IMG/VR virus record: IMGVR_UViG_3300008108_000337
Coordinates: 1 to 64,000 of that record
Length of the DNA stretch: 64,000 nucleotides
Reading direction: 5' to 3' (one strand)
From: a virus
In this document: positions 1 through 64,000 of the stretch, piece after piece
Layout: each line of letters begins with the position of its first letter
Numbering within the stretch: position 1 is the first letter of the stretch
The notes under the pieces: model-generated
The model's input: the letters and a program-made list of their open reading frames with translations, nothing else
Databases searched by the model: none
Told to the model about the DNA's origin: nothing
Translations under genes and position numbers: made by a program

Positions 1-821
1 GGTGGATAATACTTGATAAGTAGTTTACCACGAAGTCCTCTAATCTTTTGTTTTACCTCTTCGGTTTTTTCTTTAAGTTGAGCAGATGGAATGTGAGTGA
101 ACACGGTATCGTATCTAGCACCTACATAGTGTTCGGATAATTCCATAGTATAGTGAACTACCGATAATCCTGCTCGTACTGCTGCTGCCCCCAATGCGGT
201 TAGAATCCAAGTCTTACCTACACCGGATGGTGCAACTACAACTCCTAACTCACCTGGTCCTAATCCACCATCCATCAAATCATTTATTGGTTTCCAATCG
301 GTAAGGACGGTATCTCGTTTTTCATCAGTTGACCTTTCATCAAAATCAAGTAGATAATCGTGTCCCAAATCATTTTCTACACCAACTTTCATTGCCTTAT
401 CTACTAATTCCTTGATTCTATCATAAGAACCTGCTTTTAGTAAATCAACTGATTGTAAGATTACTTGTTTTAGATTTTGGTTTTTACAAAAATCGGTAAA
501 CTCGTTTTTGATATAATCCAAATCAACATTACCAACTTGGGTAAAAATATGTTTTAATTGGTCAACAATAGTTTTCTTCAAAACATCATTATCCATTTTA
601 GATAATTGAACTTTGAATACATCAAGAGTTGGAGTTTTTCTATAATCTTTATGATAATCGAGTACTTCACCAACAATCCATTTGTTAGCCTCACTCTCAA
701 AAAACTTCGTAGTTGTAATTTCGGAAATAGTATCTAAAAATTTACCATCGGTAAGTAAAGCCGATATAACTTTTGATTGAAACGATTGACCATATTTTGA
801 TAAAGTATCTACTTCTTGCAT
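1..821 (-). CDS. DnaB/gp41-like replicative DNA helicase (partial, 3' end outside window)
   Basis: Only the first ~273 codons are present. The protein begins MQEVDTLSKYG and has an alpha-helical N-terminal half followed by a RecA-type ATPase fold. A Walker A loop, APSGVGKT, sits at about residues 197-204, just after a GGLGPGELG turn typical of DnaB-family and T4 gp41-like hexameric helicases. Start chosen at 821 because the ATG at 826 runs into a stop after a few codons. It would unwind the replication fork with the polymerase, UvsX and SSB encoded nearby. A Bacteroidetes-type promoter lies directly upstream. An alternative reading is another RecA-fold ATPase of the KaiC/RadA type, but the N-terminal helical domain and position favour the helicase. 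Confidence 0.85.
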   Translation of the reverse strand, partial: MQEVDTLSKYGQSFQSKVISALLTDGKFLDTISEITTTKFFESEANKWIVGEVLDYHKDYRKTPTLDVFKVQLSKMDNDVLKKTIVDQLKHIFTQVGNVDLDYIKNEFTDFCKNQNLKQVILQSVDLLKAGSYDRIKELVDKAMKVGVENDLGHDYLLDFDERSTDEKRDTVLTDWKPINDLMDGGLGPGELGVVVAPSGVGKTWILTALGAAAVRAGLSVVHYTMELSEHYVGARYDTVFTHIPSAQLKEKTEEVKQKIRGLRGKLLIKYYP

Positions 822-836
822 TGCATTAATTTTCTA

Positions 837-868
837 CAAAGATACGAAAAATGTATGATATATACAAA
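837..868 (-). promoter_or_regulatory. Early promoter for the helicase gene (TTTG-N20-TATCTTTG)
   Basis: On the minus strand a TTTG -33 box and a TATCTTTG -7 box are separated by 20 nt, a close match to the known Bacteroidetes sigma-A promoter form. The -7 box ends about 16 nt before the helicase ATG, so the leader is very short. Confidence 0.8.
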
Positions 869-881
869 TTCCTTTAAAAAT

Positions 882-2099
882 TTATTTTTCGAATACCCAA
901 ATAGGTTCACCAAATGCTTGATTTTTGGTTTCTTCGGCGAGTTCTTTCATATCATCCGAATAGTATTCTGATTTGGCAGTTCCCGAACCACCATTGTTTG
1001 GTCTTGCAGCGAGTTGCATTCCAATACAACCTCTATACTTCAATCCCTTTGATTCTAAAAACTCATTCATTGGATTTACAATTTCCAAATAACCCTTATC
1101 GGGTGCAGAATAAACATCTGCGATATTGATTGCAAGTATTCCACCCTTTTTAAGAGTTGGAATCATTTTATCCAAAGCGGTATGTAAAAATCCTTTATTC
1201 CAAGCATCAATTTGTTTGTATCTCAAATACGATTGACCTTCATCAGTTGAATACCTTTCAGTATTGAAATACGGTGGAGATGTAAATATAGTATCGAAGT
1301 AATTTTCGTATTGAGAATAATCTACATCTTCTGCCGGTTGAGGTATAAATGTTGCAGTTTTTGATTCTTCAAAGAAAGTTCGGTATTTCTTATAATAATT
1401 CTCTTGTTTTAAGTAGTTCTCATGGTTGCTTAGGTTCGGGTCTATACCAACATAGTGTTTAGTAGTTTCACCCGCGTAGAACCCACAGAAACGGTCTCCC
1501 CAACCTGCTGAAAAATCTAATACATTCTCGGATTTAAAGTAATCATAAAATGCTTTAGCAATGACTGGTTTGAATTGAGAAGCAACATACTTTCTCATCT
1601 GAACCGCAAGAATTATATTCCCTTTATTTACATCTACCAAATGGTCTGCAAGTGAGAAAAAAGCACGAACTACTGTTTGAATTCCTTTTGGAGTTTGCCA
1701 AGTTCTAAAACCTGATGGCATTCTTACCCAATCTACTTTATGACGATTTTCGATATGGAATTTATTTGATGCCTTGTTTCCTGTATTTATCTTTTTAAAA
1801 TACATTGGTTTACCATCAAAATTCAAATCATACTTTGAATCTCTTCCATTTCTTGGAAACCAATCACCTTCTACAAGAATATCTTTCCACCAAGTTCCTT
1901 TTAATTTTTGATAATCTTTTAGAACATCTTCATCGGACATATCGGGTAATGGGTATGGATATGTATGGAGAACATCAGAAATTGCTTCTACAACTTCTTC
2001 TTTTTCCCAAGTTTGTTTAATCCAATCCCACTCCTCTTTCTCAATAGTAAGATAAGGAGTCATCCCATAAAACTTTTTAAAGTATTCTTTGATTTCCAT
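882..2099 (-). CDS. Putative DNA methyltransferase (TSPPY type)
   Basis: About 405 aa. An S-adenosylmethionine-binding motif I (DFSAGWGDR, residues ~194-202) precedes the catalytic motif IV TSPPY (~273-277), the order seen in gamma-type amino-methyltransferases; TSPPY is typical of N4-cytosine and some N6-adenine enzymes. The C-terminal part has a Rossmann-like strand (GGILAINIADVY). The start was set at 2099, where ATG overlaps the TAA of the upstream gene by one base (TAATG); a longer reading frame upstream would run through that gene. It may protect phage DNA from host restriction or mark it. Target base and recognition site cannot be told from sequence. Confidence 0.75.
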   Translation of the reverse strand: MEIKEYFKKFYGMTPYLTIEKEEWDWIKQTWEKEEVVEAISDVLHTYPYPLPDMSDEDVLKDYQKLKGTWWKDILVEGDWFPRNGRDSKYDLNFDGKPMYFKKINTGNKASNKFHIENRHKVDWVRMPSGFRTWQTPKGIQTVVRAFFSLADHLVDVNKGNIILAVQMRKYVASQFKPVIAKAFYDYFKSENVLDFSAGWGDRFCGFYAGETTKHYVGIDPNLSNHENYLKQENYYKKYRTFFEESKTATFIPQPAEDVDYSQYENYFDTIFTSPPYFNTERYSTDEGQSYLRYKQIDAWNKGFLHTALDKMIPTLKKGGILAINIADVYSAPDKGYLEIVNPMNEFLESKGLKYRGCIGMQLAARPNNGGSGTAKSEYYSDDMKELAEETKNQAFGEPIWVFEK

Positions 2100-2371
2100 T
2101 ACCAGTATTGGTTGATATAAATCGGTGTCATTTCTCCTACATACGCACCCCAACAATTATATCCTAAAAAATCAATTGCTTCAGTATATTCGGTTTCATC
2201 AAATTCATGAAGGAGTTGTACCATCATTTCTTTTGAATATACCAATCTCCCATCATCGGTTATACCAACAATAGCATCATCATAAAAATCAGGATTTCCA
2301 TCAGGACCATCGGGTTTTAGGGAACCGGCATCTTCTGCTACATCTAATATATCGTATAAATTTATTTCCAT
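2099..2371 (-). CDS. Hypothetical protein, 90 aa, acidic
   Basis: A small acidic protein (starts MEINLYDILDVAED, ends NQYW) with no recognised motif. It sits between the RNase H remnant and the methyltransferase and overlaps the latter by one base (TAATG), so the two are probably translationally coupled. Composition and length resemble the many small early proteins of T4-like phages. Function unknown. Confidence 0.65.
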   Translation of the reverse strand: MEINLYDILDVAEDAGSLKPDGPDGNPDFYDDAIVGITDDGRLVYSKEMMVQLLHEFDETEYTEAIDFLGYNCWGAYVGEMTPIYINQYW

Positions 2372-2375
2372 TTTT

Positions 2376-3177
2376 TTAATCAGTTATAATATTTCCAAAT
2401 GTTCCTTTTAACCAATCATTTACATCACCAAAGTTATTGACAACTTTATATTTTAGGAGTATTTTTAGAAAATCAATTTTATTTAGTGGTTTGATTTCTT
2501 CGTTAAATCTATCCAACACTTGCATTTTGATTATACCACTAATATCAGGGTCTTTTAATTGCATCAATTTCTCATTCATTAGAATTTGTTCTTTTGATTC
2601 AAGAATATCATTATACAATTTTACCTTACCTTTAGTTTCTACTTTTTTAGTTTCACAAAGTTGGAATAAATCATCTACTGATAATTGTTTATCTTCAGTA
2701 ATTTCAGGGAATCTTTTTATCACTGTTTTGATACCACAGCCATAAACTCCTGGTATATTATCCGATACATCACCATCTAATATACGATATAGAAGAAGAT
2801 TTTTTGATTCGATTCCAAATTCTTCTCGTATAACTTTTTTATTATAGATTTTCTTTTTGGTGGGTGACCAGACGATGGTTTTATCATCTACTAATTGGAG
2901 AAAATCCTTATCAGTAGACATTACCACCGCCTGCTCATCCTCTTTTAACAATTGAGTTGTAATATAAGCCATTACATCATCTGCTTCTACCCCATCATAT
3001 ATCATTGATGTAACTGGAAGGTAATGTAATAATTCACATTGTAGGAATGGATGTCCAACATCTAATAAATGTGTTTAGACCATCGATAATCAACACTCGA
3101 GAATTCTTATGTTTATCGATATTTTGGTTGCGTTCTATTTCAACCGAGTTCAAAATGTTTTTGTAGAGTTCCTTCAT
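2376..3177 (-). pseudogene. Broken RNase H / FEN-type 5'-3' exonuclease
   Basis: Two parts of one phage RNase H/FEN-family nuclease lie next to each other in different frames. The N-terminal part (3177 down to a TGA at 3034-3036, 47 aa) contains RVLIIDGLNTFIR, the first metal-binding strand. The C-terminal part (about 3045 down to 2376) reads ELLHYLPVTSM then YDGVEADDVMAYI, STDKDFLQL and DGDVSDNIPGVYGCGIKT, i.e. the acidic metal site and helix-hairpin-helix. The expected middle, with the VFDGKGG-like strand and the basic helical arch (by my estimate some 80 residues), is missing at the join. The start at 3177 overlaps the upstream stop as TAATG. The C-terminal piece could be translated from ATG 3005 but would lack part of the active site. 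A true deletion or an assembly error are both possible. Confidence 0.8.
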
Positions 3178-3386
3178 TATTTGGAAAAATATTTATCAAT
3201 TGCTTTTAATCTATCATCAGCATCCACCAACATTTTTAATGCATCTTCTGCATTGTTGTAAAAATCAGTTGTTGAATGGTCACCAATACCAACACCGGTG
3301 TTTCCCAATAAATCCAAAGTAAGTAAAGCCTTAGCCTTATCTGCTTCTGCAGAAGTTTTTAACATTGTAATTAAATTCTTATTCAT
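3177..3386 (-). CDS. Hypothetical protein, 69 aa, between uvsX and RNase H
   Basis: Starts MNKNLITMLKTSAEADKA; the ATG at 3386 is preferred because further upstream the frame runs into uvsX. The protein is helical and contains GNTGVGIGDHSTTDFYNN in the middle. It is placed directly after uvsX and overlaps the broken nuclease gene by one base. I do not recognise a domain; its conserved-looking position suggests a small helper of the replication/recombination module. Confidence 0.7.
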   Translation of the reverse strand: MNKNLITMLKTSAEADKAKALLTLDLLGNTGVGIGDHSTTDFYNNAEDALKMLVDADDRLKAIDKYFSK

Positions 3387-3402
3387 TATTTCAAATTTTA
3401 AA

Positions 3403-4527
3403 TTAATCATCCATTCCTTCACCACCCTCGGTGATTTCCATGCTATCAATATCCAATGTGTCTGATTTATATTGTAAGATGGTTTCTTCACAAATCTTTT
3501 TGTAAATTTGTTCTCGTAAATCATCACGAGTTTCCATCATTTCAATAAAATCTTTTGATTGGAATTTTACTTCTTCACCGGTTTCGGTATCGATATAAGC
3601 ATACCAAGCACCTGCTTGTTTAACTAATTTATTATCTTTCATAACACCCAACCAAGAACCATAATTATCAATACCTCTATCAAAGAAAATATCAAAATCT
3701 GCTGCTCTCAAAGGTGGGCCCATTCTATTCTTGATAACTTGTGCTCGTACTTTCATACCCACAATCTTATCTTGTCCTCCAGTCTTAACTTTAATCTGTC
3801 CCATACCTTTCAATCTCAAACGAACTGATGCATGGAATGCAAGGGCTTTACCACCTGAAGTAGTCCAAGGGTCACCGAATGGCATTGCATTTAGTTTCTG
3901 TCTGAGTTGGTTAGTATAAACCAAAAGGATTTTTTGTCTACCAATCATGTTGGTAATTTTTCTCATCGCCTTTGAGATGATGATTGCTTTATCAGTAGCA
4001 TATCCATCTTTTCCATAATCAGCTGCTAATTCAGTTTTAGTTGATGCTGCTGCAACCGAATCGGTTACAATAGTCACTAACTTATTCTTATCAGTTTGTC
4101 TAACTTTTTCAATGATGGTTTCGGTAAAATCAAAGATTTGTTCTACTGAATCTGCTGATACATAAAGTAGTTTAGAAACATCCACACCGATTGCTTCTAA
4201 AAATTCTCTACTTACTGCAGTTTCAGTATCAATCAATACCGCAACACCACCTAGCTTTTGTGTTTCAGCTAGGAGGTGAGCGGATAGTAATGATTTACCT
4301 GATTGTTCTAAACCAGTTACCTCAACAATTCTACCTACTGGCAATCCACCATAAGGGCGGTTAGAAATTGCAACATCCAACATTGCACATCCAGTAGATA
4401 CCCATCCATCAACATTGGTGGGTGCTTCATCTCCATCGAGAAAGAAGGCTACCTTCTGATCTTTGGAATATTTATTTAGCTCATCCGCAAGGATATCCGC
4501 TAAATCCAATTCTTGTTTTTTTGCCAT
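3403..4527 (-). CDS. uvsX: UvsX/RecA-like recombinase
   Basis: 374 aa, the length expected of phage UvsX. Walker A is GLEQSGKS at residues 72-79 (RecA has GPESSGKT), Walker B is VTIVTDS at ~151-157, and the region LVYTNQLRQKLNAMPFGDPWTTSGGKAL matches the RecA DNA-binding loop L2 followed by the GG-K-A-L motif. The C-terminus is acidic (EGGEGMDD), as in RecA. It forms filaments on single-stranded DNA for strand exchange and recombination-dependent replication, working with the SSB gene just upstream. It is co-transcribed with that gene, 13 nt apart. Confidence 0.92.
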   Translation of the reverse strand: MAKKQELDLADILADELNKYSKDQKVAFFLDGDEAPTNVDGWVSTGCAMLDVAISNRPYGGLPVGRIVEVTGLEQSGKSLLSAHLLAETQKLGGVAVLIDTETAVSREFLEAIGVDVSKLLYVSADSVEQIFDFTETIIEKVRQTDKNKLVTIVTDSVAAASTKTELAADYGKDGYATDKAIIISKAMRKITNMIGRQKILLVYTNQLRQKLNAMPFGDPWTTSGGKALAFHASVRLRLKGMGQIKVKTGGQDKIVGMKVRAQVIKNRMGPPLRAADFDIFFDRGIDNYGSWLGVMKDNKLVKQAGAWYAYIDTETGEEVKFQSKDFIEMMETRDDLREQIYKKICEETILQYKSDTLDIDSMEITEGGEGMDD

Positions 4528-4540
4528 AAATAAGGTTTAA

Positions 4541-5356
4541 TTAGGAATTAAATAAATCATCAAATGCTGCTTCAACATCAGTTAAAGAACTTGATACTTT
4601 TGGAGTTTCTACCGAACCACCCATATCATGGGATACCGTCTTGGTAGTAGAAAGTGTTTCTTGTGCTACTGATTTTTCACTTGATGTAGTTTGAGCTGCC
4701 TTTGTAGGGTCTAACCAACTTTCCAATACATTCTTCAATTCATCGTAAGAAAGTTCTTGATACAATTCAGTAATAGCAGTTTGTTCATCAATGAACGCCT
4801 TTGCCTTTGCTGAATCTTCTGAAATTGGAGTTTGATTTGGTTTAACTCGAAGTGTAGTTGTTGGATACGAAGTTCCTGCATCTTCAGCAGATACATATTC
4901 TACGGTCAAATCTCTACCCGCAGTTGGGTCGGTAATATCACCATAATCGGGGTCTGCAATGTATCCAAGAATTTCTTGATATACCGTTTTACCAAATCCC
5001 CAAAAACGAACTCCTTCACCTTCTTCACCACGAACGATGACAGGTACGAAAGTTCTCAACTTAGGTTCCATTGCCTTTGCTGCCTTCCAATCTTCCTTAT
5101 CACCCATTCTTTTAAGTTTTTCTGCAAACTCCACAATTGGGTCAGGTCTACCGAAAGACATAGGGGAAAGATAAGTTTTGTTGTTGATATTGTAGTGGAA
5201 ATAAAGTTCAATAAAAGGATTGTCTCTATTAAACTTGTAAGGAACGATTCTTACTTGATGCTTACCAGGAGTTGGTTTCCACAATGCATCGGTTTTCTTT
5301 TGAGTGTTTTGCAATTTGCCTAATCTAGCACGGATTGCGTTAATGTCTAATGCCAT
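4541..5356 (-). CDS. Single-stranded DNA-binding protein, T4 gp32-like
   Basis: 271 aa. Begins MALDINAIRARLGKLQN, a basic N-terminal arm, then TPGKHQVRIVPYKFN and ELYFHYNINNKTYLSPMSFG, the pattern of a gp32-like OB-fold core. It ends in a Ser/Thr-rich linker (about residues 215-255) and a short acidic tail, AAFDDLFNS, of the kind that recruits partner proteins. It coats ssDNA during replication and recombination and is first in an operon with uvsX. The mRNA has a long leader (5357-5490) with two possible hairpins, which would suit autoregulation as in T4 gene 32. The zinc motif of T4 gp32 was not seen. Confidence 0.85.
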   Translation of the reverse strand: MALDINAIRARLGKLQNTQKKTDALWKPTPGKHQVRIVPYKFNRDNPFIELYFHYNINNKTYLSPMSFGRPDPIVEFAEKLKRMGDKEDWKAAKAMEPKLRTFVPVIVRGEEGEGVRFWGFGKTVYQEILGYIADPDYGDITDPTAGRDLTVEYVSAEDAGTSYPTTTLRVKPNQTPISEDSAKAKAFIDEQTAITELYQELSYDELKNVLESWLDPTKAAQTTSSEKSVAQETLSTTKTVSHDMGGSVETPKVSSSLTDVEAAFDDLFNS

Positions 5357-5492
5357 TTTCTTTTTGTTTTAAAGTTAATTAATTAATTTGTTTTATGGTT
5401 TTATTTACGAGTCTTTCCTACTCGCGGTGTGTACTTATAAGTATAGAATTTACCGATTTTCTGATACTTTTTTTGGTGTTATTTTTGAATTA
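5357..5492 (-). promoter_or_regulatory. Long structured 5' leader of the SSB gene
   Basis: About 135 nt lie between the -7 box and the ATG, far more than the 16-50 nt leaders of the other early genes. On the minus strand it contains the palindrome ACTTATAAGT and a hairpin CGAGT-AGGAAAG-ACTCG, then a purine-rich segment AAAACAAAAAGAAA before the ATG. T4 gp32 is known to repress its own mRNA through a 5' structure; the same job here is an inference. Confidence 0.45.
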
Positions 5493-5523
5493 CAAAGATA
5501 CGAAAAATAATTGACATTACCAA
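5493..5523 (-). promoter_or_regulatory. Early promoter for SSB-uvsX operon (TTG-N20-TATCTTTG)
   Basis: TTG and TATCTTTG separated by 20 nt on the minus strand, a near-consensus Bacteroidetes promoter. Its upstream element overlaps the end of the Nmad1-like gene. Confidence 0.8.
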
Positions 5524-5955
5524 CTATTTTGCCCATTTTCCATTCTTTACAATCTGAGCAATGATACCATAAACTGATAAATCTTGGTAAGTGTCATTGA
5601 TACTTTCACCAACGGTATCACTATATCCCAATACCACTAATTGTTTTAATCGTTGGATTTTATCATTCATTCTGAACCACAATCCAGTCAAGGATAATTT
5701 AACATCATCTTGGGTTTGTAATTGAGTTCCTACGGAAATATTACTCGGGCCATAGTTTAATTGTTTTTTACAAAACAACTCATATTGAGTAAACATAATT
5801 GCTTTGAATTCATCCGTCATCTCGGGATACATTTGTTCAACTTGTTTTACCACAGCCGGTTCATCGTATTGTACTACTCGAATCTCATCTTCCTTTGGAA
5901 GGATATTCATTTGAATTTCTTTTTTTGCTTCTTGTTTTATAACCTTTCTTTCCAT
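5524..5955 (-). CDS. DUF1599 / Nmad1-like protein (nucleotide-modification-associated domain)
   Basis: 143 aa. After a basic N-terminal stretch, the core reads CKKQLNYGPSNIS, then LTGLWFRMNDKIQRLKQL and NDTYQDLSVYGIIAQI with the end GKWAK. This string of conserved blocks is what I know from the DUF1599 family, also called nucleotide modification associated domain 1, found in phages and near base-modification genes. The biochemical activity is not established as far as I know. It lies 3 nt downstream of a 48-aa ORF at the end of the small accessory array. Confidence 0.75.
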   Translation of the reverse strand: MERKVIKQEAKKEIQMNILPKEDEIRVVQYDEPAVVKQVEQMYPEMTDEFKAIMFTQYELFCKKQLNYGPSNISVGTQLQTQDDVKLSLTGLWFRMNDKIQRLKQLVVLGYSDTVGESINDTYQDLSVYGIIAQIVKNGKWAK

Positions 5956-5958
5956 AAT

Positions 5959-6105
5959 TTATTTTTCTAATACCCATCTAAGAGTATCAATTTGAGTTTG
6001 TATTTTTAATATATTAATATCGTGCAGGATATCGAGTTTCATCTCTTTTGAGAGTGCAAGTTCTAATTCTGATATTTTTATTAGAATATCTGTTTCGTTT
6101 TTCAT
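5959..6105 (-). CDS. Small hypothetical protein, 48 aa (paralog of 8008-8157)
   Basis: Starts MKNETDILIKISELELALSK and ends RWVLEK. It overlaps the upstream gene as ATGA (start 6105, stop of neighbour at 6102). It is clearly related to the 49-aa ORF at 8008-8157, which begins MKTETDVLIKISELEMWLS and ends NWVLEK; the middle is divergent. Likely a short amphipathic helical protein. Function unknown. Confidence 0.65.
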   Translation of the reverse strand: MKNETDILIKISELELALSKEMKLDILHDINILKIQTQIDTLRWVLEK

Positions 6106-6650
6106 GTTAAAAAATTTTCTTTATTCCATTTTCCAAATTCGTCTCTTCGATATAATTCTATCAAATCTTTACATTCATCATAGGGAAGTTTGATAAAATA
6201 TTTGTTTTTTTCCTCCCAACCATTAACATCTCGATAAATGATGTTATTAATATATGGTTTAATGGACTCTGATTTGGTATAGAGTAAACTCATTCTATTA
6301 TCAAAAAATTGAATATAATCTACTTTCCAATCTTTATATTCATTATTCCATTTACCTTTTTTACCATCGCGAAGGGGAGATTCATTCCAATAATGTTTTT
6401 TTCGATTTGGTAATCTAAAACCACCTTCATTTTTGAATGAATTTAATACATCAAATGTTAGAAATTCTACATCACACCCCTCACTATTTCCAAACATCAA
6501 ATCGATTTGAACATCATTCCCAAATTTAATTTGAGTATAGTTTTTATGTTTATACAAAAATTCTCGTGCAAGTTCTCTATCTAATATATCCGAGTACTTT
6601 TTTGACTCACTTTGAGTAAAACTACCATTTTTATTTTGATATGCAAGCAT
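6102..6650 (-). CDS. Hypothetical protein, 182 aa
   Basis: Begins MLAYQNKNGSFTQSE. Rich in Lys, Asn and aromatic residues, with alternating strands and helices (for example QIKFGNDVQIDLMFGNSEG and LTFDVLNSFKNEGGFRLPNRKKHYW). The spread of acidic residues followed by Lys could suit a nuclease fold, but no motif is clear enough to claim one. It is followed by an ATGA overlap with the 48-aa gene. Function unknown. Confidence 0.6.
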   Translation of the reverse strand: MLAYQNKNGSFTQSESKKYSDILDRELAREFLYKHKNYTQIKFGNDVQIDLMFGNSEGCDVEFLTFDVLNSFKNEGGFRLPNRKKHYWNESPLRDGKKGKWNNEYKDWKVDYIQFFDNRMSLLYTKSESIKPYINNIIYRDVNGWEEKNKYFIKLPYDECKDLIELYRRDEFGKWNKENFLT

Positions 6651-6651
6651 A

Positions 6652-6912
6652 TTAAAACTTTTGAATCACCAACATTGCATCACTTACATCTTCTTCTCTT
6701 AAATAACCAACCACATCACCATTTGCAATAGGATTATCATAATGAATTTCTCCATCTTTTAATACTGCTAATTCGTATAACCCTTGTTTACCACCATACG
6801 AAAAAGGAGTTCGGACTACACTAACACCATACCCATTATCAAAATATTCTCTAGTCATCCACCCTATACCACCCGTATGGGGTTCAAAATTTAAATCTTT
6901 AAATGTTTTCAT
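6652..6912 (-). CDS. Small hypothetical protein, 86 aa (paralog of 8160-8426)
   Basis: Starts MKTFKDLNFEPHTG and shares FSYGGK.GLYELAVLKD and DNP.ANGDVVGYL with the 88-aa protein at 8160-8426. The conserved pattern of a short N-terminal helix and several beta strands suggests a compact single-domain fold. Its gene is one member of a duplicated three-gene set in this array. Function unknown. Confidence 0.65.
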   Translation of the reverse strand: MKTFKDLNFEPHTGGIGWMTREYFDNGYGVSVVRTPFSYGGKQGLYELAVLKDGEIHYDNPIANGDVVGYLREEDVSDAMLVIQKF

Positions 6913-6923
6913 AAAAAATTAAT

Positions 6924-7409
6924 TTACCAAGATGCGGAATAAAAATAATCACCACTATAATACTCTCTACCATTTTTATCTTTTACTTTTTCAGAAAGTT
7001 CTTGTTGGAGAATTTCAATCGTATGGTCAATATCATTCATATAATGCTCATTATAATCAGTATCACCAAAAAAGAACCCACTTGTGGTTGGTAATAACTC
7101 TTCCCCTTTTGATGGATTTTCTTTAACTTGTTTACACATATCTAACAAATTCATCAAATCATCAATATCAACATAATACGATTTACAATCATCTTCTCCA
7201 TTTTGGACATTCTGAACGAACCAATTATGAATGTGATTTGCCTTTCTCCAATACCCAACTTGTTCTTCAATATAAGAAACTCTCTCGGGTTTAATACTTT
7301 CAACGAGTTTACCACCTCGTTTTACAATTACTTCGTGTCTTTCTTCGGGAGTGTGATGGTCCCAATTTTGCACATAAGTTTTCTTTGATAAATACATATC
7401 TAATCCCAT
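6924..7409 (-). CDS. Conserved phage protein of unknown function, 161 aa (MGLDMYL family)
   Basis: Starts MGLDMYLSKKTYVQNW and contains EEQVGYWRKANHIHNWFV, NVQNGEDDCKSYYV and TTSGFFFGDTDYNEHY. I know this arrangement from a widespread phage and bacterial family with no assigned function. The many His, Cys, Asp and Tyr residues could bind a ligand or metal, but that is speculation. It sits between members of the duplicated small-gene set. Confidence 0.65.
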   Translation of the reverse strand: MGLDMYLSKKTYVQNWDHHTPEERHEVIVKRGGKLVESIKPERVSYIEEQVGYWRKANHIHNWFVQNVQNGEDDCKSYYVDIDDLMNLLDMCKQVKENPSKGEELLPTTSGFFFGDTDYNEHYMNDIDHTIEILQQELSEKVKDKNGREYYSGDYFYSASW

Positions 7410-7413
7410 AACT

Positions 7414-7578
7414 TTATTTTTGTTTATTTTTTAAAAACTTATCAAGAGCATCCAGCATTCGTTGTACCGGATAAGTACCTTTTTCAGCAGGATCCCATAA
7501 ATGATAATCTTCACAAGCAATGTAGTAGAATTCTTCCAATTCACTTACTGGCATCATGTTTGTAGTTTTAGTTTTCAT
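7414..7578 (-). CDS. Small hypothetical protein, 54 aa
   Basis: Starts MKTKTTNMMPVSELEEFYYIACEDY and ends LDKFLKNKQK. Located in a gap of the array with 4 nt to the next start; acidic helix first, basic tail last. It has a consistent position in the operon but no recognisable domain. Confidence 0.55.
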   Translation of the reverse strand: MKTKTTNMMPVSELEEFYYIACEDYHLWDPAEKGTYPVQRMLDALDKFLKNKQK

Positions 7579-7592
7579 ATCTTTATTTTTAT

Positions 7593-7802
7593 TTATTTCT
7601 CCAAAACGTACTTCATCATCTCTTGCATCTTGATAATCATAAGTTCCATTTCATCCTTACTAAGATACAACCTACCGTTTAATGTTTTATCATCCAACTC
7701 CCTAGTTTCAACTATGATACCATCAAACCCCTCAGTTGGATAAATTTCAACATTTTGTTCTTCAGTCGCAATAACTGTCTTATTCCAAACTTTATTTTTC
7801 AC
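7593..7802 (-). CDS. Small hypothetical protein, 69 aa
   Basis: Starts MKNKVWNKTVIATEEQ; reads like four beta strands followed by one helix (KDEMELMIIKMQEMMKYVLEK). Its end, YVLEK, resembles the ends of several neighbours. Function unknown. Confidence 0.55.
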   Translation of the reverse strand: MKNKVWNKTVIATEEQNVEIYPTEGFDGIIVETRELDDKTLNGRLYLSKDEMELMIIKMQEMMKYVLEK

Positions 7803-7809
7803 AACTTTT

Positions 7810-8004
7810 TTAATTTTTAGGTTTTACAATAATTTCTAAATTATTATCATCAAAACGAAGTCCAACAACTTCCCCACCATTTTCATTTTCATCGGCCTCA
7901 ACCAACTCCAAAAACTTTTTGAGGTCAAATGCTCGGATGAATATACCACCTTGTGCGTATTCACCATCATAACTATCTTTCCAAAATACTTGTTCGTTAA
8001 ACAT
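7810..8004 (-). CDS. Small hypothetical protein, 64 aa (paralog of 8434-8628)
   Basis: Starts MFNEQVFWKDSYDGEYAQGG and ends NNLEIIVKPKN. It aligns without gaps along its whole length with the 64-aa protein at 8434-8628, sharing FDLKKFLELVEA, GGEVVGLRFD and the IVKPK end. Probably a small alpha/beta fold. One copy of a duplicated set. Confidence 0.65.
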   Translation of the reverse strand: MFNEQVFWKDSYDGEYAQGGIFIRAFDLKKFLELVEADENENGGEVVGLRFDDNNLEIIVKPKN

Positions 8005-8007
8005 ATC

Positions 8008-8157
8008 TTATTTTTCTAATACCCAATTTAATATTTTAATTTTTTCGTTTGCTATGATGATGGAGTCATTTCCTTCAATCGGATTTTCTTTTTTAATATG
8101 AGATAGCCACATTTCTAATTCCGATATTTTTATTAAAACATCTGTTTCGGTTTTCAT
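8008..8157 (-). CDS. Small hypothetical protein, 49 aa (paralog of 5959-6105)
   Basis: Starts MKTETDVLIKISELEMWLSH and ends NWVLEK. It lies between two members of the duplicated set with 2-3 nt spacers. The N- and C-terminal ends match the 48-aa ORF at 5959-6105 while the middle does not. Function unknown. Confidence 0.65.
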   Translation of the reverse strand: MKTETDVLIKISELEMWLSHIKKENPIEGNDSIIIANEKIKILNWVLEK

Positions 8158-8159
8158 AT

Positions 8160-8426
8160 TTAGAGTTTTTGAACTTCAATCATTAATTCACTAACTTCAT
8201 CTTCAGATAGGTATCCTACTACATCTCCATTTGCGACTGGATTATCATAGTGAAGTTCATCATCTTTCAAAACTGCTAATTCATATAATCCCAACTTACC
8301 ACCATAAGAAAATGTGTGACTTACTACGGATGCACCATACCCATTATCAAAGTAAATTCTACTTTTTTTGCCAGGCATAAATGGGTCTGTCATAATTTCA
8401 AACTCCAAGTCTTTGAATGTTTTCAT
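8160..8426 (-). CDS. Small hypothetical protein, 88 aa (paralog of 6652-6912)
   Basis: Starts MKTFKDLEFEIMTDPF. Shares most of its C-terminal 60 residues with the 86-aa protein at 6652-6912 (YFDNGYG, FSYGGK, LYELAVLKD, NGDVVGYL). The variable segment is residues ~8-25. Part of the duplicated block. Function unknown. Confidence 0.65.
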   Translation of the reverse strand: MKTFKDLEFEIMTDPFMPGKKSRIYFDNGYGASVVSHTFSYGGKLGLYELAVLKDDELHYDNPVANGDVVGYLSEDEVSELMIEVQKL

Positions 8427-8433
8427 AATTTTT

Positions 8434-8628
8434 TTAATCTTTAGGTTTTACAATTACTTCTAAATTATTTCCATCAAAACGAAGTCCAACAACTTCGCCA
8501 CCATTACCATTCTCGTTGGCTTCAACCAACTCCAAAAATTTTTTAAGGTCTACTGCTCGGGTAAAAATACCACCTTCTGCATATTCACCATCATAGGTGT
8601 CTTTCCAAAAAACTACTTCATCAAACAT
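8434..8628 (-). CDS. Small hypothetical protein, 64 aa (paralog of 7810-8004)
   Basis: Starts MFDEVVFWKDTYDGEYAEGG, ends NNLEVIVKPKD. First gene of the 5.5-8.6 kb array, directly behind a consensus early promoter at 8651-8682 with a leader containing AAAACCTAAAATAAATAAG. Highly similar to the 64-aa protein at 7810-8004. Function unknown. Confidence 0.65.
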   Translation of the reverse strand: MFDEVVFWKDTYDGEYAEGGIFTRAVDLKKFLELVEANENGNGGEVVGLRFDGNNLEVIVKPKD

Positions 8629-8650
8629 AACTTATTTATTTTAGGTTTTA

Positions 8651-8682
8651 CAAATATACGAATAAATTTTTACAATTCCAAA
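8651..8682 (-). promoter_or_regulatory. Early promoter (TTTG-N20-TATATTTG)
   Basis: Perfect Bacteroidetes-type boxes with 20-nt spacing, 23 nt before the ATG at 8628; probably drives the whole 5.5-8.6 kb array. Confidence 0.82.
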
Positions 8683-8699
8683 TGGGGTATCACTTATAG

Positions 8700-9074
8700 T
8701 TAAGTTCTAAAATGAGCACTGTATTGAGAATTTGCTCTCAATCGAGCAGTGTATTGTGGAGCCCATCCTTTGGAATGATTACTATATTGTCTTTGTCCAG
8801 TTACATTTCCAATAGAATCCCACTCACTTTCCCATTTATTATCAGAAAGGAGGATTCCATCTTTAACTTTGATAAAAGGGCCAGTATCGGAATCACCGAA
8901 TGATTCGATGTTCTTTTTATCTAATTTCCAAAAAATGTTTTTACGATTTGGTTTATCTACTTCAATGAATAGAACCGAATGAACTTTTACTTTACAAACT
9001 TTGATTGGTTTAGAACCAGTTTTTCCGTCCTTTGAAACCAATACATTAACGATTTGACCAGTGAAATTTTCCAT
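8700..9074 (-). CDS. Hypothetical protein, 124 aa, basic
   Basis: The start at 9074 (MENFTGQIVNVLVSKDGKTG) is preferred because it is preceded by a leader with AACCTTAAAACTCC, shared with other early genes; the longer frame would overlap the upstream gene. The N-terminal half looks like a small beta barrel (VNVLVSK, IKVCKVKVHSVLFIEV), the C-terminal half is polar and ends SAHFRT. Function unknown. Confidence 0.6.
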   Translation of the reverse strand: MENFTGQIVNVLVSKDGKTGSKPIKVCKVKVHSVLFIEVDKPNRKNIFWKLDKKNIESFGDSDTGPFIKVKDGILLSDNKWESEWDSIGNVTGQRQYSNHSKGWAPQYTARLRANSQYSAHFRT

Positions 9075-9094
9075 TTTATTAGGAGTTTTAAGGT

Positions 9095-9907
9095 TTATGA
9101 TAATTGCCAATTATATTTAGATGATAGGTATTCTAAATCATTCTCTTCTTCATCAGAAAGTGATTCATTAGAGTTGATTCTTCGTTGATACTCTTCAAAG
9201 GTATCATAATCGGTATTGTACTCTAGTATCTGAGCCTGTCTTATTAATTCTCTTTCTTCGTATGTCAACATAATTTCGGCATCTTCCCACGCAGCGTATA
9301 ATACTTCCAATGCTTTCTTCTGATTATCAGATAATTTATCCCCATGTACATCAATTATATCTGTAATATCTGAATAATCTTCTACATCATCTACTTTAAT
9401 GGGGTTGGAGGATTTGAATTTAGGTTCTTTTTTAGTAACTTTATCAGGAGTATTTCGAGTACCACCATATTTTGCTACAATTTCTTGCTCTTTGGAAGTT
9501 CCTGGAATTAATATAGCAGTTCCTAAATCTCTCGGATTTAATTTTCCAGATTCAATATCATTAGATATTTTTAATAAATCAACACCACTTCTATTAGCCC
9601 AATATTCTATTGATTTAGGACTCATACTTAATTTAGATGAAAGTGATGTAGAAAGTTGGGTATTATCTACTGAAGGTTTATTAAAGATATTTACCTTTGG
9701 AGTATCGTTTTTCGAGTCACCACTACCTCCTTTATTATCTTTTTTAGCAGTATGAGTTCCTGATTTAATTGCTGCATCTCGTGCATCTTTAGATTTGAAT
9801 ACGGCAGTTTTACCACTTTTTTTGTTTGTTGCAGTAAAGCTTTCTGCTTCTTGTATTGTTTTATCAATAGCAATATAAAATTTGTTTTCAGTTAAATACT
9901 TTTTCAT
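9095..9907 (-). CDS. Hypothetical protein, 270 aa, possibly virion-associated
   Basis: Starts MKKYLTENKFYIAIDKTIQEAESFTA. Contains SGKTAVFKSKDARDAAIKSGTH near residues 30-52, a motif I associate with phage proteins of unknown function, then a charged linker rich in Lys, Asp, Ser and Gly, and an acidic helical C-terminus ending KYNWQLS. It lies beside late genes (broken ORF at 9941, 783-aa protein). No catalytic motif seen. Confidence 0.6.
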   Translation of the reverse strand: MKKYLTENKFYIAIDKTIQEAESFTATNKKSGKTAVFKSKDARDAAIKSGTHTAKKDNKGGSGDSKNDTPKVNIFNKPSVDNTQLSTSLSSKLSMSPKSIEYWANRSGVDLLKISNDIESGKLNPRDLGTAILIPGTSKEQEIVAKYGGTRNTPDKVTKKEPKFKSSNPIKVDDVEDYSDITDIIDVHGDKLSDNQKKALEVLYAAWEDAEIMLTYEERELIRQAQILEYNTDYDTFEEYQRRINSNESLSDEEENDLEYLSSKYNWQLS

Positions 9908-9940
9908 TTTCTTATATGTTTGTAATAATTATTATCTGAA

Positions 9941-10361
9941 TTATTTTTCAGAAAATTCGATTACTTCGTATACGCGAGTACTGATTTTCTTGACACCTTC
10001 AGTATTGGTGACAATAATACAATTTTTAAACATATCCCAATCAACCGTAAAGTTTTTATCCATCTTACCACCATTTAATTCTTTTACTAATTCATTCAAA
10101 GAATTTATAGTGTATCAAAGAATTTATAGTGTATAGGGTATTGGATTGTTTTTTTCTATGTACCAAAATCGTATCACGAAGTGGGTAAGTAGGTTTATAC
10201 TGGGTATCTATATTGTATGTGACAAATAACTCCTCCAAATTTGATTTATTTTGAAGGACATAAATGTAGTTATATACTAAATGATAAGTTTCTCTAATTC
10301 GTTGTAAACAGTTTTGTAACTCATCCTTTGATGTAAAGGTACACAAAAGTTGTGTTTGCAT
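9941..10361 (-). pseudogene. Gene broken by a 19-bp tandem duplication
   Basis: The frame starting at 10361 (MQTQLLCTFTSKDELQNCL) runs through KKQSNTLYTINSL and then ends early as IHYKFFE. Skipping one 19-bp repeat unit restores a single frame that continues NELVKELNGGKMDKNFTVDW and on to ISTRVYEVIEFSEK with a stop at 9941-9943. The intact product would be about 133 aa. I recall a similar family in T4-like marine phages (a CTFTS start and TINALN centre) without known function. A late-type promoter precedes it. It is either truly inactivated or the duplication is an assembly error. Confidence 0.75.
10096..10133. repeat. Perfect 19-bp tandem repeat (two copies)
   Basis: The unit TCAAAGAATTTATAGTGTA occurs at 10096-10114 and again at 10115-10133 with no spacer. 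Nineteen is not a multiple of three, so it shifts the reading frame of the overlapping gene. Confidence 0.9.
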
Positions 10362-10386
10362 GTAATCTCTCCTTAATTATATTTTA

Positions 10387-10394
10387 TATAAATA
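10387..10394 (-). promoter_or_regulatory. Late-type promoter box TATTTATA
   Basis: Minus strand reads TTATATTTATATAAAATA, 26 nt before the ATG at 10361, followed by a Shine-Dalgarno-like AAGGAG. Same box as in front of sheath and tube genes. Confidence 0.6.
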
Positions 10395-10417
10395 TAATTT
10401 TTTAGTTGGAAAGATTG

Positions 10418-12769
10418 TTATTTGGAACTTCTTCTTTTATCTACATTAGAAGCAACACAATTTTGCATATCAGTACCGAATGAACTTGCAACTTTTTGAG
10501 AAGTACCCGCCGTTCTCCAACTATCTTGAGCTAGTTGAGTTTCTTGACCATTCTTTTTAGATTTAATTACAATTGCACCTGTTTCGGCATCAATAGTTGA
10601 AGTATTTCTTAAATATTCTTTTAAACCTTCACGAGTACCGGGTGGAATATCTCCATAACCAGTTAAATCAGATAGACATTTTCTAATATCAGATGGTTTG
10701 GCTCCTCTAATTCCCATCTGTGCAATTAATTTATCATCATCTTTATCATCAAAATCAATATAAGAAGTGAAATGTAGAGCATCAAGTACGGTATCTATAT
10801 ATGCTTTTGCAGCAGGGCCGTTTTCTACTACATTTCCATTGGCATCTTTTTTTGGATAACCACTTTGTTTATCTGAATCATAAATGGTATTTACTACATT
10901 TTCGTGAGTTTCTTTAACAGCACTTTGTTCATTTCGTTTTATATCTCCTGCCTCTTGAATATTTATTGCATTTAAGTTTATTCCTTGTTTTTCTGCCTCT
11001 TGTCTTACTTTTAATAGTTGATTATGACCACCTGTATTAACTTCACCTACTTTGATAAATATTTTTGAAAATGGGTCATAAGCTGAATCATTGAATTCAT
11101 TGTATTTTTGAACCAATTTCATTTTTTCCAAATCACCCATTGATTCCCATTGTTGTACTGAAACATTTTCATTATCCAAAAAATGACCGAATTCGGCACC
11201 TCTAACAGGGTCTCCTTTTTTTGTTTTCTTTCTATTTAATCCACGTTTATCGATTTCTTTGAAATATTTTGGTCCTGCAAGTCTTGCAAGTTTTACAAAA
11301 TCATCATCCACATCTATATTAGCAGTATTTTTTCGTGTAGTTTGTGTTACGGTTGTTACTTTTGTAATACCCTCTTCTATAACTCCAATTACAGTTTCTT
11401 GAGTTTCCTTATCGTATTTACTTTTAAGAACTTTTAATCTTTCTGCAGGAGTAGTATTATTATGTGGGTCTTTTAAATCACTTGCTGCCTTATTAGTAAC
11501 ACTTACGACTGTCATTTGACCTTTAGAGTTTTTACCAACTATATAAGTATCATGATATTCTCCCGATTTTTTAAAGAAATAGATTTCTCTTTCGTAATGT
11601 TTTCTTTCTTCATCAGTTTTAGATTCATCTCTTCTTCTTTCTAATTCTGCCATAACTTGTTTATCAACTGAATTTTTTTCTGATTGAACACAAGTATAAG
11701 GTTGTTCTGTATCTATTTCATTACCATTCTCTAATAGTTGACGAGTTGAAAGGGCACCATCAAATGCAGCATTACACCATGTTTCAAATGGTTTTTCTTC
11801 TTTATTAAAACCAGGGTCTTTATGAAATACATGGTCTTCATCTTTCTTGGCAGCTTCTAATTGTTGATTAAAATATACTTTTCTTGCACCCAAATATTTC
11901 AAGCCATCTTCATCAGGTGGAGAAATACTATAACCCATGTTTTTAAGAACTAATTTTTGTTCAGCATTTAATTTTTTCTTTTTAATATTTTCAACTTCAG
12001 TATTAATTTCTTTTTCATTTTCTTTAGAGAATTGAGAAAAATTAAAAGAGCTTACATTATCAGAATATAAACTTTCGCCAAAGGAAGCAACGGCACCACC
12101 GGCACCCGCAATACCTTTTCTTCTTTTTTCTCTTAATTCAGAAATTGAAGTATCAAAGGATTTGTTAAATTCTTCCTCACTTGGAGAACTTTCTTTAGTT
12201 TTATCAGTTTTACCATTTTTTTCAGCAGCAATTTTTTCTTGGGTCTCTTTTTCTTTTTTTACCAAATCCTGATATGAAGGGTCTTTTAATGAAGAGCCAG
12301 GTTCGGGTTCTTGTGCCACTTCTCCACCTTCTCCTCCATCAACTCCTGCTTCAACATCTGCTTGTGCGGCAGTTTGAGCATTTTGTACTGCTGCAGCATC
12401 TTCTCCTTCTGCACCTTGAGTGGATTTCATAGTTTCATAATCATCTTCAGATATTGGAGAAAATCTACCACTCTCATCTTGTGAGTATTTTTGTGCACCT
12501 GCTTTTGCCGTACCATCAGGACCAACATCACCACTTCGAACATAGACACCAGCACCAATGTGAGTATAACCAGTATCATCTGCTTCTTGAATTTTTGGTC
12601 CTTCAGTTAGAAAATTCATAATGATTTCTTTTGCACCAAAATCACCCCATTCGGTAAGAATTTCAGATATGATGGACTGATGTTCTTTTTTAGATAATAT
12701 AGGGTAACCTTCGGTACTTCTATAAGAAAGTTCGTGTAGTAAATCGTCTATGAGTTTTTTGTAATACAT
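10418..12769 (-). CDS. Large protein of unknown function, 783 aa, likely late/virion-associated
   Basis: Begins MYYKKLIDDLLHELSYRSTEGYPILS. Residues ~60-200 hold an odd, low-complexity region: GYTHIGAGVYVRSGD followed by Ala/Glu/Gly/Gln-rich sequence and then Lys/Glu-rich helices. The second half is folded and charged, with KLARLAGPKYFKEID, RGAEFGHFLDNENVSVQQW and two late Cys residues (IRKCLSDLTGY and MQNCVASN). It lies between fibre genes and a broken late gene. Size and position would suit an ejected internal protein or a DNA-acting enzyme, but no family was recognised. Confidence 0.7.
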   Translation of the reverse strand: MYYKKLIDDLLHELSYRSTEGYPILSKKEHQSIISEILTEWGDFGAKEIIMNFLTEGPKIQEADDTGYTHIGAGVYVRSGDVGPDGTAKAGAQKYSQDESGRFSPISEDDYETMKSTQGAEGEDAAAVQNAQTAAQADVEAGVDGGEGGEVAQEPEPGSSLKDPSYQDLVKKEKETQEKIAAEKNGKTDKTKESSPSEEEFNKSFDTSISELREKRRKGIAGAGGAVASFGESLYSDNVSSFNFSQFSKENEKEINTEVENIKKKKLNAEQKLVLKNMGYSISPPDEDGLKYLGARKVYFNQQLEAAKKDEDHVFHKDPGFNKEEKPFETWCNAAFDGALSTRQLLENGNEIDTEQPYTCVQSEKNSVDKQVMAELERRRDESKTDEERKHYEREIYFFKKSGEYHDTYIVGKNSKGQMTVVSVTNKAASDLKDPHNNTTPAERLKVLKSKYDKETQETVIGVIEEGITKVTTVTQTTRKNTANIDVDDDFVKLARLAGPKYFKEIDKRGLNRKKTKKGDPVRGAEFGHFLDNENVSVQQWESMGDLEKMKLVQKYNEFNDSAYDPFSKIFIKVGEVNTGGHNQLLKVRQEAEKQGINLNAINIQEAGDIKRNEQSAVKETHENVVNTIYDSDKQSGYPKKDANGNVVENGPAAKAYIDTVLDALHFTSYIDFDDKDDDKLIAQMGIRGAKPSDIRKCLSDLTGYGDIPPGTREGLKEYLRNTSTIDAETGAIVIKSKKNGQETQLAQDSWRTAGTSQKVASSFGTDMQNCVASNVDKRRSSK

Positions 12770-12793
12770 AAATTTTTTTATTATTTAAATATT

Positions 12794-14626
12794 TTAAGCA
12801 ATTTGGGTTATAGTTGCAATTACAGATGGTGTTGCTGGTCTTGTTGGATTTATCGCGGAACCAGATGATAGTAATATAATACTACCCCCACTTGAATTCC
12901 ATTTTAATTCAACATATTGTGATGCAGATAGTGGTAACATATAATTCCAAGCTGCTACCGTTTTACCTTCATTACCTGCTTGTGCTTTATTAATTGCCAC
13001 CGATGTGTTTGAATTTGAGACATTTGAACCAGTAACTGCAATCCATATATCCATTATTTCGTTTGTATTTGAAATATTATCTAACTGTGCTGAAAATTGT
13101 AGATTATATATTCCAGTATTATCTACGGTTATTCTACTTCCACTTACAACTGATATATTATGTGAGAAATCAGTAGTATTGAATTTCATTGAATACGCAG
13201 TATTTGCAGAACCACTTTGGGTTGTTGTATCACTAAATTGTCCGTAATTAAATAGTTTATTACCATTTAAATAAATTTCGTTAGTTACATATAATGATTC
13301 ACTTACATATAAAGAACCACTAATTCCTTGTGAACCACTAAATATATTTGAACCAGTTATTGCATAAGAACCACTATCTAAATCGGTTAGAATTCTATGT
13401 GTATTGATGTATCCACTACCACTTATTCTTAATGACCCACTAATGGTTTTATCACCAACCATTACATAATTACCTTGTTGAGTGTAATTACCAACTTGAG
13501 TCATACTTCCGGAAATATATTGGAATGAACCTGTTGCTGCAATAAATGATGCATCACCAACCAATCTCATACCACCGGCTGAAATCAATAAGTTTCCTTC
13601 AACGTTTGATATGGATGTGTTTGGTTCGCCGGTTATATCTGATGCGATGTTGATTGAACCTGATGATACGAATATTTCTCTAAATGGTCTTTCTAATGTT
13701 CCTAATGTAGAGCCACTTGGGAACTTTGGTACTAAATTTCCACCAAATTCGGTTGTTCCACTTATGAATAAAGAACCACTTATTGTATAATCACCATTTA
13801 ATGTTTTTGAATTAGTCCATACACTTCCACTTTTCACTAAAATATCACCATAAGATGCTGATGTGGAATTATCAACTACATCATGAGCCTCACCTAACTC
13901 TGAACCATTATCTACCCTCACATAGATGGAACCATTATTTTGTTGTACTCTGAGGACTTCACCTAATCTAACACCATGATTTGGTGCAGTTGGAGGAGTT
14001 GTTGTAAATGAACCACCTTCCCCTAAATACAATAATTGGCCTGCACTCATTCCATTGGTATTTACACCCAATAAGACACCTTCAGTAATTACATAACCAA
14101 AATCATCATTTGGTATATTTTGAGTTGTAATTCCAAGTGTATTTGCAGATTGTCCTTCGGTTAAAAAACTTGCAGTTACTATTAGGGGATTATCACCAGT
14201 TGCACCACTAATTCTTACTACTTTTCCTTTATCAATTTGTGTACCACTTACATTTTTAACATAAACGGTTGTTCTTAATGTTGTTTCAGATAAAGATGAT
14301 GTTACTGCAAAAGAAGTACTTACTGCATACGATGCTGTAATTGCATATAGTGATGAACTTACCGCCATAGAAGAAGTTTCACTTGCATTTACATATATTA
14401 TATCGTATGAACTTGTTAATTGTGAAGAACCAGAAACTAATGTAGGTTTGTCAGTTATACCATTAAAAGATATTTGCTCTGAACCAGATACTACTCCATC
14501 TCGAATACCATAATAAAGAGAACCATAAGTTGTTTTTCTAGTTTCGTTATTACTAACAATAGGTATTACATCACTTAAAGTAAGTGATGTATGTAAACTT
14601 AGTTCGAGTATTCGCTTATCTGCCAT
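12794..14626 (-). CDS. Tail fibre / adhesin with probable C1q-like C-terminal head
   Basis: 610 aa. The N-terminal ~70 residues (MADKRILELSLHTSLTLSD) probably attach the fibre; then come SGSEQ/SGSSQ cassettes, a central beta-rich domain (KVVRISGATGDNPLIV, NTLGITTQNI; residues ~125-245) and repeated ISGSL strands. The last ~130 residues (NTAYSMKFN, VDNTGIYNLQFSAQLDN, YVELKWNSSGG, VIATITQIA) have the strand order and hydrophobic pattern of C1q/TNF-like jelly-roll trimers. I infer host-surface binding by the C-terminal head. The start sits a few bases after the stop of the small gene upstream. Confidence 0.75.
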   Translation of the reverse strand: MADKRILELSLHTSLTLSDVIPIVSNNETRKTTYGSLYYGIRDGVVSGSEQISFNGITDKPTLVSGSSQLTSSYDIIYVNASETSSMAVSSSLYAITASYAVSTSFAVTSSLSETTLRTTVYVKNVSGTQIDKGKVVRISGATGDNPLIVTASFLTEGQSANTLGITTQNIPNDDFGYVITEGVLLGVNTNGMSAGQLLYLGEGGSFTTTPPTAPNHGVRLGEVLRVQQNNGSIYVRVDNGSELGEAHDVVDNSTSASYGDILVKSGSVWTNSKTLNGDYTISGSLFISGTTEFGGNLVPKFPSGSTLGTLERPFREIFVSSGSINIASDITGEPNTSISNVEGNLLISAGGMRLVGDASFIAATGSFQYISGSMTQVGNYTQQGNYVMVGDKTISGSLRISGSGYINTHRILTDLDSGSYAITGSNIFSGSQGISGSLYVSESLYVTNEIYLNGNKLFNYGQFSDTTTQSGSANTAYSMKFNTTDFSHNISVVSGSRITVDNTGIYNLQFSAQLDNISNTNEIMDIWIAVTGSNVSNSNTSVAINKAQAGNEGKTVAAWNYMLPLSASQYVELKWNSSGGSIILLSSGSAINPTRPATPSVIATITQIA

Positions 14627-14628
14627 TA

Positions 14629-14889
14629 TTATAAATATAATCTACTACCATCTTCTTGTAGTAAGTAATCACCATTTTCTTGTAATATAAAACCACTATA
14701 TTCTTGTATTGGCTGTTCTTCTAAACTACCACCACCTTTTACATAATTATAAAAACTTAATAAAAATCCATAATCAGGTAATCCTGGAACTTCTTCTTGT
14801 TGCATATACAAATAGTAATCCCTTGTTAATTCACTATAAGGAGTTTTACCATCTGATTTTTCAACAAGAAATTCTTTCCAAGTTTTCAT
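14629..14889 (-). CDS. Small hypothetical protein, 86 aa, in fibre cluster
   Basis: Starts MKTWKEFLVEKSDGK; ends with two similar strands, GFILQENG and DYLLQEDGSRLYL. The paired ILQE(N/D)G motif looks like a short beta hairpin used in structural proteins. It lies between two fibre genes with 2-15 nt spacers and probably belongs to their operon. Function unknown; a fibre assembly or capping role is a guess. Confidence 0.6.
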   Translation of the reverse strand: MKTWKEFLVEKSDGKTPYSELTRDYYLYMQQEEVPGLPDYGFLLSFYNYVKGGGSLEEQPIQEYSGFILQENGDYLLQEDGSRLYL

Positions 14890-14903
14890 AATTATAAATA
14901 TCC

Positions 14904-15674
14904 TTATTTTATATAAACTGCCAGTGTGTTAAAAGTTGATGTATTACTACTTTGAAGTGTTGTAACATTTGCCAAACCATACACCTGATTTGATGTTCTA
15001 TTTGTCCAACCACCCGTTCCTAATGCATTACCATTTCTACCATAAGGTGCATCAGGATAAACATTTGTAGGACCGTTTGTTGTCCACCAGTTTGCAGTAT
15101 CATACAACCAATCACATGGTGCAGCTACAGGTAAAGAACCCGTCATAAAGGTATATCCTTTTAATGCTGTCCAACTACCAGTTAATGGTGCTGATAATTT
15201 TAGAGTATTTGGAGATACAGTTGTTGATATATCTAATGCATTTGGATTGTTATAAACCGTTTGATGTGCAATACTACAATTTGATAAATGTGGTTGAACC
15301 GATGCAGTTGATGCCATTCTCATTACTGAATTACATTGTGCACTTCCACTTACATTGAACCAAAGATTTTCTGCGTTTCGTGAATGTTTTACAAAAGAAG
15401 TAGTTTGTAAACTTCCGGTATCAGTATTTGGATATAGGTAACCTTGTTGTGTTGAACCTGATGGATTATATGATATTAACATCCATCCACCACCATTATC
15501 AGTTTGGTTACAATAAACTTGTACCGAACTTGTCATCATTCCAGTCTTTATCCAATACCAACCATTGGTTCTAACACCGGAATTATATAATTGAACTGCA
15601 GATATAGCAGGGTTTGATATTGTACCCAAATTTGCACCTATACTTAAACTACCTCCTATGAATGATATTGCCAT
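14904..15674 (-). CDS. Receptor-binding protein with fibrinogen/intelectin-like domain
   Basis: 256 aa. Residues ~30-70 read NGWYWIKTG then VQVYCNQTDNGGGWMLISY, which matches the start of fibrinogen-related domains (G.YWI ... VYC.m..GGGW..I). Cysteines at about 55, 113 and 132 and the Trp-rich end (CDWLYDTANWWTTNGP, GTGGWTNRTSNQVYGL) fit an intelectin-like or FReD lectin core. Such domains bind sugars or acetylated groups, so this is probably a glycan-binding tip protein. It has only a short N-terminal part (FIGGSLSIGANLG) and may be mounted on a neighbouring fibre. Confidence 0.65.
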   Translation of the reverse strand: MAISFIGGSLSIGANLGTISNPAISAVQLYNSGVRTNGWYWIKTGMMTSSVQVYCNQTDNGGGWMLISYNPSGSTQQGYLYPNTDTGSLQTTSFVKHSRNAENLWFNVSGSAQCNSVMRMASTASVQPHLSNCSIAHQTVYNNPNALDISTTVSPNTLKLSAPLTGSWTALKGYTFMTGSLPVAAPCDWLYDTANWWTTNGPTNVYPDAPYGRNGNALGTGGWTNRTSNQVYGLANVTTLQSSNTSTFNTLAVYIK

Positions 15675-15675
15675 A

Positions 15676-16995
15676 TTAGTGTAATCTTTCTATTGAAACT
15701 AAGTTGTTATTAAAAGAAGCACCGATTTGTATTATAATACGATAAGCTCTACTATTTGTAGTATCGGTTATGATATAATTTGCCATATCACCTGTGGCCG
15801 TAAATCCCCAACCAAATAGTGAAGTAGATGCGGATGTTGTTATTGATGCAGTACCTGATGACCCACCAACACCGACACCACTTCCTGCATAATTACCAGC
15901 CATATTAACCGCAATTGTTCCTGAAAGAGTAGCAAGACTTAAACCACGTTGTCCACTTGTTGTGACGGTGGCTTTAATATTATCTAATTGAACAAAATCT
16001 CCTGCGTTTACTAATCCACTTGCTTTATATGTTATTTCATTATTATTTCCAGTAGGTTTACTCAAATCAATAAAAACACCGTTAGCACCAGCACTACCTT
16101 CAAAAATTCTTAATCTATTTCGCCACACATCAACAGTTACGCGATTTTGTAATGTAGTGTTAGTGGTCGGAATACCGAATTGAATTTCACCACCTTCATC
16201 TCCACCAGCTGATACAAACATCGTAGAACCACTTACTATCAATGAACCTGTGATTTCTACTAATCCATTATTTTGAACATACATATTACTACCACTTGTC
16301 AAATAAAGTGATGCAGTGTTTGCAAGGATTTGTGATGCAACAAAACTACCCGTTGTTATAATTAAAGAACCCGTAATAGTTTGTGTTCCGTTGAACGAGT
16401 TCGAACCAGTTGTTACTGATTGTGCAGATGCGGTAAATGAGTTAAATGATGCCGTTAAAGAATTGAATGAACCAGTCTGAACATATCTTCCATCAAATGA
16501 ACTTGTCAATTGAGATGAACCACTTATAGTTCCAGTAGGAGTTGTTCCGCTTACTACACTACCACTTAATGTGTATCGTGTATCAAAGGAAGAAGTTAAT
16601 TGGGATGAACCACTTATTAAGCCATTTGGTAAAGGTTGAACTGAACCACTTAAAGTATAACGAGTATCATAAGATGAAGTTAATTGAGATGAGGAACTTA
16701 TTGCACCATTTAGAGATGTTAAGTAACTCGCCGATGTTGCGTATCTTGTATCAAATGAGGATGTAAGTTGTGATGACCCACTAATTACACCATTAGTTGC
16801 CAATATATCTCCTTGATTTAAAAATATAGAACCACTTACCTTTAATGAACCAGTTATTTCCACATCATTTCCTGCAGCGTGTATAAGATTACTTCTATTA
16901 ATATCATCAGTTCCATTACCTACAATAAAAGCGGAAGGTACAGATGATACAGCGTTATATTGTCCCTGTACGTGTTGATGATTGGCTAATTTTGA
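15676..16995 (-). pseudogene. Fibre protein fragment lacking its 5' end
   Basis: The frame is open from 16995 and begins inside a domain: LANHQHVQGQYNAVSS, then PSAFIVGNGTDDINRSNLI, the repeat type found in the middle of beta-helical adhesin stalks. No ATG exists before the SGSSQ region; a GTG at 16861-16863, with AGGA just upstream, is the only plausible start and would give 395 aa. The rest holds four SGSSQLTSS(F/Y)D.RY cassettes and a folded C-terminus (about residues 230-395) ending SIERLH. It abuts the end of the 268-aa fibre ORF in another frame, which suggests one longer gene pair lost the segment between them. Confidence 0.65.
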
Positions 16996-17792
16996 TTACC
17001 ATTAAATGAATTTGAACCAGTTGTTGCAAATGTACTAAAATCAACTGTCCCAACACTACCACTAATAACATTAAATGATTGTGATATTGAATTAAAAGAT
17101 TGTGTTAAACTATTGAATGAATTTATTGTAGTGTATGAACCTGTTACAAATCCTAAATCAGATATTTGTCCTGCTCCACTAATTGCACCATCTAAAGAAG
17201 TTAAATAAGATGAGGTTACTGCCTCTAAACTATCAACTCTACTATCAATACTCTCGGTGAATTGATTAAAAGAGGATGTTAATATAAAATGATCATCACC
17301 AAATTCTTTTAAATTTAAAGAATGAATTAGTGTTCCAAAAATATATGAATTATGACTTCCAGTAAAAGATACGGTCAATCTGTGATTATCAGCAGATTTC
17401 CACAATCTAGCAGTTTCATTTCCTCCTCCATCTTGAAAAATAAGGTCACCTGCCCCACTATATCCATCATCACCTGGTCCTCTTAATATTATATTTGAAC
17501 TTGATACTAAAGTTATATCACCTGTAAATGTGTTTGAACCAGTTGTGGCAAATCCTAATATAGATATTTGTGAACTGCCACTAACTAACCCACTACCAAT
17601 AACTTGGTTGATTGTGTATATTGATTGAGAAATAGAACTACTAACTGCAGCCAATTCCGAATCACTACTCATAGTTGTATCTAATTGAGTGACAAATGAT
17701 GCATAATTAGATGCAGAAAGTATATCTACCTGACTAGACGCAGAAAATATACCTTGCAGATCAATTTGTTTGATTCTTATTTTATTTCCCAT
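16986..17792 (-). CDS. Fibre protein N-terminal fragment, 268 aa
   Basis: Begins MGNKIRIKQIDLQGIFSASSQVDILS, a fibre-type anchor, followed by SGSSQISI, a strand-rich segment with RLTVSFTGSHNSYIFGTLIH and coiled-coil heptads (SFNQFTESIDSRVDSLEAV). It stops abruptly in GSNSFNGNQN, a phrase that elsewhere continues as TITGSL; in the next gene the intact form reads GSNSFNGTQTITGSL. This suggests a truncated gene. It may still make a short stalk piece. Confidence 0.65.
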   Translation of the reverse strand: MGNKIRIKQIDLQGIFSASSQVDILSASNYASFVTQLDTTMSSDSELAAVSSSISQSIYTINQVIGSGLVSGSSQISILGFATTGSNTFTGDITLVSSSNIILRGPGDDGYSGAGDLIFQDGGGNETARLWKSADNHRLTVSFTGSHNSYIFGTLIHSLNLKEFGDDHFILTSSFNQFTESIDSRVDSLEAVTSSYLTSLDGAISGAGQISDLGFVTGSYTTINSFNSLTQSFNSISQSFNVISGSVGTVDFSTFATTGSNSFNGNQN

Positions 17793-17814
17793 ATCGAACT
17801 ATTGTCCTTATTTA

Positions 17815-18432
17815 TTATTTTTTATGTTTATCAGGAGTACATATCATGCCTAAATCTTCCCATCCATATTTAGGTTTTTGATTTAAAAATACAAAACATT
17901 TCCATATCTTTTGTGTTTCAAAATAGATATGTTTTTCTAAATGTGAAGGAATTGCAGCATTAGTTGGGATTCTTTTTGCTGGATTATCAAAGTGAAGTGT
18001 AATCAGTACACTAAGATTTTCAGTATCATCCCATTTTCTTTCTTGTTCTTCCAACAATCTCCACTCACCACGATTCAAGTATTGGTCTTGAAGAATAGAA
18101 TTTAAGTAAGAAAATGTTTGTTTAAGATTCTCCATATTATCGGAGAATGTTGCAGCAGGAGCACCATGTCCTTTATCGTATATGTTTGCCTTGTAATCTT
18201 CGGCATCGGATGTTTTTACATCCTTTTCTTTGTAAAAATCCATCGTACCTCTATTTACATTTGTCGGACGATTGGTTGAACGATACTTAATCCAAAGTGG
18301 TTGTTCTAAATCTTGCGAGTAAAGTGTTTCAAATACCCCATTTTTTATTCTAACATCACTTAATTTTTGAGAGTAAAGATTACCTACAAATAAAAAAACT
18401 GCCAAGAATGGCATTAATAAAAACTTTTTCAT
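17815..18432 (-). CDS. Secreted DNA/RNA non-specific endonuclease (NUC1-like)
   Basis: 205 aa. Residues 1-21 form a signal peptide (MKKFLLMPFLAVFLFVGNLYS). The core has DKGHGAPAATFSDN at ~86-99, matching the DRGH..PA.D catalytic motif of the beta-beta-alpha-metal nuclease family with Lys for Arg, then QTFSYLNSILQDQYLNRGEW, which holds the metal-binding Asn (N120) and the LN.G.W signature. The product would be exported by the host and could act in the periplasm, the medium or on the virion. It has its own late-type promoter (18457-18464) and an AAAGGAG ribosome-binding site, so it is made late with the fibres. A signal peptide on a phage nuclease is unusual. Confidence 0.78.
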   Translation of the reverse strand: MKKFLLMPFLAVFLFVGNLYSQKLSDVRIKNGVFETLYSQDLEQPLWIKYRSTNRPTNVNRGTMDFYKEKDVKTSDAEDYKANIYDKGHGAPAATFSDNMENLKQTFSYLNSILQDQYLNRGEWRLLEEQERKWDDTENLSVLITLHFDNPAKRIPTNAAIPSHLEKHIYFETQKIWKCFVFLNQKPKYGWEDLGMICTPDKHKK

Positions 18433-18456
18433 ACTAAAATGTGTCTCCTTTTAGTA

Positions 18457-18464
18457 TATAAATA
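18457..18464 (-). promoter_or_regulatory. Late-type promoter box TATTTATA for the secreted nuclease
   Basis: Minus strand TTTAATATTTATATACTAAAAGGAGAC, directly after the stop of the polymerase gene and 25 nt before the nuclease ATG. Confidence 0.6.
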
Positions 18465-19748
18465 TTAAACTTTTGAGTAATCCATACCCCAAGAGGCTTT
18501 TATTGGAAATCCAAAAGATTCAAGAACGGATTTAACCCCCTTAATGACATCCACTTCAGATGCATCAAACTCAAATAGAAACGAATCGTATGTATAAAGT
18601 AATGGTAATGGTAATCCACTATCCTTCAACTTTTTCATTACCTCGATATTGAATTCAGTTTCAGTCGCTTGTAAAAGGTAATTAAAGTATTTTTGTGAAG
18701 TAGGTCCTTCTATCCATTCCAAAGGAATCTTTCTCCCCTTTGGAGTTTGTAAGTATCCCCTTTGAATCGAGTTTGTGTATAGTTGTCCAATAAATCCATC
18801 CACCTTATCAAAGAAAGGGATTTTTCTATCTTCTTCACTTACACCCCCATAAAGGATTCGGAATGTTCTTCCTTTGGAATCCTCATACGAACACCCATAT
18901 TCATCCGCCAACCATTGGTGAACCGAAGTTTTGGGTAAAGGGTATCCAATCAACTTACCGATGATACGAACGTGATACGCATCGTAATCAAATTGAAGAA
19001 ACATCTTACCTTCTTGTGGAATAAAGATCTCTCGAGTTCCATCGGATTTGTTTAATGCACCGAAATTGATACCCCCATGACGATTGGATGGGCGGGAAGT
19101 AATGGTGTATGGATTGTACTCGGTATAGATTATATCACCATGCAAGTTTTTGAGGGATTGTGGCCATCTATCAATAAATTTTTTCGTATCGACACGAATC
19201 CCCGATTGCTCGGTCTGAGAAAGAATAGGAATCATCGTATCATCAATCCACGAATCTTTAGATTTTAATTTCCAATCATTTGTAATACTTCGTAGAACCT
19301 CTCCCCACTTCATTATAGGGATACTTTTACCCAATCCATCTCTCATACCCAATCGGGTGTAAAAGTTCGTTAGAGCCTCTAATTTATCCCCAAAAGGGTA
19401 TAGTTTGCCTTGTTCAAAAAATAAGTAGGTTTGTATATCCTTTTGGTTTTGGATTTGGATTTTGGTTTGTAAAAATCCTTTTTTATTCCAAACAAATTTA
19501 GGTGTATTGGATTGGGAAAGGTCTATTTGTATATTATGGCAATCATTGTGATTGATTGGAATAATAAAATCAATTGGAAGATAACCGGCATCGGTTTCGG
19601 CATCATTGAACCGGACATAAAGAAAAGACAAACTATTATTCATAGGATGTCTTTCTAAATCTTCCCAAATTGGAATAATGATTGATTCTTCACGATTCCA
19701 ATAATTTAAAAATATTTCTTGTTCTTGTTGATTTTCTACTACAATCAT
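18465..19748 (-). CDS. Divergent family-A DNA polymerase (palm domain)
   Basis: 427 aa. The C-terminal half has the family-A order: TITSRPSNRHGGINFGALN (like TGR.SS..PN.QN), motif A LQFDYDAYHVRI (~251-262, catalytic Asp kept, Glu of DYSQIE replaced), motif B-like SKGRTFRILYGGVS (~291-304), GYLQTPKGRKIPL, and motif C TYDSFLFEF (~386-394) with Tyr-Asp-Ser in place of His-Asp-Glu. No 3'-5' exonuclease DxE motif was seen in the first 170 residues. It could be the replicative polymerase or an accessory one. ATGA overlap with the 95-aa gene upstream. Alternative: a catalytically weak or repurposed polymerase. Confidence 0.78.
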   Translation of the reverse strand: MIVVENQQEQEIFLNYWNREESIIIPIWEDLERHPMNNSLSFLYVRFNDAETDAGYLPIDFIIPINHNDCHNIQIDLSQSNTPKFVWNKKGFLQTKIQIQNQKDIQTYLFFEQGKLYPFGDKLEALTNFYTRLGMRDGLGKSIPIMKWGEVLRSITNDWKLKSKDSWIDDTMIPILSQTEQSGIRVDTKKFIDRWPQSLKNLHGDIIYTEYNPYTITSRPSNRHGGINFGALNKSDGTREIFIPQEGKMFLQFDYDAYHVRIIGKLIGYPLPKTSVHQWLADEYGCSYEDSKGRTFRILYGGVSEEDRKIPFFDKVDGFIGQLYTNSIQRGYLQTPKGRKIPLEWIEGPTSQKYFNYLLQATETEFNIEVMKKLKDSGLPLPLLYTYDSFLFEFDASEVDVIKGVKSVLESFGFPIKASWGMDYSKV

Positions 19749-20032
19749 TTATTAAAGTTACTAAACTTCAAACCCCACATCAAAGAAACCATTCCCATTT
19801 CTTTTTCTGCTACGATTTTATTGTATTTGAATCTTTTTCTAAGTTCTGATACACCCCACTCTTTCCATTCATCACCTTGTTCTACGGTCATAGTCCATTC
19901 GGTATACCACGCATCTTCTCTACCTTGAATATCATCAAAAGTTACAGAATGACCTGCAATTTCAAACATCTTATTGATTGAATCTTTAATAAAACAATCA
20001 GTCTTTTCTTGTCTTGATAATCTCTTTTTCAT
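19745..20032 (-). CDS. Hypothetical protein, 95 aa
   Basis: Starts MKKRLSRQEKTDCFIKDSINKMFEIAG and contains ITFDD-like and EWTMTVEQGDEWKEWG segments; Trp-rich and charged. Its last codons overlap the polymerase start (ATGA), which suggests coupled translation and perhaps a shared task, but no domain is recognised. Confidence 0.6.
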   Translation of the reverse strand: MKKRLSRQEKTDCFIKDSINKMFEIAGHSVTFDDIQGREDAWYTEWTMTVEQGDEWKEWGVSELRKRFKYNKIVAEKEMGMVSLMWGLKFSNFNK

Positions 20033-20033
20033 A

Positions 20034-20519
20034 TTAATCCCACCAATATCTAATGTTGTGTCCTATAAACTCCCAAAGTAATTTCTCTGCTCTCTTTTGT
20101 TTTTCTCTGGATTGTTTTATCAGTTCCCTTTTTACTAACTTAATTTCTTCAGCATTATCCCACTTTTCGTATTTGTTTGTAATAAAAGATGAACCAGTAC
20201 CATCACCAGTATCTTCAAACTCCCATTCTAGTACTTCTTTACCAAATTGTTCTTCAAGTTTATCAACCCACTCTATTTCATAACTATCACTATAAACATT
20301 ATCCATGAGTTGAATTGCAGTTCGGATTCGGGATGCATTATGTTTTGCATCTGAAGCATATGATTTACCACTTTCGAAAAACTTTGCCTGTCTTTCAAGT
20401 TGTTTCTTGAAAAGTTGAATTGAATAGGTGTAATCAAAATCAAATCCCTTCCAAATAATTGGTAGAAAATCGATTACTCTTTGAATTTGTTGATATTTTC
20501 TTCTAAACCAATACATCAT
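20034..20519 (-). CDS. Hypothetical protein, 161 aa, helical
   Basis: Starts MMYWFRRKYQQIQRVIDFLPI. Mostly alpha-helical with a central acidic loop (EFEDTGDGTGSS) and the end ELIKQSREKQKRAEKLLWEFIGHNIRYWWD. It sits between two other early genes, overlapping the upstream one as ATGA. I know of similar short helical proteins in T4-like phages but not their function. Confidence 0.6.
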   Translation of the reverse strand: MMYWFRRKYQQIQRVIDFLPIIWKGFDFDYTYSIQLFKKQLERQAKFFESGKSYASDAKHNASRIRTAIQLMDNVYSDSYEIEWVDKLEEQFGKEVLEWEFEDTGDGTGSSFITNKYEKWDNAEEIKLVKRELIKQSREKQKRAEKLLWEFIGHNIRYWWD

Positions 20520-20929
20520 TGTGTTATTATTAAAAAGCCAGTTTCGTTGGATTTAAACTCTTTAATCATTTTACCCATAAATTCCATATCTTCAGTTAAG
20601 TAAGGACCTCCACTTGGGTCTACCATAGAAATTACATCAGGGTTTGATTTCACTAATGGACCATATACTCTAGCAATATCACAAGGACCAACATATCTAT
20701 CATTTTCATCATAAATAGACCTATGTACTTCTTCTTTGAATTCTTTCAAATTCATTTCCCCACCGAAATTCAAATACGCAGTGTATGCTTTGGTATAATC
20801 GTTTGGCCAAGCCATTCTACAATGTCTAAATTCACCATCCCATTGGATGTTCCCATCATCTAATAAGGTGAATGTGTATTTATCACCATACCGATTTGAG
20901 TAAGTTGTTTGTGTTATTTTGTTTTTCAT
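20516..20929 (-). CDS. Hypothetical protein, 137 aa
   Basis: Starts MKNKITQTTYSNRYGDKYTFTLLDDG, a beta-rich N-terminus, followed by a helical central part and a GPCDIARVYGPLV segment. First gene of the 18.5-20.9 kb operon, behind an early promoter (20959-20989) and a leader with AAACCTTAAA. Function unknown. Confidence 0.6.
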   Translation of the reverse strand: MKNKITQTTYSNRYGDKYTFTLLDDGNIQWDGEFRHCRMAWPNDYTKAYTAYLNFGGEMNLKEFKEEVHRSIYDENDRYVGPCDIARVYGPLVKSNPDVISMVDPSGGPYLTEDMEFMGKMIKEFKSNETGFLIITQ

Positions 20930-20958
20930 TTTCTTTTGATTTAAGGTTTAAATTTTAA

Positions 20959-20989
20959 CAAAGATACGAAATTAATTTGATATTTCAAA
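20959..20989 (-). promoter_or_regulatory. Early promoter (TTTG-N19-TATCTTTG)
   Basis: Bacteroidetes-type boxes with 19-nt spacing; the -33 box lies in the end of the 64-aa gene. Probably drives the operon that ends with the polymerase. Confidence 0.78.
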
Positions 20990-21166
20990 CCATTCTTTTT
21001 TCTTTTCTTCAATTCTTTTTTTGTGAAGGATTCCTTCTCTTAATCTGACAAACTCTGAAAAATTAAGTGGTTTGCCTTTACATCTACTCAAATAACCTTG
21101 ATATAATTCTTCCCAATTCATTTCTTTACCATTTACCGAATTGTTGATGTTTGTTTCTAAACTCAT
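20972..21166 (-). CDS. Small hypothetical protein, 64 aa
   Basis: Starts MSLETNINNSVNGKEMNWEELYQGYLSRCKG; the second half is basic and helical (RLREGILHKKRIEEKKKEWF). It follows two small membrane-protein genes and its end overlaps the promoter of the next operon. Function unknown. Confidence 0.55.
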   Translation of the reverse strand: MSLETNINNSVNGKEMNWEELYQGYLSRCKGKPLNFSEFVRLREGILHKKRIEEKKKEWFEISN

Positions 21167-21230
21167 TTGAGAGAGTAAATCCTAACCAAATTTCTTTTAG
21201 TATTTTTTTCATTTTTCTTTGGTGTTAAAG

Positions 21231-21368
21231 TTATGATTGAATTGAGTCAATAAGTTCGTTAAGTATTGAATTCCTACCATTTATCATCATATCTCCAAGT
21301 AAAAAAATTATTGGTATAAATGTGATAATACTCCAAAATATAATAAAGAATGCTGTAAATGATTTCAT
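21231..21368 (-). CDS. Small membrane protein, 45 aa
   Basis: Starts MKSFTAFFIIFWSIITFIPIIFLLGDMM: one long hydrophobic segment (residues ~5-24) followed by a polar tail. ATGA overlap with the 56-aa membrane gene upstream. Its 3' flank repeats the CTTTAACACCAAAG leader found in front of three neighbours. Possibly acts on the host inner membrane; role unknown. Confidence 0.55.
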   Translation of the reverse strand: MKSFTAFFIIFWSIITFIPIIFLLGDMMINGRNSILNELIDSIQS

Positions 21369-21535
21369 TTCTCTTTGGTGTTAAAGGTTGCAACAATAAA
21401 CATAACTAATAAAAATGATGTTATCCCCCATCTATAACCCTCAATAGGAGTATCAAACTTAAATTGTGAAACAGCATATGCACCGAGCATAAATGCCCAA
21501 ATGTAACTTCCAATTGTAAATAGTGTCTTTTTCAT
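21365..21535 (-). CDS. Small membrane protein, 56 aa, two transmembrane segments
   Basis: Starts MKKTLFTIGSYIWAFMLGAYAVS (first hydrophobic segment) and has a second one in GITSFLLVMFIVATF, with a short polar loop between. It ends FNTKEK, as does the upstream 66-aa protein, because the TTTAACACCAAAGAGAAATG junction is repeated. ATGA overlaps on both sides. Function unknown; too short for a typical holin but not excluded. Confidence 0.55.
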   Translation of the reverse strand: MKKTLFTIGSYIWAFMLGAYAVSQFKFDTPIEGYRWGITSFLLVMFIVATFNTKEK

Positions 21536-21732
21536 TTCTCTTTGGTGTTAAAAGTTTCGTTATTACACAATCTATCTACATAAAAACTGACTGATTGACA
21601 ATTATTTTTTGTAGAGCCTTCATCACCACCGTATGTTATAGTAAATTCCTCTTTTGTGTGATGTGCTACAACTGACACTTCAGCATCAAGATTGTAATCT
21701 AATAGTTTCTGAATCAATTCTTTTACTTTCAT
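21532..21732 (-). CDS. Small conserved phage protein, 66 aa (MKVKELIQKL type)
   Basis: Starts MKVKELIQKLLDYNLDAEVSVV, a widespread N-terminus among small phage proteins of unknown function, followed by a beta-rich part. Ends FNTKEK. Overlaps both neighbours as ATGA. Confidence 0.6.
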   Translation of the reverse strand: MKVKELIQKLLDYNLDAEVSVVAHHTKEEFTITYGGDEGSTKNNCQSVSFYVDRLCNNETFNTKEK

Positions 21733-22106
21733 TTCTCTTTAGTAATTAAATTCAATGCCTGTTCTTTCCAATCAACATTTCCAAATACTGATATACCCTT
21801 TACTTTACATTTTTCTTCCATTACTTTAATTTCAATCCAATCATCATCTAAATGGAATACGAAATTTGGATGTTTTAAAAAGTAATCTGCCTTATGTTCA
21901 TAGCAAGTAAATACTATTCTTTCTCTGGAAATACCTAATTCATCTGCTACTTCAAACAAATCATCGTTTAGTACTGGATGTTGAGGAGTATCTGGCCACC
22001 TTGAAGTGACTATCCATACTTCGATTCCTTGAGTTATTAATTCTTTGGCAAACTCTTGAATTCCAAATTTACTTAAAGTACCATCGAAATCAAAACTTAC
22101 TTTCAT
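21729..22106 (-). CDS. HAD-superfamily hydrolase-like protein
   Basis: 125 aa. Motif I DFDGTL (residues 6-11, nucleophile D6), motif II VTSR (33-36), motif III Lys (about K72 in EHKADYF) and motif IV HLDDD (85-89) are all present, so the enzyme should be active. The small size and lack of a large cap suggest a phosphatase acting on an exposed substrate such as a nucleotide or polynucleotide 3' phosphate. The substrate is not deducible. ATGA overlaps on both sides place it inside the 21.2-23.4 kb early operon. Confidence 0.8.
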   Translation of the reverse strand: MKVSFDFDGTLSKFGIQEFAKELITQGIEVWIVTSRWPDTPQHPVLNDDLFEVADELGISRERIVFTCYEHKADYFLKHPNFVFHLDDDWIEIKVMEEKCKVKGISVFGNVDWKEQALNLITKEK

Positions 22107-22744
22107 TCTCCTCCAATAGTTGAATTTCCTGCAATTTTTTTAATCCTTAAATCACTCCACAATTTTTCCAAACTTTCTAAATTCGTATTAGTAATTTTAG
22201 CAGTAGGGTCTAATCTTTTAATCTCTTCCATCACTTCTTCAGTTCTACCTCTTTTGTAAAACCCTTCTTCAATAGCATCTGATAGTTCTTGTAAGTGTTT
22301 GGGTGCTGAAAGAGTAATTCTTAAATCATAATCACTCCATTTGGTTTTGTAATCCCATATAAAAATACCTTTAGTTAGTTTTTTTTCTAAATTGTGTAAT
22401 CTAAAGTTTCTGACTCTCACAACTGATTTATCACTACCAAAAGTGTGTAGAAAACGAAGGAACCATCTTGGACATCCTTTTGGTCTTGCCTCATAATCCA
22501 TTGCGAGAATAAGTGGATACATTGCCTTAAATATCTCACTATCCTCTCTGTATGGAACCGAACCCAAGTACCCATACTTTTCTTCAAACGATTGTGGAAA
22601 AAAGATTTCTCTAATATCATCCCATTCAATGTTTCTAGTGTATATCATACCTCTCTTTCTACCTCTCCAAAATAGGAGGGATTCCAAAAAATCTACTACC
22701 TTTTCTTTCAAAAGTCTAGTATCTTTGTATTCAAATTTGCTCAT
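22103..22744 (-). CDS. Hypothetical protein, 213 aa
   Basis: Starts MSKFEYKDTRLLKEKVVDFLESLLFWRGRKRG. Contains IEWDDIREIFFPQSFEEKYGYLG and many aromatic and basic residues; the C-terminal third is helical (HLQELSDAIEEGFYKRGRTEEVMEEIKRL). No motif recognised. It overlaps both neighbours by four bases. Function unknown. Confidence 0.6.
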   Translation of the reverse strand: MSKFEYKDTRLLKEKVVDFLESLLFWRGRKRGMIYTRNIEWDDIREIFFPQSFEEKYGYLGSVPYREDSEIFKAMYPLILAMDYEARPKGCPRWFLRFLHTFGSDKSVVRVRNFRLHNLEKKLTKGIFIWDYKTKWSDYDLRITLSAPKHLQELSDAIEEGFYKRGRTEEVMEEIKRLDPTAKITNTNLESLEKLWSDLRIKKIAGNSTIGGE

Positions 22745-23100
22745 AACTTAAATAATTCATATACCGAATTTGTGGTTTTAAATTTCACATATTCATCTCG
22801 TTGTTCTAAAATTTCGGTGACGGTTGTAGTTTGCCAAGTAAAATAATCACTAAATGGAGACATGATAAGGGAACGATTCAAACCAATATCATCATACTTT
22901 TCTTTGAATCTACCATCATCGTTAAATTCAATCCACATTACCTTTTCTGATTGTTTACTCAACCCATCTCGTTCTCTGACGAGTTTCCAATTAAATTTGT
23001 TTTCTACTAATCCCATTAGTTCTGCTTGTAGGGGGTCTAAATGAAAGTTTCCATTATCATCAATAGAAACTAATAATTTTGGTTGTACTCCAGTTATCAT
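22741..23100 (-). CDS. Hypothetical protein, 119 aa
   Basis: Starts MITGVQPKLLVSIDDNGNFHLDP. Mixed alpha/beta composition with WIEFNDDGRFKEKYDD in the middle and a beta strand-rich end (EYVKFKTTNSVYELFKL). Two-nucleotide spacing to the upstream gene and ATGA overlap downstream. Function unknown. Confidence 0.6.
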   Translation of the reverse strand: MITGVQPKLLVSIDDNGNFHLDPLQAELMGLVENKFNWKLVRERDGLSKQSEKVMWIEFNDDGRFKEKYDDIGLNRSLIMSPFSDYFTWQTTTVTEILEQRDEYVKFKTTNSVYELFKL

Positions 23101-23102
23101 AA

Positions 23103-23432
23103 TTATATTCCACTTTCCATTCGTTGAATCCTTTCGTGATGGTCTGCCTCTGAATACTCCACTACTGAAAGTCTTGGATTAAACTTGGTTTGGTATAAAC
23201 CTCTGCCAAATACCGAAAGAATATTATCTATATAATCTTGAATCATATAGGTCATATCAGATGAACCAAACCCTTGGTCTTCTGGCCAATCACTTGTCCA
23301 CTCACTTGTTGTATCAAGTGCGATTTGTAATAAATCCCAATTTGGAACTTTGAGTTCGTAAGTCATTTGGGCAAAACCATCAACTCGAAGAGAGTTAAAC
23401 AATAAAGTTTGGGGGTCAACAAGGTAGTTCAT
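23103..23432 (-). CDS. Hypothetical protein, 109 aa
   Basis: Starts MNYLVDPQTLLFNSLRVDGFAQM. First gene of the operon that includes the HAD protein, behind a promoter at 23471-23502 and a leader with AACCTTTAAAACTCC. The middle (WPEDQGFGSSDMTYMIQDYID) is acidic. No motif recognised. Confidence 0.6.
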   Translation of the reverse strand: MNYLVDPQTLLFNSLRVDGFAQMTYELKVPNWDLLQIALDTTSEWTSDWPEDQGFGSSDMTYMIQDYIDNILSVFGRGLYQTKFNPRLSVVEYSEADHHERIQRMESGI

Positions 23433-23470
23433 AAGTAAGGAGTTTTAAAGGTTATGTATCATTTATAAAG

Positions 23471-23502
23471 TAAATCTACGAAAAAAAGCCGAGATTTCCA
23501 AA
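23471..23502 (-). promoter_or_regulatory. Early promoter (TTTG-N20-TAGATTTA)
   Basis: TTTG and TAGATTTA spaced by 20 nt. The sequence between the boxes closely resembles that of the promoter at 23812-23843 (GGAAA.CTC..CTTTTTTTC). Confidence 0.65.
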
Positions 23503-23513
23503 TCTATCATCAA

Positions 23514-23777
23514 TTATTTTTGATTAATTTCAATAAATCTGATTGTGTTTGCAATTCGTTGGAGAATGTGGGTAGGTAATCCATATTGTTTAGCTGATTC
23601 CAACATCTCTGTGTAAAGGTATCCATCCCATACACCACACAATTTGTTATACAAATCGTTAAACCAAGATTCATCATTGGCGATGTAGAAATCCTCTACC
23701 ATTCGTAGGGTTTGGGAGTGATAGTCCATCCAATCTTGGTTGAATAATTCGTGGCGGTTAAATCTTACAGTGTTCAT
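23514..23777 (-). CDS. Hypothetical protein, 87 aa
   Basis: Starts MNTVRFNRHELFNQDWMDYHSQTLR; helical, with WFNDLYNKLCGVWDGYLY in the middle. It is transcribed from its own early promoter (23812-23843). Function unknown. Confidence 0.6.
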   Translation of the reverse strand: MNTVRFNRHELFNQDWMDYHSQTLRMVEDFYIANDESWFNDLYNKLCGVWDGYLYTEMLESAKQYGLPTHILQRIANTIRFIEINQK

Positions 23778-23811
23778 ATTTTATCGTTTTAAGTATCTCT
23801 TATCTACAAAG

Positions 23812-23843
23812 CTAATATATGAAAAAAAGTTGAGCTTTCCAAA
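23812..23843 (-). promoter_or_regulatory. Early promoter (TTTG-N20-TATATTAG)
   Basis: Boxes spaced 20 nt, 35 nt before the ATG at 23777. The -7 box is TATATTAG, weaker than TAnnTTTG, and a second TAGCTTTG overlaps it. Confidence 0.6.
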
Positions 23844-23883
23844 TGAATACCCAACTTTTTTCAAAAAAATTTTAATTTTTTTT

Positions 23884-24663
23884 TTATTTTCCCCAATGTT
23901 TTTCTCGGAGTTCGTAAATATCAATTGGTTCTCGTTTCATATGTGAACCCTGATTAAAATATGCACCCTTTTTCAAATAACCACCTAAAAGGTTTCTTCT
24001 AAATCTATTAGAGTTATTTGGTTCTGAACCATGAACGGTATGTGAATGAAGTAAAACTACTTCCCCTTTACGAAGGTAACCTTCTACCTTTTTAAAATCA
24101 TGTCCTTCTGGCATTACACAAGGTTTACCTCTTTCGTTTCTCCAAAACTTGGGATTACTTTTAGTTCTTTCTTCATCCACTTCAATTGGTAGAACTGGTA
24201 ATCGATGTGAACCTTCATAGTTCCACACTGCACCATTTTCGGGGTCATGATTATCTAATGCCAAAGCTGTATTGATAATTTCATTATGTCCACAACCAGT
24301 ATAGAATGCGTTTTGATGCATATCTCTACCCAACTGTCCCGGTGGTTTGAAATATGACCAAGTTTGTAAACCTACCAATTCACCTTCCATCAAGAACTCC
24401 ATTGCCTCGATAAGTTTTGGATGTGCAAAAATTGATTCTAATTTTGGTGATAATTTATGTGGATATGCAAACGGGTCCCATTCTCCCCACTCTTCACCAT
24501 TTTCTTTGGTAGTTAGAGCTCGTTCTTGTCGTAATCGTTCTAATTCATTGTTGATTTCATCACATTGCTCCTCGGTAAGGAGTTGTAATACTGTCCAACC
24601 TCTGTATCTCCAATCGAAGGTCATTTGTTGGATTTCTTCTTGTGTAAGATGTTTAAATGTCAT
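23884..24663 (-). CDS. PhyH-like 2-oxoglutarate/Fe(II) oxygenase with altered metal motif
   Basis: 259 aa. The fold of the phytanoyl-CoA dioxygenase family shows in GWTVLQLLTEEQCDEINNEL, then LGRDMHQNAFYTG (~112-122), NTALALDNHDPENGAVWNYEGSHR, and GEVVLLHSHTVHGSEPNNSNRFRRN (~200-224). The first iron ligands are normally H-x-D; here they are His116-Gln-Asn118, so the carboxylate is an amide. The distal His211 and an Arg for 2-oxoglutarate (R220 or R222) are present. Possible substrates include modified DNA bases, sugars or lipids. Preceded by a late-type promoter, so it may be made with the virion proteins. Confidence 0.75.
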   Translation of the reverse strand: MTFKHLTQEEIQQMTFDWRYRGWTVLQLLTEEQCDEINNELERLRQERALTTKENGEEWGEWDPFAYPHKLSPKLESIFAHPKLIEAMEFLMEGELVGLQTWSYFKPPGQLGRDMHQNAFYTGCGHNEIINTALALDNHDPENGAVWNYEGSHRLPVLPIEVDEERTKSNPKFWRNERGKPCVMPEGHDFKKVEGYLRKGEVVLLHSHTVHGSEPNNSNRFRRNLLGGYLKKGAYFNQGSHMKREPIDIYELREKHWGK

Positions 24664-24681
24664 AACTTGTTATTAATTTTA

Positions 24682-24689
24682 TATAAATA
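24682..24689 (-). promoter_or_regulatory. Late-type promoter box TATTTATA for the oxygenase gene
   Basis: Minus strand ATATATATTTATATAAAATTA, 19 nt before the ATG. Confidence 0.6.
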
Positions 24690-24693
24690 TATA

Positions 24694-25083
24694 TTACTTG
24701 TGAAATTGTAAAAGATTTGGTAAATAAAATTTTAAATTTGGTATTGTGTTATTTACTAATGAAATTGCTATTCTATTTGATTCTCTAACACCTTTATCTA
24801 ACACAGTACCACTTGAATCATATTGAGTTGTAATTGGACCTGAAATTCTCCATCTTATCAAAACTCCTGTGTATAAAGCATTCGATAAAATTTTACTATA
24901 TTCAGAATAATTTACTTCATATATAGTTGCACCTTTATCATTAGTTTTTTGAATAAAATATCGTGTAATCCATCCTCTCCCATAATCACTATTAGTTGGA
25001 CTTGGAAAATGGGTATCGATATCAGAATTCAATAAGAATAATGAATTAATTTTTAAATTTGAATATTTTTTATTATTATCCAT
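24694..25083 (-). CDS. Hypothetical virion-cluster protein, 129 aa
   Basis: Starts MDNNKKYSNLKINSLFLLNSDID. A beta-rich protein with YEVNYSEYSKILSNALYTGVLIRWRISGPI and VRESNRIAISLVNN. It lies one base after the large hub-like gene and is probably a minor baseplate or fibre-attachment protein; this is inferred from position only. Confidence 0.6.
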   Translation of the reverse strand: MDNNKKYSNLKINSLFLLNSDIDTHFPSPTNSDYGRGWITRYFIQKTNDKGATIYEVNYSEYSKILSNALYTGVLIRWRISGPITTQYDSSGTVLDKGVRESNRIAISLVNNTIPNLKFYLPNLLQFHK

Positions 25084-25084
25084 A

Positions 25085-27541
25085 TTATTTTAATTTCATT
25101 TTTCCACCCACCATAGTTGTCCACAATCCTTGATCTAAAGTGTGTGAAATACTAGTGACAGTAAATGCACATTTATCTCTATATTGAGCCGGTAAATCTG
25201 CTATTTCAAATAAATCACCAGTTTTAATACCAGAAACACCATGTATTTTAAAATCAAATGCTATTTCTACTAGAATATTATTTGGAGTTGTGGAATTTCG
25301 TAGATTTAAATCTAATTTTCTAAATAAGGTTGCATCTTGCCATGCACCTACTGCTACGATTTGTTCTAAAGTTGGATCGGCGGTTGTTTCTGCACTTAAC
25401 CCAAACCCAAAAACTCCAGCAAGTGCAGTAAATACGAAATTACCAACTGCTTTAAAAAAATCACTAAATGTACTTTTTGCAACATCTCTATTAATATTTC
25501 TATCCTTTATAGTAGGAACAACCGTAGCGTGTTGCATGAAAAGTTCATAATTTTGTTTTCTTGCCTCCTTTTCCGCTTCTTCGGCATCAACTGCTTCTGC
25601 CGGTTCATTATTTGGGTCCTGATTGGGATCTTGGGTAGTACGGTCTTGGGTTTCTTTAATTAAAGCTTCTTTATAATTAGCTATTATTTCAACAACTGGG
25701 TCTGGTTTAGAAGCAAATAATGCACCTGATTCTATTGGTAAATTACCTTCAGGTGAAGAATCGACAGATATACTATTACCTTCTGCAGCAGTTCTTTCAG
25801 CAATAATCATGTTCTTCATTGCAGCAGGAATTTCAAACGCAAATTGAGAATCTATAAAAGGACAATCTATACCACTTGAAAAAAATCCAGTTATACCATC
25901 TTTGTTGGGTTTTCCTTGAAAATTTAAATCAGCTATTTCAAGTTGGTATCTTCCTTTATTTTCAGATCTACGAGATGGTATTTGTACTATTTCAAAATAC
26001 CAAATTGAGTTTGCTGCAACAGAAACACCATTTAGTATTTCATAGTATATATCTTTAGCAACATAATTAGATTTTTCTAATACTTCAATAAAAAATTCAA
26101 AATTTACATACAAATCTTTTAAATACCCCCATTGACCAGATTCTGCAGTAAATGCAACTGCATCGGCTGGGAAAAGTGATGCATCTAATGCAGTTGTTTG
26201 TGGAAATTTAAATGAATTACCTGCCGGATCTTTTTGTTCTAAATTAACAGTTCTTTCTGGTTTTCCATCTGCATTCAATATAGGTCCTACTTGCTGAACG
26301 GTTGTTGCAGATAATGCTTGAGCCATTCCAAAATCAGGAGTTAAAGTATTAGGTATAATTAATTTACTACCATCAATAGAAAACATATGTGGATGTGCTC
26401 TACAAATAGTATCTCTATATTCTATTGCTAGTGGAAATGTTGGTACATCTGAACCACAAACCGATGCAACTGATTTTGTTTCATACGCAACTTTGTTTAA
26501 AATTTCAAAAGCAAGTTCTAAACGAATGTATGAATTTTCACTAACCAATGGCATTCCTGCCGGTACGGCAGCCTCTCCAGATGTAGAATTTTCTCCTTCA
26601 CCACCTTCTTGTTGTGTTGTTTCTACTGCAGTATCTTCTAATTCACCAATTAAATCTTTTCGAATTTCATCATCCATGTTGATAAAATTGGCTTCACTTA
26701 TAAATGAAATTCCTCTACTATCTACCTCATTTATTAGTTGTTTGACCCTTTCGGTTTTCTTGGCCATTGGTAAACGATTATACATTTGCATAAATAGAGC
26801 CAATCCAACATTTGATTCGGCAGTAGATTCGATTGTTCTGTTATCATATCGTTCACCACCTTCATTTTTTTTATCATCTTTTTTACCACCACTTCTATGT
26901 TGTTGTAAATAAGCTGCAACTTCACCTATTGATGTCAATTCAACTTTTAAAATATAAGTTTCACCAGTACTGGTAGTGAATCCACCATTTGTAATATACC
27001 CTAAAAATCCATCGTAGGTATAACCAGAAGCACTTTGTTTTTCTTTTAAGTGGTCATAACTGTTAAACTTTGCAATTTCACAAGGACTTAAATTAATTTT
27101 TTGTGAAATTGATTTTTCTATATTCCAACCAAATTCTACTAAAACGGTATATCCTGGCTCAAGAAAATACTTGGATAATTCTTCAGCTTGTTTTAAACTA
27201 AAACATTTAATCTGAAATTGTGATTTTCGTGTTAATCCACCATCACCGAAATCAATACCCATAGATTCAATGACAGGAGATGGTCTAAATCCTCTATCAC
27301 CTTCTACAAATACTGGTGTTCCACTAAAAGTGGTACCAATTCTACCTGATTTATTTGTATCACCGTATCTAAGTGAAAATGAATTATCTCCATCGGATGG
27401 AGTTGATTCTAATACCAACCCACTTGAAGATGAGATTCTCATCCAACCTTGTAATGAAGAAACACTTGCATTGTTTCCTGCTCTTGATTGAATAAGTTCT
27501 TTTATTTTTGGATTGAAATACGAATTAAAAGGAAATAACAT
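25085..27541 (-). CDS. Baseplate hub-like structural protein, 818 aa
   Basis: Starts MLFPFNSYFNPKIKELIQSRAG. The N-terminal third has ESMGIDFGDGGLTRKSQFQIKCFSLKQAEEL and FLEPGYTVLVEFGWN, typical of baseplate hub proteins of contractile tails; a long acidic loop (residues ~215-320) is inserted; the end GDLFEIADLPAQYRDKCAFTVTSISH...LDQGLWTTMVGG resembles the closing part of gp27/late-control-D-like hubs. It lies after the LysM protein and tape measure. Probably the central hub that holds the spike and tape. The assignment to gp27 is an inference from order and fold. Confidence 0.7.
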   Translation of the reverse strand: MLFPFNSYFNPKIKELIQSRAGNNASVSSLQGWMRISSSSGLVLESTPSDGDNSFSLRYGDTNKSGRIGTTFSGTPVFVEGDRGFRPSPVIESMGIDFGDGGLTRKSQFQIKCFSLKQAEELSKYFLEPGYTVLVEFGWNIEKSISQKINLSPCEIAKFNSYDHLKEKQSASGYTYDGFLGYITNGGFTTSTGETYILKVELTSIGEVAAYLQQHRSGGKKDDKKNEGGERYDNRTIESTAESNVGLALFMQMYNRLPMAKKTERVKQLINEVDSRGISFISEANFINMDDEIRKDLIGELEDTAVETTQQEGGEGENSTSGEAAVPAGMPLVSENSYIRLELAFEILNKVAYETKSVASVCGSDVPTFPLAIEYRDTICRAHPHMFSIDGSKLIIPNTLTPDFGMAQALSATTVQQVGPILNADGKPERTVNLEQKDPAGNSFKFPQTTALDASLFPADAVAFTAESGQWGYLKDLYVNFEFFIEVLEKSNYVAKDIYYEILNGVSVAANSIWYFEIVQIPSRRSENKGRYQLEIADLNFQGKPNKDGITGFFSSGIDCPFIDSQFAFEIPAAMKNMIIAERTAAEGNSISVDSSPEGNLPIESGALFASKPDPVVEIIANYKEALIKETQDRTTQDPNQDPNNEPAEAVDAEEAEKEARKQNYELFMQHATVVPTIKDRNINRDVAKSTFSDFFKAVGNFVFTALAGVFGFGLSAETTADPTLEQIVAVGAWQDATLFRKLDLNLRNSTTPNNILVEIAFDFKIHGVSGIKTGDLFEIADLPAQYRDKCAFTVTSISHTLDQGLWTTMVGGKMKLK

Positions 27542-27542
27542 A

Positions 27543-27830
27543 TTATCTGAAATTATTTAATATCTCTATATAATTTTTTGGAACTCTTAAAATAGTACCA
27601 TCGGGTACTGCAAATGGTGCATCGTGAATGTTGTTTGCAGTTGCAATAATCCACCATAGGGATTGATCTCCATAGTATTGATATGCAAGAGTATCCAATC
27701 TATCACCGCCCTGAGTCACGATATATATATCACTATCTCTTAATGGTATATTTGGGTATATTTTAGTTCTATATACCTCTCTGCCATCTTTTAGTTTTTG
27801 TATCTGATTTCTTTCGTATCTACTTGCCAT
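27543..27830 (-). CDS. LysM-containing baseplate wedge protein (gp53-like)
   Basis: 95 aa. The second half, YIVTQGGDRLDTLAYQYYGDQSLWWIIATANNI, is a LysM-type fold seen in T4 gp53 and in small tail proteins of other myoviruses. It should join baseplate wedges around the hub. Located between the tail-cap-like and hub-like genes with 2-16 nt spacers. Confidence 0.8.
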   Translation of the reverse strand: MASRYERNQIQKLKDGREVYRTKIYPNIPLRDSDIYIVTQGGDRLDTLAYQYYGDQSLWWIIATANNIHDAPFAVPDGTILRVPKNYIEILNNFR

Positions 27831-27846
27831 GATTTATTTTGTTATA

Positions 27847-30456
27847 TTACCAACTACCCCCTGCACCACCACCACCAAAGGAACCGCCTCCGAATCCTTT
27901 GAAAGTACTTGGGGCTACATTTACTTTTCCTGCATTCTTTGTTCCTGCTACTTGAGAACCTCTTTTTTGTGTTTGCAATATATTTTCACTTGCAGTCTTA
28001 TTGGTTTTCGGGGATGATTTTGTAACCGAACTTGTTGGTTTCGGTAATTCTTTATTTACATCAACACCATTCAATCTAGTTGCAACTGCATTTGGATAAT
28101 TAACAACTGTTATTTGATCGGAATATACGGTAATAAATTGTGTATAAGTAACTGATAAAGTACCTTTGTGTTTACTTGGTACAACTACTAAGTGTGAATA
28201 ATTAGTTTCAGATATTTTCTTTACACTATTTATATCATAAGTTGGGTCTGCCCAATACGAAAGAAGTACATCATCATCCACAAATGGGAATACCTTTTTA
28301 GCCTCGGTAAATCTTTGATCTAAATTAGCCAAAAATTCAGATGTAAATGCATCACTTGTTGTAATTGTACCACCTTGGTCTTGTTGTGGTGTAGATTCTG
28401 TTTTACCAGTTTCTAAATTAGTTTGTGGTTTATTTACACCAGCCTCTCTTGGTGGAGTTACTGCATTACCATTTTTATCAATTTTAAGATTTTTTCCAAA
28501 ATTTCCAGTTGCTGCTAATGCATCTGCTCTAGCCTGTGTTGCAATTGCATCATTTTGGAAAGGTGATGCATTAATAGTAGTACGAGCAGGTACAGCAGGT
28601 GTGGAAGTAGTGGAAGTAGGAGTTGGGGTTGTAGTGTTTGGAGAATCGGTATTTTGCACAGGTTCGGTTGCTACCGGAGTCACACCATTTGTAACTGATT
28701 CATTTATTTTATTAACAGCCTCATCCGAAAGACTAAAATTGTATAAAGCAATTCCTGAACTTCTATCTTCAATAAATTTAATAGTCATAGATACTTCAAT
28801 ATATCTTGGTAATAATAAACCAGCACTGTCAGTTTCCCAACTATTATTATCAGGAATACTATAAGAAAGAGAATCAATAAATCCAGTTTTATTTAAATAA
28901 ATATTTCCTAATCTAAATGTAATAATTGGAGGTTGCACATAATTTTTACCATCTACTGCTGCAAAGGATGGATATGTTTGTTGGGTTAAAAATTGTAATT
29001 TTTCCCAATTAGCTGCCAATTCTAATTTATTAAAACATACAACATTTAACACGAACTGAACACTTCGTTCAACACCAGTGTATGTATAAAATTTGTAAGG
29101 ATTTCCAAAAAAATTACTTGATTCCCAACTAGGTGTAGTTGATTCAGATAATCCTGTGATATAACTTCTAAAATGTACCGTTTTTGAATCTCTTAACGAT
29201 TTAAACCAAAGTGGAATTAAATCTCTTCCTTCCATTTCTGATAATTCTTCAGCAGAACGAATTTTTGCTGGGGATTGATTTATAAGGTCAAAACTATTAT
29301 CCAATCCATATACAGTTTTCCAAGTATTTTTCTTTCCTGAAAGTACTCCATAAGTATTTCCTTCGGTTGGGTTATATGCAGAATATACACCAGTATTATT
29401 TTTTCTATCAGAAAATCCATATTCGGTTTTTCCATATCTACCACCATTATCTTTTCTATCTACACCAAAAACTGGTGATACTAATGATAAATCGATAATA
29501 GGAGTATTTGCTTCTCGATAATCTTCTCGATAATTACCAAGAGTTTCGGAATATTTAAAATCAGGATTTGGTTTTGGATTACGAGTTTGTTCCTCAACCG
29601 CTTTATCTAATGCATCTTTACTTGCGTTAGATGTTCCTTTTAATTTGTTTTTTATCTCTACAGCTTCAGCACCAAGTTTTCTTTTTAATCTTTCTTTCTC
29701 TAATGAAGCTTTTATCAAAAAATCATTTGTTGCCTCTAATAATGGAGCCAAATCTTTTTGTTGTTGTGCTCTTTCTCTAGCTACACGAATTTTATCAGAA
29801 TAACTAAATTGAGATGAATACTCATACGCTCCATTTGCAGGTTGTGCTGTGTTTGCACCCAATGCATATGGGTCTCCCAAGAAAAAATCTCGTACTTTAT
29901 CTTTTACCAAGGATATACCTTGTCCTAAAAGTTGTTTTCCAATAGTTTGAGGGTTACCTCCCCCTGATTGTTTCAAAAATTGACCTAATAATGTTCCTGT
30001 TGCATCGTTTTTTATACGAGCGATGGTAATCATAGTATCAGGTTCTATGTTTCGTTGTAGTTCACCTGTGTTCTTTACATAAGTTGGTATTGTGAGTTGT
30101 GGAATACCCAATCGTGTGTTTATACCATCTCTGGCTTGATTTAATGAACTTACCTGTCCTCCAAATACAAATCTACCAAACCCACCACTAGTTATTTGTG
30201 CCAATCCTTGACCAACTACTCCACCATCCACCAACACTTGGTTGAGTCCGGTTGCTCGTTTCATTTGTTCTACTGCAGAAGTAGAACGGGTGGCAATACG
30301 AATAGATTGATTACCATATAGTAAAGGATTGTTTAATTCAACTGCAGAACGAGGTCTGATACCAGTTGTTTCAAATTCAACTAACGTATCTTTATCCGAC
30401 TCTACAGCCGTATCAAAGGTTGATCCTTTAAATAAATCTAATATCGTTTTTCCCAT
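27847..30456 (-). CDS. Baseplate / tail-tube cap protein, 869 aa (gp48/gp54-like)
   Basis: Starts MGKTILDLFKGSTFDTAVES. Has TGELQRNIEPDTMITIARIKN, an acidic-basic helical segment (~235-290), and a tube-like middle (residues ~400-560): KTVHFRSYITGLSES, SWESSNFFGNPYKFYTYTGVER and IITFRLGNIYLNKTGFIDSLSY, which resemble tube-initiator proteins. A Thr/Pro-rich linker leads to a second domain and a Gly-rich tail (KGFGGGSFGGGGAGGSW). It follows the tape measure, as gp48/gp54 follow gp29 in T4. The exact T4 counterpart is uncertain. Confidence 0.65.
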   Translation of the reverse strand: MGKTILDLFKGSTFDTAVESDKDTLVEFETTGIRPRSAVELNNPLLYGNQSIRIATRSTSAVEQMKRATGLNQVLVDGGVVGQGLAQITSGGFGRFVFGGQVSSLNQARDGINTRLGIPQLTIPTYVKNTGELQRNIEPDTMITIARIKNDATGTLLGQFLKQSGGGNPQTIGKQLLGQGISLVKDKVRDFFLGDPYALGANTAQPANGAYEYSSQFSYSDKIRVARERAQQQKDLAPLLEATNDFLIKASLEKERLKRKLGAEAVEIKNKLKGTSNASKDALDKAVEEQTRNPKPNPDFKYSETLGNYREDYREANTPIIDLSLVSPVFGVDRKDNGGRYGKTEYGFSDRKNNTGVYSAYNPTEGNTYGVLSGKKNTWKTVYGLDNSFDLINQSPAKIRSAEELSEMEGRDLIPLWFKSLRDSKTVHFRSYITGLSESTTPSWESSNFFGNPYKFYTYTGVERSVQFVLNVVCFNKLELAANWEKLQFLTQQTYPSFAAVDGKNYVQPPIITFRLGNIYLNKTGFIDSLSYSIPDNNSWETDSAGLLLPRYIEVSMTIKFIEDRSSGIALYNFSLSDEAVNKINESVTNGVTPVATEPVQNTDSPNTTTPTPTSTTSTPAVPARTTINASPFQNDAIATQARADALAATGNFGKNLKIDKNGNAVTPPREAGVNKPQTNLETGKTESTPQQDQGGTITTSDAFTSEFLANLDQRFTEAKKVFPFVDDDVLLSYWADPTYDINSVKKISETNYSHLVVVPSKHKGTLSVTYTQFITVYSDQITVVNYPNAVATRLNGVDVNKELPKPTSSVTKSSPKTNKTASENILQTQKRGSQVAGTKNAGKVNVAPSTFKGFGGGSFGGGGAGGSW

Positions 30457-30460
30457 CTAA

Positions 30461-33001
30461 TTAAGCAAATTGAGTTCCAAATTTATTATCGGTACTCGTT
30501 TCAGTTTTTTTCCTTACAACACTTGTAACCTTTGCACTATCCATATATACATCTTTATTTGCTAAAAATGCTGCTTTTAATTCTCGTAATTCTGCAATGA
30601 CACCTTCCATAGAAACCATCGGAGCCCCACCTCCTCCACTCATTGAATCTGCTAATCCTGCAGGATTTTTAGTTGCTATTAAGAAGTCATCAGGATGAGT
30701 TGATACAACTTGTCCGTTTTGGACTACACCATCATTTATCGATTCACCTGATTCATTTGTTGGTGGAGCAGCTGAGCCAAGTGTACCAAATGAAACGGTA
30801 TTAAGAAGGTCTCCTGCTTTAACTAATGGTTGGATAAGATATTCATCTATAACACTTGATATGGATTGAATACCTTCTGTCAAAAACATTATAAAATCCA
30901 TAACCGGAGTTAATACAAATGCTAAACCTTCTGCTATAAATCCAATAACTTCAAATATTTTTCCCATTCCCCAAACCATAAAATCTATAAAGTAACCCAT
31001 TGGTCCAGCATCTACTTGTGCGGCAAATAAATCACCTAACTTTCGAAATATCTCCATAATAGGTTCTATTGCTTCCATTGTTTTTGATTTTAATTCTTTA
31101 AATTTATCAAACAATGGTTGTAATCTTTCTACAACTCTTTGAATAGGTGTGATTAACATTTCTAATATCGCCCCACCTATTGCATATATTGGCCCAACTA
31201 CTGCCTGAAATACATCATTCATAGCACCAAGAACACCAAAAATTATACTGAATAACGCTCCAAAAAATTTCATTATTGGTCTTACAATTACACCCATATT
31301 TTTCATTTGGTCTAACAAGTTATTCATAATAGTTGAACCAAGAGGAGCCATCATGTCCATAAATCCAGTACTCAAAGAACTAACTTCATTTTTCAATGCA
31401 TCGGTTACTGATTGCATCTCTTGTTGTTTTGCTAGTTTATCGGTCTGTGCCTTTAAATCGGCCTCGGATAATTCGGATATATCTTTACCCGCATCAGCAA
31501 GAGCTAATGCAGCTGCTAAATTTTCTTTATCTAAAACTCCAAATCGTTCTCTAATTTTTTGTTGAGTTGCTAGAGATTCGATTGTCATATTACTTGCTTC
31601 TGCAATTTTTTCTTGTTCAAAGGAATTGAGTTTTGTTACATCACCTAACTTCATCACCTCATCAACCACAGCTTGTTGAGCACCAAGTACATCTTTGGTT
31701 GCTGCTAGTTGTCTTGCTCTACCAAAATTTAAATTTTGGCCTAACATAGCAGATGCTTCTAATTCAGATGATATAGATTTTTCAAAATCTAATAAATTAT
31801 CTGCTACTTTACCTGCTTCTCCAATAGAGGTTCCTAATTTAGCTGCTTCAACTGCTGCATTTCTTAATTCTTCAGCCGAACCTCCAAAGTATTTGTAAGC
31901 ATATTCGGAATTATCCGCCATATCCTTAATAACCTTATCAGGTGAAACACCTGCCAATTTGGCCATTTCAACAGTTTGACCTATTAATGCTTGAGATTGT
32001 TCTGCAGTTAAATCTCCAATGTTTTGGAATACTTTATTTAATTTCGTTGCTTCGGTTATCGAAACTCCAAAGTTCTTGTTTAATACTAAAATAGAACCCA
32101 TTACAGCTTCAGATGGTTGTTGTAATCCATCAAATGCATTTGTAAATTCGGCTGCTGCTTTTGCTGCGTTTTCGGCACTTACACCTAAATTAGCGAAATC
32201 AACATTCGTATTACGAATGTTTTGTTGCATTCCTCTTGTTTGGGAAACTAATAAACCAGTTTCCTCTCTAAAAGCTTTTGCTGCTTGGTCAAGTTCCGAG
32301 AATCTCTTTATTGCCATAGCGATTGTTGCCACTACTGCAGCAACTACTATTAATACTGCACCAATTGCAATTGCAGTTGCAGCTGCACCAGTTGAAAGAC
32401 CACCCATTGCACCTCTTAGAGCAGTTATAACACCTTGACCTTGCCCTAAATTACTTGCAAAATTTGTAGTAAATTGTTTTGATGCAACTCCTAATTGTTG
32501 TTTAAAAACCGAAGAACCCATTTTACCAAGTTTGGATAGCATACCACCAACTAGGGGAATTTCATCGAACGTATCAACTAAACCATCAAAAGCATCACCC
32601 ATGCTACTTCCTAACTTTTGTGCAGCATCATCTACCTTTTGTATAGTGGTTAATCTTTTTAAATCTAATTGTAATCCTTCATTTGTTATTTGTAAAGCAG
32701 CTACCCTTTGTTCAACATCTTTTCTATTTGCATCAGTAATACCTCTTTGGAGATTATTTATTGCCTTATTATTTTTTATAATTTGTTTTTGAACATCTTC
32801 GGAATCTTCTAAACTTTTTACCGAACTTTGTAAATTTTGAATATATTTTTTTGTAGCACTACTTATATCATTTGTGTTATTAATTTGGTCTTCTAAATCT
32901 TGAACTATTGCACCAGCTATTGATTGAGATACTCTTAATGCCTCATTATATTCATTTTGTAATTTTAGTATTTCTCTTTGTTGCTGGGAATTGTTTAACA
33001 T
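30461..33001 (-). CDS. Tail tape measure protein
   Basis: 846 aa. Begins with long coiled coils (LKLQNEYNEALRVSQSIAGAIVQD, residues 1-140), then hydrophobic segments typical of tape measures (ATAIAIGAVLIVVAAVVATIAM, around residue 215; GALFSIIFGVLGAMNDVF, around 580), Ala-rich repeats (AAVEAAKLGTSIGEAGKVADN), and a C-terminal domain. The length sets tail length and the protein is ejected with DNA. Position between chaperones and baseplate genes is classic. Confidence 0.88.
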   Translation of the reverse strand: MLNNSQQQREILKLQNEYNEALRVSQSIAGAIVQDLEDQINNTNDISSATKKYIQNLQSSVKSLEDSEDVQKQIIKNNKAINNLQRGITDANRKDVEQRVAALQITNEGLQLDLKRLTTIQKVDDAAQKLGSSMGDAFDGLVDTFDEIPLVGGMLSKLGKMGSSVFKQQLGVASKQFTTNFASNLGQGQGVITALRGAMGGLSTGAAATAIAIGAVLIVVAAVVATIAMAIKRFSELDQAAKAFREETGLLVSQTRGMQQNIRNTNVDFANLGVSAENAAKAAAEFTNAFDGLQQPSEAVMGSILVLNKNFGVSITEATKLNKVFQNIGDLTAEQSQALIGQTVEMAKLAGVSPDKVIKDMADNSEYAYKYFGGSAEELRNAAVEAAKLGTSIGEAGKVADNLLDFEKSISSELEASAMLGQNLNFGRARQLAATKDVLGAQQAVVDEVMKLGDVTKLNSFEQEKIAEASNMTIESLATQQKIRERFGVLDKENLAAALALADAGKDISELSEADLKAQTDKLAKQQEMQSVTDALKNEVSSLSTGFMDMMAPLGSTIMNNLLDQMKNMGVIVRPIMKFFGALFSIIFGVLGAMNDVFQAVVGPIYAIGGAILEMLITPIQRVVERLQPLFDKFKELKSKTMEAIEPIMEIFRKLGDLFAAQVDAGPMGYFIDFMVWGMGKIFEVIGFIAEGLAFVLTPVMDFIMFLTEGIQSISSVIDEYLIQPLVKAGDLLNTVSFGTLGSAAPPTNESGESINDGVVQNGQVVSTHPDDFLIATKNPAGLADSMSGGGGAPMVSMEGVIAELRELKAAFLANKDVYMDSAKVTSVVRKKTETSTDNKFGTQFA

Positions 33002-33012
33002 TTTTTAAAATC

Positions 33013-33264
33013 TTATCTAATGTTTAAAATAGCTTTGTATGTATGAGGAATTCTTTCTCCGTTTTTTTGCATTCTTTCTACTTTTTTACGAAGGGTATCC
33101 ATATCATTATCCAAACTTCTAGCAAGTTTCAAAAAATCGTCATCTTTTTCTAAATTTGAAACCATTTTTTTTCCAAAAATGTAATCAACAACACCTTCTT
33201 TCATATCGTGTTTTTTCGATATAAATTCTTTTATTTTATTTTTTTTTGTTTCAGTAAGTTTCAT
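33013..33264 (-). CDS. Hypothetical protein, 83 aa, between chaperone and tape measure
   Basis: Starts MKLTETKKNKIKEFISKKHDMKEG. Basic and helical, likely coiled coil (RSLDNDMDTLRKKVERMQKNG). It has its own late-type promoter just after a terminator. Position next to the tape measure suggests a tail-assembly role; function unknown. Confidence 0.65.
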   Translation of the reverse strand: MKLTETKKNKIKEFISKKHDMKEGVVDYIFGKKMVSNLEKDDDFLKLARSLDNDMDTLRKKVERMQKNGERIPHTYKAILNIR

Positions 33265-33289
33265 TTTAGTTTATCTCCAATTATACTCT

Positions 33290-33298
33290 AATAAATAT
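33290..33298 (-). promoter_or_regulatory. Late-type promoter (ATATTTATTAG variant)
   Basis: Minus strand AATATTTATTAGAGTATAATTGGAG, 26 nt before the 83-aa gene and immediately downstream of the terminator at 33302-33339. Confidence 0.55.
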
Positions 33299-33301
33299 TA
33301 A

Positions 33302-33339
33302 ATAAAAAAAAATGTGAGGAGTTTTACCTTCTCACATTT
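33302..33339 (-). terminator. Rho-independent terminator after the chaperone pair
   Basis: Nine-base-pair stem AAATGTGAG / CTCACATTT with a 12-nt loop, followed on the minus strand by a run of T. The stem overlaps the last codons of the frameshift ORF. Confidence 0.8.
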
Positions 33340-33539
33340 ACATTTGGGCCACTTACAGCTGATTTAGATTTCTGAGATTGTTTTACATCTTCTTGTTCTC
33401 TTTTTTTAGTATCTATCAATTGTTTGTAGTAGAAATTTCGTATGTGTATTGGTAATCGATAAACTCCTTCTTGAGTAAATCCATTACCAAAATAACATAA
33501 TTCAAAAATTTGTTTATGAAGTATAATTGAATAATTACT
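33324..33539 (-). CDS. Tail assembly chaperone second frame (gp51/T-like), reached by frameshifting
   Basis: An open frame of 71 codons with no ATG, GTG or TTG near its beginning: SNYSIILHKQIFELCYFGNG, then FTQEGVYRLPIHIRNFYYKQLI, a Lys/Glu helix and the end PNVNVRR. I recall similar proteins (NY..I....F..C..F..GFT...VY..P...RNFY..KL) from T4-like phages, called gp51 in cyanophages. It overlaps the stop of the gp26-like gene in the +1 (equal to -2) frame, and a slippery T7 run lies 12 nt upstream of that stop. Position between tube and tape measure is that of lambda G-T-type chaperones. A fused gp26-gp51 product is inferred. Confidence 0.7.
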   Translation of the reverse strand, partial: SNYSIILHKQIFELCYFGNGFTQEGVYRLPIHIRNFYYKQLIDTKKREQEDVKQSQKSKSAVSGPNVNVRR

Positions 33540-34290
33540 CGGAAGGCCAAAAAAACCCTACGCCCATTGGAATCGAGCGTACCTCCTTTTCTCCCGTTTG
33601 GGGGTCTTCATATTCAAACTCCATTTTCACATCTGGTTGTATTTTTTTAATGTATTCTCTAAATGCTTTAGTATCTCTAGTTAAGAATTGGTTGTTGATA
33701 AAATTTGTGATAGCACCAGTATCAGTTTTACCATTTACAGAAACAATCATGTATCTATATCTAGTTGTTAATTCAGCACCTAAAGCACCTTTATTTAATC
33801 TTTGTAGTGATTTTATATCGGCATCTATCTTTTTTTCATCACCATGTGTCAATAATCTAAATTCTAATTGATTACCATTTGATGTTGTAAATTTATATTT
33901 ATTTTCTCGAGTTAATAAAGTAGTATCAACTTCTTTTACCTGAACTTTTGATAAATCAACAACTACATCTTCTTTTTCATCTAAATTGTTTGTAAGTTGA
34001 ATATTATATTCAGGTCCATATCCCAAAATACGAGTTGCTAACATAATAGCATTTTTATCACCAAGTAAAATATCATCAACATTGATTTTACTATCTACTA
34101 TAATAGATTCAAATAATTTATCTAAAACTATACCTTTTTTAATTAAATTTTGAGATGTTAAGATTTCTTCTTCTTTTGCAGTCATGTATTTAATTTCTAT
34201 TTGACCAGAAGAGAGAGGATTTGATTCAGGATAACATAATCCTTGAGATGGAAGTGAAATTACTTCGGTTGGAAAATCATAATTTGCCAT
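33535..34290 (-). CDS. gp26-like baseplate hub / tail assembly chaperone
   Basis: 251 aa. Starts MANYDFPTEVISLPSQGLCYPESN and contains GQIEIKYMTAKEEEILTSQNLI, LLGDKNAIMLATRILGYGPEYNI, LTHGDEKKIDADIKSLQ and AFREYIKKIQPDVKMEF, ending GVGFFWPSE. This order is known to me from T4-like phage gp26 proteins. By position (after the tube, before the tape measure) it also matches chaperone G of other tailed phages. The T-rich end of the gene holds the proposed frameshift site. Confidence 0.82.
   Translation of the reverse strand: MANYDFPTEVISLPSQGLCYPESNPLSSGQIEIKYMTAKEEEILTSQNLIKKGIVLDKLFESIIVDSKINVDDILLGDKNAIMLATRILGYGPEYNIQLTNNLDEKEDVVVDLSKVQVKEVDTTLLTRENKYKFTTSNGNQLEFRLLTHGDEKKIDADIKSLQRLNKGALGAELTTRYRYMIVSVNGKTDTGAITNFINNQFLTRDTKAFREYIKKIQPDVKMEFEYEDPQTGEKEVRSIPMGVGFFWPSE
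33549..33558 (-). promoter_or_regulatory. Slippery sequence GGGTTTTTTT (proposed -2/+1 frameshift site)
   Basis: Frame 0 reads GGG TTT TTT TGG CCT TCC GAG TAA; the other frame reads GGT TTT TTT GGC CTT CCG AGT AAT TAT. With seven T, tRNA-Phe can re-pair after slipping by -2 or +1, giving GVGFF(F)GLPSNYS. No downstream hairpin was clearly seen. Confidence 0.55.
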
Positions 34291-34316
34291 AATAAACCTT
34301 TATTTTGTTGTTTGTA

Positions 34317-34324
34317 TATAAATA
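34317..34324 (-). promoter_or_regulatory. Late-type promoter box TATTTATA for gp26-like gene
   Basis: Minus strand TTATATATTTATATACAAAC, 26 nt before the ATG and directly after the terminator at 34352-34374. Confidence 0.6.
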
Positions 34325-34351
34325 TATAAATTAAAAAAAGTTGAAAAAAAA

Positions 34352-34374
34352 AGAGTTCTCATTTCGAGAACTCT
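34352..34374 (-). terminator. Rho-independent terminator after the tail tube gene
   Basis: Nine-base-pair stem AGAGTTCTC / GAGAACTCT with a short loop, followed by nine T on the minus strand. Confidence 0.85.
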
Positions 34375-34400
34375 CTTGTATAAGAAAATGAAATAATGTA

Positions 34401-34892
34401 TTAGAATTCCAAGATTGCGTAATCGTAAGAAATTGTTAATTCGATTGTAGCAGGGTCGGTACCAGTTGCCCAATCCAAATCACCAAAGTTAGCTTGAGAA
34501 ATGAAAGCTCCTTTTAGAGTCCATTGTTCGATTTTATCACCCACAGGACCTAACATATAACATTGAATATCTTTTTTATACATATCAGCATATCCATTTC
34601 TACCAGTTAATGATTCGTGAGATAAACGTATCCACTCCATTACCGCTTGTGCTCCTGAAGGAACAATTGGGTCATAAAGAGTCATTGTAATATCTTGCCA
34701 CTCACCCTTGCCTTTAAGTTGTCTTTTTACGTTAATGTGATCCAGAGTAACCTTTTCAAATTGAATTGTAGGTCTTTGAGATGCTTTTATTAAATATGAA
34801 GGAATACCACCTACTTCGAAGATGAAGCGGTTCTTCATCTTCGGTTCGAAATTGGTATAGAACATATCGTTAAATTCTAATACTTCTGCCAT
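34401..34892 (-). CDS. Tail tube protein, gp19-like
   Basis: 163 aa, the T4 gp19 length. Contains NRFIFEVGGIPSYLIKASQRP, VKRQLKGKGEWQDITMTLYDPI, and the end DLDWATGTDPATIELTISYDYA, all as in T4-like tube proteins. It forms the inner rigid tube. Own late promoter, strong terminator; probably one of the most abundant products. Confidence 0.93.
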   Translation of the reverse strand: MAEVLEFNDMFYTNFEPKMKNRFIFEVGGIPSYLIKASQRPTIQFEKVTLDHINVKRQLKGKGEWQDITMTLYDPIVPSGAQAVMEWIRLSHESLTGRNGYADMYKKDIQCYMLGPVGDKIEQWTLKGAFISQANFGDLDWATGTDPATIELTISYDYAILEF

Positions 34893-34916
34893 TTTTTATT
34901 TTCTCCTATTATACTA

Positions 34917-34925
34917 ATAAATATA
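34917..34925 (-). promoter_or_regulatory. Late-type promoter (TATATTTATTAG) for the tube gene
   Basis: Minus strand AATTATATTTATTAGTATAATAGGAGAAA, 26 nt before the ATG; AGGAG ribosome-binding site follows. Confidence 0.6.
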
Positions 34926-34944
34926 ATTTTTTTTATTTTTTAAA

Positions 34945-37269
34945 TTATGAACTGAATGATGCACCAGTTGGTAAGATGTTGAAATCCAACACGATGAATT
35001 CAGCAGTTCTTGTTGGTTGTAAGAAAATCTGTCCAGCCAAGATGTTTCTATCAATTACATCAGGTGTATTGTTAGTTTCATCCATTACAACTCTGAATGC
35101 GAATAAACCTTGTCTTTGTTGGATTCCTTCCAAGTAAGGATTTACTGTATTCAAGAATCTTGAACGAGTTTGTGATGTATTTTGTTCGAATACCAAGTAT
35201 CTTGAAGTAGATGCAATGTATTTCTTAACTTTAATCAACAATCTTCTTACATTGATTCTATCCAATGCAGATGCTCTATCTTGAAGAGTTTTCTGTCCAA
35301 ATGCCACGATACCCTCTCCAGGGAATTGAGCGATTGGGTTTACTTTGTTCTCATATAGAGTATCTCTTTCAGCATGAGTTAATCTATTCAATACACTAAC
35401 TGCTCCAGTGATACCACCTCTATTCAAACCAGCTGGTGCGAACCATTCTGCTGCAATAGCATCATTGGCTGCGTAAATTCCTGGCATTAATACTGATGGT
35501 GGAACAATTGTTAATTTATTTGTTCTTGAATCGATTGTTTTAACCCAAGGGTAGTATGCACCTACATAGTTAGAATCTACATTTTGTGCTTCCAATGTTA
35601 CCAAATCAATTGAATCATCGTAATCACTCAATTCACCAATGTAGAATGCATCTTCTCTAGCTTCTACCATATCAACAATCTTATCGAATACATAAGAGTG
35701 TAATCTTCTAACAACACCAGGTGCAGCTACCAAGTTGATATCAAAATCATCAGGGTTAGATACTGCGTTAATAGCTTTTACATAAGCAATTGAACCACTT
35801 GTTGTAGGATTAGCTAAGTTAAATCCTTGTGAATTACCAGAACCCCATTCAGTATCATTATTTTTTGCCAAAGCGTGTTTTATAGTTGGAGATACTCCAT
35901 CAAATCCACCTTGGAATGCTACTGTAAATTGTCTTTTTGCAACATCAGTAGTGTTTGAACCAGTCAATAAATAATTAAATGGTGCATTATCAAATGTGAA
36001 ACTTGTATTTGAACCAGTACTAGCATTGTTTGGAATTGGTGCCAAGAAGTAGTTATTATCTACTCTTACAACTGCAGTTTCCAAATCTATACCCGAATAT
36101 CTAAATGTAGATGATGCATTGTTATCTGCAGAACCAGTTGAGAAAACAACTGCAGGTGTGATTGAATCTAATCCTCTTATTGGAGAATAATATGGTTGGT
36201 GTCCGAAAGGTCCTGCCGTAACTGGGAAAGAACCTTCTTCGGAAACTTCTACTCTAACCAATCTTGAACGATTCGTATAATCACCATTCATTGTCATTTT
36301 ACCATTCTCATCAATAGTGATGTTTTGGTCACCAATTACTTTTAAGATGTAATTTGGAGATAATGGATCTAAATTTACATTGTTGTAAGTTTCTAAAATA
36401 GATTTTCTTCTATCAGTATCAGAGTAACCTCTAATTACAATAGAGAAAGTTGCATAATCAGTTGCGTTTGATTCACCTGCTGCTTTTATATTAAAAATTG
36501 AAATTTTGTATTCAGTATTAGCATAAGTACCATCACCAATAGTATGGAAACGGAATAGTTGATGTGTTTCACCTGAAATTTCTTGTGATATAATCCAAGG
36601 AGTGGAAGCATAAGAACAATCTTGGTCTACAAAACTTTGTTCTCCTAAACTTACCAATGAAACTTCTGAACCAGATGATATATTAAATGTTGATATAGCT
36701 GCATTTTCAAAAAATTGAGATACATAAACACCCTTGGAACCTCTTGGATTTCCACCAAATACATCTGATAAATCATTTCCAGCAGTGTATAGGATAGATG
36801 CAGAGATTTCTGTGTTATATGCAGAATCAGAACCACTTAGTGTAATACTGAATGCAGAAGATGATTCTTGAGCATCAATAGAAGCAGTGATAGCATCACC
36901 GTTACCTGATGTTGTCCAGTGATGAGTTGATTTTAGAACACCAACTAATTTTTCTCCGTTTGAACCTGATACTTTAATACCAACAGTTCCTCGTTGAGTA
37001 TATCCACCGATATGACCAACACGAACAATAGTTACTGTTCCAGCTTCTCTTAAATAATTTTGAACCGCGTAACCAGTATAGTATGAACCATCTGGTGTAC
37101 CGAAAATTGATTCAAATTCTGATTGGGTGTTTACTACGGTTGGAACGAAAGCAGGTCCTTTAGCAAAAGGTCCAATTATTGCTGCTCCGATTTCACCAAT
37201 ACCTTGAGATAAAAATGATTGGTCATTTTCTCTTGTAAATACACCAGGTGATACAATCTTTTCTGCCAT
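34945..37269 (-). CDS. Tail sheath protein, gp18-like
   Basis: 774 aa. Starts MAEKIVSPGVFTRENDQSFLSQG and has GAAIIGPFAKGPAFVPT, a typical sheath N-terminus, and ends with the conserved C-terminal domain (GIVAFGQKTLQDRASALDRINVRRLLIKVKKYIA, DRNILAGQIFLQPTRTAEFIVLDFN). A large variable middle (residues ~130-480) faces outwards. It contracts to drive the tube into the host. Directly upstream of the tube gene, as in T4. Confidence 0.93.
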   Translation of the reverse strand: MAEKIVSPGVFTRENDQSFLSQGIGEIGAAIIGPFAKGPAFVPTVVNTQSEFESIFGTPDGSYYTGYAVQNYLREAGTVTIVRVGHIGGYTQRGTVGIKVSGSNGEKLVGVLKSTHHWTTSGNGDAITASIDAQESSSAFSITLSGSDSAYNTEISASILYTAGNDLSDVFGGNPRGSKGVYVSQFFENAAISTFNISSGSEVSLVSLGEQSFVDQDCSYASTPWIISQEISGETHQLFRFHTIGDGTYANTEYKISIFNIKAAGESNATDYATFSIVIRGYSDTDRRKSILETYNNVNLDPLSPNYILKVIGDQNITIDENGKMTMNGDYTNRSRLVRVEVSEEGSFPVTAGPFGHQPYYSPIRGLDSITPAVVFSTGSADNNASSTFRYSGIDLETAVVRVDNNYFLAPIPNNASTGSNTSFTFDNAPFNYLLTGSNTTDVAKRQFTVAFQGGFDGVSPTIKHALAKNNDTEWGSGNSQGFNLANPTTSGSIAYVKAINAVSNPDDFDINLVAAPGVVRRLHSYVFDKIVDMVEAREDAFYIGELSDYDDSIDLVTLEAQNVDSNYVGAYYPWVKTIDSRTNKLTIVPPSVLMPGIYAANDAIAAEWFAPAGLNRGGITGAVSVLNRLTHAERDTLYENKVNPIAQFPGEGIVAFGQKTLQDRASALDRINVRRLLIKVKKYIASTSRYLVFEQNTSQTRSRFLNTVNPYLEGIQQRQGLFAFRVVMDETNNTPDVIDRNILAGQIFLQPTRTAEFIVLDFNILPTGASFSS

Positions 37270-37312
37270 TTTATATTACTCCTTTATAATTTCAATTGTG
37301 TAATGATACGAA

Positions 37313-37320
37313 TATAAATA
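37313..37320 (-). promoter_or_regulatory. Late-type promoter box TATTTATA for the sheath gene
   Basis: Minus strand AATATTTATATTCG, about 44 nt before the ATG, with AAAGGAG in front of the start. Confidence 0.55.
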
Positions 37321-37348
37321 TTATTTACTTTTTGTAAAGAATATTTTT

Positions 37349-37630
37349 TTACTGATTAACCTGATTATTTATGGGAGTAAATATGCCAGTATTTGGGTCA
37401 TAATTACCATCACCATACTTTTCATTCAAACTTTTAAATAATTCTTGTTCTTTTTCTACTAAATCTTGATGTTGTTTGAATAGTTGAGTTTCAATTTCAT
37501 CTACTTCATCGTTTCTTCTTTTTCTCTCAACTGAAAGTTGTCCTAATTGAGTAAAAACGAGTTCAACATCGGTTTTTAATTGATTAATTGAATTGATTTC
37601 TTCTTGTGTAAACTTGATTTGTTCCATCAT
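37349..37630 (-). CDS. Small coiled-coil protein, 93 aa
   Basis: Starts MMEQIKFTQEEINSINQLKTDVELVFTQLGQLSVERKRR; nearly all heptads until residue ~75, then GDGNYDPNTGIFTPINN. Its own late-type promoter lies 30 nt upstream. Might be a fibre-sheath linker or assembly factor; unknown. Confidence 0.65.
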   Translation of the reverse strand: MMEQIKFTQEEINSINQLKTDVELVFTQLGQLSVERKRRNDEVDEIETQLFKQHQDLVEKEQELFKSLNEKYGDGNYDPNTGIFTPINNQVNQ

Positions 37631-37659
37631 TTTGATATATTTAGTTGTTATTTTTTATA

Positions 37660-37667
37660 TATAAATA
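37660..37667 (-). promoter_or_regulatory. Late-type promoter box TATTTATA for the coiled-coil gene
   Basis: Minus strand CATATATTTATATATAAAAA, 30 nt before the first ATG. Confidence 0.6.
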
Positions 37668-37709
37668 TATGAGGTTTCTCCAAACAACAAAAATAATAAT
37701 GATTATTTA

Positions 37710-38975
37710 TTAAGATGGAGTATCAATTTGAATAGTAGCAGACCATGCTCCTTTTAATCCTTGATCAATTGCCCTAACTCTGAAAAAACGAGTTCCTCCA
37801 AAAAGGCTAAGTACCTCTACAATATTTGTACTCCATTCATCTGCACTATGTGTAATAGTAGTAAATGTGTTAGTTGTAGCTAATTGCCACTCATAAGCAG
37901 TAATACCAGTAGTTCCAGTCGATGCAGGAGCAGTCCAAGTTACATTTGGTTGGGTGTATGAAACACTAGTCGGAGCACCAGGTGCAGGTAAATCAGTATG
38001 TGTATTACCACCTTTGTTGTGAGTAATATATCCATTTACCATATAGGTATCTTCTGATTCCACATCAATTGAGACAATTTCGGTTGTTTTTTCAACGATT
38101 TCTATTAAAGTAATATCAACTTCAGTTCCATCTCCTTTAACCAACTTATCACCTACCACTAAATTAAACATTTCTTTGAATAGATAATCACCACTTACTG
38201 AATCTTTTACCAACATTGGGTGTTCTGAAGTAGCAGTTACTTCTCCATTATTAATATCATAATAACGAGATGCAAAAGAATAAGTTAAATTAACAATAGT
38301 TACATCTTTTGGGGTAGTAGAAAGCGAATTAGTGGACCAATCCAAGAAAGTTCCATCTGAATCTTCACTTAAACCACCGATTGAGAACCCTTTTAGTAAA
38401 TCACCTTCATTTAAATCACCTGCTTCTACGATTGTTCCATCTGCAAGGGTTACTGGTGAATCGATAGTTAAACATAAAGCAGTTGAGTTTCCATCATATG
38501 AATCCACCGAATAAACGGTCTTTGTTCTTGCAGTGTTATATCTAACTGCGTGTTGATTGAATCCATCTGCGAAAGTTGCAGAAACTGTATGTAATAATAC
38601 TGGTTGTAAAACAGTTTGGGTAGGTGCATTTGTCATATTACCTACTGCTATAGTAGCAGAAACACCATTATTTGCAGAAACTGATAATTTATCACCACCG
38701 GTGATACCCCAAGTAACATTTGAACCTCTACCACTTATTTGAGAAAATCTACTACCCCCTCCAGTAGTTCCTAATGTATATGTCTCGGAGGTGTTTTCTA
38801 CTGCATAGGTAAATCCCGATACGTCATCTATTGAATCTACAGCGTAGAACGAAAGACCGGTTGTAACTGCAGAACCACGAATATTACCAAGTGAAACATT
38901 GGAATTTTGTGTAAATCCAGTTGCTCCTGCTAAATTATTGAGTGATAGAGTATCTCCTGAAGTAAGTGTTGGCAT
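37710..38975 (-). CDS. Tail protein with internal Hint (intein-like) domain and FnIII end
   Basis: 421 aa in three parts. Residues 1-165: beta-rich structural domain. Residues 168-320: Hint domain starting Cys168-Leu-Thr with DSPVTLADGTIVEAGDL, block B TSEHP (T249-H252), then VSIDVESEDTYMVNGYITHN ending His319-Asn320. The next residue is Lys321, not the Cys/Ser/Thr required for splicing. Residues ~330-421: a fibronectin type III domain (APTSVSYTQPNVTWTAPAS, YEWQLATT, FFRVRAID). Known Hint chemistry would allow Asn cyclisation and cleavage after 320 and thioester chemistry at Cys168. Probably a surface-exposed decoration or adhesin that matures by self-cleavage. No homing endonuclease is inserted. 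Confidence 0.8.
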   Translation of the reverse strand: MPTLTSGDTLSLNNLAGATGFTQNSNVSLGNIRGSAVTTGLSFYAVDSIDDVSGFTYAVENTSETYTLGTTGGGSRFSQISGRGSNVTWGITGGDKLSVSANNGVSATIAVGNMTNAPTQTVLQPVLLHTVSATFADGFNQHAVRYNTARTKTVYSVDSYDGNSTALCLTIDSPVTLADGTIVEAGDLNEGDLLKGFSIGGLSEDSDGTFLDWSTNSLSTTPKDVTIVNLTYSFASRYYDINNGEVTATSEHPMLVKDSVSGDYLFKEMFNLVVGDKLVKGDGTEVDITLIEIVEKTTEIVSIDVESEDTYMVNGYITHNKGGNTHTDLPAPGAPTSVSYTQPNVTWTAPASTGTTGITAYEWQLATTNTFTTITHSADEWSTNIVEVLSLFGGTRFFRVRAIDQGLKGAWSATIQIDTPS

Positions 38976-38984
38976 ATTTGTTCC

Positions 38985-39983
38985 TTATGTATTATAAATA
39001 TCAAGTAAATCATCTACCCACTTTTGTTTGTTTGAAAAATTCATTATCATAAATGATTTGATTTTATTAAACCAAAAACATTTTTCATCGTAAGGGGTTT
39101 CCAATAACTTATTATAAATATCAAGAAACTCCTTTTTAGTTGAAACTCGATATGGATACTCCAATTCTTTACACCAATTTGTGTGTATTATTGGTAGTTT
39201 TCCTCTATCTACTGCTTCAAATATAGAATATCCAAATGGTTCAGATGAAAACGCAGAATGAGAAATTCCCCAATTCATATTATAGAATTTATCTTTAAAA
39301 GTTGAATCGTAATGATATAATTTGGATTTTGATGTATCTATTTTGGCACCATTTTTCCAAATTGAGTTAAATTCAACTGAATTGGTAAAAATATAAGATT
39401 TTAACCCATCTAAATAGTGTGGATTCTTTCTACCTTCACATCTAGCAGCAAATCCTAAATTATTTGATTCTGAAAGTGGTAAATCCCATTTAAAATCATA
39501 AAAATTACGAATATTCTTGTTTGGAATCAAAATATCGTATAATCCTATCCAAATTGAGTGAGTTGCCCACTCATTTACTTGTGTTTCCCATGCAGAATCC
39601 AAATAAGGGTGCCAACCAAGTGAAGCATCGGTTCCAACTTGGGATTTTATGATATGGTCTACTGAATTATGAAGTATATTTGAGTGAATTTTGTGTTTAT
39701 TCTCCTCGATTACCTTCATTGGGGTGTAATGACCATGTAAAATGTTGATTCTCCTTGCATTTCTACAAATTTCTTCAACTTTTTGGATATTATCACCATG
39801 CCAATACGCTTCTATTGGAAATTGATAATTTTCGTGTCCTTTTGGTCTATTTCTATGGAGAATAAGGATGGGTTTTACCTTTAATTTAGGTACAATTAAT
39901 TCCATCCATAAGTTTACCCAAGTATCAGTTCCTGCATTTACCCAAGGACCTCCACCGGTTGTGTAATATACATCGTATATCAT
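38985..39983 (-). CDS. Putative glycosyltransferase (GT-B fold, GT4-like)
   Basis: 332 aa. The C-terminal half has SSEPFGYSIFEAVDRGKLPII, with the E-x7-E pair (E248, E256) typical of GT4 retaining enzymes, followed by YPYRVSTKKEFLDIYNKLL. The N-terminal half starts IYDVYYTTGGGPWVNAGTDTWV and includes INILHGHYTP. No signal peptide or membrane segment, so it acts in the cytoplasm. Sitting between two virion genes it may glycosylate fibre proteins; modification of DNA or host glycans is also possible. The donor sugar cannot be told. Confidence 0.75.
   Translation of the reverse strand: MIYDVYYTTGGGPWVNAGTDTWVNLWMELIVPKLKVKPILILHRNRPKGHENYQFPIEAYWHGDNIQKVEEICRNARRINILHGHYTPMKVIEENKHKIHSNILHNSVDHIIKSQVGTDASLGWHPYLDSAWETQVNEWATHSIWIGLYDILIPNKNIRNFYDFKWDLPLSESNNLGFAARCEGRKNPHYLDGLKSYIFTNSVEFNSIWKNGAKIDTSKSKLYHYDSTFKDKFYNMNWGISHSAFSSEPFGYSIFEAVDRGKLPIIHTNWCKELEYPYRVSTKKEFLDIYNKLLETPYDEKCFWFNKIKSFMIMNFSNKQKWVDDLLDIYNT
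38993..39000 (-). promoter_or_regulatory. Late-type promoter box TATTTATA inside the end of the glycosyltransferase gene
   Basis: Minus strand TTGATATTTATAATACATAAGGAAC; the box encodes the Ile-Tyr-Asn of the upstream C-terminus and lies about 18 nt before the Hint gene ATG. Could be chance in AT-rich DNA. Confidence 0.4.
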
Positions 39984-39989
39984 TTAACT

Positions 39990-40140
39990 TTATTTTTTTA
40001 CTATAATTCTTCCTGAAAAATTACCTGAAAAAGTTATATCAAGAGCATTTGCTGAAGTTGATTCTATAATTGAAGGTAATTCTTGTCTTTTTGTTGAAGT
40101 ATTCCAAGCTTGAACTATTGGATATTCTTCGTTTAAGTTA
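39990..40140 (-). pseudogene. Orphan fibre C-terminus, out of frame
   Basis: The frame reads HNLNEEYPIVQAWNTSTKRQ, continues to NALDITFSGNFSGRIIVKK and stops at 39990. It aligns with the THNFNTKNVIISVYENNDTQ...SGYIVVAKGG domain inside the 845-aa fibre just upstream and in the 214-aa protein, so it is the end of a similar domain. It has no start codon and is joined to the 845-aa ORF in another frame at NFNT/THNLN. Confidence 0.7.
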
Positions 40141-42675
40141 TGTGTTAAAATTGGTATAATCTAAATAATAAGAACCAGGTTGACCATTTAATGCAGATGA
40201 ATCAGTTGCAGAACCTGAAACTATATGTCCACCTTTTGCAACTACAATATATCCACTATGATTTGCAGATAAAACTATTGTTGCAGTATTATTATTTGTA
40301 AGTGTGATTGAAGATGGTATAATTTGAGTATCATTATTTTCATATACTGAAATTATTACATTTTTAGTATTGAAATTATGTGTTACTGAAATTGTGGATT
40401 GATTATCAAATGAGGATGTTACTGTAGCAACCTGAGATACATCTGCAGCAGGTAAATTTGTAAGTTGTGAACCATCACCTTTGAAAAATGAAGCAGTTAT
40501 TGCACCAGTTCCTAAATTAACTGATTGGCTTACAAGTGAATTAATAACTTGAGATGACCCAGATACTACTCCAGTTGGAAGTAAAGAAGTTATTTGTGAT
40601 GAACCCGAAACAATACCCGCAGGTATATTTGAAAGTCCTATATAAGATACTTGGGATGAACCAGAAACTACGGTATTAGCATTCAGTTGACCCTTAATAG
40701 TTGTATTAATTGAACCAGTAAATGCTTCTAAATTAGCAGTTTCAACTTCTAATGCAGTTAATCTTGTAATAGCAGAACCACTGGCAGTTTCTAATGAAGT
40801 TAATCTATTATTTTGAGTTGTGTTAGTTGTATTGTTTGAACCAGTGTAAGTATTAAGAGATGATAAAATACTTATAACTTGTGATGAACCAGAAACTACT
40901 CCAGTTGGAAGTAATGGTGTTACTTGAGCAGAACCTGAGACAATTCCTACTGGGATAGAAGAAATTCCTGAATAAGTAATTTGAGATGAACCTGAAACTA
41001 TTCCAGTTCCTTGTAATATAGTTGCAGTAGTGATAGACCCACCCAATGCAGTTGATGTACCTGCAATTGTGATTGAACTATTTGTTAGGGATGAGTTACC
41101 AATGTTGGATATAGTATTATTTCCACCATTGATGGTTTTGTTGAAAAGACTTTGTGTAGAAGAAACATCTACTAAACTTACTTCAGAACCACTTAAACCA
41201 GCTTGCCATTGATCAATTGATTCGTTCCAAATCAATGATGCATTTGTAGAGGTACCTCTTTCAATTTCAATACCACCGTTTTGAGAAGGAGTTCCTGTCT
41301 CATCGGAATTTAGAATAAGAATGTTATCTCCAATATTTACGGTATTAGAATTTACGGTTGTTGTTGTACCATTTACCGTTAAGTTACCACTAATAGTAAC
41401 ATCATTTGAGAATGTTTTATTGCCATTTATTACTGAACCTGATAAAACTCCATCTGCATCTAACTTTTCCTTTACATTTGAGTCAAAATTAGTGATTAAA
41501 TCTGCGTTAACTTGAGATGAACCAGAAACTATTCCTGCAGGGATGGAAGAAAGTGAGGTATAAACTACTTGAGAAGAACCAGAAATTACTGTGTTAGCAT
41601 TTAATTGGTCCTTAATAGTTGTATTAATTGAACCAGTAAATGCTTCTAAATTAGCAGTTTCAACTTCTAAAGTATTTAATCTACTGATTGCAGAACCACT
41701 TGCAGTTTCTAACGAAGTTAATCTACTATTTTGAGTAGTATTAGTTGTATCGTTTGATGCGGTGTATGAGTTCAATGAACCTAATATTCCAACTACTTGT
41801 GAACTACCACTAACAATTCCTACTGGAATCGAAGAAAGTGATGTGTAAACAACTTGAGAAGAGCCCGAAATTACACCATCACCGAGGGTGTTTAAATAAC
41901 GAGTATCAAAAGATGCAGTTAATTGGGATGAACCGGAAATTATACCGGTACCTCTGAGTTCATACGAAGATGTTGCTGTAATTAATGATGAAGTTATACT
42001 TTGTAATATACTCCATTTTGTATCATTAGAGGCAGTGTATAACTCTAAATTTAAAGTTTCACCTAATAAACTTGCAGAAATTAATTCTAAATTATTTAAT
42101 CTACCAATTGCACTACCACTTGCTGTTGAAAGTTGATCTAATCTAGTATTTTGAGTAGTATTGGTTGTATTATTTGAAGCGGTATATGAGTTGAGAGATG
42201 TTAAAATACCTACAACTTGAGATGAACCTGAAACTACTCCATCACCTAAAGTATTTAGATAACGAGTATCGTATGAAGCGGTTAATTGAGATGAACCAGA
42301 AATTATTCCTACTGGAATTGATGATATGCCTGAATAAGTAATTTGAGATGATCCCGAAACTACACCATCTCCACTGGTATTTAAATACCGAGTATCAAAA
42401 GATGCAGTTAATTGGGATGAACCAGATACTACACCATTAGTTGATTGTATATTGCCAAAAAATATAGAAGCAGTTACATTACCAATAATATTTATAGAGC
42501 CAGTAGTTTGAGAGTTAGTAGTAACGATTTGTTCAATAGATGATGCACCATTATCTTTTTCAAAGAAAATTCTACCATCGTATGTATTAATTGCTAATTC
42601 CCCCAACTCCAAATTGGAAGTAGATGGGACTTTACCTTCAACCGCTGTTCTTTTTAACTTTACTACTTGTGCCAT
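40138..42675 (-). CDS. Long tail fibre, 845 aa, probably truncated at 3' end
   Basis: Starts MAQVVKLKRTAVEGKVPSTSNLELGELAINTYDGRIFF, an N-terminal anchor like that of phage major tropism determinants. Then come about a dozen GVVSGSSQ(V/I/L) cassettes, heptads (RLTSLETASGSAI.RL..LE.ETANLEAF), a central TTVNSNTVNIGDNILILNSDE domain, and an ISVTHNFNTKNV immunoglobulin-like domain with VVAKGGHIVSGS. It ends QPGSYYLDYTNFNT; the normal continuation seems lost. It should bind the host surface or link to another fibre. Confidence 0.75.
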   Translation of the reverse strand: MAQVVKLKRTAVEGKVPSTSNLELGELAINTYDGRIFFEKDNGASSIEQIVTTNSQTTGSINIIGNVTASIFFGNIQSTNGVVSGSSQLTASFDTRYLNTSGDGVVSGSSQITYSGISSIPVGIISGSSQLTASYDTRYLNTLGDGVVSGSSQVVGILTSLNSYTASNNTTNTTQNTRLDQLSTASGSAIGRLNNLELISASLLGETLNLELYTASNDTKWSILQSITSSLITATSSYELRGTGIISGSSQLTASFDTRYLNTLGDGVISGSSQVVYTSLSSIPVGIVSGSSQVVGILGSLNSYTASNDTTNTTQNSRLTSLETASGSAISRLNTLEVETANLEAFTGSINTTIKDQLNANTVISGSSQVVYTSLSSIPAGIVSGSSQVNADLITNFDSNVKEKLDADGVLSGSVINGNKTFSNDVTISGNLTVNGTTTTVNSNTVNIGDNILILNSDETGTPSQNGGIEIERGTSTNASLIWNESIDQWQAGLSGSEVSLVDVSSTQSLFNKTINGGNNTISNIGNSSLTNSSITIAGTSTALGGSITTATILQGTGIVSGSSQITYSGISSIPVGIVSGSAQVTPLLPTGVVSGSSQVISILSSLNTYTGSNNTTNTTQNNRLTSLETASGSAITRLTALEVETANLEAFTGSINTTIKGQLNANTVVSGSSQVSYIGLSNIPAGIVSGSSQITSLLPTGVVSGSSQVINSLVSQSVNLGTGAITASFFKGDGSQLTNLPAADVSQVATVTSSFDNQSTISVTHNFNTKNVIISVYENNDTQIIPSSITLTNNNTATIVLSANHSGYIVVAKGGHIVSGSATDSSALNGQPGSYYLDYTNFNT

Positions 42676-42704
42676 ATCTATGGTTTACCGATTCCATTAT
42701 ATAA

Positions 42705-42746
42705 TTAAAAAAATAAGAAATACCTTATATAAGGTAATTTTTTTTC
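42705..42746 (-). terminator. Terminator after the 790-aa fibre gene
   Basis: Perfect 16-nt palindrome TACCTTATATAAGGTA followed on the minus strand by T-rich sequence, placed at the stop codon of the fibre gene; A-run on the other side. Confidence 0.6.
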
Positions 42747-45119
42747 TTATCCTAATTTTGATTTTAATTCATCAATTTGTTTTTGTTGTTCTTTTATCGC
42801 CTCGATTAATAAACCAGTAAGTTTGGCATAATCTACACCCTTAAATCCATTCTCTCTATCGTGAACTAATTGTGGAAGAACTTTCTCTACATCTTGAGCA
42901 ATTACACCAACATTTGGTAACGATTGTTGTAATTCATCTGCATTTTCATTCCATTCCCAAGTTACACCTTTTAATTGTTGTACCTTTTGGATTGGATTTG
43001 AAATTACTTCTATATTATCTTTTAATCGTTCATCTGATGAAGCGTATGCAACAACATCACCACCCACATTCAAGGCTCCACTTACACCTACACCACCTGT
43101 TACTATAAGAGCACCAGTGGTTATTGTAGTTGATGCAGTGTTGTTTGTAATATTAACGGCAGAGGAGAATGTTTTAGCTCCACTAAATGTTTGAGTATCG
43201 GATAAGTGAGCAGTATCAGCATCTAAATATGCAGAAGCGATAACTGAACCTTGCCAAGTACCAGTTCCAATTGTACCTAAAGTTGTAATTGAAGTCTGTC
43301 CAACATAAGTTGAAGCAATATCAACTGCATCAGCAGATACAGAAATTCTATTTGCAGTACCAACAACATTGAGGTCTCTTGTTGCAGCAATTGTACCACC
43401 ACCAGTTAAACCATTTCCAGCAGTAATTGATACGGTAGTATGATCAATGTGTTGGTTTGCAACATAGTTTGTTGTTGTATTGTGATTTACTTGAGATGAA
43501 CCTGATATAACACCACCTCCCACAGAAATTGTGTGAGCTATACCTTCACCTGAAGTTGCACCACTTGAAACAATACCATTTCCTGCAGTAATTGTTGCTA
43601 CATAATTACCCGAAGTTCTAGTTCCCAATTCTATATCACCAGTTGTAGAAGCAACATTGATTTGTCCTGAACCTGAAACAGTACCACTTGGTAAAATTGC
43701 AGTTACACTACCAGCAGTCACAGTACCAATTGTAGTGATTGAATCATCACCACTATATGTACCACCTGCAACTGTAGCAAGTGTTGCATTATATGCCTGA
43801 ACATCAGTTCCAATTGCTACTCCCAAATTGGTTCTAGCAGTAGAAGTATTTGTTAAATCGGATAAGTTAGATGATTTTGATAATTTACCATCCACTAAGG
43901 TATTCAATGTAGAATCACCTGCTGCCAACGAAGCAGAAATTTCAATTAAAGTATCAAATGCTGCATTAGCTCCACCAATTAAATCGGTTAATTCTTGTTG
44001 AACATATGCAGTTGTAGCGATTTGAGTTGAGTTTGTATTCGCAACGGCAGTTGGTGCAGTTGGTGTTCCAGTAAGAGCTGCACTGGTAAACATTGTGGCC
44101 TTACTTTCATTTGTTACATTTCCTAAACCAACATGAGTTGCAGTTACACCACTTACTGTTCCAGTAAAGGTAGGTGAACTAAACATCGTTGCCTTACTTT
44201 CATTAGTTACATTATCTAATGATAAAAAAGTTTTAACTGAAGAAGCAGAACCACTAACTACTGCTAATGAATTATTGTAAGCAAGTACATTTGCATCAAA
44301 ATTAGTTATTGTATCAGCATTTACTTGAGATGAACCAGAAATGACTGTGTTAGCATCAAGTTGTCCTTTGATGGTTGTGTTAATTGAACCAGTAAATGCT
44401 TCTAAATTAGCAGTTTCTCCTTCAAGGGCAGTTAATCGGGTAATTGCACTACCACTGGCAGTTTCTAATGAAGTTAATCTATTGTTTTGAGTAGTATTAG
44501 TTGTATCGTTAGAACCAGTGTAAGTATTAAGAGATGATAAAATACTTATAACTTGTGATGAACCAGATACGATTCCTGCAGGAATAGAAGAAAGTGATGT
44601 ATAAACAACTTGTGATGATCCCGAAACTACCCCATCACCAAGTGTATTTAAGTATCGTGTATCGAAAGAAGATGTTAATTGAGATGAACCCGAAACTACA
44701 CCACCACCTGCAGAAATTGTATGAGTTATACCTTCACCTGAAGTTGCCCCTGATGTAAGAATACCATTTCCTGCGGTGATTGTTGCAACATAATTACCTG
44801 AAGTTCTTGTTCCTAATGCAATATCACCAGTAGTTGATGCTACGTTGATTTGAGCAGAACTCGATACAACGGTATTAGTGTCTAATTGAGTTTTAACGGC
44901 TGTTGCAAATCCAGTAGTTGAACCTGCAGTAATTTGTGATGAACCCGAAACTACACCATTTGTAGAATTTATTATACCACTAAAAGTACCACCAGTAAAT
45001 GATGCTCCTTGATATGATCCACTAAATGACCCACTATATATACCACCCGGTGGTAATGTGAATGTTGCACCATCTGCAAATGTTAATGAACCTGAAATTA
45101 CGGGACTATGTATTATCAT
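42747..45119 (-). CDS. Tail fibre with C-terminal S74 intramolecular chaperone, 790 aa
   Basis: The first 130 residues carry TFTLPPGGIYSGSFSGSYQG and beta-strand repeats; then SGSSQ cassettes and the RLTSLETASG heptads nearly identical to those of the 845-aa fibre; TNESKATMF repeats twice in the middle. The last ~105 residues, SSDERLKDNIEVISNPIQKV to VGVIAQDVEKVLPQLV and a coiled coil KEQQKQIDELKSKLG, form a Peptidase_S74 domain. S74 domains fold trimeric beta-helices and then cut themselves off at the conserved Ser-Asp. The mature fibre would thus end before ASSDERLK. Confidence 0.82.
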   Translation of the reverse strand: MIIHSPVISGSLTFADGATFTLPPGGIYSGSFSGSYQGASFTGGTFSGIINSTNGVVSGSSQITAGSTTGFATAVKTQLDTNTVVSSSAQINVASTTGDIALGTRTSGNYVATITAGNGILTSGATSGEGITHTISAGGGVVSGSSQLTSSFDTRYLNTLGDGVVSGSSQVVYTSLSSIPAGIVSGSSQVISILSSLNTYTGSNDTTNTTQNNRLTSLETASGSAITRLTALEGETANLEAFTGSINTTIKGQLDANTVISGSSQVNADTITNFDANVLAYNNSLAVVSGSASSVKTFLSLDNVTNESKATMFSSPTFTGTVSGVTATHVGLGNVTNESKATMFTSAALTGTPTAPTAVANTNSTQIATTAYVQQELTDLIGGANAAFDTLIEISASLAAGDSTLNTLVDGKLSKSSNLSDLTNTSTARTNLGVAIGTDVQAYNATLATVAGGTYSGDDSITTIGTVTAGSVTAILPSGTVSGSGQINVASTTGDIELGTRTSGNYVATITAGNGIVSSGATSGEGIAHTISVGGGVISGSSQVNHNTTTNYVANQHIDHTTVSITAGNGLTGGGTIAATRDLNVVGTANRISVSADAVDIASTYVGQTSITTLGTIGTGTWQGSVIASAYLDADTAHLSDTQTFSGAKTFSSAVNITNNTASTTITTGALIVTGGVGVSGALNVGGDVVAYASSDERLKDNIEVISNPIQKVQQLKGVTWEWNENADELQQSLPNVGVIAQDVEKVLPQLVHDRENGFKGVDYAKLTGLLIEAIKEQQKQIDELKSKLG

Positions 45120-45143
45120 CTCTATTTATCCTTTATTATACTA

Positions 45144-45151
45144 TATAAATA
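45144..45151 (-). promoter_or_regulatory. Late-type promoter box TATTTATA for the 790-aa fibre
   Basis: Minus strand GATATATTTATATAGTATAATAAAGGAT, 24 nt before the ATG. Confidence 0.6.
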
Positions 45152-45158
45152 TATCTTT

Positions 45159-45803
45159 TTAAATTGAACCACCATCTATTTGTGAAATTACGGTTGCATT
45201 TGCAGTACCCGTCACATCACCACTTAAAGTAATTTGTGCAGAACCACTAAATACGCCCAAACTATTAACTTGATTAGTAATAGTATTGGATAATCCAGTT
45301 ACATTAGTAGAAGGAATTGAACCACTCACTATATGTCCACCTTTTGCAACAACTACATACCCACTTCGAGGCGATTCAAAAGTTATTGTAATATTATTAG
45401 AATCAGTTATTCGTAAAGTTGATGGAATTATTTGATAATTATCATTATCATAAACTTGTGCAATTGCGTTTTGAGTGTTAAGATTGTGGTCAACTATCCA
45501 GGTTGATTGATTTGTGAATGATTTTTGAATTGTTGCAGCTTGGTCAACTGTTATATTAGTTAGTTGTGAACCATCTCCAACAAAATAAGAAGCAGTAATA
45601 GAACCTGAAATATTTATATTTCCCACTACTGCAGTGTGAGTATTTGTAGTAACAAATTCTACTACTTCATCTACACTACCACTTTTACGAATAAAAGCTT
45701 TACCATCATACACATTTATTGCAATTTCACCAGTTTGTAATGAACCAGTTGTTGGTTTTGAACCAGATGAAGTTGATCTTTTTAATCGTATGATTTGTGC
45801 CAT
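45159..45803 (-). CDS. Short tail fibre / collar-type protein, 214 aa
   Basis: Starts MAQIIRLKRSTSSGSKPTTGSLQTGEIAINVYDGKAFI, the same anchor as the 845-aa fibre; middle ASYFVGDGSQLTNITV; then the immunoglobulin-like WIVDHNLNTQNAIAQVYDND ... SGYVVVAKGGHIVSGS, and end VTGTANATVISQIDGGSI. It appears complete. It might be the base to which a neighbouring S74 fibre attaches. Confidence 0.7.
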   Translation of the reverse strand: MAQIIRLKRSTSSGSKPTTGSLQTGEIAINVYDGKAFIRKSGSVDEVVEFVTTNTHTAVVGNINISGSITASYFVGDGSQLTNITVDQAATIQKSFTNQSTWIVDHNLNTQNAIAQVYDNDNYQIIPSTLRITDSNNITITFESPRSGYVVVAKGGHIVSGSIPSTNVTGLSNTITNQVNSLGVFSGSAQITLSGDVTGTANATVISQIDGGSI

Positions 45804-45808
45804 TTATA

Positions 45809-47593
45809 TTATTGGTTATTTACTTTTTCTTTTAATTCTTCAACTTGTTTTGATAAATCTTTAATACCTTCAATTAATAAGGAAACTAATTTATCATATT
45901 TTACGGCTTTGAATCCATTTTCACGAGTACCAACTAATTCAGGAAGTATTTCTTCAATTTCTTGAGCAATTACACCATAATCCTTACCTTTATAAATATT
46001 TTGTTTTTCTTCGTTCCAAGTAAATGAATAACCACCTATTTGATTAATTTTTTGCAAAGGTTCTGAAATTGGAGTGATTTCGTTTTTCAATCTTCTATCG
46101 GATGATGCATAAGCAACAACATCACCACCGGCGAATACATCACCACTCGTTCCAATACCACCTGTTACTATTAATGCTCCAGTTGTTTTTGAAGTTGAAG
46201 CAGTGTTATTTGTAATTGATATAGAAGTTGAAGTAGTATTACCTACTGAAGTTACATCTTGTAATGATTTTGTAATTTGAGATGAACCCGAAACTACTGC
46301 ATCTGCGTTTAACTTATCTTTTACATTCGTATCAAAGTTAGTGATTGAATCTGCATTAACTTGTGAAGAACCTGAAATTACACCATCTGCGTTTAATTTA
46401 TCTTTTACATTTGAATCAAAGTTAGTGATTGAATCTGCATTAACTTGTGAAGAACCCGATACTACACCACTTGGTAATAAAGGAGTTATTTGAGATGAAC
46501 CAGATACGATTCCTGCAGGGATATTAGATAAGCCAACATAAGAAACTTGTGATGAGCCCGATACTACTCCACTTGGTAGTAAGGGAGTTACTTGAGATGA
46601 ACCTGATACGATTCCGGCAGGGATATTTGATAAATTAGGATACGAAATTTGTGATGAACCTGATACTAATGTAGTTCCAGTTGCATAGAATGTTCCATTT
46701 ACAACCGAATTAGAACCAAGTGTTATTAAAGTTCCGGTATCGGTAATATTAGAATCATTTAAGTGATGATTATCAACTGCTTTTGGAACTCTGTTCGAAG
46801 TTAAATAAGTTGGGGTTCCTTTTGTTGTATATTCAGGGCCAAATATAGTAACCGCATAATCTATGCCGGCTGAACCACTATATTCATATCCCCAATCATT
46901 AGTTTCGCCATCATAGTAGAATGAAGCAGTTGAAAGAGTAGAACCTGAATCATATACTGATAAACCAGCATATCGTGAGGTTGGAGTATCGGTGTTTACA
47001 ACAATAAATGCATCACCGATAATTTTTGCAGCACCACTAACCGAAGTTATGTAAGCAAATGAACCAGTTCCATTAACAACTATATCGTTAAATGTTTTTG
47101 TGCCACTTATAGTTTGATCACCATCTAATGTAACATACCTATTATCGTAAGATGATGTTAATTGTGATGAACCTGAAACTAAAGTATGTGTTCCACTTGC
47201 TTTTTCTTCAAATAAATTATTTAATGAAGATGAGTTTGATTCTAATAAATCTAATCTATCATCTACCGATGAACTAAACTCCGTAAAGTCAGTTTCATTT
47301 ACATATCTTGAATCATAAGATGATGTTAATTGAGATGAACCCGAAACTACACCTGATGGTAGGTTTGAACTAACACTTCCTATTTGTAATTGAGTCCAAC
47401 CATTTGAATTTCCAACATTTGAAGTATCGGTTAACACCCATATCGTATTATTATCTTGTTGAAAAACTATTAATCCTTCATAAACATTAGCAGATGATAG
47501 AGAATATCTAGCATTCTCATCCACTAATGTTAATCTAGCATCAACAGGTTCGTTGTTCGTTATGTTAAACCCACCAGGTAATATAATTGCCAT
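45809..47593 (-). CDS. Tail fibre with C-terminal S74 chaperone, 594 aa
   Basis: Starts MAIILPGGFNITNNEPVDARLTL; then EGLIVFQQDNNTIWVLTD, SGSSQLTSSYDSRYV cassettes, a folded domain around residues 190-280 (YAGLSVYDSG, WGYEYSGSAGIDYAVTIFG), and five near-identical SGSSQ(V/I) cassettes. The end is SSDRRLKNEITPISEPLQKIN to YGVIAQEIEEILPELV plus a coiled coil, a second S74 chaperone. Self-cleavage would release the chaperone. Confidence 0.82.
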   Translation of the reverse strand: MAIILPGGFNITNNEPVDARLTLVDENARYSLSSANVYEGLIVFQQDNNTIWVLTDTSNVGNSNGWTQLQIGSVSSNLPSGVVSGSSQLTSSYDSRYVNETDFTEFSSSVDDRLDLLESNSSSLNNLFEEKASGTHTLVSGSSQLTSSYDNRYVTLDGDQTISGTKTFNDIVVNGTGSFAYITSVSGAAKIIGDAFIVVNTDTPTSRYAGLSVYDSGSTLSTASFYYDGETNDWGYEYSGSAGIDYAVTIFGPEYTTKGTPTYLTSNRVPKAVDNHHLNDSNITDTGTLITLGSNSVVNGTFYATGTTLVSGSSQISYPNLSNIPAGIVSGSSQVTPLLPSGVVSGSSQVSYVGLSNIPAGIVSGSSQITPLLPSGVVSGSSQVNADSITNFDSNVKDKLNADGVISGSSQVNADSITNFDTNVKDKLNADAVVSGSSQITKSLQDVTSVGNTTSTSISITNNTASTSKTTGALIVTGGIGTSGDVFAGGDVVAYASSDRRLKNEITPISEPLQKINQIGGYSFTWNEEKQNIYKGKDYGVIAQEIEEILPELVGTRENGFKAVKYDKLVSLLIEGIKDLSKQVEELKEKVNNQ

Positions 47594-47608
47594 TTTCTAT
47601 TCTCTATT

Positions 47609-50600
47609 TTATGTTAATGTATATGTTATACTACTTCCAGCACCACCTGCTTGTAAAGTATTTGTTTTATAAACTTTATATTGTCCAACTGTTGTTACAC
47701 TAAATTGGCCCAATACACCAAATCCACTCGTTGTTATGTTAGATAGATTAGATAAGGAACTATTGAATACAATATAATGGTATTTATCACCAGTCCAACT
47801 TATTGTTACCGATTGTCCACTTGCAGTAGTTGTTCCTTTTGCAATCGTTCCAATTGTTCCTCCCAAAGTTGTATCCCACAATGCCAAATTTTCCAATTCT
47901 CCGGCAGTAAATGAAGCTGCATCACTTGCACCATATCTTAAACTTCTAATTTTGTTATATGTTTGTGTAGTGGTTCTTATTATTGTTAGATCAGGATTAT
48001 TATCACCGATTGGAGATTCATAGCTGGCACTTGCAATTATACTAATTGATGAAGAACCAGTTGCAGAACCAGTAATAAGATACGGAGTACTAACATTTGT
48101 TGTAACTTCAACCAAATCCCAACCATTTGATGGGTCAGCAGATGAAGATGTAAATGAAATACTACCAGTTGCACCTTGCTCGATTTGATTCGAAGATGCA
48201 CCTAATTGAACTGTCACCGATGGTGTTAATGTTGGAGATGCTGGATTTGATTTGGAAATTGTACCAGTAGTTGTAGCAGAACTTGTAAATATACTACCAT
48301 CTAATGGAGAACTTCCGGTTAATTCTAATCTATATGTATGTGACCCACTTGTTGTGGTGGTAAACGATATTGATGTACCACTACCCACTTGATTTAATAG
48401 GGTAGATCCTTCATATAAGGATGCACTGATTAGTGTATACCCACCATTATTCCAAGTACCATTTAAAGTATACTCATCGTTTATACGATTGAATCTATCT
48501 GTCAAGAATCCACTTAAAGATGCTGCGATTGATGAAGGTACTGCAGGTGTACCGAAAATAAATTTCAAAGTTCCACCAATAAATGTCACCGCCACATTAT
48601 TATCAAAATCTGCCACTTCTATTCCAGTTAATTGTTCTATACTATTTGTTACATAATTGATATAACCAGAAGCTGATGCTAACCCAGCTAAAGATGCGGA
48701 TACTGATGAACTAAAAGGTGTTATTGCTGAATCTACTCCATCGGTAAAATGACCAGATGCAGTATCAAGTGTCAATGTTACATCACCTGAATTACCACCC
48801 CCGTCTAAACCATCTCCTGCCGTAACAGAAGTAATGTCTGCCGGATTGATTACATTATCCAACACATGGACAATAAATCTTTTAGTTGCTCCTGCAGATA
48901 AAAGTATATTATCATTTAGACTAGCTGTATCCAAATTAACATCCAATGAAGTTGTTACATTATACCATGCAGCAGAACCTAATGAACCAGAAACTTGGTA
49001 AATACCAACCAAATCAGCAACTGAACCTGATACTTCGTATCTTGAATCCAAAGATTGTGTTACTTGTGATGACCCAGATATTACTCCACCGATTACATTA
49101 CCACTAATTACACCATTTGTAATTGAGAAATCTATTGTGGATGTATCAGTTGATGATGATACTACACCTTCTACATTTAATTTATTTTTTATTGTAGAAT
49201 CAATAGATTGTGAGAAAGATTGGTATTGAGATGCCGAATTATATAAATTTGATATATTTGTATCATTTGATTGAGTATACAAATGTAAAGAATTTAAATC
49301 AGCATCAATCGATTGAGTGTAAGTTTGTAATACATCGAATTTATCATCAACTGATGCAGTATATGATTCTAAATTACTAAATTTAGTATCTACTGATGCA
49401 GTATATGTACCTAATGCACTAAATTTGGCATCATTCGATTGAGTATAAGAGTGCAAAGAACTTAAATCATCATTAATTGATTGTGTATAAGTTTGTAATA
49501 CATCAAATTTATCATCAATAGAAGATGTATAAGTTCCTAATGCAGAATTTTTGGCATCTTGAGAAGATGTAAATGATTCTAAATTAGATAATCTAACATC
49601 TTGTGAACCACTTACTGTTTCTAAATTAGATATTCTAATATCTTGGGATGCAGAATCTAATTCTAAACTTGTTAATCTATTTCCAAATGAACCTGAAAAA
49701 GTAGTATATCCGGTAGTTTGTGTAATATCAATTTGAGATGAACCGCTAAAAACATTATCTCCATTAATTTCTAAATATCTAAAATCTAATGAAGATGTAA
49801 CTTGTGATGAACCAGAAACTAAAGTTGGTTTATTTAGAATGTTTTCAAACTCTACATCTGCCGCAGTTACACCGGTTAATTCAGAACCATCCCCTTTGAA
49901 TCCTACTGAAGATGATACTTTTTGATTTATTTCTAATAAAGTTTGAGAATCATTCCATAAAATCGAAGCATTTGCACCCGAAATGTATAATCCAGCTCCA
50001 TCTGCTTGTGCAGAAGTTGTGGAACCAGATGCAAGTGATAAAACTTTATCTTCAATTATTAATTCGGTTGTATTTAATGTTGTTGTATTACCTTGTACCG
50101 TTAAATCACCATATATTGTTAAGTTTTGGCCAGTTACATCAATAGCAGTTTTCAATGAAGATGTATATGCTTCAATACTATCTAAACGAGAATCTACTGA
50201 TGTTGAGAATGAATTTTCTAAAGTATCTAATCTACCATCTACTGAAGATGAAAAAGTTGTGAAATTTTGAGTATTATTTACATCAATTTGGGCTGAACCT
50301 GATACTAAAGTAGGTTTATTTAAAATGTTTTCAAATTCTACATCTCCTGCAGTAACATTTATCAAACCACTACCATCACCTACAAAATACGAAGCAGTTA
50401 TAGATTGCGATGCCGTTATATCATTATCAAAATTTACATTACCTGTGATTGTAGTATTAGAATTATTATTACCAATAAAAATATTATCAGTTATAGATGA
50501 TTGACCAATACGAATTGTTGATGCAAATAAAAGAGCAGTAGATAATGAATCATCATTATCAATTAATGTTAGCGTACCGAAATTTAAGGAACCTGATGGT

Positions 50601-52033
50601 TGTACTGATAATTGGGCCGTACGATTTGATATTGTAAGTTCTGAACCAGAAGTGGATAATGTGTGATTTTTTGTATTAGCAAAAATACTACCAGTCACGG
50701 TTAAATTACCAACAATTCTTTCAGTACCAATAAAGATATTTGAACCAGTAGTAGCGAAAGTTTGGTTTAAATCTTCTTGTGAAGATGTAAATAATTCCAG
50801 ATTATCTAATCTTCCATCTTGTGAAGGCAATGTACCAACAAATGAACCACTAAATACTGAAGCAGTTACACTACCAAATACATTAACATCACCACTAAAG
50901 TAAGTAGTACTTGAACTTACTATTAATTGGTCTGAATCTGCAGTTATTAAACGATTAGTTCCTCTTATTTGTAAATTATCTGCAATTACATCACCATTAA
51001 CATCTATACTACCGGTTTGGAAAGTAGAACCACTCACAAGTGTAGAACCTGATAATACTGTCAGACCTATATTTGTAAAAGTGGATGAACCACTCACTGT
51101 TAGGGAACCACTTAGAAATACATTTCCAACTTGATGAGTAGAACCACTCATAAAAATGGAACCAGTTATAGTTTGGTCACCAATAAATGTGTTTGAACCA
51201 AGAGTTGCAAATTTATCATCTAAAGATGATGAAAAAGTATCAAAATCGGTTGTAGATGATGATAATAAACCATCAGGAAGAGTTATTTTATCTAAAATTA
51301 GTAAACTACTATCGCCTTCAAGTGTCACACTACCATTAATATCAACTGGCCCTACCAACATTGCGTTATGTCCATCAGGAACCGTGAATCCATTTAAAGT
51401 TTTTGGATTGATATATACTTGTGATTTAAGGGTTTCGGTTACGGTTATGGAACCAGTTATAGTTTGTGACCCACTAAATACATTTGAACCGGTAGTTGCA
51501 AAAGTTTGGTTTAAATCTTCTTGTGAAGAAGTAAATAATTGTAAATTATCTAAACGAGAATCAACTGATTGCGAAAAAGTTGTAAAATTTTCATTTGAAG
51601 ATGATAAAATACCACTTCCTGGTAAGGAAATACTATCTATTGATGCAGAAACTACATGAAGTTCGTTAAATCGTTTAGTAATAGAACCTAAATCATCTTG
51701 TGCATCTTCTTGTGGTATAAGTGAACCAGTAAATGGTGCATTTACGGTAATAATATCGTTCGAACCAGTACCTAAAATAATATTTCCACCAATTTGAACA
51801 TTACCATCTATTTTGGCGTTACCAGTAATATCAAGGGTTGACCCTGAAATACCGCCATTGATACTTAAATTTCCAGTTAATGTGATATTACCAGTATTTG
51901 AACCTAATTTTACAAGAGTTATTGTACTCGCACCAGTACCGAGTTGCAAAGTATTTAAACTTGTATTAAAATATGGTTCGGATATGGTTGTACTTGGAGT
52001 TGTTCCTCTTCTTAATTGTAGTATTGCAGCCAT
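47609..52033 (-). CDS. Giant tail fibre protein, 1474 aa
   Basis: Largest gene in the window. N-terminus MAAILQLRRGTTPSTTISEPYFNTSLNTLQLGTG resembles fibre anchors. It alternates ITGSI.VSGS strands, QEDLNQTFATTGSNVFSGSQTITGSI cassettes, and a long coiled coil near residues 790-960 built of repeats of SYTASVD.KFD.LQTYTQSI. The last 350 residues have VTAGDGLDGGGNSGDVTLTLDTASG and several Ig-like strands (PSVTVQLGASSNQIEQGATG) with a globular end SGFGVLGQFSVTTVGQYKV. Probably the long side fibre; the C-terminal domain should meet the receptor. Confidence 0.78.
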   Translation of the reverse strand: MAAILQLRRGTTPSTTISEPYFNTSLNTLQLGTGASTITLVKLGSNTGNITLTGNLSINGGISGSTLDITGNAKIDGNVQIGGNIILGTGSNDIITVNAPFTGSLIPQEDAQDDLGSITKRFNELHVVSASIDSISLPGSGILSSSNENFTTFSQSVDSRLDNLQLFTSSQEDLNQTFATTGSNVFSGSQTITGSITVTETLKSQVYINPKTLNGFTVPDGHNAMLVGPVDINGSVTLEGDSSLLILDKITLPDGLLSSSTTDFDTFSSSLDDKFATLGSNTFIGDQTITGSIFMSGSTHQVGNVFLSGSLTVSGSSTFTNIGLTVLSGSTLVSGSTFQTGSIDVNGDVIADNLQIRGTNRLITADSDQLIVSSSTTYFSGDVNVFGSVTASVFSGSFVGTLPSQDGRLDNLELFTSSQEDLNQTFATTGSNIFIGTERIVGNLTVTGSIFANTKNHTLSTSGSELTISNRTAQLSVQPSGSLNFGTLTLIDNDDSLSTALLFASTIRIGQSSITDNIFIGNNNSNTTITGNVNFDNDITASQSITASYFVGDGSGLINVTAGDVEFENILNKPTLVSGSAQIDVNNTQNFTTFSSSVDGRLDTLENSFSTSVDSRLDSIEAYTSSLKTAIDVTGQNLTIYGDLTVQGNTTTLNTTELIIEDKVLSLASGSTTSAQADGAGLYISGANASILWNDSQTLLEINQKVSSSVGFKGDGSELTGVTAADVEFENILNKPTLVSGSSQVTSSLDFRYLEINGDNVFSGSSQIDITQTTGYTTFSGSFGNRLTSLELDSASQDIRISNLETVSGSQDVRLSNLESFTSSQDAKNSALGTYTSSIDDKFDVLQTYTQSINDDLSSLHSYTQSNDAKFSALGTYTASVDTKFSNLESYTASVDDKFDVLQTYTQSIDADLNSLHLYTQSNDTNISNLYNSASQYQSFSQSIDSTIKNKLNVEGVVSSSTDTSTIDFSITNGVISGNVIGGVISGSSQVTQSLDSRYEVSGSVADLVGIYQVSGSLGSAAWYNVTTSLDVNLDTASLNDNILLSAGATKRFIVHVLDNVINPADITSVTAGDGLDGGGNSGDVTLTLDTASGHFTDGVDSAITPFSSSVSASLAGLASASGYINYVTNSIEQLTGIEVADFDNNVAVTFIGGTLKFIFGTPAVPSSIAASLSGFLTDRFNRINDEYTLNGTWNNGGYTLISASLYEGSTLLNQVGSGTSISFTTTTSGSHTYRLELTGSSPLDGSIFTSSATTTGTISKSNPASPTLTPSVTVQLGASSNQIEQGATGSISFTSSSADPSNGWDLVEVTTNVSTPYLITGSATGSSSISIIASASYESPIGDNNPDLTIIRTTTQTYNKIRSLRYGASDAASFTAGELENLALWDTTLGGTIGTIAKGTTTASGQSVTISWTGDKYHYIVFNSSLSNLSNITTSGFGVLGQFSVTTVGQYKVYKTNTLQAGGAGSSITYTLT

Positions 52034-52059
52034 CTATTTAGATTTCCATTTAATTTATC

Positions 52060-52067
52060 TATAAATA
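52060..52067 (-). promoter_or_regulatory. Late-type promoter box TATTTATA for the giant fibre
   Basis: Minus strand CATATATTTATAGATAAATTA, 26 nt before the ATG. Confidence 0.6.
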
Positions 52068-52141
52068 TATGTTTATTTAATAATTTCTTTTGAAATGTGT
52101 ATAACTTCTCTTATATAAGTATAAGAAAATAAAAAGTATAA

Positions 52142-52173
52142 AAAAATCCCCAACCAAGAGGAAGGGGATTTTT
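52142..52173 (-). terminator. Rho-independent terminator after the 724-aa fibre
   Basis: Stem AAAATCCCC / GGGGATTTT with a 12-nt loop and a T-run on the minus strand. Confidence 0.85.
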
Positions 52174-52192
52174 AAATTTAAATATATTCTAA

Positions 52193-54367
52193 TTAGAATG
52201 TACCACCATCGATAGTGTTTGATGCCACGAATGAAGAACCATTCCATTGAATTAAATCACCTGTGTTTGAAGGTGCAACTGAAGTAAGTTCTTTAGTGCC
52301 ATTTGCTACTAGGAATGAATTAGCAGTTAATCCATTAATAATCAAATCAGTAGTTATTGTAACAACAACACCATCATCGGTAATATCAGAATCGACCAAT
52401 AATCCATTTGCTCCGATTACTTGAACTGAAGCTGAAGTTGGAGTTGCGTTAAATCTTGCAAATTGTTTTTCTGAACCTAATGCTCCACCTTTCCAATAAT
52501 CATTACTAGAATCCCACAATAATGAACCTGAAACTGTGTTAGGAATAGTTACATCTTTAACCAATAAACCACCATTTGCAGCACCTGAACCATTCAATTC
52601 AAGGATATTATCACCTAATTGGATTGTAGTTGAATCTACCGTTGTAGTAGAACCTTGCACATACAAGTTACCAACAACTGTCAAGTTATTTCCAACAGAT
52701 AAGTTATTTTGAATAGATGCAGTTGCTATTGTAACTGAATCAGGTAATCCGATTGTTACTGTACCACCAGCACCTAAAGTTACTGAACCACTTGAGATTT
52801 GAATCTCGTTTGCAGTACCTTGAATAGTTAAGTTAGTGTTACCTTCTACTGCAGTTCCTGAAGTGGAACCATAATCAACTTCAAGTGAGTTATCAACACC
52901 ATCCAAAGATAAACCAGTACCTGCAACATCGGCATTAAGGTTTGCAGCTCTTACACCATTAGCCTTGATAGAAACATTACCAGTTGAAACTGAAAAATCA
53001 TCAGAATCGAATGATGCAACACCTTTTTGTGTTGTAGATGAATTTACGGCAGAAAGGGTAAGTGTATTATTAGTTACAATAGCAGTTACAATACCACTAC
53101 CAGTAATTGTTAATACATCAGTTAGTAAATCTACTGAATCATTTGAACCATTAGAACCACTTATTTTAAGAGCAGTTACTAAACCTGTCAATTGAGAACC
53201 ATTACCTACAAATGAACCAGTAATTGTAGAAGTTCCATCTGCATTACCAATTGAATCGGCAGAAAGTCTACCAGTACCAAAATCAGTAGCTTGATTAAGT
53301 AATAAAGTTACAACTTGTGATGAACCCGATACAATTCCAGTTCCACCCAATACTTGAATTGAACCAGAGACAGTTCCTGCTGGTAATAAATTCTTTACTT
53401 GTGTAGAACCACTAACAATTCCCACCGGAATATTTGATAATCCTACAAAAGATACTTGAGATGAACCCGATACTGAACCCGCAGGTAATAAATCTTTTAC
53501 TTGAGCAGAAGATGAAACAACACCATCTAAATTAAATAACGCATCAATTTGCGCAGATGATGAAACAATTCCAGTTCCACCCAATACTTGAATTGAACCA
53601 GAGACAGTTCCTGCTGGTAATAAATCTTTTACTTGAGCAGAAGATGAAACAACACCTTCAATATTAAATAGAGCATCAATTTGGGCTGATGATGAAACAA
53701 TTCCTGCAGGGATGTTAGATAACCCAACATAAGATACTTGTGATGAACCAGAGACAGTTCCTGCTGGTAATAAATCTTTTACTTGAGCAGAAGATGAAAC
53801 AACACCATCTAAATTAAATAACGCATCAATTTGGGCTGATGAAGAAACAATTCCTGCAGGGATGTTAGATAACCCAACATAAGATACTTGTGATGAACCA
53901 GAGATTACACCATCTGCATTTAACTTATCTTTTACATTTGTATCAAAATTGGTAATCGAATCGGCATTAACTTGTGATGAACCTGAAACGGTTCCAGCCG
54001 GTAATAAAGCAGTTACTTGAGAAGAACCTGAAACAATTCCAGTTCCATTAGTTTGTGCTGTAGCTTTTACTTCTACATTACCACCTTTATTTAAAATATA
54101 TAATTTTTGTGCAGAAGTATCGTAAAATGGAATACCATCTACTGAAGTATCGTAAGAAGCACCAGTTAAATTTGGTACAGTAGTTCCTTGAAGAACTTTG
54201 TTAGCAGGAGTAGCAGTTGAACCATCGATACCAACGAATAGAATTGAATTTCCATTTGCGGCAGTGATTCCTGATGAACCAGTAACAACTAACAATTCTC
54301 CAGCACGTTTGGTTGCTGCACCGATAGATTCTAACGAACCTCTTCTGTGTTTAATAATTTGTGCCAT
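52193..54367 (-). CDS. Tail fibre rich in direct repeats, 724 aa
   Basis: Starts MAQIIKHRRGSLESIGAATKRAGELLVVTGSSG, an anchor like the neighbouring fibres. The next 280 residues are repeats of VVSSSAQVKDLLPAGTVSGS(S/I)QV and YVGLSNIPAGIVSSSAQIDALFN. The second half has KISGSNGSNDSVDLLTDVLTITGSG, VRAANLNADVAGTGLSLDG and TTVDSTTIQLGDNILELNGSG, and ends SFVASNTIDGGTF. No S74 end. A long leader with a palindrome and a late box precede it. Confidence 0.75.
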   Translation of the reverse strand: MAQIIKHRRGSLESIGAATKRAGELLVVTGSSGITAANGNSILFVGIDGSTATPANKVLQGTTVPNLTGASYDTSVDGIPFYDTSAQKLYILNKGGNVEVKATAQTNGTGIVSGSSQVTALLPAGTVSGSSQVNADSITNFDTNVKDKLNADGVISGSSQVSYVGLSNIPAGIVSSSAQIDALFNLDGVVSSSAQVKDLLPAGTVSGSSQVSYVGLSNIPAGIVSSSAQIDALFNIEGVVSSSAQVKDLLPAGTVSGSIQVLGGTGIVSSSAQIDALFNLDGVVSSSAQVKDLLPAGSVSGSSQVSFVGLSNIPVGIVSGSTQVKNLLPAGTVSGSIQVLGGTGIVSGSSQVVTLLLNQATDFGTGRLSADSIGNADGTSTITGSFVGNGSQLTGLVTALKISGSNGSNDSVDLLTDVLTITGSGIVTAIVTNNTLTLSAVNSSTTQKGVASFDSDDFSVSTGNVSIKANGVRAANLNADVAGTGLSLDGVDNSLEVDYGSTSGTAVEGNTNLTIQGTANEIQISSGSVTLGAGGTVTIGLPDSVTIATASIQNNLSVGNNLTVVGNLYVQGSTTTVDSTTIQLGDNILELNGSGAANGGLLVKDVTIPNTVSGSLLWDSSNDYWKGGALGSEKQFARFNATPTSASVQVIGANGLLVDSDITDDGVVVTITTDLIINGLTANSFLVANGTKELTSVAPSNTGDLIQWNGSSFVASNTIDGGTF
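53331..54040. repeat. Near-identical direct repeats within a fibre gene
   Basis: Blocks that encode SAQVKDLLPAGTVSGS and NIPAGIVSSSAQIDALFN recur three to four times with almost no nucleotide change (for example near 53500, 53630 and 53790). Such repeats invite slippage and recombination, and make short-read assembly unreliable here. Confidence 0.8.
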
Positions 54368-54443
54368 AGTTTGTTTTTTGTTTTTTTAGTTTGTTACAAC
54401 GAAAACCTTTATTAGTTAAACAGGACATTTGCCTAATTTATAA

Positions 54444-54457
54444 GTACTATATAGTAC
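54444..54457. promoter_or_regulatory. Perfect palindrome GTACTATATAGTAC in a fibre leader
   Basis: A 14-nt inverted repeat between the late box and the fibre start. It could be an operator or a small RNA hairpin. No T-run follows, so it is not a normal terminator. Confidence 0.4.
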
Positions 54458-54469
54458 CTAAATTTTCTA

Positions 54470-54477
54470 TATAAATA
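54470..54477 (-). promoter_or_regulatory. Late-type promoter box TATTTATA for the 724-aa fibre
   Basis: Minus strand AATATTTATATAGAAAATTT, about 100 nt before the ATG, a longer leader than at other late genes. Confidence 0.5.
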
Positions 54478-54492
54478 TTATCTTTAAAATGA

Positions 54493-55164
54493 TTAAATTA
54501 AACCCGAATCTATAATATAAGAACCTGATGAAATTACAAATTCAACTCCTCGTTGAAAATGATTAGAGCCAGTATCTAATGTTAAAGTTGTTACTCCTGA
54601 TAATACTGATTTTGATAATCCATTTCCACCATCTACCGAAGAATCACCAATTGCAAATGTATAAGAATTCCAAACAATAGTATCGGTAAATGTTGTAATC
54701 ATATCAGCGTATGTAATATCCGCTTGGTATAATGTATTATTACTTACAACATAAACAATTTGTCCATCGGAGAAATTTGAAACCGATGATGATAATAATG
54801 TGTTATATGTTGAATATGTTCTAAATAAACCACCTTCTTCATACCCACTCTTAATACTAATTGATGCAGTATTCGAATTTATTGCAGAAATACTAATACC
54901 CGAACCACTAAAATCAAATTGAGTGGCAACGAAATCTATGTTGCCACTCACTATATTGATACCAGTACCCTCTGCGGTAACACCAGTCAAACGAGAACCA
55001 TCACCCTCAATAAATGCACCTTTTACTACTCCCGATGCGGTGATATCTCCATCTACAAATATAGAACCTGAAGTTACAAGTGAACCTGAAACTAAAAATT
55101 CACCTTCAATAACTGAAGCGGTTACTACACCTTGTATTTGTTTACTTTGAATTAATGTTGCCAT
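54493..55164 (-). CDS. Fibre-family structural protein, 223 aa
   Basis: Starts MATLIQSKQIQGVVTASVIEGEFLVSGSLV; then VDGDITASGVVKGAFIEGDGSRLTGVTAEG. The C-terminal part (YSTYNTLLSSSVSNFSDGQIVYVVSNNTLYQAD) forms a small beta fold, ending SGSYIIDSGLI. Likely a short fibre or fibre base; it lies between two long fibre genes. A variant late box (TTTATATAAA at 55186-55197) precedes it. Confidence 0.65.
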   Translation of the reverse strand: MATLIQSKQIQGVVTASVIEGEFLVSGSLVTSGSIFVDGDITASGVVKGAFIEGDGSRLTGVTAEGTGINIVSGNIDFVATQFDFSGSGISISAINSNTASISIKSGYEEGGLFRTYSTYNTLLSSSVSNFSDGQIVYVVSNNTLYQADITYADMITTFTDTIVWNSYTFAIGDSSVDGGNGLSKSVLSGVTTLTLDTGSNHFQRGVEFVISSGSYIIDSGLI

Positions 55165-55210
55165 CTATTGTATTTCTATTTACTTTTATATAAATTATTT
55201 ATTATATTTT

Positions 55211-55744
55211 TTATACTAGTCTAATTTTAACTGAACCAGATGTGTGATATAAACCTCCCAATGGAACTCCACCTGCTTGTGCAGCCGTATCATCAGCGTA
55301 ATTGTAAGAAGCAGATACTTTAGATAATATTACATATCCATTACCACTCACATCAAGTGAACCGGTTATTTGTACTTTATTTCCTTGTGCAACTAATAAG
55401 TTACTTCTAGTATCAGGTTCATCACCAAAACTAGTTGTGCCATTACCAACTACAAACGCACCTTCTCCTGTATCATCTAATCTACTCGCGATACCAACGA
55501 TGGTTTGTGCATAATTACTTGAACTATGGTGCATTCCAAAGGTTGCGTTTGCGTATGCAGTACTATTATCATTATACAAATCTCGTCCAACAGCAATTGA
55601 ATAATCCGATGTTACATTCACATCAGTACCTGCAGCTATACTATTACCGTAAATACCACCTAGAGTATTCACACCTGCACCAACTGAGATACTACCAGAA
55701 CTTATGATACCTGCTCTAGTTGTCAGTATACCATATTGTTTGTA
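55211..55744 (-). pseudogene. Fibre C-terminus without a start codon (YadA-head-like repeats)
   Basis: The frame is open from 55744, overlapping the end of the 929-aa gene by 29 nt, and has no ATG near its start; a GTG at 55670-55672 lies inside a domain. It reads TRAGIISSGSISVGAGVN, GNSIAAGTDVNVTSDYSIAVGRD, the hydrophobic-Gly pattern of YadA-type head repeats, then FVVGNGTTSFGD, ITGSLDVSGNGYVILS and the tip GGVPLGGLYHTSGSVKIRLV. That end is common at phage fibre tips. The missing N-terminus suggests a deletion at the junction or an alternative frame used by frameshifting. Confidence 0.65.
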
Positions 55745-58505
55745 CTATACCTTGTCTACTTGCAGGTTGGCCATATTCTTCATATCCAAGACTACTATTT
55801 GAAGTATCTATCTGAACACTTGTAACAACGCCACCTGATATAAAACCTCTCAATCTTGCACCTCTACCTGCACCACTGGTTGTGGTAGTATTATCACTAA
55901 ATGAACCATTGATTGTAGAACCAGATATATTTGAAGTGATTGCTCCAGTCAAGTCACCTGTACCTATTTTGGATACGGTAAATGTCATATTACCATCTGA
56001 TTGTTCTACTATGTTAAATAATCCTGCACCATTTCCTCTTATAGACCTCATGGTAGACGGGTTGGCTACAAAATTTACTAATGAACCTGAACCAGGTACT
56101 GTTATTGAACCAGTTACGGTAAGTGAACCACTTAATACAGAATCACCTACTACTCTTAAATCTACTGAGTTAGAAGAAGAAAGTGTTAATGAACCAGTTA
56201 CTATTTGGTTTCCAACAAATGTATTTGAACCGGTGGTTGCAAATCCAGTTCCAGTTACTATACTACCTATTCGTGTATCTACTGATTGTGAATAATCAGT
56301 AAAGTTTGTTACTGAAGAAGAAAGAATATCGCTCGGTAAACTTGAACCAACTCCTGTCAATCCACTACCATCTCCAACAAATGAACCAGTAAATGAACCA
56401 GAAATAGTTCCTTCACCACTTACATTTAGATAACGAGAATCAAGAGATGTTGTTAATTGAGATGAACCAGAAATTACTCCACTTGGTAAAACAAGATTAG
56501 TTAATCCACTACCATCACCCATGAATGAACCACTAATTGTTGATGCAGTTATATCTCCACTAAAGTATGTATTAGATGAGCTAATCAATAGTTGATTGGT
56601 ATCTGCAGTGATTGAGTAATCAGTTGTTGTTGTTACATTACCGAATCCAGTTAGTTTTAAACTTGCCAATCCTTCTCTTGCAGTTTGAGGGGAACTAGCA
56701 CTAGTAAATGTACCACCTACTAAAACATTATCATTTGGTAAAAGTGTTACCGAATTTACACTACCGGTATTTAAATTATATGTAGATGCACTACCAGAAG
56801 CAGCCCATCCACTTATGAGATTACCAGTATTTTGACTTATTATTGCAAATCTGTTAGCGGATGTAGTAGAGTAGCCAGGAATACCAAAGGTGATAAAGTT
56901 ACCACCTAATAGGATTTTATCACTATCGTAGAAATCAAAATCATTTACATACACAGATACACCCGGTAGATTTTGATCTGAACCACTTATATATGTTCTA
57001 AATCCACTATCAAATGCACCAACACCATCTCCTTCATCCGCGGTTGTTAATCTTGCAAATCCAGCATTCCTAACATTTGGTCCTGTTCTAGTATCTTTAA
57101 ATCTACCAGCAATATAGATATAACCATTATCACCTGGGGAGTAAGCATCGGTTACTTTAATTTTTTTGATTTTATCTAAACTATCACCGGTAGTTATATC
57201 TAAATTAGTACCAGCAAATCCTGAATCTAAAGCACCATTAGGGTTAAGTTTTACAAGAAAATCGTAATCAGCTAATGAACCCCATTGTGTAAATGAACCA
57301 CCAATTAAAATTGCTTGCTCGGAACCACTATTCAATAATGCAACTGAATGAAAATTATCAGTATTAAAAAAAGAAGGGTTATTGCTTCCAGTACTTACAT
57401 TAAAAGAAGTATCAAGAGTACCATCAGTATTTATTCGTCTACTTCCTGATGTAAAATAACCTACACAAACTATTTTATCATCATTTTGAATTACAATATC
57501 CCTTACTTCCCCAAATGAACCCCAAGACTGAGCTGCAAATGTAGTATCTAATGTACCATTAGCATTTAATCTTGCAATTCCTTCTCGTGTACTACCACTA
57601 ACCTCTATAAAATTACCGCCTACTACAATTTTATTATCAGATTGAGTAACAAATGTATTTATATAACCATAATAATCTCCACCACCAAATACATCTCCAA
57701 AGATTGGAGAAGTAAATGATGTATCTATTGTACCATTTGAGTTTAATCTAGCTATATCATTTGTGGTATGTCCATCAATGCTTTGAAATCTACCAGCAAT
57801 TAATATCTTACCATCACCCAACACCAATGTTTTCTTAATAAAATTATCTCCACCATATTCACCTGAACCTGATAAATTTAAATTGAATGTAGAATTCAAC
57901 GCAGGTATAGTTGATGTTGATGATGCTGCTAATTCATATCCATCGGAATTAATACTTCCACTTATATCAACTGAACCTGATAGTATAGTTGGACCAATGT
58001 TTCTAAAAGTAGATGAACCACTAATGGTTAACGAACCACTAATAACTTGGTTTCCAACAAATGTATTTGAACCAGTTGTTGCAAAGGTTACATTTAGGTC
58101 TTCTTGTGAAGAAGTAAATGAATTTAAAGAACTAACTTGTCCTTCTAAAGAAGCAGTTGCTAATTCTAAACTAACCAGTATTGCATCAGCAGATTGTGTA
58201 AATAATTTAATAGCGTTTACTTCAGTTTGTAAAGAAGATGAAGTTAATTCTAAATTATCTAATCTACCATCGGCAGATTGAGTAAATGCATTTAGAGCAG
58301 TGATATCACTTCCACCACCACCTCCTCCAAATGAAGAAGTAGGGGCTAATGTAGATACATTACCACTACCACCTACCCATACATAACCTTGTTGTAGGGA
58401 TGCTGTTAATGTTCCGTCAATTGTTAAATTTGTTATATTTAACCCTTCGATTGCTACCGAACCTGATTGGTAAGGAGTAATTCTGTCTACTCTAATTGTG
58501 CTCAT
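55716..58505 (-). CDS. Fibre/adhesin with delta-60 repeat beta-propeller, 929 aa
   Basis: N-terminal ~60 residues anchor (MSTIRVDRITPYQSGSVAIE), then coiled coils (LNAFTQSADGRLDNLELTSSSLQ) and a strand section. Residues ~205-640 hold repeats of GDGKILIAGRF ... IARLNSNGTIDTSFTS, QSDNKIVVGGNFIEV ... LNANGTLDTTF, QNDDKIVCVGYF ... NTDGTLDTSF, i.e. delta-60 (DUF5122) repeats expected to fold as a beta-propeller. The remaining part has more ISGS strands and a small C-terminal domain ending IVQTIWYTDN. Propellers of this type bind glycans or proteins, so this is probably a receptor-binding adhesin. Confidence 0.78.
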   Translation of the reverse strand: MSTIRVDRITPYQSGSVAIEGLNITNLTIDGTLTASLQQGYVWVGGSGNVSTLAPTSSFGGGGGGSDITALNAFTQSADGRLDNLELTSSSLQTEVNAIKLFTQSADAILVSLELATASLEGQVSSLNSFTSSQEDLNVTFATTGSNTFVGNQVISGSLTISGSSTFRNIGPTILSGSVDISGSINSDGYELAASSTSTIPALNSTFNLNLSGSGEYGGDNFIKKTLVLGDGKILIAGRFQSIDGHTTNDIARLNSNGTIDTSFTSPIFGDVFGGGDYYGYINTFVTQSDNKIVVGGNFIEVSGSTREGIARLNANGTLDTTFAAQSWGSFGEVRDIVIQNDDKIVCVGYFTSGSRRINTDGTLDTSFNVSTGSNNPSFFNTDNFHSVALLNSGSEQAILIGGSFTQWGSLADYDFLVKLNPNGALDSGFAGTNLDITTGDSLDKIKKIKVTDAYSPGDNGYIYIAGRFKDTRTGPNVRNAGFARLTTADEGDGVGAFDSGFRTYISGSDQNLPGVSVYVNDFDFYDSDKILLGGNFITFGIPGYSTTSANRFAIISQNTGNLISGWAASGSASTYNLNTGSVNSVTLLPNDNVLVGGTFTSASSPQTAREGLASLKLTGFGNVTTTTDYSITADTNQLLISSSNTYFSGDITASTISGSFMGDGSGLTNLVLPSGVISGSSQLTTSLDSRYLNVSGEGTISGSFTGSFVGDGSGLTGVGSSLPSDILSSSVTNFTDYSQSVDTRIGSIVTGTGFATTGSNTFVGNQIVTGSLTLSSSNSVDLRVVGDSVLSGSLTVTGSITVPGSGSLVNFVANPSTMRSIRGNGAGLFNIVEQSDGNMTFTVSKIGTGDLTGAITSNISGSTINGSFSDNTTTTSGAGRGARLRGFISGGVVTSVQIDTSNSSLGYEEYGQPASRQGIVQTIWYTDN

Positions 58506-58536
58506 AATTTTTTTTCCTATGTTTTTTATTTTTTTG

Positions 58537-58902
58537 TTATCTACTTACTATTTTTCCTTTTATAAAGAAATCTGATGCCGTTATCAAATCCGGTCTCAAT
58601 GTTATTGGTTGGTTGAATGTTATTACTATATTGGAACCATTATCTATAACACTATATTGGTCTGATGTTCTTTTTAATCCTTGTAAAAATACATCAACAT
58701 AATCTGATAAACTATCAACTTTAATTTCTTCGAATACAAATTTTTTATCCAAAAAAGTTAATGTAAATATATCACCATTCAAAGAAATTGAATCAGGAGT
58801 ATGTTGATAAATCCATGAATCATTAATAACTTCTAACACTAAATTTTTTGCTCTCAATTTATCATTAAAAGGAACTATCACATTTGGTTTTCGTTTTATC
58901 AT
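58537..58902 (-). CDS. Hypothetical virion-cluster protein, 121 aa
   Basis: Starts MIKRKPNVIVPFNDKLRAKNLVLEVIND. Beta-rich with LNGDIFTLTFLDKKFVFEEI and NIVITFNQPITLRPDL, like a small Ig-like or carbohydrate-binding module. ATGA overlap with the upstream gene suggests translational coupling. Possibly a fibre-neck adapter. Confidence 0.6.
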   Translation of the reverse strand: MIKRKPNVIVPFNDKLRAKNLVLEVINDSWIYQHTPDSISLNGDIFTLTFLDKKFVFEEIKVDSLSDYVDVFLQGLKRTSDQYSVIDNGSNIVITFNQPITLRPDLITASDFFIKGKIVSR

Positions 58903-59225
58903 ATAGTATCAACGTCTCCCTCTAATTTTATATCATCAGTATCTTCCAATTGATATTCAAAATTTTCTTTTATGAAAAATACATGAAAATCATTATTAAC
59001 TTGCTCAAATATATAATCTCTTTCTAATATAAATTGACCATTAATAAATATATCAAAACGAGAGTGTTCTTTCCTAAATGGTCTTAAATTTATATTTAAA
59101 TCTTTCATTTTTACATTTGGAAGTTTCCAAATCCAATATGAAGGATGTGAAAGGTTATGTGGAATCAGAGTATATTCATCTGGTTCGTGAACTTGTTTTA
59201 ATATTTTATTTAATTCATTTATCAT
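58899..59225 (-). CDS. Hypothetical virion-cluster protein, 108 aa
   Basis: Starts MINELNKILKQVHEPDEYTLIPHNLSH; contains FDIFINGQFILERDYIFEQVNNDFHVFF, a beta hairpin motif also present as WFRIYINGVLIPPTKYSYTG in the gp15-like protein upstream. It overlaps both neighbours by four bases. Function unknown; it may share a small structural domain with the tail-completion protein. Confidence 0.6.
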   Translation of the reverse strand: MINELNKILKQVHEPDEYTLIPHNLSHPSYWIWKLPNVKMKDLNINLRPFRKEHSRFDIFINGQFILERDYIFEQVNNDFHVFFIKENFEYQLEDTDDIKLEGDVDTI

Positions 59226-60361
59226 AATTCAATAAACTTTCCAGTTACACCAATTTCATCAGTAGATTCCAAAATATAACCTAAATCATTAATTGTAGTA
59301 ATCAAATCGGTTGGATATGTTCCACCTTCTTGCAATGAACCGGTGTTAAAATTAAAATAAATTTCATCAGTATTGTACGAACCGGTATAAGAATATTTTG
59401 TAGGTGGAATTAATACACCATTTATATAAATTCTAAACCACTGGTCATTATCAAATGAACCGATTAATTCAGGTGGTAATTTTGGTAATTCAACATTAGT
59501 TAATTTAATTGTATCTGCATCTACAAAAGTTGCCTCTTGTGAACCACGAATAGACATAAAATCAATAATATCAGAGTATTCAGTATACAAACTTTGTTTA
59601 CTTAAATTCATATTAGTACCTGTCAAATCAGTTTCTCCTGCCCAGACAATCTTTTTTGGAGAAATTTCTTTTCGTGTAGTCGATTCATTATCAAATTTTT
59701 CAGGTAAAAGATATGCATCTACTAACATAGTAAACGTTGTTCGAACAATTCGTTGTGTACCTTCACCAACATCAGTAGTATTATCAAATGAATCGATTTT
59801 TACTCTAAATTTAAACCCATTTTTATCTCCCCAGTATTCATCAGTTGCATATTGAAATGCCTCTACAATTTTATTCATGTGTTCGGTAAAATCAGTCCAA
59901 ACATTTACTTCATAAGTAATAGTAACATAATCAGGTATTGTTACATTATACATATCCACTGGTCTTCTTGCCGAAGTCATTTGTGAAAACCTATCGTATT
60001 TGTGTTTTTTAGAGTATTGTGATACCGCTGTATAAAATAAATTACGATTCATGGAAATTGCACCTGACTCATCTCTCGCTACCGAATTTCTTTTAAAAAC
60101 ACAAATTGGAATTTGAACTTGACCATTTCTATCTCTTAAAAATCCATCTTTTTTTATGGCTTTCCATCTTTCAGGATTACCATATACAACAGGTACCTTT
60201 ACCTTTTCACCCATTACCTCAACCGTAGGCATGACAGTATCTATCATGTGTTCAGCAATTGCAGAATCAATATCATACAACTTAATACCTTTATGATTTT
60301 TTGGTTCGGTTTTAAGTTGTTCTTCTCTTTTGGGGATTCTTTTTAACGGGTCTATACTCAT
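59222..60361 (-). CDS. Tail sheath stabiliser / completion protein, gp15-like
   Basis: 379 aa, longer than T4 gp15 (about 270). The core YDIDSAIAEHMIDTVMPTVEV, KVKVPVVYGNPERWKAI and DYVTITYEVNVWTDFTEHMNKIVEAFQ...FKFRVKIDSFDN follows T4 gp15. The extra C-terminal ~130 residues (from about 245) hold a beta domain with WFRIYINGVLIPPTKYSYTGS. It should cap the tail and dock with the neck. ATG overlaps the gp14-like stop by one base (TAATG). Confidence 0.78.
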   Translation of the reverse strand: MSIDPLKRIPKREEQLKTEPKNHKGIKLYDIDSAIAEHMIDTVMPTVEVMGEKVKVPVVYGNPERWKAIKKDGFLRDRNGQVQIPICVFKRNSVARDESGAISMNRNLFYTAVSQYSKKHKYDRFSQMTSARRPVDMYNVTIPDYVTITYEVNVWTDFTEHMNKIVEAFQYATDEYWGDKNGFKFRVKIDSFDNTTDVGEGTQRIVRTTFTMLVDAYLLPEKFDNESTTRKEISPKKIVWAGETDLTGTNMNLSKQSLYTEYSDIIDFMSIRGSQEATFVDADTIKLTNVELPKLPPELIGSFDNDQWFRIYINGVLIPPTKYSYTGSYNTDEIYFNFNTGSLQEGGTYPTDLITTINDLGYILESTDEIGVTGKFIEL

Positions 60362-60918
60362 TAGTAAATTCTATCCTCTATTTGTACTTGTGTTCTTCTT
60401 ACCATGTGACATGATGCAATTAAAAACATTCTAGCATCTTCAAACTCATTTGTTGTTTTATTAAAAACGGTTGGAGAACCACCGATTAATGCAGTTCTTC
60501 GTATATTATCAATTTCATAATAACTCTGGTCAAATAAAATAACATCACCGATTTCAGGATACCCGAATTGTGAGTTTTGAATTGCACCTACTGGAATTAA
60601 AGTTCCATTAATGTCTCTTAATCGTGGTAAGGTTTCGGTTCGTAATCTCATTATATTAAATCTAAATTCTGCAGTTTGAACCCTATCTGCACCGGCTTCT
60701 CCTTCGTAATTAACTCCGGGTAATTCTCTATCTACAATAGCCATTAAATTAGCAGGTGCATGCCAAACTTTACCCAACGATTCTCCATATAGATTAGTTT
60801 TAGTTTCACCAACTGATACTTTGAATAAAGTAATAGCCTGTTCCACTACATAATCAACCACTTCTTCAGCGATTGATTTAATAAAATCTAAATCTCTTGC
60901 GTTTAAAAACTTTGGCAT
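60361..60918 (-). CDS. Neck protein, gp14-like
   Basis: 185 aa. Starts MPKFLNARDLDFIKSIAEEVVDYVVEQ and contains YGESLGKVWHAPANLMAIVDRE and GYPEIGDVILFDQSYYEIDNIRR, strands typical of the T4-like gp14 neck protein. It joins head and tail with gp13. Directly follows the gp13-like gene. Confidence 0.82.
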   Translation of the reverse strand: MPKFLNARDLDFIKSIAEEVVDYVVEQAITLFKVSVGETKTNLYGESLGKVWHAPANLMAIVDRELPGVNYEGEAGADRVQTAEFRFNIMRLRTETLPRLRDINGTLIPVGAIQNSQFGYPEIGDVILFDQSYYEIDNIRRTALIGGSPTVFNKTTNEFEDARMFLIASCHMVRRTQVQIEDRIY

Positions 60919-60924
60919 ATTTTA

Positions 60925-62073
60925 TTATCCTATATAAATAGCTAATGGTACTTTACCTATAATTTTTTGTTGCTGTTCAACTATTTCTGCCTCATTAGAC
61001 ATTCTTGTTTTTCTACTTACCTCTTCCAAGTTTTCTCTTAATTGAGTAACCAAATTATCTTTTTCAGTTTGTGCTTCTGCTCTTAAAGCTGCACCATCTA
61101 AAGAAACTTCGGAACCAGGAATTGGAACTGTATTATATTTCTCTCTAATTGCACCCAACATTTCTTTTGCAAGTGCAAGAGTGTATTTTCTAATCCATTG
61201 TTTACCGACATCGTTAATTTGTGAGTAAGTTGCAAAATTATACTCAATGTTAGAGTAATCAGACATTACATTATTTCTAACAACGGTTGCACCTTCTCTA
61301 AATTCAGTATCTACATAATACTCAAACCAAAGTTCGTAATTTGAAGTTGGTAGTGGGAATATTTTTAATTTATTATTTACAATATTAAATGTATGTGCAG
61401 ATTTTCTGAATTGGTCATTGAATTCAATCGCTTGAATTCTCAACATATCTTCATAAAGAGGCATCAAAATGAATTGTGCTGCAGGTGAGAATGAACCAAA
61501 TCCAAATTCATCAATTAAGTTTAGTGTACCTTGACCTGATACTGAATACGGATCAAAGAATCTATTAATTGCTGGAGTTGCTTCATAAAATACTCTAGTT
61601 ACTGATATTCTTTCACCACCTTCAACTTCATCAGCAAAAGCTTGTAAATCATAATCTTGCACCCCCTCGAACATACTGATAGAACCTGATTTTATATCAC
61701 TTCTACCACCAACACCTGCTTGGTTTCCATACGCTTGGGAAATTTCAATTACATTATTTAATTCTGAGCCATTTACTTGTTTTCCAGTATAATTTGTACC
61801 AGTTGGTCTACCTTGTAATGCTCCGAGATTATTTCGGATATTAAATTGATTTACTTGAGCAGAATATTCAGAAACAGCCTCTTCGAATACAGCAAAAAAG
61901 TTTTCACCCTCTAATTCAATATCAATAATAGGATAGCCTAATCTTTTAGCACACCAAGATGCAACTTTTGGTGCTTCAGTTCTAAATTCAGAATCAGAAT
62001 CATAAATACCAAATGGAGTTGATGAACCAGTGATGAATGTGGCCGAGCCTGTCCAAATTCTTGCTTGAGACAT
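60925..62073 (-). CDS. Neck protein, gp13-like
   Basis: 382 aa. Contains KVASWCAKRLGYPIIDIELEGENFFAVFEEAVSEYSAQVNQFNIRN, MFEGVQDYDLQAFADEVEGG, RFFDPYSVSGQG and EFNDQFRKSAHTFNIVNNKLKIFPLP, in the order I know from T4-like gp13. C-terminus is helical (EKDNLVTQLRENLEEVSRKTRM). It sits on the portal side of the neck. Own late promoter. Confidence 0.82.
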   Translation of the reverse strand: MSQARIWTGSATFITGSSTPFGIYDSDSEFRTEAPKVASWCAKRLGYPIIDIELEGENFFAVFEEAVSEYSAQVNQFNIRNNLGALQGRPTGTNYTGKQVNGSELNNVIEISQAYGNQAGVGGRSDIKSGSISMFEGVQDYDLQAFADEVEGGERISVTRVFYEATPAINRFFDPYSVSGQGTLNLIDEFGFGSFSPAAQFILMPLYEDMLRIQAIEFNDQFRKSAHTFNIVNNKLKIFPLPTSNYELWFEYYVDTEFREGATVVRNNVMSDYSNIEYNFATYSQINDVGKQWIRKYTLALAKEMLGAIREKYNTVPIPGSEVSLDGAALRAEAQTEKDNLVTQLRENLEEVSRKTRMSNEAEIVEQQQKIIGKVPLAIYIG

Positions 62074-62105
62074 ATTTACTTTCCTCTTTTATACAATTAT
62101 ACACC

Positions 62106-62113
62106 TATAAATA
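62106..62113 (-). promoter_or_regulatory. Late-type promoter box TATTTATA for the neck operon
   Basis: Minus strand GTTTATATTTATAGGTGTATAATTG, 32 nt before the ATG, immediately after the terminator at 62126-62150. Confidence 0.6.
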
Positions 62114-62125
62114 TAAACAACAAAA

Positions 62126-62150
62126 AAAGGGAGTGAAAATCACTCCCTTT
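62126..62150 (-). terminator. Rho-independent terminator after the 117-aa gene
   Basis: Ten-base-pair stem AAAGGGAGTG / CACTCCCTTT with a 5-nt loop, followed by a T-run on the minus strand. Confidence 0.88.
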
Positions 62151-62178
62151 GTAAAAGTACCAAGATAAAAAAATGGTA

Positions 62179-62532
62179 TTAGTTTAAGTATTTTAGTTTA
62201 TATAGGGTTGAATAAATTAGAGATTCAACTTCTTGAACCGTATTATCTATAAACGCATCTTTTATTGGTCTTGTTTTTTCAATTATTTTTAGGATTTTAT
62301 TAAAATATTCAATTACTTGTTCTTTGGATTCGTATTGTTCAATCTTTGAGACATTTTTATATTTTAGAATACCATATTTACCTTGATATGACTCTGCAAG
62401 TCCATCGGCTATTCCACCAATTGATTCGTAATATCCACCTAATGCATTATGTTCTGCAAAAGATTTGGTTTGTAAGTGGAAAATGTGAACTTGATTAACT
62501 GAATGTAATAATACTGATATTAAATCTTCCAT
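62179..62532 (-). CDS. Hypothetical protein, 117 aa, helical
   Basis: Starts MEDLISVLLHSVNQVHIFHLQTKSFAEHNALGGYYESIGG. The helical arrangement with H and E residues (HLQTKSFAEHNALGGYYE) is reminiscent of Dps/ferritin-like four-helix proteins common in T4-like phages, though too short for a full one. It has its own late-type promoter (62556-62566) and terminator. Function uncertain. Confidence 0.6.
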   Translation of the reverse strand: MEDLISVLLHSVNQVHIFHLQTKSFAEHNALGGYYESIGGIADGLAESYQGKYGILKYKNVSKIEQYESKEQVIEYFNKILKIIEKTRPIKDAFIDNTVQEVESLIYSTLYKLKYLN

Positions 62533-62555
62533 TTGGTATATTCCTATTAATTTAC

Positions 62556-62566
62556 TAATAAATATA
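62556..62566 (-). promoter_or_regulatory. Late-type promoter (TATATTTATTA) for the 117-aa gene
   Basis: Minus strand GGTATATATTTATTAGTAAATTAATAGG, 24 nt before the ATG. Confidence 0.55.
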
Positions 62567-62586
62567 TACCAAAAATGTTTTACGAA

Positions 62587-62850
62587 TTATTCAACCCATT
62601 CCATAAACCCATAATCGATTGCATGGAGATAATCGGTGATATTTAAATTATCAAATCCACCTTTTAATTCGGAATCTACTTCCAAGTGTCTATGTGCAAA
62701 CTCCATTACTTCGTATAAAACACCATTATCATCTGAATTACTTACTATATAATCAAAAGTTCTATGATACTCGGGATATTCATCTACCATCTTGTATTTA
62801 AATAACCAAAACCATTTATTGAGATTAGATTCTGCAACTTCGTTTGTCAT
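62587..62850 (-). CDS. Hypothetical protein, 87 aa
   Basis: Starts MTNEVAESNLNKWFWLFKYKMVDEYPEYHRTF; acidic, helical, ends YGFMEWVE. Six bases behind the 100-aa frame. Unknown function; part of a small early operon. Confidence 0.58.
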   Translation of the reverse strand: MTNEVAESNLNKWFWLFKYKMVDEYPEYHRTFDYIVSNSDDNGVLYEVMEFAHRHLEVDSELKGGFDNLNITDYLHAIDYGFMEWVE

Positions 62851-62856
62851 TTTTGA

Positions 62857-63108
62857 TTAATTAAGATAAGAATACTGATTTGCTGCCACAATTACTTGGA
62901 GATTATTCATACATTGATTATCTGCTCGTGAAATGGCACCCCACAAGTCATTATCTACTACTGATTGTACGAAACTACCTCCTTGAAGGCCTTGACCATC
63001 TCTAGTCATCATTACTGATGCGATGATATTAATGATATGAGGATTAGTTACCTCATATTCTAAAGCAAACTCTTTTGCTGCTGATTGATATTGATTAACA
63101 ATTTCCAT
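62857..63108 (-). CDS. Hypothetical protein, 83 aa
   Basis: Start chosen at 63108 (MEIVNQYQSAAKEFALEY), because the longer frame overlaps the upstream gene. Contains NPHIINIIASVMMTRDGQGLQGGSFVQSVVDNDLWGAISRAD, a helical pattern I have seen in small T4-like phage proteins. Function unknown. Confidence 0.6.
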   Translation of the reverse strand: MEIVNQYQSAAKEFALEYEVTNPHIINIIASVMMTRDGQGLQGGSFVQSVVDNDLWGAISRADNQCMNNLQVIVAANQYSYLN

Positions 63109-63112
63109 ATTT

Positions 63113-63343
63113 TTATTTAGTATAAAATTTATAAGAGTATAAAGTACCACAATCATCATCGTCTAAGTCATCTTCTACGATTACTACTTGATTACCAACG
63201 ATTTCTTGAAGTTTGGAATGATTAACTCGTTTCCAATAACCAAATCGTAAAAAATTAGCATTAGAACCACCCACCACTTGGTCGATGTTGAATGAACCGA
63301 ATTCGGATTCGATTTTTGAGAGAGTTTCGGGAGAAAAATTCAT
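63113..63343 (-). CDS. Hypothetical protein, 76 aa
   Basis: Starts MNFSPETLSKIESEFGSFNIDQVVGG. Middle helix followed by a very acidic stretch EDDLDDDDCGTLY. Leader contains AAACCTTAAACCC, as in other early genes. Function unknown. Confidence 0.58.
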   Translation of the reverse strand: MNFSPETLSKIESEFGSFNIDQVVGGSNANFLRFGYWKRVNHSKLQEIVGNQVVIVEDDLDDDDCGTLYSYKFYTK

Positions 63344-63373
63344 AATGTTAAGGGTTTAAGGTTTAATATAAAG

Positions 63374-63381
63374 TAAATATA
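63374..63381 (-). promoter_or_regulatory. Possible early promoter -7 box TATATTTA
   Basis: TATATTTA on the minus strand 30 nt before the 76-aa gene, in the same CG-TAnATTTA context as other early promoters, but no TTTG is found 20 nt upstream. Confidence 0.35.
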
Positions 63382-63416
63382 CGAAAAAGATTTCATATAT
63401 CCTACTGTTTTATCAA

Positions 63417-63632
63417 TTATTTCGAACAATTTTTGTAATCTTCAATCAAAGAAAGTACGGTTTTAACCGAACCTTTGAAATATCCAACTTCAAAAGCAAG
63501 TTGAGAAGGAATTTCGGTAGAATAGTTCTTAGCCTCTGATTCGGCTGAGGTAATTGTTGAAGAAAGGGTAGATTCAATTCCATTTACCAATTCAATAAGT
63601 TGAGATTTGGTGAGGGTTCGGTAATTATACAT
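63417..63632 (-). CDS. Hypothetical protein, 71 aa
   Basis: Starts MYNYRTLTKSQLIELVNGIESTLSSTITSAESEAKNYS; helical, ends LIEDYKNCSK. Own early promoter at 63672-63703 and a leader with CAACCCTAAACCCCTTAAA. Function unknown. Confidence 0.58.
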   Translation of the reverse strand: MYNYRTLTKSQLIELVNGIESTLSSTITSAESEAKNYSTEIPSQLAFEVGYFKGSVKTVLSLIEDYKNCSK

Positions 63633-63671
63633 AACATTTAAGGGGTTTAGGGTTGAATTCTTATTACAATA

Positions 63672-63703
63672 CTAATTTACAAAAAAGTTTTCGTAATTCC
63701 AAA
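63672..63703 (-). promoter_or_regulatory. Early promoter (TTTG-N20-TAAATTAG)
   Basis: Boxes spaced by 20 nt on the minus strand; the -7 box is the TAnATTAG variant also seen at 23812-23843. Confidence 0.6.
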
Positions 63704-63763
63704 TGATATGTAAAAAATATTAAAAAATTTTCTAACTGATTATCAATAAGTTAGGGACATAAA

Positions 63764-63790
63764 AAAACCCCTACTATTGTAGAGGTTTTT
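63764..63790 (-). terminator. Rho-independent terminator after the fibre-like gene at the right edge
   Basis: Stem AAACCTCTAC / GTAGGGGTTT (one G-T pair) with a four-base loop and a T-run on the minus strand. Confidence 0.82.
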
Positions 63791-63797
63791 ATTTTAT

Positions 63798-64000
63798 TTA
63801 TACACAAGAACCAGATGCTACAATTAATCCGTTACTACCGGATACTTGATAGTATAATCCATCATTAACATTTCCAATAAATCCATCTGTTACAGGGTAA
63901 TGTAATCTACTATCGGTAAATATACGATTTCCAACTTCAACATTTGTTCCAGTATATACATATAAACCAATAGTTTGGTTATTTGTCAATGCAGTACATG
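63798..64000 (-). CDS. C-terminus of a structural protein (partial, 5' end outside window)
   Basis: The frame runs to the window edge: CTALTNNQTIGLYVYTGTNVEVGNRIF, then SRLHYPVTDGFIGNVNDGLYYQVSGSNGLIVASGSCV. The GLYVYTGT and YYQVSGSNG strands are like fibre or collagen-like tip domains. A TTG at 63987-63989 is not a convincing start; the gene most likely begins outside the window. Confidence 0.6.
   Translation of the reverse strand, partial: CTALTNNQTIGLYVYTGTNVEVGNRIFTDSRLHYPVTDGFIGNVNDGLYYQVSGSNGLIVASGSCV

Follow-up and report, generated by a model that had tools for sequence, protein, structure and literature searches.

Tail assembly chaperone genes in a lineage of T4-like phages probably use +1 programmed frameshifting on a conserved UUU_Y site

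The tail assembly chaperone locus of this T4-like phage most probably uses +1 programmed frameshifting on a UUU_Y site, giving a long form of the chaperone (TAC-NC) as a minor product next to the short form (TAC-N), and we place the probability of this reading at roughly 0.9. The window, i.e. the whole stretch of 64,000 nucleotides that was analysed, belongs to a 68-kb virus record. Sequence conservation, frame, site, selection, homology and gene order were all observed directly, and the programmed frameshifting proposed in a preliminary description of this DNA gains support from the conserved TTT_Y, the +1 position of the second frame, purifying selection and natural losses of the site.

The gp26-like gene encoding TAC-N (251 aa) lies on the minus strand at 34290..33535, with its stop codon at 33537..33535, and ends in ATG GGC GTA GGG TTT TTT TGG CCT TCC GAG TAA. 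Its product matches phrog_150 ('baseplate hub', E 1.3e-9). Close to the end of the gene stands a slippery run of seven T (33549..33555, minus strand), read in frame 0 as TTT TTT T(GG). The second frame, TAC-C (33324..33557, minus strand), overlaps the 3' end of the gene at an offset of +1, reads GGT TTT TTT GGC CTT CCG AGT and spans 77 open codons stop to stop, about 74 of which lie beyond the slip point; the preliminary description had recognised this frame but given it 71 codons. No ATG, GTG or TTG precedes its conserved core in this phage, and the frame would be used from the GGC at 33548 to the stop at 33326..33324. A start-less frame overlapping the stop of the gp26-like gene beside a run of seven T is thus confirmed from the sequence. 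The predicted +1 fusion, TAC-NC, would comprise 321 aa (33327..34290, minus strand), with SIPMGVGFF followed by GLPSNYSIILHK at the junction. For the window alone, the chance of 77 open codons at this base composition is about 8e-4, and given conservation in more than 150 relatives the odds of a chance origin are negligible.

Comparison with related phages showed that the same or a functionally equivalent run recurs throughout. A first set was built from 80 loci that encode relatives of the short protein, at 100% to 48% identity, to which the window and six public phage records were added; 85 of these loci were readable across the gene end and two were incomplete. In each of the 85, the second ORF is in the +1 frame and a TTT in frame, with T or C as the next base, occupies the same place, the site being TTTTTTTGG in 57 loci, TTTTTTTAC in 19 and a variant in the remainder. 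Three more scans gave a second set of 102 loci scoring +1, or 100 once two losses of the site (L242 and L243) were set apart; one further locus (L234), with a stop within the body of TAC-N that is probably an error, was left out. After removal of identical sequences from both sets, all 159 distinct loci with the overlapping arrangement had TTT_Y and the second frame in +1, that is, an in-frame UUU followed by a pyrimidine, on which +1 re-pairing enters the downstream frame. This rule was drawn from the alignments ahead of the statement in the literature that UUU_Y is especially prone to +1 shifts in bacteria (Atkins et al., PMC5009743). The lineage includes phages of Flavobacterium, Microcystis, Bacillus, Listeria and Streptococcus, and the earlier suggestion that the second frame is reached by slippage in this phage only was not borne out, the arrangement running through a large lineage.

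The preliminary description had left the slip as -2 or +1, and only the +1 part stands. A ribosome slipping back two bases, as known for Mu (PMC5009743), would insert one extra Phe (GFFFGLPS as against GFFGLPS), so that the predicted junction peptides are GVGFFGLPSNYS under a +1 slip and GVGFFFGLPSNYS under a -2 slip. While TTTTTTT on its own permits both movements, the variants found in relatives do not. One locus (L048) and a clade (L191-L205) carry TTC TTT T and another locus (L085) carries TTC TTT C, where a -2 slip would place tRNA-Phe on UCU and a +1 slip places it on UUU or UUC, and two loci with TTT CTA T (L064 and L086) fit only a +1 slip on UUU_C. A Mu-like -2 shift, which we regard as very unlikely, is excluded by these variants, because at TTC TTT T and TTT CTA T tRNA-Phe can re-pair only by +1.

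Alternatively, RNA polymerase could slip on the T run and yield mRNAs with six or nine U's, from which normal ribosomes would read the fusion. The seven-T homopolymer conserved in most relatives would suit such a process, but in many relatives the run is interrupted (TTCTTTT, TTTCTTT, TTTCTAT, TTCTTTC) and the frame offset is unchanged, and seven T's are short for polymerase slippage in bacteria. Owing to the interrupted runs we consider this explanation very unlikely. Homopolymers are also prone to error, and a mistake of sequencing or assembly, or a decayed gene, could lie behind the two offset frames. However, the same offset is found in the 159 distinct loci and in the isolate genomes NC_055915 (L081), PP395634 (L082), KT624200 (L083), OQ999172 (L084) and PQ819873 (L085), and the second frame has an NG86 dN/dS of 0.02-0.32 (15 pairs). 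As relatives share the frame offset, error or decay is excluded as a general explanation and for this locus is scarcely conceivable.

Further support for +1 programmed frameshifting comes from the pattern of substitution. Divergence in the +1 frame at codon positions 1, 2 and 3 is 0.23, 0.15 and 0.42 and, in line with the dN/dS values, purifying selection on the second frame is strong. Third-position information across 137 distinct sequences rises from 0.15-0.41 bits before the site to 1.65, 1.89, 1.31 and 1.68 within it, and the slip site is, judging from this conservation, itself under selection. A T directly before TTT TTT, which would make a canonical -1 heptamer, occurs in 1 of 131 distinct loci, although codons ending in T dominate these genes. 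In loci whose two codons differ from TTT TTY and cannot slip back, T occurs at the same position in 9 of 29 (Fisher p 6e-7 against 1/131). By codon usage, the absence of a T-ending codon at this place in 32 representatives has P ~1e-11. Both p-values are too small in strict terms because the sequences share descent; with 12 representatives below 60% identity the codon-usage estimate is ~1e-4.

As a final alternative, TAC-C could be made as a protein of its own, with ribosomes re-initiating at the TAC-N stop or using a non-standard start codon. In three lineages (L201, L206 and L242) an ATG does lie at or beyond the stop. In cyanophages (L110-L189) the second ORF lies in the -1 frame behind a T_TTT_TTC heptamer in 77/77 readable loci, and an ATG is found 5 nt past the start of the TAC-N stop codon, likewise in 77/77; with both the T run and the ATG in place, a fusion and a free extension could each be made there. 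The lineage of the window, by contrast, lacks a start codon: in 34 of the 85 first-set loci the stretch upstream of the conserved core contains no ATG, GTG or TTG at all, no start column is conserved across the set, and start-like codons elsewhere vary in position. A conserved ATG at the same spot in relatives, which would have spoken against the proposed frameshift, was not found within the lineage. In addition, conservation of the overlap extends to every codon position, and an independent start is present in exactly the loci that lack the slip site. TTT_Y is gone in L201 (TTC TTG TAT) and L206 (TTC CTT TGG), where the extension is in the -1 register and has an ATG of its own immediately beyond the stop (L201:2205-2560 and L206:2205-2511). 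In L242 and L243 the site has become TTC TTC TGG, and the extension, again with its own ATG, lies downstream of an inserted GIY-YIG homing endonuclease gene (L242:2203-2886; Pfam PF01541, E 1e-5) that separates it from the short gene. As loss of the site goes together with an independent ATG in all of these cases, the slip site is retained where it is required and lost elsewhere, and separate translation of TAC-C is extremely unlikely for the lineage of the window.

Based on these observations we infer the ribosomal slip event, its efficiency and the assembly roles of both forms as follows. Most ribosomes would stay in frame 0 and produce TAC-N, while a minority would pause with peptidyl-tRNA-Phe on UUU and the next codon, UGG (UAC in relatives), waiting. 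The tRNA-Phe would then move forward by one base to pair with UUU or UUC, after which translation would go on in the +1 frame to give TAC-NC, a product extended by an added domain of some 74 residues. By analogy with lambda gpG and gpGT, TAC-N would coat the tape measure protein and the added domain of TAC-NC would be expected to recruit tail tube subunits, this division of labour being taken from lambda (PMC5009743). RNA structure downstream of the site did not exceed that of shuffled sequences (ten stretches, eight loci), Rfam gave no match, and no known stimulator was found. Absence of a known stimulator is usual for +1 shifts. A Shine-Dalgarno-like AGGG stands before the site in the window and in some of the relatives, but AAC or AGC takes its place in many others, which led us to discard it as a general stimulator.

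Homology connects both forms to the proteins of other T4-like phages. The TAC-N profile matches that of the group with the second frame in -1 (pairwise E 7e-24), and the +1 fusion aligns with the -1 fusions of other T4-likes over 276 columns (hhalign E 2e-27). The -1 fusion in turn matches T4 gp51 (E 1.7e-17, 238 columns) and gp51 matches gp26 (E 4e-16), each of these being a single pairwise comparison, as is the direct match of the +1 fusion to T4 gp51, which is weak (E 0.017), so that the link between the two goes through the -1 group. The TAC-C domains alone also align, +1 against -1 with hhalign E 1.6e-8 over 46 columns and -1 against T4 with E 7e-6. The second frame had been described as gp51-like; the link of the locus to gp26 and gp51 stands, whereas the frame does not correspond to a whole gp51, since T4 gp51 is the full short-plus-extension protein. 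Pfam returned nothing for TAC-N or TAC-C.

TAC-N and TAC-C were folded with AlphaFold2 as separate halves. The model of the short protein is confident (pLDDT 88) and matches 'baseplate hub' or 'hub assembly' proteins of T4-like phages in BFVD (best E 1e-20; Bacillus SP-15 3e-17); a search of the PDB gave no match, and no solved structure there resembles TAC-N. For TAC-C alone three helices were predicted (pLDDT 80), with no significant structural match for the model. Its top two weak fold matches, from Leptospira phage LE4 and Myoviridae sp. ctgXL3, also occur in the list for TAC-N, which is suggestive only.

The neighbouring genes, all on the minus strand, fit a chaperone locus between the tail tube and tape measure genes, as had been proposed. 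Upstream lie a gp19-like tail tube protein (34401..34892; PF06841 E 3e-8, phrog_4542 E 7e-29) and, beyond it, a gp18-like tail sheath (34945..37269; phrog_23 E 5e-72, PF04984). Downstream, a protein of 846 aa (30461..33001) is probably the tape measure; it has a weak match to phrog_4211 tape measure (E 0.004), and its counterpart in Flavobacterium phage immuto (NC_055915) is annotated as tail tape measure. Between this gene and the chaperone lies a small coiled-coil-like ORF of 83 aa (33013..33264) with no significant family match. From homology and gene order, the locus is best read as encoding two forms of a tail assembly chaperone, a putative equivalent of lambda G/G-T, and the analogy drawn in the preliminary description is supported by both and by the overlapping frames.

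Two other features of the window were recorded. Upstream of the sheath gene, a predicted protein of 421 aa (37710..38975, minus strand) contains a HINT/intein-like domain and ends in VNGYITHNKG; the PT-HINT match has E 4e-5, below the curated cutoff. Two tail fibre-like proteins (42747..45119 and 45809..47593, minus strand) have C-terminal matches to the same families, phrog_8215 and phrog_5668, perhaps reflecting a duplicated module.

The five isolate genomes named above are public records of the +1 lineage, and in these the extension is either missed or annotated as small hypothetical genes; the frameshifted product is annotated in none of them. Since every public record of the lineage that was examined misses or splits the long form, annotation tools that search for -1 heptamers will overlook the long chaperone.

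In addition to the 77 cyanophage loci, ten more T4-like records place the second ORF in the -1 frame (P-SSM5, Atu_ph07, PA5oct, RAS14, Rhizobium LG08, RL38J1, Vibrio VmeM-32, Cronobacter S13, Cygsa01 and LR756511), Cygsa01 without a T run. On a tree of the short protein the direction labels cluster strongly, with 3 changes as against a shuffled mean of 22.7; no ancestral direction is claimed, as the tree has long branches and an uncertain root. We lean towards the view that a large T4-like lineage, including phages of Bacteroidota and Firmicutes, switched from -1 to +1 or the reverse through a change in the phase of the T run, accompanied by selection against the T that would make a -1 heptamer, while other lineages turned to an ATG, an inserted gene or, in T4, separate genes. 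If this switch is real, the family is a natural series for the evolution of recoding direction. Homologous pairs use -1, +1, separate starts or separate genes, so that the direction of slippage is free to change in evolution as long as both forms are still made. The lineage also represents a well-supported +1 family in bacterial viruses, with a shared UUU_Y rule, no obvious stimulatory structure, and variants and losses that act as controls.

In T4 itself, genes 26 (208 aa) and 51 (249 aa) are separate and run in opposite directions. The T4 pair meant by Vladimirov, Gautam and Davidson in 2022 is reportedly 26 and 51 and, together with the homology found here, this makes them probably the T4 chaperone pair. 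In GenBank, gp26 and gp51 of Acinetobacter phage Stupor are named 'tape measure protein assembly chaperone'. As relayed by citing papers, the 2022 study reports that some T4-likes have separate short and long genes in place of frameshifting (PMC10885494) and that poly-T sequences are -1 signals in T4-like TAC-N genes (PMC12846349). From these papers and the Stupor names, it was already known which proteins are the chaperones and that frameshifting is used; the earlier proposal of gp26 and gp51 as the pair thus holds as an identification and, so far as the 2022 study is relayed there, not as a new one. What looks new, unless the full 2022 paper already contains it, is the +1 direction, its breadth, the match between T-run phase and direction in each group, and the natural losses.

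Compared with known systems, the locus shares with the T4-like TAC-N/TAC-NC pairs, as these citing papers portray them, the protein family, a T-rich site near the 3' end of TAC-N and the place between tube and tape measure, and differs in that their poly-T sites are described as -1; here TAC-C is in +1 at TTT_Y, not in -1 after a heptamer of the T_TTT_TTC type. T4 gp26 is homologous to TAC-N and gp51 to the whole fusion of the -1 group, C-terminal part included, although in T4 the two forms come from separate, oppositely oriented genes and no frameshift. Lambda G/G-T has the same overlapping frames and the same short and extended chaperones between the major tail protein and tape measure genes, with a -1 shift on another slippery heptamer, and this likeness is one of arrangement, not drawn from sequence. 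The Mu tail gene also slips into the +1 frame, but by -2, a re-pairing that TTCTTTT, TTCTTTC and TTTCTAT do not allow. The archaeal virus HSTV-2, whose tail chaperone shift is 'very likely +1' (PMC5009743), resembles the lineage in direction. YopN-TyeA, although unrelated to tails, shares both the UUU_Y tetranucleotide and the +1 direction.
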